A DNA stretch of 38,870 nucleotides from Thermoproteota archaeon (GTDB lineage Archaea; Korarchaeota; Korarchaeia; Korarchaeales; Korarchaeaceae). The stretch is taken from the NCBI GenBank assembly GCA_027491435.1, contig JAOZFG010000006.1, forward strand, positions 1 to 38,870, read 5' to 3'. The position numbers and the translations under genes are program-made. Below the pieces are notes generated by a model. That model made no database searches. It saw only the letters and a list, made by a program, of their open reading frames with translations, and had not been told where the DNA came from. Positions 1-38,870 of the stretch are shown here, in pieces; position 1 is the stretch's first letter; every line of letters begins with the position of its first letter.

Positions 1-902
1 TTGTAGAAAGGCTCCCTTAACATAACGGCCTTCTTGAATATTTCCTCTAGCTCCTCGTCGCTGGCCCCCATTCTCATAGCTGTTAGGAAATCCACCTTGT
101 CGTCGTCTCTCAGGAGGCACGTCTTGAAGTAGCCGTCATGGGTTATCCTTATCCTGGTACAGCTCATGCAGAAGCTCGGATTATCCACGTTCCTCACTAC
201 TTCAACAACCCCTCCGTTGGGCAGATAGTACCTAAACCTGCCGTGGAGCTCCCTCCTTTCAACCTTTACAGCGATCCTCCTAAGCTCCTCTTCAAGGCCC
301 TCTAGTGGGTAGTAGTACCTTTCGAACAGCTTTCTATCAGTGTAGAGCAGCTCTATGAGCTGAAGCTGTACCCCCATCTTGGAGAAGAATTTAATCGTAT
401 CCCATAGGTCGTCTGAGTTTACTCCCTTGAGCACAACCATGTCCACCTTGACAGGTTCTAATCCAGCCCTTTTAGCGGCCTTTATGGCCTCAATTCCCCT
501 GCTTAGTCCGTCAACCCCCGTTATAAATTCGTAAACATCTCTGTTTATGCTGTGCACGCTTATGTTTACCCTATCCAGCCCAGCCCTCTTCAAGTCCTCT
601 GCCAGCTCAGGGAGCCAGTACCCGTTGGTGACCATGGACACCTCCTCAGCGCCGGCCCTCCTTATGTTCCTGACCACCTCCACGATGTCTTCCCTGAGGA
701 GGGGTTCTCCCCCAGTTATCTTCACGGTCTTCACGTCGTGTTTGACCAGAACCCTAACTATCCTCCCTATCTCCTCTGGGGTCATCGCCCTGTCCGTAGG
801 CCTGTAACCTTCCCTGTGACAGAAGAAGCAGCTGTAGTTACACTCTGGCGTCACTGATATCCTCAAGTTGTTTACAGGCCTGCCCCACCTATCTCTAAGC
901 AT
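1..902 (-). CDS. moaA: GTP 3',8-cyclase MoaA (radical SAM), 3' end cut by window edge
   Basis: First enzyme of molybdopterin synthesis: a radical SAM enzyme that converts GTP to the cyclic intermediate used by MoaC. The frame is open from an ATG at 902 to the window edge, about 300 codons, so only a few C-terminal residues should be missing compared with the usual 300-330. Seen: the SAM cluster CX3CX2C at C21, C25, C28 (CNYSCFFC), the motif KITGGEPLLR, and the second cluster near the end as C-X2-C-X13-C (FCMSC...KTC), which in MoaA binds the GTP-holding iron-sulfur cluster. The ATG lies inside the stop region of moaC (ATGCTTAG, 8-base overlap), so moaC-moaA are one leftward transcript with coupled translation. 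The C-terminal double glycine expected in MoaA is not visible because of the cut. Confidence 0.95.
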   Translation of the reverse strand, partial: MLRDRWGRPVNNLRISVTPECNYSCFFCHREGYRPTDRAMTPEEIGRIVRVLVKHDVKTVKITGGEPLLREDIVEVVRNIRRAGAEEVSMVTNGYWLPELAEDLKRAGLDRVNISVHSINRDVYEFITGVDGLSRGIEAIKAAKRAGLEPVKVDMVVLKGVNSDDLWDTIKFFSKMGVQLQLIELLYTDRKLFERYYYPLEGLEEELRRIAVKVERRELHGRFRYYLPNGGVVEVVRNVDNPSFCMSCTRIRITHDGYFKTCLLRDDDKVDFLTAMRMGASDEELEEIFKKAVMLREPFY

Positions 903-1329
903 CCCCCTTCACCTTAGACACCACCTTAACGCCCTCTATCCTAGTAGTCGGATAGTTGCCGGTTTCGTCCTTCTCCAGGTATTTCACCATGTCCCATATG
1001 TTGAGTAACGCAGCCATGACGCCTGTCAGAGCCTCCATCTCCACTCCCGTCTTCTCCTGAGCCTTCACCCTAACTGAGACCTTCACATGATCCTTTGAAA
1101 CGGAGAATGAGACCTCCACTGAGGTTATCCTTATGGGGTGACATAATGGGAGTATCCTGGGGGTTCCCTTGACCGCCTGTATCGCCGCAACTCTGCTAAC
1201 TTCGAAAACGTCCCCTTTCTTCACCTTCCGGTCGACTATGGCCCTAATGGTCTCTTCCTTCAGGTATATGCTCCCCTCAGCTACGGCCTCCCTGTAGACC
1301 TCTGGCTTACCAGTGATGTCCACCATCAA
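895..1329 (-). CDS. moaC: cyclic pyranopterin monophosphate synthase MoaC
   Basis: Converts the MoaA product to cyclic pyranopterin monophosphate in molybdenum-cofactor synthesis. The 143-144 residue length is typical. Seen: the LCHPI motif (H64), GVEMEALTG (E97 and E99) and WDMVK (D113, K116). Their spacing matches the catalytic His, Glu, Asp and Lys of E. coli MoaC, and K37/K38 sits where the essential lysine is expected. Two adjacent starts are possible, TTG at 1329 and ATG at 1326; I prefer the ATG. There is no Shine-Dalgarno sequence, and a T-rich box (about 1358-1367 on this strand) lies roughly 30 bases upstream, so a leaderless or very short leader mRNA is likely. It is the first gene of the moaC-moaA operon. 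Confidence 0.96.
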   Translation of the reverse strand: MMVDITGKPEVYREAVAEGSIYLKEETIRAIVDRKVKKGDVFEVSRVAAIQAVKGTPRILPLCHPIRITSVEVSFSVSKDHVKVSVRVKAQEKTGVEMEALTGVMAALLNIWDMVKYLEKDETGNYPTTRIEGVKVVSKVKGDA

Positions 1330-1530
1330 CTTGAATCCGTCAACTAACGCTCCATCTTACTAAAAAAGATAACTCTTAACTGTTTTATACAAAATATTTT
1401 TTGGATATACTAGGATTAACTATATATATTTATTTTCTTATGGGAGAAAGATGTATGCAATTTATTTAAAGTGAGAAGGGGGTTTAAGTTATATAGCTGG
1501 AGATTGAACGGCACCGCCGATCGATATTCA

Positions 1531-1544
1531 AAGAAAAGATAAGG
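1531..1544 (-). terminator. T-rich tract after nrdJ, possible terminator
   Basis: Directly after the nrdJ stop codon, the leftward strand reads CTTATCTTTTCTTT. Runs of T without a required hairpin end transcription in many archaea. The rest of the 216-base gap between nrdJ and moaC is AT-rich, holds the moaC promoter, and shows no open frame. Weak call made from composition only. Confidence 0.3.
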
Positions 1545-1545
1545 G

Positions 1546-4191
1546 TCAGGACACTATGCAGGCTGACCAGCCGCAGTCCAGGCAGGTGACACAGTCCTCC
1601 TTGTAAACCAACCTCACGCTACCGCACTCCGGACACTTCTCTATGTGGTTGTGCCCCGTGGCTCCAACTGACGGTGGCTTGAAAACTGGCTTTATAGCCT
1701 TCCTTTCATCCTCCACCACCCTCTTGAGCAGGGGCTTGCCAACCCCCAGGAGTTCCATCATCTCCAGGGTCTTGTTTTCCGTCCTTATCACGTACTCCCC
1801 CTTCCTCTGTGAGGGGGTGACCAGAACCTGAGCCGCCTTAGAGCCGTCCCTGTAGACCGTTATGCCCTTAAGCCCGAGCCTGTGGGCGAACAGGTAGGCC
1901 TTCTCAACGTCATCCACGGACACCCAGCTGGGCATGTTTATGGTCTTGCTCACCGCCGCGCATATCCACTTGGCTATCTCCGCCTGGGCCCTGACGTGGT
2001 CCCACCAAGGTATGTCGTAGGCCACGAGGAAAACCTCCTGAAGCCTCTTAAAGGCCTCTTCCTTTCCTTCTGGCGGCTCTATTCCCTGTAAGGACCCTCC
2101 ATTGTCAGCAATCTCCTTGAGCAACCTCTCGTTGTACAGACCGTTCTCCTTTAGCTGCCTCTCAAGCTCCCTGTCCACGTAGAAGAAGGAGCCGACGGAC
2201 ACCCTCTTCTCATACACCAAGGCGAATTGGGGCTCTATCCCTGATGAGACGTCGGCTATCATTGAGATGGAACCTGTTGGGGCTATGGTCGTCACTTCGG
2301 CGTTCCTGATCCCGTACTTCATTATCTCCTCCCTCAGAGCATCCCAGTCAAGGTACCACCACTCCGGGTGGTAGAAGCCCTCGACGGGCATCTCCCCCTT
2401 CACGTAACCTGACTTCTCGTAGAGGGGGAACGGGCCCCTCTCCTTGGCCCTCTCCACGCTTTCCAGCATTGCGTAGTAGGTTAGGTGCTCGGTGACCTTG
2501 CGCATGAACTCAAAGCCCTCCTCGCTGTTGTAGGGTATGCCCAGGGCGAACAGGGTGTCGGCGAGGCCCATCATTCCCAGGCCCACCTTCCTGGTGGACT
2601 TCGTCCTCTCCTCTATCTCAGGGATGGGGAACTTGTTAACGTCTATGACGTTGTCTAGGAACCTGAGGGCCAGCCTCACGTCCCTCGCGAAGGAGTCCCA
2701 GTCGAAGTATGACCTGCCCAGCTCGTCGAATCTTATGTAGGCGTACAAGTTAATGCTTCCCAGGTTGCAGGAGCCGTAGGGATAGAGCGGCTGTTCGCCG
2801 CAGGGGTTGGTTGAAGATATCTCCCCCAAAAATGAGCGCATCACGTTCCTCCTGTTCATGTTGTCCTTGAACAGCACGCCCGGATCTCCGGTGCGCCAAG
2901 CCATGTCGGCTAACTTGCGGAAAAGCTCCCTGGGATTCGCAGTGCCCCAAACGCTAACGTCCCTGGGGTTGATCAGAGGGTAAGGTTCGTTCCTCTCGTA
3001 GTAATCCCAGAAATCTCCAGTTATCATCACCGAGATGTTGAAGTTCTCGAACTGGCCTGGCTTGGCCTTGGCCTCGATGAACTTCCATATGTCGGGGTGC
3101 CACACCTCCAGTATGCCCATGTTTGCCCCTCTTCTGCGCCCTCCCTGCTTCACCACGTCCGTGATCACATCTATTATTCTCATGAAGCTTACTGGACCTG
3201 AGGCCTGGCCTCCCGTGGATCTGACTATGTCTCCCTGGGGCCTGAGCTTGGAGTAGTTTATGCCAACGCCCCCGCCTGACTTGAATATTATTGCAGCATC
3301 CGTGGCGGCCTTCATTATCGACTCCAGGCTATCGTCTATGTCCAGGACGAAGCAGGCGGAGAGCTGCCCTATTCTGGTTCCGGCGTTGAACAGCGTCGGG
3401 GAGTTCGGCAGAAACCTCAGGTCCACCATCAGCCTGTAGTAGTTGAGGAAGTCCTTGTAGTGGTGGTCAAACTCCCCTCTAAGGAGCATTTCCCAAAACT
3501 GGGACCAGCTCACCTTCATCTTCCCCTGCTCATTCAGCTCGTCGTAGAGGGCCTTCATCCTCTCCAGGTGGTAGCGGTTCCAGGTGAAAGTAGGCTTCAG
3601 GTGATCCTCAGGGTGACCGTTCTTAAGCCCCACCTTCCCCTCCCACTCCTCGGGTGAGAACTCCTCCTTGGGGTGAATTGGCTGACTTCCTTCGGGGTCG
3701 AACACCTTCGGGTCGTAGAGCACGTCAGGGATCACTACAAGGGCAGCTACCCTTATGAACATCGACTTCGGATCCTCTATGAGCTTGCCTGAGGGATCCT
3801 TCTGCAGGTACCTGGCGGCTAGCAGCCTTATGGCGTTAAGGGAGAGCCTCTTATCCACGTCATCCACGTAGTCCTTGCCCAGAATGGCCATCTTCTCCTT
3901 CCTTATCTTCTCCCTCTCCTTCCTGTAGAGGATGTAGGCCTTGGCCACGTCAAACAGGTCGTACTTCATTAAAGCGAGCTCCACTATGTCCTGAATCTCC
4001 TCAACGTGTGGGGGCCTTTCATCCGAGTAATTCTTCCTGATTACCCTTAGGACGTAGTTAACCACCTTCTTCAAGATCTCCTCATCATATTGGCCTACCT
4101 CCAGCATCGCCCCCTTTATGGCCCTCTCTATCCTAGACCTATCGAAGGGAACTACTCTACCATCCCTCTTGACTACCTTAGTGACTGGCAT
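1546..4191 (-). CDS. nrdJ: adenosylcobalamin-dependent (class II) ribonucleoside-diphosphate reductase NrdJ
   Basis: Reduces ribonucleotides to deoxyribonucleotides, with adenosylcobalamin generating the thiyl radical. The protein has 881 residues. An ATP-cone fills about residues 1-100 (KRDGRVVPFD, IERAIKGAM). The 10-stranded barrel carries the active-site signature NPCGE at 462-466, with C464 as thiyl radical site, and the redox pair C280 (LSACFVLD) and C475 (GSCNLGSINL). The C464-C475 spacing of 11 equals that in Thermotoga NrdJ. The nucleotide loop PTGSIS is present. The C-terminus is cysteine-rich (CPEC, CVTCLDC, SAC), the arm thought to re-reduce the active site. There is no intein and no NrdB-type partner here. 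The ATG at 4191 has GGAGG three to four bases upstream and a TATA-like run (GCTTATTTTT) 25-35 bases upstream. It is divergent from the corrinoid adenosyltransferase gene. Confidence 0.97.
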   Translation of the reverse strand: MPVTKVVKRDGRVVPFDRSRIERAIKGAMLEVGQYDEEILKKVVNYVLRVIRKNYSDERPPHVEEIQDIVELALMKYDLFDVAKAYILYRKEREKIRKEKMAILGKDYVDDVDKRLSLNAIRLLAARYLQKDPSGKLIEDPKSMFIRVAALVVIPDVLYDPKVFDPEGSQPIHPKEEFSPEEWEGKVGLKNGHPEDHLKPTFTWNRYHLERMKALYDELNEQGKMKVSWSQFWEMLLRGEFDHHYKDFLNYYRLMVDLRFLPNSPTLFNAGTRIGQLSACFVLDIDDSLESIMKAATDAAIIFKSGGGVGINYSKLRPQGDIVRSTGGQASGPVSFMRIIDVITDVVKQGGRRRGANMGILEVWHPDIWKFIEAKAKPGQFENFNISVMITGDFWDYYERNEPYPLINPRDVSVWGTANPRELFRKLADMAWRTGDPGVLFKDNMNRRNVMRSFLGEISSTNPCGEQPLYPYGSCNLGSINLYAYIRFDELGRSYFDWDSFARDVRLALRFLDNVIDVNKFPIPEIEERTKSTRKVGLGMMGLADTLFALGIPYNSEEGFEFMRKVTEHLTYYAMLESVERAKERGPFPLYEKSGYVKGEMPVEGFYHPEWWYLDWDALREEIMKYGIRNAEVTTIAPTGSISMIADVSSGIEPQFALVYEKRVSVGSFFYVDRELERQLKENGLYNERLLKEIADNGGSLQGIEPPEGKEEAFKRLQEVFLVAYDIPWWDHVRAQAEIAKWICAAVSKTINMPSWVSVDDVEKAYLFAHRLGLKGITVYRDGSKAAQVLVTPSQRKGEYVIRTENKTLEMMELLGVGKPLLKRVVEDERKAIKPVFKPPSVGATGHNHIEKCPECGSVRLVYKEDCVTCLDCGWSACIVS

Positions 4192-4357
4192 CTTCCTCCA
4201 GTATTCTTTGCCCGATGGAAAAATAAGCCTAGACGTCCGCTTTCAGGTCCGGCGTTTTTCAGAGCTGAAATAACTCCCCAAAAAAGTTATAGAAAAATTT
4301 TATGATGGATAGAGGGCTCCTTCCCAAGCCATTCGCTAGTAGAGGGGGCGATAAGGC

Positions 4358-4873
4358 TTGGTGGGTTTGGTACACCTTTACACGGGCAATGGGAAGGGTA
4401 AGACAACGGCCGCGTTCGGCCTTGCCCTCAGGATGGTCGGTAGGGGGAAGAGGGTTCTAATCATCCAATTTATGAAGGGCAGGCCCACAGGGGAGGTCAT
4501 AGCCTCCAAGAAGCTTGAACCTATGCTCGAGGTCAGACAGTTCGGTACCCCCAGATTCGTCGATCCGAAGAATCCGGATGAGGAATCTGTTAAGAGGGCT
4601 AAAGAAGGGTTAGAGCTCGCTAGGAAGGCTGTGAAAGGCGATTACGATCTAGTCGTACTAGATGAAGTCAACGTGGCCGTCTCCTTCGGCTTACTAGATG
4701 AGGACGAAGTCTTAGAAGTAGTTAGGGGAAAAGATAAGGATGTGGAGGTAGTTCTCACCGGCAGGTATGCGCCCCGATCGTTTTACGAGATAGCAGATTA
4801 CGTGACCGAGTTCAGGGAAGTGAAGCACCCCTTCGCTAGGGGGATAAAGGCTAGGGAGGGGGTGGAGTACTGA
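4358..4873 (+). CDS. cobO: cob(I)alamin / corrinoid adenosyltransferase (CobO/BtuR/CobA family)
   Basis: Transfers the adenosyl group of ATP to reduced corrinoid, making adenosylcobalamin or its precursor. Seen: the family P-loop GNGKGKTTAA near residue 11, FMKGRPTGE, the acidic VVLDEVNVA segment, VVLTGR, and the family ending HPFARGIKAREGVEY. At 171 residues it is close to the usual 175-200. Start: TTG at 4358 or GTG at 4361; a GAGGGGG run at about 4342-4348 sits about nine bases before the TTG. Its stop (4871-4873) touches the stop of the convergent CDC48 gene in the palindrome TGATCA. The divergent neighbour is the AdoCbl-dependent ribonucleotide reductase, so this enzyme probably supplies that reductase with its cofactor. 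The rest of the corrin pathway is not in the window. Confidence 0.93.
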   Translation: MVGLVHLYTGNGKGKTTAAFGLALRMVGRGKRVLIIQFMKGRPTGEVIASKKLEPMLEVRQFGTPRFVDPKNPDEESVKRAKEGLELARKAVKGDYDLVVLDEVNVAVSFGLLDEDEVLEVVRGKDKDVEVVLTGRYAPRSFYEIADYVTEFREVKHPFARGIKAREGVEY

Positions 4874-7102
4874 TCATATGACGTAGCTCTCCTCCTTTCT
4901 CTCCTCCGGGGGAGTCACCGCCCTCAGGGTCTTCATTACCTCCTCATAATACTTAAGAAGGTCATCCGTTAAGCTCGGTTTTATCTTATGTAGGGCCATC
5001 TCGAAGTGCCTCATTTCCACCTTGGATGCGTTTAGGTCCTCTCTAAGGGCTGACATCGCCGCCTCCCTAACCAATGCAGCAAGGTCTGCACCGCTGAACC
5101 TATCGGTCATAGTCGCAATCCTCCATAGGTCTACGTCTTCAGCTAACGGCATCTTCTTGGTCAAGACTTTCAAGATTTCGTGTCTGGCCTGCAGATCTGG
5201 TGGGCCCACGTATATCAATCTCTCTAACCTGCCCGGCCTTAGTATAGCGGGGTCTATCAGGTCGGGCCTGTTTGTAGCTCCTATTACCACTATGTCCCTG
5301 AGGGGCTGTATCCCATCTATCTCAGTCAACATTTGGCTGACCACTCTCTCCGTCACGCCTGAATCAAGTCCAGTGCCCCTCCTCGGGAATAGGGAGTCTA
5401 TCTCGTCGATGAATATTATGGCAGGGGCTACCTGCCTGGCCTTCTTGAACACCTGTCTTACAGCCTTCTCGCTCTCACCAACCCACTTGCTGAGCAATTC
5501 AGGGCCCTTTATGCTTATGAAGTTGGCCTCGCTCTCGCTGGCCACTGCTTTGGCTAGCAAGGTCTTCCCACAGCCCGGCGGGCCGTAGAGGAGTACACCC
5601 TTGGGGGGCTCTATTCCCAGCCTTCTGAAAGCGCTGGGATTCTTTAGAGGAAGCTCTACAACCTCCCTCAGCTCCTTTTTGACTTCCTCAAGTCCGCCAA
5701 CGTCGTCCCAAGATATGTTAGGTATCTCTATGGATATCTCCCTGAGGGCTGAGGGCTGTACTATCTTCAAGGCCTCCGAGAAGTCCTGCTTGGTCACCTT
5801 GAGCGCCTCCAATATCTCGAGAGGTATGGTGTCAGAGTCCAGGTCTATTTGAGGTAGCACCCTCCTCAAGGCCGCCATAGCCGCTTCCCTGACCAGGGCG
5901 GCTAGGTCAGCCCCCACGAACCCGTGAGTTATCTCAGCTATCTCATCCAAGTCAACGTCATCGTCCAGGGGGACGTTCCTGGTGTGTATCTGGAGTATCT
6001 CCTTCCTCCCGTTCTTGTCTGGCACTCCGATCTCTATCTCCCTGTCGAACCTGCCAGGCCTCCTGAGAGCTGGATCTAAAGCTTCTGGCCTGTTGGTGGC
6101 CCCTATGACTATGACTTCTCCTCTACCCTTGAGCCCGTCCATTAAGGCCAGGAGCTGGGCGACGACGCGCCTCTCAACCTCTCCAGTGACTTCATTCCTG
6201 TTAGGGGCTATTGAGTCTATCTCATCTATGAATATTATGGAGGGTGCGTTCTTCTCAGCTTCCTCGAATATCTCCCTTAGCCTCTTCTCGCTCTCACCGT
6301 AGTACTTGCTCATTATCTCGGGGCCCGATATGCTTATGAAGTGGGCGTTGCTCTCGTTAGCCACTGCTTTGGCTAGCAAGGTCTTCCCGGTGCCTGGCGG
6401 GCCGTACAGGAGCACTCCCTTGGGGGGCTCTATTCCCAAGTGTCTGAACAGCTCCGGGTGCTTAAGTGGGAGCTCGACCATCTCCCTTATCCTCTGAATC
6501 TCCTCTTTGAGGCCTCCGATGTCCTCATAAGTTATTGTGGGGATTGATATCTTGGAAGGCTCGACGGGCTTCTCCCTAACCTCTATAATGGTTGAGGGAC
6601 CCACCTTACCGAAGTTCCCCGGTGACACGCTCACCACGACAAGGGGAATGAACCTCTGGAATATTGGGATCAGTACTACATCTCCCTTGGTCACCACGTA
6701 GTCAAATATCCTCTTCTTAACCCAGTTGTGGAAGTCAGGAGCCACCCTGATCATGTGATCCTGTGGGGCCAGCACTATCTTAGATGCTTCGGAGACCTCT
6801 ACCGGCCTGACCCTGACCTTCTCCCCGGTCCTAACTCCGGCGTTCCCCCTGATTATCTTGTCCATCCTTATGAACCTGGTTCCTACGTCCATGCTCACTG
6901 ATGGCATGACCCTGGCGTGGGTTACCCTGGAGCCGTATATCCTGACGTAGTCTCCGCTGGTAAGGCCTATCTGCCTCATCACCTCTGGGTCTATCCTAAC
7001 AATCCCCCTGCCGAAGTCAGCTTGTTTTACCACATCAGCCACAATTAACGTGACGTCTTTGGGCTCTTTCTGACCCTTTTTAGCGGTGGGTTTTCTTCCC
7101 AA
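4874..7102 (-). CDS. CDC48/VCP-type AAA ATPase (p97 homologue, VAT-like)
   Basis: Hexameric ATP-driven unfoldase that threads proteins through its pore, often for the proteasome. The order seen in 742 residues is: N-domain (double-psi barrel and beta-clam, about 15-195), D1 with Walker A GPPGTGKT at 234-241 and Walker B IIFIDEID, and D2 with GPPGCGKT at 507-514 and Walker B IIFIDEID. Both have the GATNRP sensor and a GRFDRE/GRLERL arginine-finger region. The tail ends SYVI rather than a HbYX proteasome-docking tail. Start: TTG at 7102, chosen because GGAGGT lies seven bases upstream; the ATG at 7118 is out of frame. A TATA-like TTAATAA about 40 bases upstream fits a short leader. D1 and D2 share unusually long identical DNA (see findings). 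Confidence 0.97.
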
Positions 7103-7202
7103 CTTCCCTACCTCCCATTAGTGGTGAGAATATCGCCTTATTAACCCTTGCATGGTACGAATTTCCTAAATGGCAGGGCTGCAATGGGCCCGGTACTTCT
7201 CC

Positions 7203-7212
7203 TTTAAATTTA
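7203..7212 (+). promoter_or_regulatory. TATA box of proC
   Basis: TTTAAATTTA centred 31 bases before the ATG at 7239. The archaeal start site should fall about 25 bases after the box centre, near 7232-7236. The transcript would then begin after the GTG at 7221, which supports ATG 7239 as the true start of proC. Confidence 0.5.
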
Positions 7213-7238
7213 GGTGAGAGGTGATCACGGGACCTGCA

Positions 7239-8039
7239 ATGAGAGCCGTCGGCGTCATCGGAGCCGGTCAGATAGGTTCCGCTATAGCAAAGATATTGGC
7301 TGAAAGTGGCAGATGGGTCGTATACGCTTCAAGGAGGAAGATCTACAAGGTTGAGGGGCTCAGGGACTTGGGAGTTCACCTCACTGCAGACAATAGGGAG
7401 GTGGCGGAGAAGTCCAACATCATAGTGCTGGCGGTGAAGCCCTACAAGGTTATCGAAGTGCTGGAAGAGATCTCCGACCTGACAGATGGCAAGATAATAA
7501 TTTCAGTTGCTGCTGCAGTTCCAATAAGGAGGATAAAGGCCGTTTGCCCGAGGGCTAAGGTGATAAGGGCCATGCCCAACATAGCTTTGCTGGTCAAAGC
7601 CTCCTTCACCGCATACTCCAAGGACAAGGACGTGACCCCTGAAGAGGAGGCCCTCGTCTTGGAAATCTTCAAGGAGCTTGGGTACGCCCACGAAATCGAT
7701 GAAGAGTTGATGGACGCAGTTACAGCCTTGAGCGGGAGCGGTCCGGCTTATATAGCTACCTTGATAGAGGCTATGGCTTACGCTGGCCTCAAGGTAGGGC
7801 TACCCAGGGACTTCTCTTACTTGAGCTCAGCCTACACAGTTTATGGGACAGCTAAGCTCTACATAGAGTCTGGGAAGCATCCATCAGAGATTAAAGAGAT
7901 GGTCCTTACACCAGCTGGCACCACCATAGAGGGGATATTCTACTTAGAGGAAAGTGGGATAAGGACTGCGGTGATGAAGGCCGTGGAGGCGGCCACTAGA
8001 AGGGCTAAGGAGATAGCCAAGGCCCTTAATGACAAATGA
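7239..8039 (+). CDS. proC: pyrroline-5-carboxylate reductase ProC
   Basis: Reduces 1-pyrroline-5-carboxylate to proline with NAD(P)H, the last step of proline synthesis. About 266 residues, the family norm. Seen: N-terminal Rossmann fold VGVIGAGQIGSA, the second dinucleotide segment VLAVKP, the mid-protein MPN motif, and the C-terminal helical signature ALSGSGPAYI and TPAGTTIEGI. The frame can extend to a GTG at 7221, but the TATA box at 7203-7212 would place the transcript start downstream of that codon. The ATG gives the usual short leader peptide before the first strand. A GAGGTGATC element lies 12-13 bases upstream of the ATG, rather far for a ribosome site. It stands alone on its strand between divergent CDC48 and the CoA-transferase. 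Confidence 0.95.
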   Translation: MRAVGVIGAGQIGSAIAKILAESGRWVVYASRRKIYKVEGLRDLGVHLTADNREVAEKSNIIVLAVKPYKVIEVLEEISDLTDGKIIISVAAAVPIRRIKAVCPRAKVIRAMPNIALLVKASFTAYSKDKDVTPEEEALVLEIFKELGYAHEIDEELMDAVTALSGSGPAYIATLIEAMAYAGLKVGLPRDFSYLSSAYTVYGTAKLYIESGKHPSEIKEMVLTPAGTTIEGIFYLEESGIRTAVMKAVEAATRRAKEIAKALNDK

Positions 8040-8082
8040 ATAATCGTTAAAACTTACACCAGTATAAGATGGCGGTGGGACA

Positions 8083-9717
8083 TTGTCTCTGCCTTTTAAC
8101 AAGATAGTTAAGGCTGAAGAGGCGATCTCTCAAATTAAAGATGGATCTGTTGTGGCTATCTCAGGGTTTAACATGGCTACCACCCCAGAGTACCTGATTA
8201 TCAAGCTCTTCGAGAGGTACAAAAGCACAGGTCATCCTAAGGGGCTCTTCATAATATCTGATACCTATCCAGGAGCTCCAGGTAGGGGAATGGATGCCAT
8301 AGCCAAGGAACTCTATGAGAATAAGGACTCTGAGTTCATAAGAGGTATGTTGATGCCCTACCTGGGCTGGTCCCCCTGGCTTCAAAAGATAACCTCTGAG
8401 AACCTGATAGAGGTGCATACCTGGTCTATAGGAATAGCCGCTTACTGGTTCAGGGAAGTGGCGTCGGGAAGGCCTGGGCTGATAAGTAAGGTCGGCTTAG
8501 GCACCTTCCTAGATCCGAGACAGGACGGAGGGGCTTTAAATGACCTGGCCAAGGAAAGGAGAACGTGTAGAGTGAGTATAGTAAAACTTGAAGGCGAGAA
8601 GTACCTGTTTTACGAGGCCCCTAAACCTGATGTAGCCTTGATTAGAGGAACTACAGCTGACGAGCTCGGAAATTTGACCATGGAGAAGGAGGGTATTTTT
8701 GGAACTGTGTTGAACATAGCTCAGGCCGCTAAGGCCAGACCTAAGCCAGGCCTGGTGATAGCTCAGGTGGAGAGGGTAGCCAGATTTGGTTCCCTCAACC
8801 CTCAGGAGGTCCAAGTGCCCGGCCCCTTAATAGATTATGTGGTAGTAGCTCCCTTGGAGTATCAGTGGCAGACCAGCAACATTCAGTACGACCCCAGGAT
8901 TTCAGGTAGGATAATACCTCTGATAACTCCTGACCTAGTTCCTAAGCTTGAGCTTAACATAAGAAAGGTTATAGCCAGGAGAATACTCCTAGAGCTTGTA
9001 AAGCTCATAAAGGAGCGAGGAGGTCAAATAATAGTAAACTTAGGGATAGGAATACCTGCCTTAGTGGCCAACGTGGCCGCTGAAGAGGGTATATTGGACT
9101 ACATAGCGACCACAATTGAGTCAGGCCCTTGGGGAGGGATCGCTCTAACTGGCCCTGACTTCGGGGTTAGCATAGGCCCCTACGCTATAATACCAATGCC
9201 CGATCAGTTCACGATTTACGAAGGCGGCATAATAGATGCTGCATCCCTGGGCTTCCTACAGGTGGATGAGAGGGGAAACGTTAACCCCTCAATGCTTCCC
9301 GGCAGGATACCGGGGCCCGGTGGGTTCTCAGTAATAGCGGCAGGAGCACCTCGCCTCTACTTTGGCGGCGGGTTCACGGCTGGGAAGAGGGATATAAAAG
9401 TGGAAGACGGGAAGTTACTAATTCTAAGGGACGGCGACGTGGTCAAGTTCGTTAAGGAAGTTTACAAGATCTTCTTTAACGGAAAACTCGCTTTAAATGA
9501 AGGGAAGAAAGTTAAGTTCGTTACGGAGAGGGCCGTCTTTGAACTGACTGATAGAGGGCTTGAGTTAATAGAGGTGGCCCCCGGAGTCGATGTGGAGAGG
9601 CACGTGCTTGGTAGGATGGAGTTTAAACCTATAGTGAGGAAACCTGAAGAAATGGACAGATACCTATTCACTGAGGGAAGTATGAACCTAAAGGACAGAT
9701 TCAATTTTAGATCATAA
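8083..9717 (+). CDS. fused alpha-beta acyl-CoA:carboxylate CoA-transferase (propionate/acetate CoA-transferase-like, family I)
   Basis: Moves CoA between an acyl-CoA and a free carboxylate through a glutamyl-CoA intermediate. The 544 residues join the A and B halves in one chain, as in propionate CoA-transferase and YdiF. Seen: catalytic Glu at E346 in TIESGPWGG, followed by the B-half landmarks YEGGIIDAASLGF, DERGNVN, GGFSVIAAGA and YFGGGFTAG. The A half begins with GSVVAISGFNMATTPEYL. The substrate cannot be read from sequence; acetate, propionate or 3-oxoacids are all possible. Start TTG at 8083 (GGCGGTGGGA just upstream); an ATG at 8069 is out of frame. TTAAAACTTA at 8047-8056 is a plausible TATA box. 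There is no pathway partner beside it. Confidence 0.9.
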   Translation: MSLPFNKIVKAEEAISQIKDGSVVAISGFNMATTPEYLIIKLFERYKSTGHPKGLFIISDTYPGAPGRGMDAIAKELYENKDSEFIRGMLMPYLGWSPWLQKITSENLIEVHTWSIGIAAYWFREVASGRPGLISKVGLGTFLDPRQDGGALNDLAKERRTCRVSIVKLEGEKYLFYEAPKPDVALIRGTTADELGNLTMEKEGIFGTVLNIAQAAKARPKPGLVIAQVERVARFGSLNPQEVQVPGPLIDYVVVAPLEYQWQTSNIQYDPRISGRIIPLITPDLVPKLELNIRKVIARRILLELVKLIKERGGQIIVNLGIGIPALVANVAAEEGILDYIATTIESGPWGGIALTGPDFGVSIGPYAIIPMPDQFTIYEGGIIDAASLGFLQVDERGNVNPSMLPGRIPGPGGFSVIAAGAPRLYFGGGFTAGKRDIKVEDGKLLILRDGDVVKFVKEVYKIFFNGKLALNEGKKVKFVTERAVFELTDRGLELIEVAPGVDVERHVLGRMEFKPIVRKPEEMDRYLFTEGSMNLKDRFNFRS

Positions 9718-9842
9718 ATTTATATCGGGGAAATCACGAGGTATTATTAAGTTATATTCCTGAAACCTCAAATAACTTTTGGGATATCAATAAATTACTT
9801 TTATAGTTAATTAATTAGTTCGGCGAGTAACTAAAGTAACAG

Positions 9843-9891
9843 TTATAAGTGTCTAATACGCCACCTCGATAGTTTCTTAGAGGGTGGTCAC
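9843..9891 (+). promoter_or_regulatory. promoter and ribosome site of the subtilisin-like gene
   Basis: TTATAA at 9843-9848 is a candidate TATA box, which would put the transcript start near 9872. AGGGTGGTCAC runs directly into the ATG at 9892 and resembles the GGTGAT ribosome sites seen elsewhere in the window. The whole 9718-9891 gap is AT-rich and shows no open frame. Confidence 0.4.
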
Positions 9892-12800
9892 ATGAATTAT
9901 CGAAAGGGCCTTTCTTTCACCTTACTAGTGGCGCTCTTAATAGCGATAAGGCTTATAGCGGTAACTGCTGAACCTATGAAGAAACCAAGCATCAAGATGC
10001 TTAAGGGAACCAAGGATTTTGAAGGCAAGCCAGTGGGGCCGCTGGACTTCACAATAAACGTAGTTGATAAGAAGTTTGAGCCACCGTCTTCCTTCGACCT
10101 CTCACAATTTCCTAAATCTGGACCGTACGTTAAGGCTATAGTTCAGTTCAAGGGACCCATACAGGAGCAATGGATTAAAGAAATAAGCAGTATGAACGTA
10201 AAGATAGAGAGTTACATACCTAACTTCGCCCTGCTGTTAAGCGTGCCCAGCGACAAGCTCGAGGCCTTAGCCAACAAGCCTTACGTTAGGTGGATGGGTC
10301 CCTACACCGAGGAGTACAAGGAGGGACCCCTGGTCAAGAAGATGTCGTTGCAGGCCGGGAAGCCAGTGACCCTTCTGGTCAAGGGATTCTCGACGTCTGA
10401 CGTCGAATCATTGAAGGCTGAAATAGAGGCTAAGGGTGGGAAAGTCATAAGGACTCTGCCCTTCAACGTTCTAATGGTAAGCATAGACGGGGGCAAGGTT
10501 CCAGAGCTCAAGGGAATTGAGTCGGTGATGGTATTCGACGTGATGAAGACAAAGACTTACTATGGTCCTCCTAAGGAGCTTAGAGGGAGGTTCTACGATC
10601 TGAATTTAACTAGGAACGAGGCTCCTAAGCCTAACAGCTACTTCGCCAACATGTTAACGGGGGTGCACTTCTTCACCTTGCTGACCGGCCTGAACGGGGC
10701 AGGTGAGGTAATAGCTATAGGGGACACTGGGCTTGACACGGGGGACGCCTTAGGAGTTGATGACGACGGCGATGGGTTGGTGGATGAGGACGGACCTGAC
10801 GGCACCTGGGTTAACAACGACGGTGACTACTTCATCAATGAGGATCCTCAGGACGACGATGGGGATGGGTTGGTGGATGAGGATCCCGTGAACGGGGTGG
10901 ACGATGATGGGGACTTCTACGTGGATGAAGACCCTGCACAAGGCGTAGATGAAGATAGTGATGGGTTGGTGGATGAGGATCCAATAAATGGTGCTGATGA
11001 TGACGGCGATGGGTTGGTGGATGAGGATCCTGCTGGCATTGACAACGACTGGGATGGGTTGGTGGATGAGGATCCCGTTGAGCTTGGCGTGGACAATGAC
11101 GGCGATGGGTTGGTGGATGAGGATCCTGCTGGCATTGACAACGACGGTGACGGGCTTGTAAATGAGGATCCTTACGACGACGATGGAGATGGAAGGTTAA
11201 ACGAAGATCCAATGAATTATGGAGACAACGATGGTGACGGAAATACTGATGAGGATGGCATGTCTGACGACGCCTCATGTGGTCTGCCAGATCTTGATGG
11301 GGACAGGTTCTGGTGGTACGACAACGACGACGGTGATTTCTTCATCGATGAAGATGGAATAACTCCGGGAGTTGACGGCTATCCTGGCGTTGATGATGAC
11401 GGCGATGGGTTGGTGGATGAGGATCCTGCTGGTTGTGACAACGACGGTGATGGATTAGTTAATGAAGATCCTGCTCCTGGCGAAGACGATGACGGTGATG
11501 GGATCGCAGATGAGGATCCGATACCTTACTTCGACGAGGATAACGATGGGTTGGTGGATGAGGATCCAATAAATGGTGCTGATGATGACGGCGATGGGTT
11601 GGTGGATGAGGATCCTAAAGGAATTGACAACGACGGTGATGGGTTGGTGGATGAGGACACCGAAATATGGCCTGATTTCGTGGGCAAGATAGTAGCTGCT
11701 TATGACGCCACTGAGCTATATTCCAGCGACGGAGCCTTTGAGGACTTCCATTACCACGGAACTCACGTGGCTGGCACAGCTGCAGGTTATGGGCTAAGCT
11801 CCCTAGGCAAGTATGGGGGGGCTGGAGCTAAAGCTTTCTTCCCGCCAGTTACCGGAGCTGCTCAAGGGGCTAAAATAGCGGTAGTCAGGTTATTCGGCGA
11901 CTTAACCAGGTGGGAAGTCAATTACTTGTACACTGATGAGTGGTCCGCCTTTGCCAGGGTTATGAGGGCCAGTGGAGCTAAGATATTATCTAATTCATGG
12001 GGATACCCAGCTGCTGGAGAGTACAGTCTATACGAGGCCTTATGGGATGCCTTCGTAAAGGGCGGAACTGACTGGGACGGTGACTCACTGCCTGAGCCCT
12101 CAGTCACGGTGGTGTTCGCGGCCGGCAATGAGGGACCTGGTCCAACCACCATAGGAGGGCCTGCAACTGCTAAGAACGTCATAACAGTTGGGTCCACCAG
12201 AAACGTATGGTTTGGCTTAGATCCAACTACGGTATCTGATTTCAGCTCGAGAGGGCCAACGGCTGACGGTAGAATAAAGCCCGACGTGTGCGCTCCCGGT
12301 GAATACGTGATGAACGACTTTACCGGCATGTACTACTATGGTTGGTACCTTCCCGAGCCCATTCAGAGATATCATATCTGGCTAGCTGGAACGAGCATGG
12401 CCACTCCTCAGGTAGCTGGGATCGCAGCGATTGTAAGGCAGGCCTTCAAGCTCCTCTATGGGGTAGACTTGCAACCTCCAACCGTGAAGGCCATACTGGT
12501 TGCCTCAAGCGATTGGATGGGACGTGATCCCACAGCGGACTCTGACGGAAATGGCGTGCCTGACATTTACGACTACGGCTTCGGCAAGGTTGACATGATA
12601 TACTTCCTCAACTACTTAGCGAGCATAAATAGTGGCTTGGCAGTCTGCGATGAGTGCCTCGAACTTTCTACAAACTGGACCGCCAACTTTGAAATAACTG
12701 TAGAGGACTCAAGCATGCCCTTAAGGGTAGCTATAGCCTGGAACGATCCGCCTCAGTGGGTTCCCAGCGAGAAGGCCTTGGTAAACGACTTCGACCTTAT

Positions 12801-13143
12801 AGTCATAGCCCCTGACGGCACTGAATACCACGGCAATGACTTCACCGCCCCCTACAACGACTACACAGATCACGTGAACAACGTGGAGCTCGTTCACATA
12901 AATAACCCGACTCCTGGGACCTACAAGATAAAGGTGTTCGCCTACAACATGGTCGGAGATCCTCCGTTCTCATTGTCAGTGGCCGGAAGCATCTCAGGAA
13001 CTAACATAGGGGTTGGAAACTTCATAGGCCTGCCCAACGTGTATGTGGGTGGGGTGGCCGAAGTGGACACCGCTACAATAGTTGCAGTGATACTGCTGCT
13101 TCTCATGGCTGCTGTGGCCATTTACTTAGTGAGAAAGTCTTAA
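9892..13143 (+). CDS. membrane-anchored subtilisin-family (S8) protease with large DxDGDG calcium-repeat insertion
   Basis: Secreted serine protease of 1083 residues. Order: signal peptide (1-26, cut likely after VTA); two propeptide-like halves (about 45-120 and 140-225); start of the S8 domain with catalytic Asp D278 in GDTGLDTG; an inserted tract (about 287-591) of some twenty D-x-D/N-G-D-G-x-x-D/N-E-D-P units; catalytic His H622 in HGTHVAG; oxyanion Asn N746 in AAGNEG; nucleophile S835 in GTSMATP; a beta-rich P/PPC-like domain (about 920-1040); and a C-terminal membrane helix (about 1055-1078) followed by RKS. The protease should be tethered outside the cell by its C-terminus. The repeats resemble thrombospondin type 3 or dockerin calcium loops, so Ca2+-dependent folding is inferred. 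The insert sits between Asp and His, an odd place. Substrate unknown. Confidence 0.93.
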   Translation: MNYRKGLSFTLLVALLIAIRLIAVTAEPMKKPSIKMLKGTKDFEGKPVGPLDFTINVVDKKFEPPSSFDLSQFPKSGPYVKAIVQFKGPIQEQWIKEISSMNVKIESYIPNFALLLSVPSDKLEALANKPYVRWMGPYTEEYKEGPLVKKMSLQAGKPVTLLVKGFSTSDVESLKAEIEAKGGKVIRTLPFNVLMVSIDGGKVPELKGIESVMVFDVMKTKTYYGPPKELRGRFYDLNLTRNEAPKPNSYFANMLTGVHFFTLLTGLNGAGEVIAIGDTGLDTGDALGVDDDGDGLVDEDGPDGTWVNNDGDYFINEDPQDDDGDGLVDEDPVNGVDDDGDFYVDEDPAQGVDEDSDGLVDEDPINGADDDGDGLVDEDPAGIDNDWDGLVDEDPVELGVDNDGDGLVDEDPAGIDNDGDGLVNEDPYDDDGDGRLNEDPMNYGDNDGDGNTDEDGMSDDASCGLPDLDGDRFWWYDNDDGDFFIDEDGITPGVDGYPGVDDDGDGLVDEDPAGCDNDGDGLVNEDPAPGEDDDGDGIADEDPIPYFDEDNDGLVDEDPINGADDDGDGLVDEDPKGIDNDGDGLVDEDTEIWPDFVGKIVAAYDATELYSSDGAFEDFHYHGTHVAGTAAGYGLSSLGKYGGAGAKAFFPPVTGAAQGAKIAVVRLFGDLTRWEVNYLYTDEWSAFARVMRASGAKILSNSWGYPAAGEYSLYEALWDAFVKGGTDWDGDSLPEPSVTVVFAAGNEGPGPTTIGGPATAKNVITVGSTRNVWFGLDPTTVSDFSSRGPTADGRIKPDVCAPGEYVMNDFTGMYYYGWYLPEPIQRYHIWLAGTSMATPQVAGIAAIVRQAFKLLYGVDLQPPTVKAILVASSDWMGRDPTADSDGNGVPDIYDYGFGKVDMIYFLNYLASINSGLAVCDECLELSTNWTANFEITVEDSSMPLRVAIAWNDPPQWVPSEKALVNDFDLIVIAPDGTEYHGNDFTAPYNDYTDHVNNVELVHINNPTPGTYKIKVFAYNMVGDPPFSLSVAGSISGTNIGVGNFIGLPNVYVGGVAEVDTATIVAVILLLLMAAVAIYLVRKS
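10960..11031 (+). repeat. 72-base direct repeat, copy 1 (copy 2 at 11545-11616)
   Basis: Bases 10960-11031 and 11545-11616 are identical over 72 bases by direct reading, and diverge immediately on both sides. Each copy holds two of the calcium-loop units and the linker coding for PINGADD. This indicates recent copying or gene conversion within the insert. Confidence 0.85.
11545..11616 (+). repeat. 72-base direct repeat, copy 2 (copy 1 at 10960-11031)
   Basis: Second exact copy of the two-unit block, 585 bases downstream of the first and in the same reading frame (585 is divisible by 3). Recombination between the copies would remove 195 residues without breaking the frame. Confidence 0.85.
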
Positions 13144-13149
13144 CTCTTC

Positions 13150-14106
13150 CTACTTTTTTAATATGTAGTACTTTGTTGGAATAAACCTAAACGTAGTTTC
13201 AGGTTTTTCCTTAAGCAGCACTTCTACGATCCTCCCTAGGGCGTTCGCCTTGATCCTGTAGCCCGCCTTGTCACGGGCCATCACCTTAACCCTAGCTTCT
13301 ATACCTTCTTCGGAAAGTTCAACGTTTTCTGGGAAGAAAGCTATCTTCAACCCCCTAAGATCCTTAGGAAAGCCTCCTCTCTCTGGAATCGAGAGAACGT
13401 TGGCCCCCAGAAATAAGGCCACCTCCTCATACCTTGGGTCCGATAGGACCTCCTCTACAGGGCCCTCCCTCACAACCCTACCTTCCATCATAAGGACAAG
13501 TTTTTCCGCCAAGGTTAGGGCCTCATGATGATCGTGTGTCACGTAGATCACGGTAAACTTGTTCTCGCTGAAGAGCTCCCTCATTTCCCATAATAGCTCC
13601 TCCCTGAGCATGTAATCTAGTGAACCGAAAGGCTCATCCATTAGGAGTACCTCTGGTCCCGGCGCCAGGGCCCTGGCTATGGCTACTCTCTGCCTTTGAC
13701 CTCCGCTAAGCTGATGTGGGTACCTGTCATCTAGCCCTTCCAGCTTGAGCATCCTCAAGTATTCTCGGGCTATAAGCTTAGCTTCGGAGAAGCTTTTTCC
13801 CCTAACTTCTAACCCGAAAGTCACGTTTCTCAGCACCGTTAAGTGGGGGAATAGGGCTAGGTCTTGAAACACGAAGCCTACATTCCTTTTGGCCGGTGGC
13901 AAGCTTAATACAGAACTTCCATCGAATAGAACGTCTCCCTCATCGGGAAACTCCAGTCCAGCTATCACTCTTAGTGTGGTGGTTTTACCGCAGCCGCTAG
14001 GCCCTAGGAGGGCGGTAATGCCTGTGTGAGCTGTAAAGCTAACACCCTTTAAGACCTGTTGTCTCCCGAACCTCTTGTGAACCCCTTTCACTTGGACTTC
14101 AACCAC
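13150..14106 (-). CDS. thiQ: thiamine ABC transporter ATP-binding protein (ThiQ-like)
   Basis: ATPase that powers thiamine uptake through the neighbouring permease. Seen: Walker A GPSGCGKTT, Q-loop VFQDLALFPH, signature LSGGQRQRVAIARAL, Walker B LLMDEPFGSLD, H-loop VTHDHHEAL, then a C-terminal TOBE-like extension of about 85 residues, as in CUT1/spermidine-type ATPases. Start: the frame runs up to a GTG at 14130, but the GTG at 14106 gives MVEVQVKGVHKRFG, a typical ABC N-terminus, with GGAGGCGAGG upstream. A third GTG at 14091 forms a GTGA overlap with the thiP stop. It is the last gene of the leftward thiB-thiP-thiQ operon. The assignment to thiamine rests on the TPP riboswitch and ThiB; the ATPase alone would fit iron or polyamine transport equally well. 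Confidence 0.88.
   Translation of the reverse strand: MVEVQVKGVHKRFGRQQVLKGVSFTAHTGITALLGPSGCGKTTTLRVIAGLEFPDEGDVLFDGSSVLSLPPAKRNVGFVFQDLALFPHLTVLRNVTFGLEVRGKSFSEAKLIAREYLRMLKLEGLDDRYPHQLSGGQRQRVAIARALAPGPEVLLMDEPFGSLDYMLREELLWEMRELFSENKFTVIYVTHDHHEALTLAEKLVLMMEGRVVREGPVEEVLSDPRYEEVALFLGANVLSIPERGGFPKDLRGLKIAFFPENVELSEEGIEARVKVMARDKAGYRIKANALGRIVEVLLKEKPETTFRFIPTKYYILKK
13154..13159 (+). terminator. T6 run after the subtilisin gene
   Basis: TTTTTT lies 11 bases after the subtilisin stop codon, inside the 3' end of the convergent thiQ gene. It is a plausible archaeal poly-T terminator for the rightward transcript, which would overlap the thiQ message by a few bases. Confidence 0.4.
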
Positions 14107-15623
14107 TTCATCCTCGCCTCCACAGCCCACTTCAGGCCCAAGTAGAGGGAAGTCAGGAACACAACCAATACGGACATTATAGAGGCCATCTGAAACCTCC
14201 TGGCCCCAGCGTACTTCAAAGTGGCTACTGTCAGCGTTTGTGTCTCTGTTGAAGCTAGGAAGTAGCTGGCCGTGGTCTCCGAGGTGGCCAACGCCAGTGA
14301 GTAGAAGAGCCCTACCATAAGTGCTGGCCTAGCTACGGCCAGGCCTACCTTAATTAGGGCGTCATGCCTAGACATTCCAAGGGTTTCGGCCGCCTCGATT
14401 ACCTCCGGGGAGAGCCCAGATATTCCGGCGTTGATGGCCCTCAAGGTGAAGGGCAATGCTATGAATACGTAGGTCAAGATCATGAGGATCCACCTGGGCA
14501 TCGACCTGGATAGCATGAAGAGACCTAGAGCCAGAGTTATGGAGGAGGTTCCCAAGGGAAGGGATGTTGTAGCTAGGATAGCTTTTCTCATCCTGGATGA
14601 GAGCGCGAACAGCGTGCTCAGCAGAAACACCATCAGGGTGGACTCAGTGGAGAGCACTATCGTGTTGACCAGAGGGACCAGGGGGTGGGTTCCGAGGGTG
14701 GGATCGTAGCTGAGGAGCTTGGCCCACTCACCCAAGTTCAAGGAGCCGGACATAGGATCGTAAAGAGACCTAATTAAAAGGTAGGAGAGGGGCAGTAAAG
14801 AGAAGGTGGCCGTGAGCCAAGGGTACACTGAGGCCAGCATCGACTTCTTCCTCCTCCTGACCTCTAAGGTGCTGACCTCCCTCTCCCTCATGAAGAGTAC
14901 GAGGGACATGGTCACGAGCAATTGTAGAATTGCCACGGCTGACGCCTTGTTAGGGTTCATGAGCACCTTGTAGAGGGAGTATATCTCCACCTCCAAGGTC
15001 CTGTATCTGGGGCCACCGAGTAACAGGGGTATGGCAAAGCTGGTGAAGCTTAGGGCAAACGTCAGGAGGAACCCGTAAGCGATCCCCTTGATAGCTAGTG
15101 GTGCTATCAGCCTTCTGAACCTATCAAACCAGTCAGCCCCTAGTACCTCGGCTGCCTCCTCTAGCCTCTCACTAACCGTGGACAGGGAAGATGATACCAT
15201 CTGAGCTACCATCCCAAAGTTGAAGTAAGCGTGGGCCAGGACTATTGGGATCCAACCTCTAGGCATGAGGCCAGCGTTAACCAGAAGTAAGAATGCCAGA
15301 GCTACCGTGGATGAGGGGAGTGTGAAGGGTAAGGTGGTGAAGGCTTCTACCAGCTTTCGGCCGGGGTAATCGTAAGTGGAGTTCACGTATCCCAGAGGAG
15401 TGGCTATCATCACGGTTATAAGGCCGCTCAACAGGGCTTGCCACACAGAGAAGCGGAGGGACCTAATCACAGCTGGGTCCAGGATTTCTCCTAAATGAGG
15501 CAACCCTTCCACGAGTATCCTACCTGAGGACAACGCCCAAAAAAGTAGGATGAAGGTGAGCACGGATAGACCAGCGATTAATTCCAGAAATCCTGCCCTC
15601 AAGACCCTACTACCTTCCTCCAC
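14088..15623 (-). CDS. thiP: thiamine ABC transporter permease (ThiP-like, two fused permease domains)
   Basis: Membrane channel of the importer, 511 residues and about a dozen hydrophobic helices. Two permease units are fused in one chain, each with its EAA loop that docks the ATPase: EAAEVLGADWFDRFRRLIAP and EAAETLGMSRHDALIKVGLA. This fused architecture is typical of ThiP and FbpB. Start: GTG at 15623 overlaps thiB by 25 bases; a TTG at 15602 forms a TTGA overlap with the thiB stop and is a good alternative, with many AGG-rich ribosome-site candidates before it. It overlaps thiQ at the other end, so the three genes are translationally coupled. Confidence 0.9.
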   Translation of the reverse strand: MEEGSRVLRAGFLELIAGLSVLTFILLFWALSSGRILVEGLPHLGEILDPAVIRSLRFSVWQALLSGLITVMIATPLGYVNSTYDYPGRKLVEAFTTLPFTLPSSTVALAFLLLVNAGLMPRGWIPIVLAHAYFNFGMVAQMVSSSLSTVSERLEEAAEVLGADWFDRFRRLIAPLAIKGIAYGFLLTFALSFTSFAIPLLLGGPRYRTLEVEIYSLYKVLMNPNKASAVAILQLLVTMSLVLFMREREVSTLEVRRRKKSMLASVYPWLTATFSLLPLSYLLIRSLYDPMSGSLNLGEWAKLLSYDPTLGTHPLVPLVNTIVLSTESTLMVFLLSTLFALSSRMRKAILATTSLPLGTSSITLALGLFMLSRSMPRWILMILTYVFIALPFTLRAINAGISGLSPEVIEAAETLGMSRHDALIKVGLAVARPALMVGLFYSLALATSETTASYFLASTETQTLTVATLKYAGARRFQMASIMSVLVVFLTSLYLGLKWAVEARMKWLKSK

Positions 15624-16702
15624 TCCTCCAACCAGCTCTTAAGTTCTTTACCGATTTCCTCTGTGGAGATGATCTTATTCATTAGCTCCACCTTCAGCGG
15701 ATCTATTGCGTACTTCTTGAACTCATTGGGCAGTTCCACCTTGGAGCTGGCAGGATACATCCAGTTGTTCAAGGGGATGAGCGACTGCACCCTCGGCGAG
15801 AGGAAGTAATCTATGAACTTCTTAGCCAGCTCCGGGTGCTTAGATCCCTTTACAAGCCCTATGCCTTCTATCTGCAGCCACCCGTAGCTCTTCCCCTTAT
15901 ACTTTATCAGGGTGGCCCTGTACCTGGTCTCGTTGTAAAAGTGATAAGAGTAGGCTCCATCGGTTCCGTAACTGATCACTATAGGCCTGCCCTGCTTCTC
16001 GTCCAGGAAGACGTCATAGGCGTCTCCCCAGCTACCGACTATCATTAACCCGTTGTCAACTGCCTCTTTCCACCACTGCCTCCAGTCGCCCCCGACCATC
16101 TTATAGTAAGCTATTTCCCATAGCAGGAAGCTGAGTCCCGTGCTACTTAGAGTTGGATCCTCGGCGACCAGCTTGGAGGCGAGCTCTGGTGATTTGAGAT
16201 CGTCAAAGGACAGGGATTCTACTAGATCCGGCGAAATTCTCTTGGAGTCGTACACCAGAGCTATTAACCCGTAGTCGTAAGGAACCACGTGAAGCGATGG
16301 ATCCAAAGACTTTACAAGCCAATCGTACACGTCGTCCAAGTTTGCTGGCCTATAAGGCTCTAAGACCCCTGCCTGTATAGCTTCATGCACGAGCACGTTG
16401 TCAATCCCTATTATCACGTCAGCCTGAGGATCGTCCTTCTCTTCGATCAAAGCTAAAAGCGCCGACCTGGCATCGTCAAATTCTCTAACCTCCACCTTAC
16501 AGTTGTATTTCTCTTCGAAATAACCAAAGACTGCCTGTCTAGTGGCGTTGGGGTCATCTCCCCATTTTAGGAGGCTCTCGTATGTGTATATGACCAGCCT
16601 GTCCTCTCCCTTGCTTCCTCCCAAGTAAAGCCAGTAAGCAACTCCTATGGCAAGTATCACCAGTAAGAGAGCCAGGATCACCTTAGACGTGCTCCAGCTC
16701 AC
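15599..16702 (-). CDS. thiB: thiamine-binding protein of ABC transporter (ThiB/TbpA family), membrane-tethered
   Basis: Extracellular substrate-binding protein. After a hydrophobic N-terminal helix (ILALLLVILAIGVAYWLYLG), which serves as anchor or uncleaved signal, comes the ThiB-type beginning LVIYTYESLLKWG, then ADVIIGIDN (the family's DVVLGLDN), VPYDYGLIALVYD, and the C-terminal YFLSPRVQSLIP. Length suits the family. The frame extends to a GTG at 16726, but the GTG at 16702 is preceded by GGGAGGG and GGGGGGA and gives MSWSTSKVILA. The longer start would lie in the riboswitch expression platform. It is the first gene of the operon, directly under the TPP riboswitch, so it should be shut down when thiamine diphosphate is plentiful. 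Confidence 0.9.
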   Translation of the reverse strand: MSWSTSKVILALLLVILAIGVAYWLYLGGSKGEDRLVIYTYESLLKWGDDPNATRQAVFGYFEEKYNCKVEVREFDDARSALLALIEEKDDPQADVIIGIDNVLVHEAIQAGVLEPYRPANLDDVYDWLVKSLDPSLHVVPYDYGLIALVYDSKRISPDLVESLSFDDLKSPELASKLVAEDPTLSSTGLSFLLWEIAYYKMVGGDWRQWWKEAVDNGLMIVGSWGDAYDVFLDEKQGRPIVISYGTDGAYSYHFYNETRYRATLIKYKGKSYGWLQIEGIGLVKGSKHPELAKKFIDYFLSPRVQSLIPLNNWMYPASSKVELPNEFKKYAIDPLKVELMNKIISTEEIGKELKSWLEEWRKVVGS

Positions 16703-16727
16703 TCCCCCCAACCCTCCCGCAGACACC

Positions 16728-16860
16728 GGGGGGAGTTGGGATCGGCATAAGGAGCTGCCGCGGGCACGCTCCCTACGCCGGCATTACCCGGATCAGGTTC
16801 GAGGGGTCGGCGGCAGACTAGCCGCCCTCTCAGCCGGGTTCACCCCAGCTCCCCCGGTGC
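16728..16860 (-). promoter_or_regulatory. TPP (THI-element) riboswitch with translational expression platform, upstream of thiB
   Basis: Read on the minus strand, the conserved core of the thiamine diphosphate aptamer is present: GGGGTG, CTGAGA (16833 to 16828), ACCTGATC (16798 to 16791), and GGGTAATGCCGGCGTAGGGA ending at 16770. A variable P3 arm GGCGGCTAGTCTGCCGCC lies between the halves. The base stem can form with GGAGCTG (16852-16846) and CAGCTCC (16757-16751); a weaker stem directly at the core is also possible. Downstream, ACTCCCCCC (16736-16728) complements GGGGGGAGT (16709-16701), which includes the bases of the thiB start. The same C-run also complements CACCGGGGGAG (16859-16849) at the 5' side. 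TPP riboswitches are uncommon in archaea. Confidence 0.92.
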
Positions 16861-16876
16861 CCGCCACTAAAGTGGG

Positions 16877-16896
16877 AAGTAAAGAAATAAAAATCC
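16877..16896. promoter_or_regulatory. shared AT-rich divergent promoter, riboswitch/thiB versus 16924 gene
   Basis: An A-rich block (AGTAAAGAAATAAAAATCC) between the divergent units is the only TATA-like stretch available to either. On the minus strand, TTTTTATTT would start the riboswitch RNA near 16864, beside the small inverted repeat CCACTTTAGTGG (16875-16864). On the plus strand, AAATAAAAAT would start transcription near 16912-16918. Confidence 0.4.
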
Positions 16897-16923
16897 TTAC
16901 CGGCGACTAGGTGGGGACCCTAC

Positions 16924-18252
16924 TTGTGGAGAGTAGCCCTTATATCTCTAATTTTTCTAATTTTAAGTCAGGGATGGGTCGTAGTAATCGATAGGAATGG
17001 CTATGAGGAAGTTAAAGATATAGAGATTATAGACAATGGTTTAGTTGTCGTGGGCCACGTGGTCTACTCTAAACAGGTGGACGGTATCGTGCTCTTTCTT
17101 GATGATTCGGGCAGTCTAGAGAAGTATCTTAGGGTAGACGTTGGATATGATGAGTACCTCACGTCTATCTGCGATCTGGGAAATAGGATTGTCATAGCTG
17201 GGTATGTTAAGGGTAGGGAAAAGGCAGGCGTGATAGCCCTGAGCCTGAGCGGTAAGGGCGACCTCATTTGGGGAAGGATTTATAATGTTAAGGCTAAAGA
17301 TCTTAAAATATTCTCATGTAGTAGGCTCAACAATTACTTAGTGCTGACGGGAAGCGTGTCTACAGGAGGTGATATGAACGCACTCATAGCCTTCCTTAAG
17401 GAGGACGGATCTCTGGTTAACATGACCTCCTTTGGGACGAACCTAGTTGAATGGGTCAACTCAGCCTACTCCACTGGAGGTAAACTCTTCTTAGCTGGAG
17501 GGGCCCTGACTGACTCCTCGGCGGACTTATGGTTGGCCGACTTTAAGCGAGGCAGAGTTTATCTGTTTAGTGAGGAGGGCTGGCAAGAGGCGTACTCCGT
17601 TAACGTCAGAGGCGATAAGATCCTGTTAGTGGGATCTACCAGCGACGGAGGGTGGGACGTCACGGCTTTAATGATCAAGGGGGGAGAGATACTCTGGGGA
17701 AAGAGGTACGGAACTCCTTACATGGATTTGGGATACGATAGTTGGCTAGGAGACAGCATCTACATCACCGGAGAAGTCAGATGCTTCGGGGGCGGATGTA
17801 ACGCCCTGTTAATGGAACTGAATGAGGATGGAGGTTTGATGAGCTCAACGGAGGTTGGAGGAGAGAACATGGAAAGGGGATACGCCTTGGATTCTGATGG
17901 GGAAAGGGTTTTCATTGCGGGCTACTCCGACTCATTCAGCCTAGACGTGTGGGGCGGAATACTAGTGGTTTCGGGAAGGGGCGGGTGTAAATCTGAGGAA
18001 ATCAACGTTACCTCTTTTGATGAGAATTATGATAAAAGGGTCCTTGAAGCTCATGTTAAATTAATTGAATGGAATGAAGAAAAAACAAGAGTGAAACTGA
18101 GTCAAGAGAGCCCTCACGTCAGGAATCCATGTCAAACAGACTTAGATAGGTTAATGGAGATTGTGGTTCCTTTACTGGCAATTATGGCATTTATGATTAC
18201 AATATACCTGAGTTGGAGGTTAATATTCAAAAGGTCAGGAGAAAGCAGTTAG
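16924..18252 (+). CDS. predicted envelope beta-propeller-like protein with N- and C-terminal membrane segments
   Basis: Not recognised as a named family. 442 residues: an N-terminal hydrophobic signal or anchor (VALISLIFLILSQGWVVVI), then about seven imperfect blade-like repeats of 40-50 residues. These carry recurring strands of the type IVIAGYV, YLVLTGSVS, LFLAGGA, ILLVGSTSDGGWD, IYITGEV and VFIAGYSDS, with alternating WG-x-x-Y/FG turns (LIWGRIYN, ILWGKRYG). A C-terminal membrane helix follows (VVPLLAIMAFMITIYLSWRLI) with a basic tail. The pattern resembles SBBP-type beta-propeller surface proteins, so an extracytoplasmic propeller tethered at the C-terminus is inferred. Start TTG at 16924 with GGTGGGG about nine bases upstream. 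Its 3' end overlaps the convergent HTH gene by 18 bases. The last 300 bases become AT-rich. Function unknown. Confidence 0.7.
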   Translation: MWRVALISLIFLILSQGWVVVIDRNGYEEVKDIEIIDNGLVVVGHVVYSKQVDGIVLFLDDSGSLEKYLRVDVGYDEYLTSICDLGNRIVIAGYVKGREKAGVIALSLSGKGDLIWGRIYNVKAKDLKIFSCSRLNNYLVLTGSVSTGGDMNALIAFLKEDGSLVNMTSFGTNLVEWVNSAYSTGGKLFLAGGALTDSSADLWLADFKRGRVYLFSEEGWQEAYSVNVRGDKILLVGSTSDGGWDVTALMIKGGEILWGKRYGTPYMDLGYDSWLGDSIYITGEVRCFGGGCNALLMELNEDGGLMSSTEVGGENMERGYALDSDGERVFIAGYSDSFSLDVWGGILVVSGRGGCKSEEINVTSFDENYDKRVLEAHVKLIEWNEEKTRVKLSQESPHVRNPCQTDLDRLMEIVVPLLAIMAFMITIYLSWRLIFKRSGESS

Positions 18253-18765
18253 AAACTTTGACAGAGCTCTCCTAATGTTACGACTAACGGTGGACACGTG
18301 AACGCCCAGTTCATTTGCTAATTCAGTAAGGGATGTCCCCCTTCCATTTATGTTAAATAGCCCCCTTTCCAGCGCCATCTTTATGTATTTTATCTCAGTT
18401 TCAGTTATCTTTATTCTTTTTGTTAGCTCAGCAAATGGAAAATCTTTTCTAAATTCATCCGGATCACCTATGATGGTAACCTTAAGCCTTTCATTTCCTA
18501 GATCAGATACGTGTATTAATGTATAATTCTTAAATGATGCGTTGGCAAATAGGCACCTTTTCGATTTAACAGCTACTATATTTCCCTTTTGTGCAATAAT
18601 TTCATCCTTTATCTGATGACCGTTTTCACCTAGGACCTCCAGCCACAATATGGCAGAATCCTCCCTCTTCTCTATAAATAAATGTCTAACTTTACCTTCT
18701 AAATCAGTGTAAGGGCAATCGGTGTTATGGTATTCTGGAATTTCGAAGACGTGAAGGCACACCAA
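18235..18765 (-). CDS. HTH_10 (bacterio-opsin activator-like) transcriptional regulator
   Basis: Archaeal one-component regulator of 176 residues. The C-terminal HTH_10 domain is clear: ITETEIKYIKMALERGLFNI, then GTSLTELANELGVHVSTVSR and RRALSKFL. The N-terminal part (1-110) contains HNTDCPYT and beta-rich segments, and may be the ligand-sensing half seen in related crenarchaeal proteins; the ligand is unknown. Start TTG at 18765 or GTG at 18762; an upstream ATG is followed at once by a stop. The coding DNA is visibly richer in A+T (AAA, GAA, ATT, TTA codons) than its neighbours, which hints at foreign origin or weak expression. It is divergent from the caspase-like gene, so that gene is a candidate target. 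Confidence 0.75.
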   Translation of the reverse strand: MVCLHVFEIPEYHNTDCPYTDLEGKVRHLFIEKREDSAILWLEVLGENGHQIKDEIIAQKGNIVAVKSKRCLFANASFKNYTLIHVSDLGNERLKVTIIGDPDEFRKDFPFAELTKRIKITETEIKYIKMALERGLFNINGRGTSLTELANELGVHVSTVSRNIRRALSKFLTAFS

Positions 18766-18793
18766 CTTACATACCCGTTTAGTAATATCAAGC

Positions 18794-18804
18794 TTAATTT
18801 AAAT
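18794..18804 (+). promoter_or_regulatory. TATA box of the caspase-like gene
   Basis: TTAATTTAAAT lies about 29 bases before the ATG at 18828 and predicts a start site at the ATG itself, that is, a leaderless mRNA. There is no Shine-Dalgarno sequence before the ATG. Confidence 0.45.
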
Positions 18805-18827
18805 GTGTCATCTTTGAATGTGAAGCG

Positions 18828-19538
18828 ATGGCCAGACTGAAGCTAGCAGTACCCCTGGCCCTGCTGGTTGTTTTGGGATTAGCCCTAACTGTAAAGAAGG
18901 AAAGACGTGATGGGGCCGTGATAATCGATGGTTTGGCTTCGGACTACCCCAATCCTGAGCTGATAGAGAAATTGAAGGATTACCTGAGGAAGTCAGGATA
19001 TGAAAGGGTGGACGTCTATAATGGAAGGGAGGTCACCGTATCCCTTTACCAGGAGCTTCCCAAGAGGGGCTACAAGCTAATCCTGATAAGGGCTCATAGC
19101 GCCCCGGCTCCGAGCGGAGGAGGCACAGTGATTTTCACAGGAGAACCAGCTAACAGCTCCGCCTACATATTCGAGAGGATAAGTGGTTTCGTCGTGAAAG
19201 CTAGAACTTTGGAAGGCAATAGAACTTATTTCGCTGTAACTCCTAAGTTTTGGATGGAAAAGGCTAAGGGAAACTTTGACAGTGCAATAGTAGTCATGAT
19301 GAGCTGCTACGGGTTCCTGGATGATGTCCTTCCTAAGGTGTTCATCATGAAGGGGGCCTCCTACTACGTGGGGTGGGAGGAGAAGGTCTCCCTCACCTAC
19401 GTAGACGAAGCGGTCGAGGTCTTCGTTAAGAAGTTGTCAGAGGGAATGAGTATAGAAGATGCTGTGAAATACGTTAATGAGGTGCTTGGCCCAGACCCTT
19501 CCACCAACAGCTACATGAGGTACGCTAAGAGGCCTTGA
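18828..19538 (+). CDS. membrane-anchored caspase-like (clan CD, CHAT/C25-like) cysteine peptidase, predicted
   Basis: 236 residues. An N-terminal hydrophobic helix (6-22) is followed by KKERR, so the body is probably outside the cell on an anchor, or secreted. The body shows the caspase-hemoglobinase order: strand AVIIDG, helix, strand VDVYNG, helix, strand KLILIRAHSA with candidate catalytic His H90, then strand AIVVMMSCYGF with candidate catalytic Cys C160. Next come a GASYYVGW segment and a helix FVKKLSEGMSIEDAVKYVNE, like the end of CHAT domains. No prodomain or fusion partner is visible. Fold and catalytic pair are inferred from pattern only. It could instead be an inactive relative. Its stop overlaps the convergent radical SAM gene by 14 bases. 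The divergent HTH_10 gene may control it. Confidence 0.6.
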   Translation: MARLKLAVPLALLVVLGLALTVKKERRDGAVIIDGLASDYPNPELIEKLKDYLRKSGYERVDVYNGREVTVSLYQELPKRGYKLILIRAHSAPAPSGGGTVIFTGEPANSSAYIFERISGFVVKARTLEGNRTYFAVTPKFWMEKAKGNFDSAIVVMMSCYGFLDDVLPKVFIMKGASYYVGWEEKVSLTYVDEAVEVFVKKLSEGMSIEDAVKYVNEVLGPDPSTNSYMRYAKRP

Positions 19539-20643
19539 CTAGCACCATTCTCCTGGTAACCGTAGATAGGACGTGTTTTAACCTCTTTGTAGCCTTCCTA
19601 GAGCCCTTACCTAACACCTTAATCTTGGGCCCTTTCAGGTAGACCTTAGTCACCTTGAAACCTAAAGCTGCGCCTAAAAGGGGAACTTCCTCAACGTCAA
19701 ACTCAGGTAAACCGGGATAGCAGGGACCCATGTTGCACATGTGACAGGGCAATCTGTGGGCAAGGGAGTTAGCGGCGCAGGCCGACGGGAGCACCTTGAA
19801 ACCCAGATCCTTGGCAACCTTTGTAAGGAACCTCTTTACGTCGTCCACCCTGACGGGCACCTGCTCATTCCCCTTAACCTCCCTGATAGCCCTGCTCTCT
19901 ATCTCTTCCGTGGAAACCCCGGCGAAATTCAGCCTCCTGAGAATTCCCTCGGTGACCCTTAGCCCGCCTATTATCACGTTATCGGTGAACTCCCTGGCCG
20001 CTTGCAATATTTTAGGTCCATCCTCCTCTGATATCCCCGGGATAACAGGCCTCATGAAAAGAGTAACGTGTAGGCCTTTAGATGACAGGTTTCTAATAGT
20101 CTCAAATCGGGCCTCAGGGGACGGGGCTCCTGGCTCCAATTCCCTCCTTAAGGTAGTTATTGAGACCAGCAGGCTAGCTGACGGGTCAATCTCTTTTATT
20201 TTAGAGGCCAAGCTCTCGTCTATGTGTGCCTTGGTGGACACCTGCACCGGGTTCTTGAGGAAGCGGCTGACGGCCCTCATGTACTCCAGCGTCCTCTCAG
20301 TAGTCTCTCGGAGAAAGGGTTCCGTCACGGACCCGAAGGCCAGGTAGGTGCCTGACTCCCCCAGGACCGTGTAAGGGTTCACCGCTATGGCGTAGGCCAG
20401 CTGTGTTCCCGAAAGCCTGTAGGGTTTAGGGGACATGGGAATTCCCATGTCAGGCACGTAGCAGTAGACGCAGGCGAAGCTGCAGCCAGTGCCCGCGTGG
20501 ACGGTCAGCCCACAAGGCCTCGGCTCCCTCTTAGCGTGAGGGTCTTTCCTGGCCTCTCTGGCCTCCCTTTCAGTTAACTCGCCTCTAATCCTCTCGGCCA
20601 CCCTGTGCTTAAATTCTAAGGCCTTGAGCAGCTCCACCTTCAT
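19525..20643 (-). CDS. radical SAM protein, spore-photoproduct-lyase-like (SPL family)
   Basis: 372 residues with the SAM cluster CX3CX2C at C54, C58, C61 (CSFACVYCYV). Segments typical of the SPL-like group follow: AFGSVTEPF, VQVSTKAH, and VTLFMRPVIPG. A second cysteine-rich patch near the C-terminus (CAANSLAHRLPCHMCNMGPC) could hold an auxiliary cluster or zinc. True spore photoproduct lyase acts in sporulating bacteria; archaeal relatives have no proven substrate, so DNA repair is only a possibility. The ATG at 20643 has no ribosome site, and TTTATG about 30 bases upstream on this strand suggests a leaderless message. It is divergent from a CBS protein and convergent with the caspase-like gene. 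Confidence 0.75.
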   Translation of the reverse strand: MKVELLKALEFKHRVAERIRGELTEREAREARKDPHAKREPRPCGLTVHAGTGCSFACVYCYVPDMGIPMSPKPYRLSGTQLAYAIAVNPYTVLGESGTYLAFGSVTEPFLRETTERTLEYMRAVSRFLKNPVQVSTKAHIDESLASKIKEIDPSASLLVSITTLRRELEPGAPSPEARFETIRNLSSKGLHVTLFMRPVIPGISEEDGPKILQAAREFTDNVIIGGLRVTEGILRRLNFAGVSTEEIESRAIREVKGNEQVPVRVDDVKRFLTKVAKDLGFKVLPSACAANSLAHRLPCHMCNMGPCYPGLPEFDVEEVPLLGAALGFKVTKVYLKGPKIKVLGKGSRKATKRLKHVLSTVTRRMVLVKAS

Positions 20644-20729
20644 CTAGGCTGAATCGTAGTGGTCACATAAATGGTTATCATGAATGGAGACACCTTTAAG
20701 TTAAAGGGACCGTATCACCAGGTGATAGT

Positions 20730-21143
20730 ATGCCCAAGGTAGAGCAAATCAAAGTCAAGGATTTGATAAGCAGGCCTAAGCCGATTACCGTTAGGAGGGA
20801 CGCCTCCTTAAAGGAGGCGGCTAAGTTGATGGCCGATGAGAGGATAGGCTTCCTAGTCGTGGTGGCCGACGACGACGAGAGGGAAGTTATAGGGGTCATC
20901 TCAGAAAGGGACATAATTAATGCCTTCGGCTACGGGAAGGACGACATTAAGGTCGAAGATATGATGAAGACCAACATCGTACACGTCTACGAGGACGACC
21001 CCATAAGCAAGGCGGCTAAGCTCATGAAGGAGCATAACATAAGGCACCTGGTGGTTCTAGACAGAGATGGAAAGCTGGCTGGAGTGCTTTCCATAAAGGA
21101 CCTAACCTACAAAGAGGGAGCCCTGTTCTCACTAATATTCTAG
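20730..21143 (+). CDS. CBS-domain pair protein
   Basis: 137 residues made almost only of two CBS domains in tandem: about 10-70 (VKDLISRPKPITVRRDASLKEA, GVISERDII) and about 75-135 (VEDMMKTNIVHVYEDDPISKAA, GVLSIKDLTY). Such pairs bind adenine nucleotides or S-adenosylmethionine and act as stand-alone sensors; ligand and partner cannot be told here. Start ATG with GGTGAT at 20721-20726 and three bases between. The stop overlaps the convergent GTPase gene by 12 bases. A second such protein lies at 25043. Confidence 0.9.
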   Translation: MPKVEQIKVKDLISRPKPITVRRDASLKEAAKLMADERIGFLVVVADDDEREVIGVISERDIINAFGYGKDDIKVEDMMKTNIVHVYEDDPISKAAKLMKEHNIRHLVVLDRDGKLAGVLSIKDLTYKEGALFSLIF

Positions 21144-21923
21144 GCCGTAATCACTAGGAGTAACGTAAAAGGTCAACTTTGCCCTGTGATAATCCCTTAT
21201 GACTTGCCTAGCGGCCTCATCAACGTCTGGCTCCCTACCCCTAACCCAACCCCTCTTTACGGCCAGCGCCTCCAGTACTTTTACTGGATCCCTCTCATCT
21301 ATCCTGTAGGCTCTCCAAACTGATGAGGGGTCTACTTGCAGGGCTCTTTCAAGCAGTTTGACCGCTACCTCTATAGGATTCCTCATTTCCTCCGGAGGGA
21401 CCCCCCTCACAGCTATCTCTAGGGGATTGCCTTCAGCGGGAACTATGCCCGGAGAGTCAAGTATGTAGAGCTTGCTGTCTATTCTGTAAAGCTGAAAATG
21501 CCTGGTGTACCCTGGGTTACCCGGTATTGGGCTTGTTGAAGCTGAGCTCCTCCCCTTTAACACATTAATTATTGAGCTCTTACCGACTTTAGGGTATCCA
21601 GCTATTAGAGCTTTAACGGGAAGTTCTGGGGCCTCCCTCTTTATGAACCTCCTGAGCCTTAGGGTGCCCAACCTTTCCCTGGCGCTCACGTATATCGACT
21701 TGAGGCCCATAGAGTCGAACAATCTCTTCCACTCATCAAGCACGTTCTTAGGAACTAGGTCAGATTTATTCATCACCAGTATTAGCTTCTTTCCCTTCTC
21801 CCCGGCCATCCTCTCTAGCTTCTCGCTTCTAGTGGTCCAGGGATCTCTAGAGTCCAGCACCTCAATTACCATGTTTACCTGATCCATAGCCTTTGATAGA
21901 TCCTTCCACGTGGCTATCTTCAT
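21132..21923 (-). CDS. circularly permuted GTPase (YlqF/RbgA-like, predicted ribosome biogenesis)
   Basis: 263 residues with the permuted order of GTPase motifs: G4 NKSD at 52-55 comes before G1 GYPKVGKSS at 109-117, then G3 DSPG at 156-159. RbgA/YlqF and Nug1/Nog2 relatives assist assembly of the large ribosomal subunit. The opening WKDLSKAMDQVNMVIEVLDS is typical of the group. The chain lacks the long basic extension of eukaryotic Nug proteins. Its ATG overlaps the stop of the thioredoxin-like gene by four bases (ATGA), so the two are co-transcribed. Confidence 0.9.
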   Translation of the reverse strand: MKIATWKDLSKAMDQVNMVIEVLDSRDPWTTRSEKLERMAGEKGKKLILVMNKSDLVPKNVLDEWKRLFDSMGLKSIYVSARERLGTLRLRRFIKREAPELPVKALIAGYPKVGKSSIINVLKGRSSASTSPIPGNPGYTRHFQLYRIDSKLYILDSPGIVPAEGNPLEIAVRGVPPEEMRNPIEVAVKLLERALQVDPSSVWRAYRIDERDPVKVLEALAVKRGWVRGREPDVDEAARQVIRDYHRAKLTFYVTPSDYGLEY

Positions 21924-22243
21924 TTTAACACGCTCATCAGCCTCTCCTTTATCATTTCCTTAGGAGGCCTGTCGTAAATGGAGCCCTTCCACTTGTAGAG
22001 CCTCGTGCATGAAGCCTTGTACTCTCCCCTATCCTTGAAGTTGGGGTCTAGGTCTTCCCCGTTTATCCTGATCGTGGGCACCCCCATGACCCTGTGTTGC
22101 CTGGCCTCATAATCGTTGGCTAACATAACCTCCTCTATTTCGTAATCCTCGACTCCCAGCTCGCTCAGTGCATCTTTAATATCTTTTATAATGGGATCTC
22201 TAGGACACTCTGGGGTATAGTAAAGCTGAATCTTAAGCCTCAT
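21920..22243 (-). CDS. thioredoxin-fold protein with degenerate CXXC (glutaredoxin-like small family)
   Basis: 107 residues. Strand LKIQLYYTPECPRD has one cysteine (C13) where the redox CXXC would be; the second cysteine is replaced by Asp. A cis-proline segment GVPTIRINGEDLDP follows, then a second cysteine (ASCTRLYKW) downstream, as in a group of small archaeal and bacterial thioredoxin-fold proteins that read ...SPTIRVNG...C..Y. A classic disulfide reductase role is therefore doubtful; single-cysteine chemistry or metal binding is possible. ATG at 22243 with CATTTAAATTCG about 20-30 bases upstream suggests a leaderless message. First gene of a two-gene operon with the permuted GTPase. Confidence 0.7.
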   Translation of the reverse strand: MRLKIQLYYTPECPRDPIIKDIKDALSELGVEDYEIEEVMLANDYEARQHRVMGVPTIRINGEDLDPNFKDRGEYKASCTRLYKWKGSIYDRPPKEMIKERLMSVLK

Positions 22244-22275
22244 CGCTAATTCAACCGATGCACGAATTTAAATGT

Positions 22276-22698
22276 TTATTCATTCTTTTCCTCAGGCTCC
22301 TTTATTCCCAGGTACTGTCTGACCATCTTGTAATAGTTCTCGACGCTCCCGTATCTCTTCAGAAAGCTCTCGGCGATGTCGTACCCGAACTTCTTCTTGA
22401 ACTCCTCCCTGCCCTCAGGGGTCATGTCGAAGGGAGTCCACGGGGGGTACCACTCTATCTCCACCTCTACATCTTTAAGCTCGGGTATGGCCGCCTTTAA
22501 ACTGTCCTTAACCATTTGAGCCAACATCTGGTAGTACGGACAACCGGGAGCTGTCATGGTCATTCTAACCTTGAGGACGCCATCTTGAAGTTTTAGCTCC
22601 CTTATCAGCCCAAGGTCCACCACGTTAACTGGTATTTCGGGATCAAATACCATCTTGAGGGCTGCTAAGGCCTTAACTCTCACTTCTTCCTCGTTCAT
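22276..22698 (-). CDS. MIP18/DUF59-family protein (SufT/PaaD-like, iron-sulfur assembly)
   Basis: 140 residues. The DUF59 core runs from ALKMVFDPEIPVNVVDLGLI to MTMTAPGCPYYQMLAQMV, with the family DPE motif and the conserved cysteine in TAPGCPYY. It ends with the DVEVEIEWYPPWTPFDM segment. A C-terminal helical tail of about 40 residues (EGREEFKKKFGY...) is extra. Relatives take part in cytosolic iron-sulfur cluster delivery. The window holds several cluster enzymes (MoaA, UDG, two radical SAM proteins) that could be clients, but this is inference. ATG at 22698; TATA-like CTTTATTTAG about 25-35 bases upstream, leaderless. Confidence 0.88.
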   Translation of the reverse strand: MNEEEVRVKALAALKMVFDPEIPVNVVDLGLIRELKLQDGVLKVRMTMTAPGCPYYQMLAQMVKDSLKAAIPELKDVEVEIEWYPPWTPFDMTPEGREEFKKKFGYDIAESFLKRYGSVENYYKMVRQYLGIKEPEEKNE

Positions 22699-22736
22699 GG
22701 TTATCGGTATAACACCCGTGATCCCTAAATAAAGGT

Positions 22737-22946
22737 TTAGGTTACCCTAATTAGTAACACGGGTCCGGGGTAGAGCCCTCTAACCCAGAGCCTGCTTAGA
22801 AGCCTAGCCCTGTCCTTATCGTGATCTATCACGCTACCATCAACTATAGCGACGAACTCGCCCCTGTACTTCCTCAAGGCGTGCATGTTCCTTTTGGCCC
22901 ATACCTTGCTCATCCTATAACGTTGAAGGTCCCTAACAAGAGACAA
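22737..22946 (-). CDS. small DUF5678-like protein
   Basis: 69 residues. The segment KYRGEFVAIVDGSVIDHDKD followed by ARLLSRLW and a final strand GPVLLIRVT matches the short archaeal DUF5678 pattern (strand-turn-helix-strand). The role is unknown. Start TTG at 22946, chosen because AGGTGA lies five to six bases upstream; no ATG gives a full domain. It stands alone between the MIP18-family gene and the Lon-like protease gene, same strand, with a gap of about 60 bases behind it. Confidence 0.7.
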   Translation of the reverse strand: MSLVRDLQRYRMSKVWAKRNMHALRKYRGEFVAIVDGSVIDHDKDRARLLSRLWVRGLYPGPVLLIRVT

Positions 22947-23009
22947 CCTTTCACCTAATCGATGGCCAGACGGTCAATAAAAGGCAATAAAGAGGGAAGT
23001 AATAAGGGG

Positions 23010-24953
23010 TTAATGCCTCCTACCGGCTAAGTATCCTAAAGCCAATCCCACCAACAACGGGAGGAAGGCCCCCATGACATAATTGATTAACTTCTCAGGG
23101 GCTCTTTTGGTCAACACTTTAGTTACAGTTTCCGTTTTAGTCTGGGTTTCGGTTATCGTGGTTGGCGAGCTCCTAGTAACCGTTTTTCCGCTGGCTTTCT
23201 CAGGTTGTTTATACTTGGTTATAGAGAGCATAATTAGCATCTGTGAGTGCGCTGAAGACATCTCGTAATAGGTTATAGCTCCGAAGACATCTTTTTGAAG
23301 CTCTAACTCAGATGCCGTCTCGTAGTAACTCAAAGCTAAGACGGGGACTACTCCCTTATTCAACAACTTCTTTATGGATGATGAGGCGACTCCCTTCACG
23401 GCATTTAGAGCCGCTAACGGGTCGCTGGTGAACAGTTGATGAATTGTAGTGGTCGCCTTAGCTAGGGACATGGCGGCCAACCCTATGGCCCCATAAGAGT
23501 CTCCTGAAGAGAGAGCTGAGTTAGCCATGTCCAAGTCAGCGTTTACGTCTGATAGAACGGATGAAGAAGATACCTCTGTGGCCAAGCTTAGGGCGTAGGA
23601 TATGACCCCCTCTGCCTCGTATATCATGGTGGATGCCACTTTTCTTAACCTATTCTGATCTACCTTGCCTTCCTTAGAGACGTTAAGTAGCCAAAGCCAG
23701 GTTTTGGCTGTTTCTGCCCTCCATATTGTGTAGGACAGTGTGTGTATAGCCCCCCAGCTGTCATAACCGTCCAACAGGTCTCCTCTAGATATCATTTCAG
23801 CTCCCTGCTTTAACGAGTTTCTGGCCGTGTAATACCTGACCTTAGCGGCCACTAGGGCCTCTAAACCGGATAATGAATCTGGTTTTGTCGAGTTAACTAG
23901 CTTGCCGACAGACTCTACTACAGAGGAAGCCTTGTCAGCTAGTTCCTCTACAGCCTTGTTGCCCTTTCTGACGTACATGGTAAGCCAGTAGGCGTATTCG
24001 GCTTCGTAAGCGGACTGGAACGCGAGGCTGGAAGCCGTGTACAGATTTCCTTCCTTCCTCTGATCACGCGCTTGCATGGCCAGGCTTTCTGAGTCTTTTA
24101 GGACTGATTTTATAGCCCTAGCCGATATTGGATCCACTCCCTTAGAGCTCAGAAGCTCCTCAACTTTAACTCTTAGATGGAATGACGCGTTGAGGTAATG
24201 TTCAACCCAGCCCTCTAGCAGGTCCCTTATGGATTCGGGAAACTCGAAGTTGGTGACAGTTGGTTTTGGGAACTCAACTCCTAAGAAGTACTTGGCGGCC
24301 TCGGCTATGGTCGATACTTCCTTCACCTCAACGCCCAAGCTCCTCCCCAGCTCTATCAGGTCGACAGTTTTTGTCTCCACAGTAGTTATCACCAGGGGCC
24401 CTATCTTCTTCCTTTTGGGGATTGTCTCCACAACCTTCCTCTGACCCGCAGGTATCAGGAATATTTTGGCACCTCCTTCGGCCGCGGCCTTCAGCTTCTC
24501 TGGTATGCCTCCCACGGGACCTACTGTTCCATCTGGATTCACCATGCCGGTCATTATTACGTCTTTCCTCATCTGCTTACCCAAGATCGCCGCTATCGTG
24601 GCTACTGTCATGACGGCTCCAGCGCTAGGCCCTCCTATTATCATGCTGTCGGATTCCAAGCTGTAGTAGAAGTTGTACGACATGGGGTCCACTCCCAGCA
24701 GGTTGCAGGCTACCAGAGCAGCTGTCCTGGCAGCCCCCTGGGTATCCAGCTGTGTCAGAGGGTCTGCCGAGAAATACACCTTACCAGTACCAGAAGTCAC
24801 TTCCACCGTCAAATTGCTAAGAGAACCCTTCATTACTCCCTCAGGCGTCTGATAAACTGCTGGAACTTTTGCTATAACGGCTGGAGAGCCGGAAACTTGA
24901 ATAGATGGTAGAACGAGCATCGCCAATAGGAGAGCTAGAGTTCTCGACGACAT
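23010..24953 (-). CDS. secreted or anchored Lon-like serine protease without ATPase domain (COG1750-like, S16 fold)
   Basis: About 647 residues. A signal peptide (1-23) precedes an S16 (Lon) proteolytic domain: S111 in GGPSAGAVMT and K154 in GGIPEKLKAA form the Ser-Lys pair. Their spacing of 43 equals that in E. coli Lon (S679/K722). There is no AAA module, so activity is ATP-independent and, given the signal peptide, outside the membrane. After it comes a long helical region (about 230-590), a Thr/Ser/Lys-rich linker (SSPTTITETQTKTETVTKVL) and a C-terminal membrane helix (NYVMGAFLPLLVGLALGYLAG) with RRH. GTG at 24956 and ATG at 24953 are adjacent; I use the ATG. It is divergent from the CBS gene at 25043. 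Confidence 0.88.
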   Translation of the reverse strand: MSSRTLALLLAMLVLPSIQVSGSPAVIAKVPAVYQTPEGVMKGSLSNLTVEVTSGTGKVYFSADPLTQLDTQGAARTAALVACNLLGVDPMSYNFYYSLESDSMIIGGPSAGAVMTVATIAAILGKQMRKDVIMTGMVNPDGTVGPVGGIPEKLKAAAEGGAKIFLIPAGQRKVVETIPKRKKIGPLVITTVETKTVDLIELGRSLGVEVKEVSTIAEAAKYFLGVEFPKPTVTNFEFPESIRDLLEGWVEHYLNASFHLRVKVEELLSSKGVDPISARAIKSVLKDSESLAMQARDQRKEGNLYTASSLAFQSAYEAEYAYWLTMYVRKGNKAVEELADKASSVVESVGKLVNSTKPDSLSGLEALVAAKVRYYTARNSLKQGAEMISRGDLLDGYDSWGAIHTLSYTIWRAETAKTWLWLLNVSKEGKVDQNRLRKVASTMIYEAEGVISYALSLATEVSSSSVLSDVNADLDMANSALSSGDSYGAIGLAAMSLAKATTTIHQLFTSDPLAALNAVKGVASSSIKKLLNKGVVPVLALSYYETASELELQKDVFGAITYYEMSSAHSQMLIMLSITKYKQPEKASGKTVTRSSPTTITETQTKTETVTKVLTKRAPEKLINYVMGAFLPLLVGLALGYLAGRRH

Positions 24954-25042
24954 CACTTATACAGCTTAAGGAACCCTATTTACCCTTTTTCCGCAAGGTG
25001 ACGTTTATAGCTAAGACTAGGAGTTTCTTTTTAGGTGATATC

Positions 25043-25480
25043 ATGGCCCCGATGTGGAAGCCAAGGAGGAAAATACCCCTAAGAGTTGAAGATATAATGA
25101 GTAAGCCTCCAATAACGGTGACCACTAACTCCACAGTAGATGACGCCGTTAAGTTAATGTGGGAGAAGCAGATCGGCAGCGTGCTGGTAATTGACGACGA
25201 GGGCAAGTTGAGGGGGATAGTGACCCAGAGGGATGTCCTCTACGCCGGCTACAGGGGACTCTGTGGTAAGGGCATACTGGTAACTGACATAATGACTGAA
25301 AATCCCATAACTGTTAAACCGGATGACACCATAGAAGAGGCCGTGAGAAAGATGAGGGAGGCTGACGTCTCACACCTGCCGGTGGTGGACAATGAAGGGA
25401 AGCCCGTGGGAGTCCTATCAATGAGGGATATAATGGACGCGTCAACCTTGCTGCTCAGAGTGTTCTTAGGGGGTGAATGA
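25043..25480 (+). CDS. CBS-domain pair protein
   Basis: 145 residues, two CBS domains: about 15-75 (VEDIMSKPPITVTTNSTVDDA, GIVTQRDVLY) and about 80-140 (VTDIMTENPITVKPDDTIEEA, GVLSMRDIMD). It is probably a nucleotide-sensing regulator; ligand not deducible. The open frame runs back to 24905, but that part lies under the divergent protease gene's start. The ATG at 25043 has AGGTGAT three bases upstream and a TATA-like TTTATAG (25004-25010) that predicts transcription from about 25032. The stop overlaps the convergent NifX-like gene by 15 bases. Confidence 0.9.
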   Translation: MAPMWKPRRKIPLRVEDIMSKPPITVTTNSTVDDAVKLMWEKQIGSVLVIDDEGKLRGIVTQRDVLYAGYRGLCGKGILVTDIMTENPITVKPDDTIEEAVRKMREADVSHLPVVDNEGKPVGVLSMRDIMDASTLLLRVFLGGE

Positions 25481-25894
25481 GAGCTCCCTCAACCTCGCCT
25501 CAATGTATTTGAGCCTTTCCTCAATCCACCTTTTTCTCTCCCTTAACATCTCCACATCGTCTTTAGGGACAACTGATTTTATCGCCTCATCAGCGGGTAT
25601 CCCGGGGCTTACTTCCTTGTAGGAAATGCCTAAGCTCAACAAGGCTCCCTGAGCGTTTGGCCCTATCATGCTGGCCACTATGACGTTGACGCCTTGGTCG
25701 TAGAGGAACTGTATGGCCATGGGTCCGGCCCCTCCTGGGGAGTTGAAATAGGGGTTCCTGATTAGCTTCCAGCTGGTTATCTTTCCGTCCGCTAGGTCTG
25801 CTATTAGGAAGTAAGGTGCCCTGCCAAAAAGTGATGAGACGGGCGAGTTAAGCCCTCTATCCTCGTCACAGGGAACCGCTACCCTCACCTTCAA
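25466..25894 (-). CDS. NifX/NifB-type cofactor-carrier-like protein with C-terminal coiled coil
   Basis: 142 residues. The core (1-105) is the dinitrogenase iron-molybdenum-cofactor fold: VRVAVPCDEDRGLNSPVSSL, FGRAPYFLI, then LYDQGVNVIVASMIGPNA and GISYKEV. Such small stand-alone members are common in archaea without nitrogenase and may carry a metal cluster; C9 is the only cysteine. After the core is an added 24-residue charged helix (115-138), which resembles the tails of both neighbouring DUF5320-like proteins. Start TTG at 25894 or GTG at 25888; the GTG gives MRVAVPCDE, and GGAGG and GGGAGC lie upstream. The gene start overlaps the preceding Gly-rich gene by 29 bases, so they are one operon. 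No nif genes are present. Confidence 0.85.
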   Translation of the reverse strand: MKVRVAVPCDEDRGLNSPVSSLFGRAPYFLIADLADGKITSWKLIRNPYFNSPGGAGPMAIQFLYDQGVNVIVASMIGPNAQGALLSLGISYKEVSPGIPADEAIKSVVPKDDVEMLRERKRWIEERLKYIEARLRELSFTP

Positions 25895-26300
25895 GCTCCC
25901 TTAACCTCCTCTTCAATTCCTCTAACTCCCTCTCTAGTTCCTCCTTCTCTCTGAGTAATGCTTCTCTTTCCTCGTTAGGATCGTAGTACTGGTAGGGGTA
26001 TCTCCAAGTAGTCCATGGGCCGCCGAGGATCTCCCAAGCATGTACGATCCTGCCTGATGGATCCATGTAAAAGGCCATGGGCCCTACACCACTCCTGCAT
26101 GGACCTATATACCTGTAGCCTCTTCTAGCGGCGTATTCTACCGCTGGATAGCCTATAATTGGCCCCCACGGTCCGGGACCCCATCCAGGTCCCCAGCCAG
26201 CTCCCCAACCTCCGCCCCATCCTGCTCCACCCCGGCCTCCGCCCCAACCTCCTTTCCTACCTCCTCTCCACCTTCTACCTCTGCCGCCCCATCCGAACAT
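25866..26300 (-). CDS. Gly/Trp/Arg-rich DUF5320-like small protein with C-terminal coiled coil
   Basis: 144 residues. The first 48 are almost only Gly, Trp, Arg, Ala and Pro (WGGGWGAGWGPGWGPGPWG). A compact middle follows (AVEYAARRGYRYIGPCRSG, MAFYMDPSGRIVHAWE), then a charged coiled coil at about 109-138. The layout matches the DUF5320 group often seen beside NifX-like genes; the function is unknown. ATG at 26300 with GGTGAG three bases upstream. First gene of a leftward operon with the NifX-like gene, and divergent from the PadR regulator across a 67-base gap holding an inverted repeat. Confidence 0.75.
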   Translation of the reverse strand: MFGWGGRGRRWRGGRKGGWGGGRGGAGWGGGWGAGWGPGWGPGPWGPIIGYPAVEYAARRGYRYIGPCRSGVGPMAFYMDPSGRIVHAWEILGGPWTTWRYPYQYYDPNEEREALLREKEELERELEELKRRLRELEGEGSGSL

Positions 26301-26312
26301 GGTCTCACCATG

Positions 26313-26337
26313 ATATAGGTATCAAAGTAACCTATAT
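26313..26337. promoter_or_regulatory. perfect inverted repeat in PadR / DUF5320-nifX divergent promoter, likely PadR operator
   Basis: ATATAGGT (26313-26320), nine-base spacer, ACCTATAT (26330-26337): two exact 8-base arms. The repeat overlaps the TATATA stretches that serve as promoters in both directions, 13 bases from the DUF5320-like start and 31 from the PadR start. PadR proteins are dimers that bind inverted repeats in their own divergent promoters, so autorepression and co-control are inferred. Confidence 0.6.
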
Positions 26338-26367
26338 AATTGTATTGCTCCCCTGTGAGGTCGCGAG

Positions 26368-26727
26368 ATGGGTCGCAGGTGGAGGTGGGGAAAGCGAAGA
26401 GAATGGGGCATTTCAGGCCTCTACCCTACCCTAGTTCTGCTTATGATCTCTAAGGGGATAACTCATGGATACGACATAAGGAGGAAAATAGAAGAGGCAA
26501 TAGGTGCTCCTCTACCTGACGGCTTCATCTACGTTACCCTAGCCAGGCTGGAGGCTTCAGGTCTCATAATCTCCACGAAGGTTGTTGGGGATCCTCGAGG
26601 GAAGAAGCTCTACGATCTAACCCCTCTGGGCAGGCAGGAACTAGCTATGAGGATAAATGAGCTAAAAAAATTAAAATATTTAATAGATTGGATGATCTCG
26701 TTTTATGAATCAGGGGCGGGTCTCTAG
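26368..26727 (+). CDS. PadR-family transcriptional regulator
   Basis: 119 residues. The winged-helix signature of PadR is clear: YPTLVLLMISKGITHGYDIRRKIEE, then GFIYVTLARLEASGLIISTKV and GKKLYDLTPLGRQELA. A C-terminal dimerisation helix follows (INELKKLKYLIDWMISFYES). The N-terminus is unusually basic and Trp-rich (MGRRWRWGKRREWG), in keeping with the Trp-rich neighbours. ATG at 26368; the TATA-like CCTATATAATTG (26331-26342) predicts a start site at or next to the ATG. Divergent from the DUF5320-nifX operon and convergent (18-base overlap) with the second Trp-rich gene; it probably controls this cluster. Effector unknown. Confidence 0.88.
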   Translation: MGRRWRWGKRREWGISGLYPTLVLLMISKGITHGYDIRRKIEEAIGAPLPDGFIYVTLARLEASGLIISTKVVGDPRGKKLYDLTPLGRQELAMRINELKKLKYLIDWMISFYESGAGL

Positions 26728-26940
26728 CTCTTTCAGCCTCTTGTCTATCTCTTCCAGCCTCTTAAGCAAGTACTCCTTTTCCCTCTTAAGGTACTCCCTC
26801 TCAACCTCAGGAGTAATCCATGAGCTCAACCAATAAGGCCACCATGGCACAGGAATCGTCCCGTATCTGCTCAACCAGTTGGCCGCCCAGAACCAGCACC
26901 AACCTCTACCCCAAGGCCTGCCCCACCAAGCCCACCACAT
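26710..26940 (-). CDS. very Trp-rich DUF5320-like small protein with C-terminal coiled coil
   Basis: 76 residues from ATG 26940 (85 from ATG 26967). Thirteen tryptophans fall within the first 45 residues (WWAWWGRPWGRGWCWFW, then WWPYWLSSW). A charged coiled coil follows (49-72, EYLKREKEYLLKRLEEIDKR). Charge and tail match the Gly-rich protein on the other side of padR, with which it shares 14 of 24 tail residues by eye. The start at 26940 is chosen because GGGGTGG lies just upstream and a TATA-like box farther up would start transcription below 26967; the longer form cannot be excluded. Its 3' end overlaps padR. Function unknown; the Trp-rich half could stack against membranes, a cofactor or itself. 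Confidence 0.65.
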   Translation of the reverse strand: MWWAWWGRPWGRGWCWFWAANWLSRYGTIPVPWWPYWLSSWITPEVEREYLKREKEYLLKRLEEIDKRLKELETRP

Positions 26941-26973
26941 GCTCCCACCCCTTATATTGATACCCATGTAAAA

Positions 26974-26983
26974 GATATATATG
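26974..26983 (+). promoter_or_regulatory. TATA box of the DUF167 gene, shared divergent region
   Basis: GATATATATG is centred 25 bases before the GTG at 27003, the spacing expected for a leaderless archaeal message. The same palindromic TATATA could serve the leftward Trp-rich gene. Confidence 0.45.
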
Positions 26984-27002
26984 TGTTAGCTTCAGAAGGC
27001 CT

Positions 27003-27242
27003 GTGAGGGTTCGGGTCATCGTCAGGCCGAATTCGAAGAGGGATGGTGTAACCAAAGAGGGGGACGTCTTGATAGTATCGGTCACGGACCCTCCTAGGAA
27101 GGGGAAAGCTAACAGGAAGGTTATAGAGCTCCTGGCCAGCTACTTTAAGGTTAAACGGTCTCAAGTTTCCATAATCTCCGGGTATAAGTCTAGAGAGAAG
27201 GTAGTTGAGGTAGAAGGCCTCAACGAGAAGTTTATATCGTGA
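27003..27242 (+). CDS. DUF167 / YggU-family small protein
   Basis: 79 residues with the family signature: VRVIVRPNSKRDGV, LIVSVTDPPRKGKANRKVIELLASYF, then SQVSIISGYKSREKVVEV. The structure of this family is known but no biochemical role is. Start GTG at 27003 is supported by the TATA box 25 bases upstream; the mRNA would begin at the start codon. The stop overlaps the start of the HD gene (GTGATG), so the two form an operon. Confidence 0.9.
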   Translation: MRVRVIVRPNSKRDGVTKEGDVLIVSVTDPPRKGKANRKVIELLASYFKVKRSQVSIISGYKSREKVVEVEGLNEKFIS

Positions 27243-28033
27243 TGGCGCGTCAAGATTTTATGAACGGGCTGGTCAGAAAGCTAGACGAGGAGATAGCTGA
27301 AAGACTCAAAGGGGATGATGCTCTCCTTTCTGTCTACGAGTACCTGTCAAGCAATAAGAGGATAGCCGCTCTGCATGATATGGCCAATATCGTGCTTGTT
27401 CAGAGGCTTAAGTACAATGATCACGGTAGAGTTCATGCTAGAATTACCACCCTCAACGCCCTGAAGATCATAGACATCTTGGGGGAAAGGGTCGTCAAGG
27501 AGAGCTGGAGGACGTTCAGGGACTCTAAACTCATAGTCATGGTTGCCTCCTTCCTTCACGACATTGGGAATGCTATAAACAGGGAGGACCATGAGCTCTT
27601 AAGTGTTTTCCTATCAAGGCCCTTTGTGGAGGAGATCATGAACATGTTCTACGAGGACGAGCAGATGAAGGTGAAGATCAGTAGCATGATATACGAAGCT
27701 ATAATGTGTCACATGGGCAGGTACAGCCCAACTAGTTTGGAGGCAGGGATAGTAGCTACGGCAGATGGGTGCGATATGGAGGAGGAGAGGGCTAGGCTTC
27801 CCTTCAAGATGGGGGAGAAGGACATACACAAGTACTCCGCCTTGGCCATCCAAAAGGTCAATATAGTCCATGGTGAACAAAAGCCCCTGAGAATTGAGGT
27901 CAAGATGAAGGACCCAAGCGGCGTGTTTCAGATACAAGAGATATTAATGAAGAAGATTAAGGGGACTAACTTTCAGGATTACGTTGAAATAATTGCCGTA
28001 ATAAACGATAAAGAGATAATAAGGTTTATATAA
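27239..28033 (+). CDS. HD-domain phosphohydrolase
   Basis: 264 residues. The metal-binding H...HD...H...D set is present: H66 (DHGRVHARIT), H107-D108 (FLHDIGN), H158 (MCHMG) and D176 or D179 (ADGCDMEEERARL). The last 70 residues (HGEQKPLRIEVKMKDPSGVF... YVEIIAVINDKEIIRF) form a separate alpha-beta tail found in archaeal members. Probably a metal-dependent phosphatase or phosphodiesterase acting on a nucleotide; substrate not deducible. Start GTG 27239 or ATG 27242, overlapping the stop of the DUF167 gene. The stop overlaps the glutamine synthetase gene by eight bases. Confidence 0.88.
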   Translation: MMARQDFMNGLVRKLDEEIAERLKGDDALLSVYEYLSSNKRIAALHDMANIVLVQRLKYNDHGRVHARITTLNALKIIDILGERVVKESWRTFRDSKLIVMVASFLHDIGNAINREDHELLSVFLSRPFVEEIMNMFYEDEQMKVKISSMIYEAIMCHMGRYSPTSLEAGIVATADGCDMEEERARLPFKMGEKDIHKYSALAIQKVNIVHGEQKPLRIEVKMKDPSGVFQIQEILMKKIKGTNFQDYVEIIAVINDKEIIRFI

Positions 28034-29324
28034 GTAGGTACGAGTCGTACTCCAGCTTGCTTGGGTAAGAACCTATCCTGCTGGCCTCATCCCTTTTAAG
28101 CGATATGTAGGTCTCCAAGGCCTCCTTTGACATAACCTCCTGTAGATAGGAGTTATCAGACTCTAGCTCATCGAGGGCTTCGTGGAGGCTCCTAGGAAGC
28201 CTTTTGACTGGTGGTTTGCTGGAGTAAACGTTCTTATCGTAGGGATCGCCCGGGTCTATTTTCTTCTTTATCCCATCTAGACCAGCGGCAAAGGTCGCTG
28301 CGAAGGCCAGATACGGGTTCGCTGACGGGTCAGGTACCCTGAACTCTATCCTCTTTCCGCTGTGATCCCCCTTCCTGTAAACTGGAACCCTTACAGCAGC
28401 GCTCCTATTGGCCCTACCCCACACAGCGTAGATTGGCGCTTCAAATCCAGGAACTAACCTCTTATAGCTGTTAACGGTTGGAGCCACAAATGCGGCTAGA
28501 GATCCTATGTGCTCTAGAAGTCCGCCTATAAAGTACCTGCCAAGCTGACTAAGCTCAGCGTAATCATCGTCAGGGTCGTAGAACAGGTTCTTGCTGTCAT
28601 CCCAAAGGCTTAGGTGTAGGTGCATTCCACTCCCATTGTCGTGAGCTATTGGCTTAGGCATGAAGGTAACTATTATTCCCTGCCTCTGGCCCTCCTCCTT
28701 GAGAAGCCTCTTTATCCTGACCACATCGTCTGCTGCCTTGAGCGGGCTCTTTGACTCCGTGCTGACCTCTGACTGGCCTACTCCTACCTCATGGTGAAAA
28801 GATTTCACTTTAAAGCCAGCAGCCTCAAGCCTCTCCACCGAGGACAGCCTAAAGTTGTATAGCGGATCTGAAGGGGAGGCGTTGTGATAATTGGCCTTTG
28901 GAATTGCTGCAGGAGATGCTATCGGGTTCAGGTCCTTGTCCAAGGTCATAAATTCAAGCTCTGCTCCTATCACTCCTCTATATCCCTCCTCCTCCAGCTT
29001 CTTTTCAAGTAACTCAACTATGTACCTGGGATCCTTGGGAGACCTCCTAGATTCGAAGGGTTCCCATATCTCGCATAACAACCTGACTACCTTGTCCAAG
29101 TAAACGGCCGTGTCCGGCGAAGGTTTCAGAGTGTAATCGCTCCACTCTATAACGGAAAGTCCAACGCTGCTGGCGTCAAATGAACCGCTCTTCTTTAGGG
29201 CTAAAAGGTTGAGGGAAGTCATGGTACTCCTTAGAGTCCCTAAAAGGTCCATGTACTCTAGTTCAGCCCACCTTATGCCCTTGGAAGCGGCTTCTTCAAT
29301 AACCTCTTCTAGGTTAGCTGGCAT
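28026..29324 (-). CDS. glnA: glutamine synthetase (GlnA-type)
   Basis: Makes glutamine from glutamate and ammonia with ATP. 432 residues. N-terminal beta-grasp IRWAELEYMDLLGTLRS, then catalytic segments in order: GAELEFM, HHEVGVGQSEV (metal-binding Glu), NGSGMHLHLSL (metal His, substrate loop), NSYKRLVPGFEAPIYAVWG, NRSAAVRVPV and RIEFRVPDPSANPYLAFAA. There is no adenylylation-site tyrosine motif (NLY) near the C-terminus, so control by adenylylation is not expected. ATG at 29324; CTATTTTAAGG about 25 bases upstream predicts a leaderless message. No PII or amt gene is nearby. A shorter or divergent paralogue with another amine substrate is possible but the catalytic residues look complete. Confidence 0.93.
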   Translation of the reverse strand: MPANLEEVIEEAASKGIRWAELEYMDLLGTLRSTMTSLNLLALKKSGSFDASSVGLSVIEWSDYTLKPSPDTAVYLDKVVRLLCEIWEPFESRRSPKDPRYIVELLEKKLEEEGYRGVIGAELEFMTLDKDLNPIASPAAIPKANYHNASPSDPLYNFRLSSVERLEAAGFKVKSFHHEVGVGQSEVSTESKSPLKAADDVVRIKRLLKEEGQRQGIIVTFMPKPIAHDNGSGMHLHLSLWDDSKNLFYDPDDDYAELSQLGRYFIGGLLEHIGSLAAFVAPTVNSYKRLVPGFEAPIYAVWGRANRSAAVRVPVYRKGDHSGKRIEFRVPDPSANPYLAFAATFAAGLDGIKKKIDPGDPYDKNVYSSKPPVKRLPRSLHEALDELESDNSYLQEVMSKEALETYISLKRDEASRIGSYPSKLEYDSYLLI

Positions 29325-29411
29325 AAGGATTAGGTAACCCTCCCTTAAAATAGGTTAACTGTGAAAAGGAGGAAATGGTGTTTATCTGTCAATTTCATAT
29401 TTTGTTTTGAA

Positions 29412-30014
29412 TTATAAGTACGATTCAAGGCCCTGAGATGACCTTTTTATAAGATTCCTTAACTTTAAAAAGTCATCTTGGAGCAGGGATCTCAGGTTAG
29501 GATTATAAAGAGCTGCTGCTGGATGCAGCGTTGGCATTATGGTCCTTTCCCTATCGACCAGCTTTCCCCTAAATATTCTTCCCCTAATTGCCATAATTGA
29601 TTTGAATTTACGACCCATCAAACCGAGAATGAATTTGGTGCTGTGCCTTCCCAAGGTAACTATTATTGACGGGTCTATTAGCTCTATCTGCTTGAGGAGG
29701 TAGGGTGAACAGGCCCTGATCTCCCCTTCACTAGGATCTCTGTTACCGGGGGGCCTGCATTTAACCAGATTAGTTATGTAAACGTCAGATCTAGTAAGTC
29801 CTATGCTTGTCAGCAACTCGTCTAGCAGTTTCCCAGCAGCTCCAACGAAAGGTCTTCCTTGAAGGTCTTCGTTTCGCCCTGGAGCCTCTCCTATAAAGAA
29901 AACCTTTGGCGTGTAGCTCCCCTCCCCGGGAACAGCGTTAGTCCTGGTCTCGTGGAGGGGACACCTCTTGCAGCCCCTTATCTGTTCCTCTAATCTTCTG
30001 AGCTCGTCTATCAA
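29412..30014 (-). CDS. uracil-DNA glycosylase, family 4 (iron-sulfur)
   Basis: Removes uracil from DNA, the first step of repairing deaminated cytosine, important in heat. 200 residues. The four cluster cysteines are C15, C18 (CKRC), C86 (VKCRPP) and C102 (RACSPYL), spaced as in family 4 enzymes. Motif A reads GEAPGRNED (41-50), the uracil-binding region YITNLVKCRPPGNRDP, and motif B LHPAAALYNP. The ATG overlaps the stop of nadE by four bases, so it is in one operon with NAD synthetase. Together with the endonuclease V fusion and DNA ligase in this window it suggests active repair of deamination damage. Confidence 0.95.
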   Translation of the reverse strand: MIDELRRLEEQIRGCKRCPLHETRTNAVPGEGSYTPKVFFIGEAPGRNEDLQGRPFVGAAGKLLDELLTSIGLTRSDVYITNLVKCRPPGNRDPSEGEIRACSPYLLKQIELIDPSIIVTLGRHSTKFILGLMGRKFKSIMAIRGRIFRGKLVDRERTIMPTLHPAAALYNPNLRSLLQDDFLKLRNLIKRSSQGLESYL

Positions 30015-30802
30015 AGCCTCACCCTGACTATTGGAGGCATGGTCCTCTTGTGAGCTGACTTAGAGTGAAGGTCAAGCACTCTATTAACTGCCTCCTCCCC
30101 GAACATGGAATAGACCATCTTTACGTCAAGCCTTAAGTCGAATAGAGAGTGTAGGATCAGGTCTATTTTCTCGTAAGGTAAGCCCAGCTCCCCTTCAGCA
30201 GTTTGACCCTCCCACAACCTGGGGCTGCTGGGCTTCTTCACTATGTTCTCGGGGACCCCTAGGTATTCCCCAAGCCACCTAACCTGAGTTTTGTAAAGGT
30301 CCCCTATAGGAAGGAAGTCTACGCCTCCGTCCCCGTACTTGGTGAAATAGCCCAACAGGATCTCGCTTCTATCGCCAGTCCCGACAACCAGCAGGTTCTT
30401 AGTGTTTGCCACGAAGTAAAGAAGGGCCATCCTTATTCTAGCCCGCAAGTTCCCCACAGCCACTTTATCGCCCCATTTGAAGATCTTGGTCTCGGAGAAG
30501 GCCCTCACTATGCTGGAGATCTCTATTATCTCGTACTTAACCCCTAACTCTCTTACGACCAATAGGGCGTCTTCTATGTCCTCATTGGGCGTCACTTCAG
30601 AGTCTGGCATTATCAGTGCCATCACCCTGTCCTTTCCTAGGGATCTAGCCATAAGGTAGGCTGTAACGGCAGAGTCAACTCCTCCGCTGACCCCCAGAAC
30701 TACCCCATTTGACTTAGCCCCTGCTACCATGCCCTTAACGAACCCAGATATCCTCTCAACTACGTCTTTCCACTCCAGCCTCAGGTCGTCAAGCGATACC
30801 AT
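30011..30802 (-). CDS. nadE: NH3-dependent NAD+ synthetase NadE
   Basis: Amidates nicotinic acid adenine dinucleotide to NAD+. 263 residues. PP-loop SGGVDS at 39-44, then GTGDRSEILLGYFTKYGDG, FLPIGDLYKTQVRWLGEYLGVP and PSSPRLWEGQTAEGELG, all family marks. There is no glutaminase domain, so free ammonia is the nitrogen source. ATG at 30802; GTTTAAAATATT about 25-30 bases upstream fits a leaderless transcript. First gene of the nadE-udg operon, divergent from a membrane protein. Confidence 0.96.
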   Translation of the reverse strand: MVSLDDLRLEWKDVVERISGFVKGMVAGAKSNGVVLGVSGGVDSAVTAYLMARSLGKDRVMALIMPDSEVTPNEDIEDALLVVRELGVKYEIIEISSIVRAFSETKIFKWGDKVAVGNLRARIRMALLYFVANTKNLLVVGTGDRSEILLGYFTKYGDGGVDFLPIGDLYKTQVRWLGEYLGVPENIVKKPSSPRLWEGQTAEGELGLPYEKIDLILHSLFDLRLDVKMVYSMFGEEAVNRVLDLHSKSAHKRTMPPIVRVRL

Positions 30803-30849
30803 ATTAAGTTCGGTCCGCCCAATATTTTAAACGTCTTAGGGGGTAAGAG

Positions 30850-31434
30850 TTGAACTGGCTCGGCTTGGCGTCCCTGATAGTCTTGTTGAGCGCTATAGGC
30901 GTAACCTGGTGGAGTGTGGAAGGCTACCTAGCTGAGCCTGTAAGCGCCTTCAGTTATAACGGAAATCCCTTAACTTTCGTGTGGTCCTCTAAGAAAGGCG
31001 GGTTGGAACTAACTCTAAAAACCCTGGCCAAGCTCTCTAGCGAGGGCAAGCTCCCCCCAGGGGTGAGCCATAGGACGGGCCTGATAAGGCTCTTTCTCTA
31101 CCTAGTCACGGTGTCTCTGGTGATCTCCTTAATACTGGCCATAGTGGCTTTGATATTCGAATGGCCAGAGGGATATTTTTTAGCGGCCCTCTTCTCACTG
31201 CTAGCGTTGACGTTTTATGAGCTAGCCTTCATAACAGCGGAGATACCGAGGAATTTCATGCTAACCTTCGGCGATGACTTTTGGATAAGGTGGCACGAGG
31301 GCTCTGGCAAGTTCGTCGACGTGTTGGCCACCATACTCCTGGCTGCCTCAGGAATCTTAGGCAAGGTTATCAGAGAGAGGAGCTTTGTAGGGCCTAGAAG
31401 GCCGCCCAGGAGGAGGGCCAGGTATTGGTGGTAG
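30850..31434 (+). CDS. hypothetical membrane protein with four predicted helices
   Basis: Not recognised. 194 residues with four hydrophobic segments at about 3-21, 79-103, 108-130 and 154-173. Between the first and second is an extracytoplasmic-looking loop of about 55 residues with WWSVEGYLAEPVSAFSYNG. The C-terminus is strongly basic and proline-rich (RRPPRRRARYWW), which favours a cytoplasmic tail. Start TTG at 30850 with AGGGGGTAAG just upstream. It ends one base before the convergent argS stop. No neighbour suggests a role. Confidence 0.6.
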   Translation: MNWLGLASLIVLLSAIGVTWWSVEGYLAEPVSAFSYNGNPLTFVWSSKKGGLELTLKTLAKLSSEGKLPPGVSHRTGLIRLFLYLVTVSLVISLILAIVALIFEWPEGYFLAALFSLLALTFYELAFITAEIPRNFMLTFGDDFWIRWHEGSGKFVDVLATILLAASGILGKVIRERSFVGPRRPPRRRARYWW

Positions 31435-31435
31435 C

Positions 31436-33358
31436 CTACATCTTCTCTACCCTAGGAATTCCTAAGAGATCCATGGACACCCCAAGGACTCCCTTGAAGG
31501 CCTTAACCAAGGCCAGCCTCGCTGGCTCATACTCCCCTGACCCGACTACCTTGTATCTCTCGTAAAACCTGTTGAACAGCATACATAGCTCGTTAGCGTA
31601 TTGTGATACCAAGTCTGGCCTCATGAACTCTATGGCACCCCTGACAACCTCAGGAAACTCTCCTATCTTGAACATGAGCTCCCTTTCCAGCTCTGAAGAT
31701 AGCAGAGATACGTCATACTTCACTACTTCCTTAGAAGCCTTCCTTAAGATGCCTAAGGCCCTCGTGTAAGAGTACTGTATGAAGGGGCCGCTGTTGGACT
31801 CGAAGTCCAGCACCCTGTCCCAGCTGAACTGGATAACCTTTATCGGGGATACGCTAACTAGGGCGTACCTTACAGCCCCCACCGCCACCTTCTCAGATAT
31901 TTCCTCTACCTCCTCCTCGCTAAACTCTCCCCTGTTGGACAATATTTCCTTCACTTTTGCTTTGGCCTCATCTAGTAGATCGTCCAGAGTGACGTACCTG
32001 GCCTTTCTACCGGACATTCTCATGCCCACAAGGTTTACCATCTCGTAAGCCAGGTGTACTATCTTGTCAGCGCTGTACCCCATTAACGCCACGCTAGCTC
32101 TGACCTGTTTCTGCTCCAACGTTTGTTCAGTTGCTATTACGTTGTAGCACCTCTCAACTCCAACTCCCTCGATCTTGTATAGGGAGTAAGCTACGTCGGT
32201 GCCCGTGTAGAGCCAAGTACCGTCAGACCTCGTCAGGTAGAATTTCTGAGGGACTACTTGATCTAGTGAGCCTTCCTCAACGAGCTCCTTCACCTGCTCT
32301 TCCGATAAACCGAATATCTTTCTCACGTCATCTCTTTCGAGGAGGGCCTTCCTCAGGTCTACGTATATAGCTTTACCCTCCCTCCCCAAGTATCCGGATT
32401 CTTCCAGCTTTTTCAACGCCTTTTCCGTCCACCCTCTCCAGATGAGCTCGCTTTCCCAGTCCAGCGAGTCATACCTTATGCCCATCCTGCCCAGAGTCTG
32501 GAGGAAGCCCTCCATGACCGATTCGGCTACTTCCCTGAATATCGGCTTTACCTCCTCATCCCCCCTTTGATACCTCTTTAACAGCTCTGCTGTCTCCTCT
32601 AGAGATACCTTGCCCAATATGAGGTCCACCATCTCGGGCTCCTTCTCCCTTATCCTGTTCACCGCCTCAAGCCAATCTTCATACTCCCTCCTGGCCTCCT
32701 TATCATCCAACTTGCTTTCTAACTCCTTCATCTCCACTGAAGCGTTAGCTAAGGCGTATATGAGGCCGAACCAGTGGTCCAGTTTCCCCTTAGGCTTGAG
32801 ATTCCTGGCCTTAATCCTACCGGCTGCCGCCAGGGCTACCTGTAGGTTGCAGTCGTTCACCAAATAGTGAACAGTCACGTTGTAACCGGAAAACCTGAGT
32901 ATTCTGGAGTAGGAGTCCCCTATAACCGCATTTCTTCCACCTCCAACGTGAAGCGGGTGTACTGGATTGACGCTCGTGTGTTCGACCATCACGAAGTTCA
33001 GCTTCAGGGAGTCTGGCTTTACCCCCCTGCCCAGGTTCCCTGAGGAAGCCAGGGATAGCACGTCCTTGAACAGGGACTCGCTTACCTTAAGGTTTATGTA
33101 GCCGCCCACCGGCTTAATCTCCTCAGCGTAAAGTATGTCCTCAACTTTCAGCGATTCGGCCACCTTCCTAGACGCCTCATCGGGCCTTAAACCCAGTTTC
33201 TTAGCTAGTTTAAATCCTACGGGTAATCCTAGCATGTCTGTCGTCTTGGGAACCCTGCTAACGTGGAATGGCTTGAAAATGGGCTCTAGGCCCACACCCC
33301 TAAGGGCCTCGTTAACTGCGGTGGCGAAGCTTTTCTTTAGGGAACCTACAGGGTCCAT
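31436..33358 (-). CDS. argS: arginyl-tRNA synthetase
   Basis: Charges tRNA-Arg. About 640 residues, class I. N-terminal tRNA-binding domain (1-110), HIGH-type motif in VNPVHPLHVGGGRNAVIGD, the KMSKS-type motif replaced by MSGRKA (common in ArgRS), and the C-terminal anticodon-binding segment with QYSYTRALGILRKA. The frame reaches a GTG at 33367, but the ATG at 33358 has AGGTG six bases upstream and is preferred. A gap of about 40 bases separates it from the divergent endonuclease V fusion. Confidence 0.96.
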   Translation of the reverse strand: MDPVGSLKKSFATAVNEALRGVGLEPIFKPFHVSRVPKTTDMLGLPVGFKLAKKLGLRPDEASRKVAESLKVEDILYAEEIKPVGGYINLKVSESLFKDVLSLASSGNLGRGVKPDSLKLNFVMVEHTSVNPVHPLHVGGGRNAVIGDSYSRILRFSGYNVTVHYLVNDCNLQVALAAAGRIKARNLKPKGKLDHWFGLIYALANASVEMKELESKLDDKEARREYEDWLEAVNRIREKEPEMVDLILGKVSLEETAELLKRYQRGDEEVKPIFREVAESVMEGFLQTLGRMGIRYDSLDWESELIWRGWTEKALKKLEESGYLGREGKAIYVDLRKALLERDDVRKIFGLSEEQVKELVEEGSLDQVVPQKFYLTRSDGTWLYTGTDVAYSLYKIEGVGVERCYNVIATEQTLEQKQVRASVALMGYSADKIVHLAYEMVNLVGMRMSGRKARYVTLDDLLDEAKAKVKEILSNRGEFSEEEVEEISEKVAVGAVRYALVSVSPIKVIQFSWDRVLDFESNSGPFIQYSYTRALGILRKASKEVVKYDVSLLSSELERELMFKIGEFPEVVRGAIEFMRPDLVSQYANELCMLFNRFYERYKVVGSGEYEPARLALVKAFKGVLGVSMDLLGIPRVEKM

Positions 33359-33399
33359 GTCCAGCACCTTTCCTTGGTAGTGGGAGAGGTCCCGATAAA

Positions 33400-34290
33400 A
33401 TGTTGACCCCGTTCCAGTTGGCTTTGATCAAGGTGCTCTCTTCAATTCCACCCGGCAAGGTGGCCAGCTTTGGCTCTATAGCTGAAGCTTTGGGAGATAG
33501 AAGGGCTGCTTTAGCCGTGAGGAGCGAGTGTTTGAGGTTAAGGAAACTTAACGTTGAAGTTCCCTGGTGGAGGGCCGTAAACTCTGATGGAGTTCCGTTA
33601 AAGGAGGCCATCCCTTTCCTTAAGAGAGAAGGGGCTTTGAGGGGGAGTGTTGTAGAGAGGGAGCTCTTCGTGGATCCTCCGGAGAAGGAGCCTTTCCTCT
33701 CCAGGCTTAGGGCCATCCAAGAGAAGCTCTCTGAGAGGCTGGTGATAGGGGGCCTCCCAGATTCTGAGGTCGCTGGTGGCTTGGACGTCTCCTACTCCTT
33801 AGTTAACGGGATAGAAGTGGCCTACGCCTCCTGCGTCTTAGTGGACGAAAGGTTAAGGGTCGTGAAGGTGGAGAGGTTCAGCTACGTCCCTCCTATGCCT
33901 TACGTGCCCACATACTTGGCGTTTAGGGAGATAAGGGGCATGCTCGTAACCGCCAGAAGATGTAAGCCCGACGTGCTCTTCGTGGACGGTCAGGGAATCC
34001 TTCACCCTAGGCTGCTAGGGGAGGCCAGTCACGTGGGACTCGTAGCTGGGATCCCATCAATAGGGGTGGCTAAATCTAAGTTGGTGGGCAATCTTAAAGG
34101 GAACAAGATTTTCGTAGGGAAGGAGCACAGGGGGTGGCACTTCAGGGGGGGTTTCGTCTCCCCCGGTCACATGGTGGGCGTTAAAGAGTCTTTAGAGATA
34201 GCTAAGAAGTTCTGGTTGCCAGGGGAAAAGCAACCTAGGCCGCTAATACTGGCTCACAGGGACTCAAAATCTAGTAGACGTTTGGCTTGA
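33400..34290 (+). CDS. nfi: fusion of alkyltransferase-like (ATL) domain and endonuclease V
   Basis: 296 residues in two domains. Residues 1-75 are the DNA-binding half of O6-alkylguanine transferases (FQLALIKVLSSIPPGKVASFGSIAEALG, then RKLNVEVPWWRAVNSDG). Where transferases have PCHR and ATL proteins PWHR, this reads P55-W56-W57-R58, so no alkyl-accepting cysteine. Residues 115-296 are endonuclease V, which nicks DNA or RNA near inosine: D129 (GGLDVSYS), E177 (YLAFRE) and D196 (VDGQG) are the metal ligands, with HPRLLGEASHVG and GIPSIGVAKSKL. Fusions of an active transferase with endonuclease V are known in Thermoplasma-group archaea; here the first half is probably a lesion sensor. ATG at 33400 with GAGAGGT upstream. 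The stop overlaps the next convergent gene by 20 bases. Confidence 0.9.
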   Translation: MLTPFQLALIKVLSSIPPGKVASFGSIAEALGDRRAALAVRSECLRLRKLNVEVPWWRAVNSDGVPLKEAIPFLKREGALRGSVVERELFVDPPEKEPFLSRLRAIQEKLSERLVIGGLPDSEVAGGLDVSYSLVNGIEVAYASCVLVDERLRVVKVERFSYVPPMPYVPTYLAFREIRGMLVTARRCKPDVLFVDGQGILHPRLLGEASHVGLVAGIPSIGVAKSKLVGNLKGNKIFVGKEHRGWHFRGGFVSPGHMVGVKESLEIAKKFWLPGEKQPRPLILAHRDSKSSRRLA

Positions 34291-34672
34291 GCCTGTACAC
34301 CTTGCCCCTTCCCTCACCACTGATCCTTTCCACTATCCCTTTCCTCTCCAGGGCTAACAGCCTTTTCGCTACGATCCTCCTTGAGGCGGATCCTCTCACC
34401 CTCCTGACCTCTTCAGTTATCTGGGATATGTTCATTGGGCCTCTGCTGGCCAGGGTTCTGACTATTGCTTTATCTATGTCGTCGACCACTTGTTGGGCCA
34501 GCCTCTCTATCCTGGCCACACTCCCTAACACGGCAGTGTAGGACCTCAGCAAAGATTTGTAGCTCTCAATTACCTTCTCCTCGACCTCCAGTTTATTAAG
34601 CCTCTTCTCAAGGCTGTCCAACCTTTCTATTACCTTCAGCAGCAGTTCTCTGATTTCATCAAGTTCACCCAT
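34271..34672 (-). CDS. winged-helix protein with N-terminal coiled coil, predicted regulator
   Basis: 133 residues. Residues 1-65 are a long charged helix (LDEIRELLLKVIERLDSLEKR, further heptads) likely to dimerise. Residues 66-130 are a winged helix: DIDKAIVRTLASRGPMNISQ, ITEEVRR, SRRIVAKRLLALERKGIVER, wing GEGRGKVYRL. It resembles archaeal MarR/ArsR-like DNA-binding folds, but the target is unknown. The ATG at 34672 lies inside the 3' end of the upstream small membrane protein gene (37-base overlap), so it is the last gene of a tight three-gene operon. A structural rather than regulatory role is possible, as in a complex with its two neighbours. Confidence 0.7.
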   Translation of the reverse strand: MGELDEIRELLLKVIERLDSLEKRLNKLEVEEKVIESYKSLLRSYTAVLGSVARIERLAQQVVDDIDKAIVRTLASRGPMNISQITEEVRRVRGSASRRIVAKRLLALERKGIVERISGEGRGKVYRLKPNVY

Positions 34673-34896
34673 TCTAGAAGACCTCCTACGTCAGGCACTA
34701 AGATCTCTAAGAGTTCTCTAGCCGTATTCTCAGGTAATCCATGGGCATTGAACACTTTCTGAGCCTCTCTCCTGACCCTCCACCTCTTGTAGACGTATTT
34801 CAGGTATAGGAAGAGCGCAAGCGAGGCAGGTAACGCTAGTAACAGGATCGCCCTTATCAGAGAGAGGGTCAGCTTAAGGGCCTTTAAGGCCCTCAA
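34636..34896 (-). CDS. small single-helix membrane protein
   Basis: Not recognised. 86 residues: one hydrophobic helix at about 12-36 (LSLIRAILLLALPASLALFL), a basic stretch YKRWRVRREAQK on its inner side, then a soluble helical tail containing HGLPENTARELLE. That tail aligns without gaps to NGVPENLALKLVR in the protein encoded just upstream, so the two share a small helical motif. Start TTG at 34896 forms a TTGA overlap with the upstream stop; GGAAGAGGAGG lies before it. Middle gene of the three-gene operon. It could anchor a complex of the operon's products at the membrane. Confidence 0.6.
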   Translation of the reverse strand: MRALKALKLTLSLIRAILLLALPASLALFLYLKYVYKRWRVRREAQKVFNAHGLPENTARELLEILVPDVGGLLEWVNLMKSENCC

Positions 34897-35186
34897 TCCT
34901 CCTCTTCCCTCCCGCTAGACATTATGTATTTTACCAAAGCAACTGGGTTTACGAAATGTTCCCTTACCAGCTTGAGGGCTAGATTTTCAGGTACGCCGTT
35001 ATTTATCAGCTCCTTGTAGAATATGGCTATGGCCTTAGCCCTCTCCCTAGCGCTCTCAGCGTCGTAAGTTATTTCCATGAGTTCCTTCAAGGACTCTATA
35101 ACATTTCTCACGAGCCTGGGCAACTCTTCCCCTACTACCTTCAACACTTCCTTGAGCTCTTCAACGTCCTCTGAGGAGTCCTCCAT
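34893..35186 (-). CDS. small all-helical hypothetical protein
   Basis: Not recognised. 97 residues, acidic, helical: VEELKEVLKVVGEELPRLVR, a second helix around YDAESARERAKAIAIFYKEL, then the GVPENLALKLVREHF motif shared with the downstream membrane protein. No membrane segment or cysteine chemistry. The frame runs up to a GTG at 35213, but the ATG at 35186 has GGTGAT exactly three bases upstream, the same layout as three other genes in the window, and is preferred. First gene of the operon with the membrane protein and winged-helix protein. Confidence 0.65.
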   Translation of the reverse strand: MEDSSEDVEELKEVLKVVGEELPRLVRNVIESLKELMEITYDAESARERAKAIAIFYKELINNGVPENLALKLVREHFVNPVALVKYIMSSGREEED

Positions 35187-35250
35187 CTTATCACCAGTTA
35201 TACAAGTGTTCACGAATTAAAAGCAATTTGGGCAAGGGTGAGCAGGTATT

Positions 35251-36330
35251 TCACAGGGGCATTATGTTGCCGCTGCTCTCCCTACATTTGCCAACGATGG
35301 GTATCTTCTCCCCACACCTGGGGCACCTGTTATCCTCCGTCAGGTTGCACCTGAGAATGCTGAACCCCCTCCTCTCTATCAACAGCTCACCGCACTTTGG
35401 GCAGTAGGTGTTCTCATTTGGATCACCAGGGACGTTACCTGAGTAAACGTACTTGGCTCCCTCCTCCCTGGCTATTTCAACCGCCATCTTAACTGTACTC
35501 ACGGGAGTAGGTGGAACGTGTTGCATCTTGTACATTGGGTAAAACCTGGAGAAGTGTATGGGCACGTCCTCACCCACTTCGTTGACGACCCACCTGGAGA
35601 AGTCCCTTATCTCCTTCGGATCGTCGTTTAGGGTGGGTATTATCAGGTAGGTGACCTCCACGTGCTTCCCCTTCTCCTTTAACTCCACCACCGTGTCTAA
35701 CACGGGCTGCATTGAGGGAGCCTTCGTCACTTTCCTGTAGAAATCGTCTCTAAATGCTTTGACGTCGACGTTGGCCCCGTCTATCAGGGGTATTAACATC
35801 TCTCGAGACTCCTCGCTCCAGTATCCGTTGGTCACGCTTAGCGTGTGAATTCCCCTTTCCTTTGACAGTTTTGCCGTGTCTAATACCCATTCAAAGCTTA
35901 CTATGGTCGGCTCATTGTAAGTGAACGCTATACTCGACGCTCCGAGCTCCACAGCCTCTTTTACAGCTTCCTCCGGAGAGAGCTCCTTCAACCAGGGGTA
36001 GCTCTCAGGATCCTGCTGACTTATCAGCCAGTTTTGACAGTGCTCACAGAAGAGGTTGCACCCCACGGTGCCGACGCTGTAGGCCCATGTACCTGGCATG
36101 TAGTGGAAGAAGGGCTTCTTCTCTATGGGGTCCAAGGCCACGCTGCTAACCAACCCGTAATTGACCTCACACAATATCCCGTTTACATTTATTTTTGTCC
36201 TGCATAGACCGTAGAATCCTTCAGGAATTATGCATTTTCTGGGACAAGTCAGGCATCTAACCCTGTTATCATCCAGCTTCTGGTAAAGGGAGGATTCAAC
36301 CCTATACTTTTCAGAACACCTTCCCGGCAT
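35251..36330 (-). CDS. AmmeMemoRadiSam-type radical SAM enzyme (PflA-like)
   Basis: 359 residues. Early cysteines C26, C29, C33 and C43 (CLTCPRKC, GLCRTK), then the radical SAM cluster CX3CX2C at C91, C95, C98 (GCNLFCEHCQNW). Further marks are SIAFTYNEPTI, TLSVTNGYW, NVDVKAFRDDFYRK and IPTLNDD. A C-terminal zinc ribbon (YCPKCGE...NRCPRCGEKIPIVGKC) completes it. The family usually sits with genes for AMMECR1 and MEMO proteins, which are not in this window, so the partners may be elsewhere. The reaction is not established. ATG at 36330; TTATAA about 30 bases upstream fits a near-leaderless message. A 22-base palindrome lies in the divergent gap. Confidence 0.9.
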   Translation of the reverse strand: MPGRCSEKYRVESSLYQKLDDNRVRCLTCPRKCIIPEGFYGLCRTKINVNGILCEVNYGLVSSVALDPIEKKPFFHYMPGTWAYSVGTVGCNLFCEHCQNWLISQQDPESYPWLKELSPEEAVKEAVELGASSIAFTYNEPTIVSFEWVLDTAKLSKERGIHTLSVTNGYWSEESREMLIPLIDGANVDVKAFRDDFYRKVTKAPSMQPVLDTVVELKEKGKHVEVTYLIIPTLNDDPKEIRDFSRWVVNEVGEDVPIHFSRFYPMYKMQHVPPTPVSTVKMAVEIAREEGAKYVYSGNVPGDPNENTYCPKCGELLIERRGFSILRCNLTEDNRCPRCGEKIPIVGKCRESSGNIMPL

Positions 36331-36387
36331 TTCCCCCTTAAATACGCCCTCCCTAGCTTATAACGACAACACGTCTCTGAGAAAAGC

Positions 36388-36409
36388 GCTATCCCCTGCA
36401 GGGGCTAGC
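36388..36409. promoter_or_regulatory. 22-base palindrome in divergent promoter region
   Basis: GCTAT CCCCTGCAGGGG C TAGC: a perfect 12-base core (36393-36404) plus GCTA/TAGC outer arms, with one mismatched pair between. It lies between the radical SAM gene (start 36330) and the PAC2 gene. It is either an operator for a dimeric regulator or a strong hairpin. A second GC-rich inverted element (GCCC...GGGC) follows at 36407-36422. Nothing else is visible in this 130-base gap. Confidence 0.45.
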
Positions 36410-36460
36410 CCGGGAAAAGGGCCTTTAGCTTACCTTGCCCCTAGGTTAAGTCCTTATTTA

Positions 36461-37219
36461 TTGACCAGGGTAATACTGGGTGATACCATAGACGTTGAAA
36501 TAGTGGAAACTGCTGTTGAGGTGAGAAACCCCCTACTAATTCTGGCCGTCCCCGGCGCTGGATTGGTTGGGGTAATAGCGGCCGATCACCTAATTAAATC
36601 AATGGGTCTAAAGGAAATAGGTAAAGTGGATTCTCCCACCTTCCCGCCAGTTATAGCGATAAAGGACGGAGTGGCCAAGGACACCATAAAGATATACGGA
36701 GGAAATAACGTGTACGTGGTCAAGGCAGACGTCCCCTTGCCTATCACATCCCTCGCTCAGCTTACCACAGCTGTCTTGGACTGGATAGCTAAGAAGAGAC
36801 CCAGGTTAGCCATGGTGATCGGGGGGATACCTGAGGAGGAGAGGCTGAAGATAGCCACCCCGACTGTGATGAAGGTCTACAACAGTGACGAGGCAAAGGC
36901 AGCTGGGGAGAAGATAAGGGGGGAGTTCATGAAGGACGGATACCTATCGGGCTACGCGGCCTTCTTCCTGAGGGAGGCCTCTAGGCGTGGGGTGCCAGCG
37001 GTGGCGTTGATAGTTCAGTCTTTTGCCGTATATCCAGATCCAGGAGCCGCCGCTGAAGCGTCGAGGGCCATAGAACCTCTGTTAGGAGTAGAACTTGACA
37101 TATCAAAATTGGAGGAGGAGTCCGAGACGATAAGGCTGAAGCTGAAGGAGCTCATGAGCCAGACCATGAAAGCCATGCCGAAGGAGGAGTTATCTGCAAC
37201 TCCCATGTATATAGGGTGA
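36461..37219 (+). CDS. PAC2-family protein (proteasome assembly chaperone-like)
   Basis: 252 residues. The PAC2 pattern is clear: NPLLILAVPGAGLVGVIAADHLI, then VYVVKADVPLPI, MVIGGIPEE, DGYLSGYAAFFLREASRRGVPAVALIVQ and PDPGAAAEA. Eukaryotic PAC2 helps assemble proteasome rings; the role of archaeal relatives is less certain, and no proteasome gene lies here. Start is uncertain. TTG at 36461 has no good ribosome site and overlaps a TATA-like TTATTTATTG. GGTGAT at 36479-36484 is followed, after three bases, by an in-frame ATA at 36488, and the first later GTG is at 36503. All give a complete domain. It is followed closely by the Hsp20 gene (operon). Confidence 0.88.
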   Translation: MTRVILGDTIDVEIVETAVEVRNPLLILAVPGAGLVGVIAADHLIKSMGLKEIGKVDSPTFPPVIAIKDGVAKDTIKIYGGNNVYVVKADVPLPITSLAQLTTAVLDWIAKKRPRLAMVIGGIPEEERLKIATPTVMKVYNSDEAKAAGEKIRGEFMKDGYLSGYAAFFLREASRRGVPAVALIVQSFAVYPDPGAAAEASRAIEPLLGVELDISKLEEESETIRLKLKELMSQTMKAMPKEELSATPMYIG

Positions 37220-37224
37220 GGATT

Positions 37225-37563
37225 ATGGGGTGGTTTTATAGGGAAGTTAGGTGGGGATATTTCGCCGTTAGAGGTGCTGTCGAACCATTATCGGAGATAA
37301 GGCTTGTCAAGGATGGCGTCGAGGTTACCGTAGACCTGCCGGGGGTAAGCAAGGAGAACCTGACCCTCAGTGCAAGCGAAGACGCCATACTCTTGGAGGC
37401 CACCAGTATGGTTGGAGGAACGCCTGTCAAGTACAGGAAGCTCATCAAGATGCCAATACCCATAGACCCCGATGGCGTCAAGGCTAAGCTCTCGGACAAT
37501 GGAATACTCTACATATACGCCCCCGCCAAGGCGAAAGGGTTTAGGAGGGTGGAGGTGGAGTAG
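37225..37563 (+). CDS. Hsp20 / alpha-crystallin-type small heat shock protein
   Basis: ATP-independent holdase chaperone. About 112 residues, on the short side. The alpha-crystallin domain runs from EIRLVKDGVEVTVDLPGVSKENLTL to VKYRKLIKMPIPIDPDGVKAKLSDNGILYIYAP, with the family GILYIYAP (GxLxI/V) strand. The C-terminal I-x-I anchor motif is not obvious; the chain ends GFRRVEVE. The frame begins at a GTG at 37216 that overlaps the PAC2 stop, but the ATG at 37225 has GGTGAGG three bases before it and is preferred. It is co-oriented with PAC2 and DNA ligase, suggesting one transcript. Confidence 0.88.
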   Translation: MGWFYREVRWGYFAVRGAVEPLSEIRLVKDGVEVTVDLPGVSKENLTLSASEDAILLEATSMVGGTPVKYRKLIKMPIPIDPDGVKAKLSDNGILYIYAPAKAKGFRRVEVE

Positions 37564-37578
37564 ACGAGCCACCAAGAC

Positions 37579-38870
37579 ATGCCTTTCATAAAGGTAGCTA
37601 GGTACTATGACAGGATAGAGGCCACCACAGGCAGGCTTGAGATGATAGAGATCTTGGAGAAGCTCCTGAGGGAGACCCCTCCCGACATAATAGACAAGGT
37701 GGTCTACCTCACCCTAGGATCCATAGCTCCAGCGTACGAGGGGCTGGAGCTGGGCGTCGGTGAGAAACTAGCTTTAAAGGCCATCTCCCTAGCCACGGGT
37801 ATACCACAGAAAAGGGTTGAGAGTAAGTACCTTGAGCTGGGGGACATAGGAAGGCTTGCGGAGTGGGCCGTCTCCCACAAATCGGTTCTGGCGTTTGCCA
37901 AGGAGGAGTTGACAGTCAACAGGGTTTATGATTCTCTGGTCAAGATAGCTAAGACGACGGGAGAGAGATCTCAGGACATAAAGATCAGGATATTAACTGG
38001 CTTATTCAGCGACGCTGAACCTTTAGAGGCCAGGTACATCGCGAGAATTGTGACAGAGAAGCTGAGGATGGGAGTTAGGGACATGACCATACTTGACGCT
38101 TTGGCGGAGGCTTTTTTGGGCTCTAGAGCACTTAGGGACAAGCTGGAGAAGAAATACAACGTTTATCCTGACATAGGTAAGATAGCAAAGATCGTAGCCG
38201 CTAAAGGGGTTAAAGGATTGGAGGAGATCGGGATCACCTTGGGAATCCCTGTCAGGCCAATGCTAGCTCAGAGGCTGAGGTCGGCCAAAGAGATAATGGA
38301 GAAGATAGGGCCTAGGGTATACGCCGAGTTCAAATATGACGGGGAGAGGATGCAGGTACACGTTTGGAAGGACGGGAAGGTCAAGATATTCTCCAGGAGA
38401 ATGGAGGACATCTCCCACCCTTATCCTGACGTCGTGTCAGCGACTTCAGAGGCTGTCAAGGGAAGGGATGTCATACTAGATGGTGAAACTGTAGCTATCA
38501 ACCCTAACACTGGGGAGATACTGCCGTTCCAGGAGCTAATGCATAGGAGGAGGAAATATGGTATAGAGGATGCAATGAAGGAGTACCCCACGGTAACCTA
38601 TTACTTCGACGTACTCTACCTAGACGGTAAGGAGCTTCTAGATGTACCTCTAGAGGAGAGGAGGAAGATACTGAAGGAAATACTGAAGGAAAATGAGGGA
38701 GCCAGGCTCGTCGAGTACGAGGAGATAGATGGTGATGTGGAGGAGCTGGAAAGGTTCTTCGAGTATGCCGTGGAGAGGGGCACCGAGGGGCTAGTGGTGA
38801 AGGGGGTGAAATCAGTTTACCAAGCGGGAGTGAGAGGGTGGAACTGGATAAAGCTCAAGAGGAGTTACAT
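37579..38870 (+). CDS. lig: ATP-dependent DNA ligase, 3' end cut by window edge
   Basis: Seals nicks in DNA through a lysine-AMP intermediate. 430 codons are visible of an expected 590-600. The N-terminal DNA-binding domain (1-225) is all-helical. Motif I is KYDGER with K252 as the AMP-accepting lysine. Then come motif III-like YYFDVLYLDG, motif IV TEGLVVKG and motif V WNWIKLKR, at which the window ends. The OB-fold domain lies beyond the edge. ATG at 37579 follows the in-frame Hsp20 stop by five codons, with no clear ribosome site, so translation may be coupled. A replication and Okazaki-fragment role is standard for this archaeal enzyme. Confidence 0.96.
   Translation, partial: MPFIKVARYYDRIEATTGRLEMIEILEKLLRETPPDIIDKVVYLTLGSIAPAYEGLELGVGEKLALKAISLATGIPQKRVESKYLELGDIGRLAEWAVSHKSVLAFAKEELTVNRVYDSLVKIAKTTGERSQDIKIRILTGLFSDAEPLEARYIARIVTEKLRMGVRDMTILDALAEAFLGSRALRDKLEKKYNVYPDIGKIAKIVAAKGVKGLEEIGITLGIPVRPMLAQRLRSAKEIMEKIGPRVYAEFKYDGERMQVHVWKDGKVKIFSRRMEDISHPYPDVVSATSEAVKGRDVILDGETVAINPNTGEILPFQELMHRRRKYGIEDAMKEYPTVTYYFDVLYLDGKELLDVPLEERRKILKEILKENEGARLVEYEEIDGDVEELERFFEYAVERGTEGLVVKGVKSVYQAGVRGWNWIKLKRSY

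Follow-up and report, generated by a model that had tools for sequence, protein, structure and literature searches.

Proteins that join an alkyltransferase (AGT) domain to endonuclease V (EndoV) have been described before. The AGTendoV of Ferroplasma acidarmanus (Kanugula 2005) fuses the same two domains and activities and is competent in transfer (PMC10779285), whereas in the Korarchaeia fusion described here the Cys, the His, the arginine finger, the Tyr and the loop are all changed. Archaeal ATL-EndoV fusions, in which an AGT-like domain without the cysteine is followed by a C-terminal EndoV as it is here, were reported earlier by Tubbs 2009, according to PMC10779285, which, citing Tubbs 2009 and Pegg 2011, already contains the proposal that recognition of alkylated bases is coupled to cutting by EndoV. 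The free ATLs (S. pombe Atl1, 3gva; V. parahaemolyticus ATL, 2kif; E. coli ATL) resemble the present protein in having Trp in place of the Cys and in lacking the N-terminal domain of AGTs, but differ from it in being unfused and in retaining the arginine finger and the Tyr. In these folds the arginine finger stabilises the flipped base, the Tyr supports flipping, and a loop closes over the flipped base or lesion. The finger and the Tyr are common to ATLs and AGTs (PMC10779285).

The window, that is, the whole stretch of DNA that was analysed, comprises 38,870 nucleotides of a contig from a Korarchaeia genome. The open reading frame at 33400..34290 on the forward strand, which a preliminary description had read as an ATL-EndoV fusion, encodes 296 aa, and this reading was borne out given that both Pfam domains score above their cut-offs (DNA_binding_1 at residues 4-65, 46.8 bits versus 27; Endonuclease_5, PF04493, at residues 122-287, 124.5 bits versus a gathering cut-off of 23.4). 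Pfam, alignments and AlphaFold2 agree on an AGT/ATL-fold domain at the N-terminus (residues 1-95, 33400..33684) and an EndoV domain at the C-terminus (residues 96-296, 33685..34287), which is the architecture of an ATL/AGT-EndoV fusion; these and all features below lie on the forward strand. AlphaFold2, which was run on 34 fusions, gave a model of this protein with a mean pLDDT of 95.7 and a pTM of 0.90, in which the two domains are predicted to form one confident unit. Foldseek places the Vibrio ATL 2kif closest in structure to the N domain (103 columns, TM 0.72 by target length). The neighbouring gene, at 31436..33367 on the reverse strand, is divergently transcribed and, from its HVGGGRN motif, is presumed to encode arginyl-tRNA synthetase. 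This divergent pair recurs in Methanodesulfokora and in the five other members of the genus that were looked at, and is not kept in the genomes G018 and G020.

Residues 55-58 (33562..33573) read P55 W56 W57 R58, confirming that PWWR stands in place of the PCHR of AGTs, with Trp56 at the position of the active-site Cys; Trp is found at this position in all Korarchaeia fusions aligned. On sequence grounds, alkyl transfer by the N domain is ruled out because the Cys is absent, in agreement with the earlier view that this domain is no longer an alkyltransferase. The AGT fold with its Cys replaced, usually by Trp, is what defines an ATL, and to this extent the suggested alignment with the ATL and transferase families places the domain among ATLs. 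The same alignment shows that the arginine finger and the base-flipping Tyr have been replaced. Leu38 aligns to R39 of Atl1 and to the matching Arg of 2kif and Ada, with Arg41 lying three residues on (L-A-V-R, 33511..33522), and Phe24 (33469..33471) occupies the position of the Tyr. Furthermore, the active-site/binding-site loop region R58-G78 (33571..33633) has 21 residues versus 27-30 in Cys-bearing fusions, which makes it shorter by 6-9 in this genus. The statement that ATL proteins normally carry PWHR proved too strict, since 2kif, which like the fusion is also without the His, has PWFR and a free ATL of Acetothermia (L158) has PWQR. An aromatic residue after the motif Trp was for this reason rejected as something unheard of.

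The preliminary description had gone further and assigned to the first domain the role of finding alkylated bases, which the data do not favor. According to this reading, the N domain would sense damage in the manner of an ATL, flipping O6-alkylguanine, or some other bulky or distorted base, into an aromatic pocket that has become larger, and bringing EndoV to cut next to it. The best structural and profile matches of the N domain are indeed ATLs, proteins that have nM affinity for alkylguanine and bring in nucleases (PMC10779285), and the PWFR of the Vibrio ATL shows that the motif tolerates a second aromatic residue. Against it stand the loss of the finger and of the flipping Tyr, the shortening in this genus of the loop that closes over the lesion, and the presence of a separate PCHR alkyltransferase in the same genome. 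Trp is also not generally required by selection, given that Cys-less fusions of Thermoplasmata have Gly, Ser or Ala at the Cys position. In the OGT of S. solfataricus, mutation of the arginine finger lowered DNA binding and left transfer intact (PMC4605297), which means that Leu38 does not prove that base binding has been lost; the lowered DNA binding of the same mutant argues against easy tethering to DNA by the N domain. Arg41, one turn on from Leu38, could be a moved arginine finger, and every member of the genus has Arg or Lys there. Because of the OGT mutant, of Arg41 and of the invariance of Trp56, the sensor reading keeps a sizeable share of the probability, even if it is considered doubtful.

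The metal ligands of the endonuclease half are kept as had been described: D129, E177 and D196 align on D43, E89 and D110 of T. maritima EndoV (2w35). Y168, in the wedge PY at 167-168, aligns on wedge Tyr80 of the same structure, and the Lys of the AKS motif (K225) and H286 are present. The Foldseek match of this half to 6ozf has an E of 3e-20. The fusion and T. maritima EndoV (2w35, 6ozf) have the D-E-D triad, the wedge PY and the Lys in common, with a TM of 0.80 by target length, and the fold and the Pfam score are likewise those of an endonuclease V; the T. maritima enzyme, unlike the Korarchaeia protein, is without an N-terminal fusion. The EndoV half looks to be of the active type, most likely nicking at deoxyinosine or other deaminated purines. 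Given that EndoV homologues, including that of E. coli, cut inosine in RNA (PMC4842958), the main substrate of the fusion might instead be RNA inosine or structured nucleic acid, held by the N domain as a nucleic-acid tether. This is very improbable, since no sequence feature points to RNA and the top Foldseek and phmmer matches are bacterial EndoVs that act on DNA.

Another 21 genomes of the family gave matches to the fusion. PWWR is carried by all 13 members of the genus in which the N-terminal half is intact (12 others and the window), and Leu38 and Phe24 are likewise found in all 13 with the region in the alignment. It was consequently rejected that PWWR is a mutation private to one genome or an error of sequencing. 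The absence of PWWR from other members had been put forward as a sign of a decayed domain, and what is observed is the opposite, a genus-wide motif in a domain that is under purifying selection. At the motif, the sister Korarchaeia genera of this family read PWHR, GWHR or KWYK, from which it is deduced that the Cys-to-Trp change predates the genus and that the second Trp is specific to it. W56 is invariant in all 20 aligned Korarchaeia fusions, Pro55 and Arg58 are nearly so, and P17, G19, A28, G32, A36 and E77 are invariant together with W56. One of the genus members, G009, is a closed genome of one contig of 1,590,757 bases, which we take to be the chromosome of Ca. Korarchaeum cryptofilum; for this reason its PWWR-bearing protein (L010) may be the fusion reported by Tubbs 2009. 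In another genome, G022, the protein (L015) is identical to L039 of Ca. Methanodesulfokora washburnensis. Ca. Methanodesulfokora, of the class Korarchaeia, is of the same family as the window genome, which puts that genome in this class too.

The values of dN/dS, which refer to genus pairs given that the synonymous sites of the window protein itself are saturated, are about 0.02-0.15 for the N domain and about 0.07-0.17 for EndoV in the closest pairs, and about 0.2-0.3 versus 0.1-0.24 in more divergent pairs, far below 1 throughout. These low values show that the N domain is maintained under purifying selection. A decayed or frameshifted gene was rejected from the open frame in relatives and from these values, and N halves that are missing among relatives are missing only at contig ends (e.g., L021). 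These observations make it quite improbable that the N domain is a functionless vestige on its way out. Several active-site parts have been lost together, the dN/dS of the N domain is somewhat above that of EndoV in the more divergent pairs, and EndoV stands alone in other lineages of the class, where two members outside the family (G024 and G025) match over the EndoV part only, all of which would suit such a vestige. Nonetheless, the N domain is kept in all 21 family genomes with contigs that cover the region, its dN/dS is similar to that of EndoV in the closest pairs, seven of its residues are invariant, and its fold is predicted by AlphaFold2 with high confidence.

A scan of genome contigs, together with loci from the genome search, gave 74 distinct fusions with an intact N domain. 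Such fusions were said to be known from the Thermoplasma group, where they do occur; they are far more widespread, being found also in Micrarchaeota/Diapherotrites, Njordarchaeota, Korarchaeia, Bathyarchaeota, Acetothermia/Bipolaricaulota and Planctomycetes. The Cys is present in 45 of the 74 (PCHR, PCYR, PCYK, PCRR, PCFK, VCHR) and absent from 29 (PWWR, PWHR, GWHR, KWYK, PTHR, PLHR, GSHR, GAHR, RGHR). Tyr24 is found in 45/45 Cys-bearing versus 4/29 Cys-less fusions, and Arg38 in 43/45 (plus one with Lys) versus 12/29 (plus two with Lys). The loop R58-G78 has 27-30 residues in every Cys-bearing fusion, whereas it reaches at least 27 in 4/29 of the Cys-less ones. In the EndoV half, ligands and Lys are in place in 45/45 Cys-bearing and 28/29 Cys-less fusions, the sole exception being L073, with N at 196 and T at 225. 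This Bathyarchaeota fusion (L073:5001-5909), which has PLHR and the altered EndoV half, is possibly doubly dead.

In the tree built from EndoV only, a single Cys-less clade is rejected (AU p 0.00026), ruling out that the Cys-less fusions form one ancient ATL-EndoV lineage. The Cys state has changed at least 4 times according to the fusion tree and at least 5 times according to the EndoV tree, counts that give no direction. In both trees the Korarchaeia fusions branch with PCHR fusions of Micrarchaeota/Diapherotrites, which fits with loss of the Cys in an AGT-EndoV ancestor. Two fusions of Planctomycetes (L094 and L095) are sisters in the tree, one with VCHR and the other with PWHR, a possible separate loss of Cys in bacteria.

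The separate alkyltransferase of the window genome is a canonical PCHR protein encoded on another contig (C5). Of the 29 genomes that carry a Cys-less fusion, 28 have a separate AGT of the PCHR or PCWR type, checked by sequence for the Cys motif; of the 42 tested that carry a Cys-bearing one, 7 do (Fisher p 4e-12, a value that ignores shared ancestry and is therefore overstated). Many of these genomes are incomplete MAGs, and some absences of AGT may be false; G007 (fusion L005), which is 96% complete, stands alone in having a Cys-less fusion without any separate AGT being detected. When the tree is considered, there are two well-supported independent pairs (four on all branches), which show the expected direction or no difference and never the opposite. 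The association between loss of the Cys and a separate AGT is one that rests on few independent events. Some Korarchaeia genomes and one Thermoplasmata genome have an extra AGT-like protein (L141, L142, L159) with LIPCHRLLTKRGTLMGFYPLG (or close), which looks like a distinct AGT subfamily. The Acetothermia genome that encodes the PWQR-bearing free ATL also has an AGT-EndoV fusion with Cys (L088).

Taken as a whole, the protein is best explained as an active-type EndoV joined to a catalytically retired AGT-fold domain that is kept as a module for binding or positioning on DNA, a reading to which a probability of roughly 0.58 is given. The ancestor would have been a bifunctional AGT-EndoV, with a free AGT, once present, making the transferase half redundant. 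The HTH domain would then have been kept, docked to EndoV as a DNA-binding module that raises the affinity of EndoV or sets its position on the duplex, and would recognise O6-alkylguanine specifically little or not at all. Because the Cys and most of the parts that grip the base are lost, the retired domain probably now mainly helps the nuclease to hold DNA, and such a role of an HTH docked to EndoV appears more likely than alkyl-lesion sensing. Among the points that count against the retired module are the invariance of W56 in the 20 Korarchaeia fusions, as in true ATLs, and the fact that the structure closest to the N domain is that of an ATL; these would suit lesion sensing. It is also conceivable, though unlikely, that in this genus the AGT fold has been rebuilt as a new base reader, with a double-Trp pocket and the finger moved to Arg41, which passes a lesion other than O6-alkylguanine to EndoV. 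If this were true, EndoV would cut lesions that are invisible to EndoV alone.

No published mention was found of the second Trp, of the Leu at the arginine finger or of the loop deletion, with Tubbs 2009 being known through PMC10779285. As far as this analysis of sequences indicates, it would be new that the flipping apparatus is lost in a coupled manner, that the Cys has changed repeatedly and that there is a link with a separate AGT. With this survey, one odd motif becomes part of an experiment that evolution has repeated, in which the suicide cysteine has changed several times, nearly always in genomes that also carry another AGT. Given that the Cys-less fusions are mostly without the base-flipping parts and have the nuclease intact, the role of a transfer-dead transferase domain becomes testable, as does the idea, speculated on in reviews, that ATL-EndoV fusions may be nucleases for alkyl lesions.
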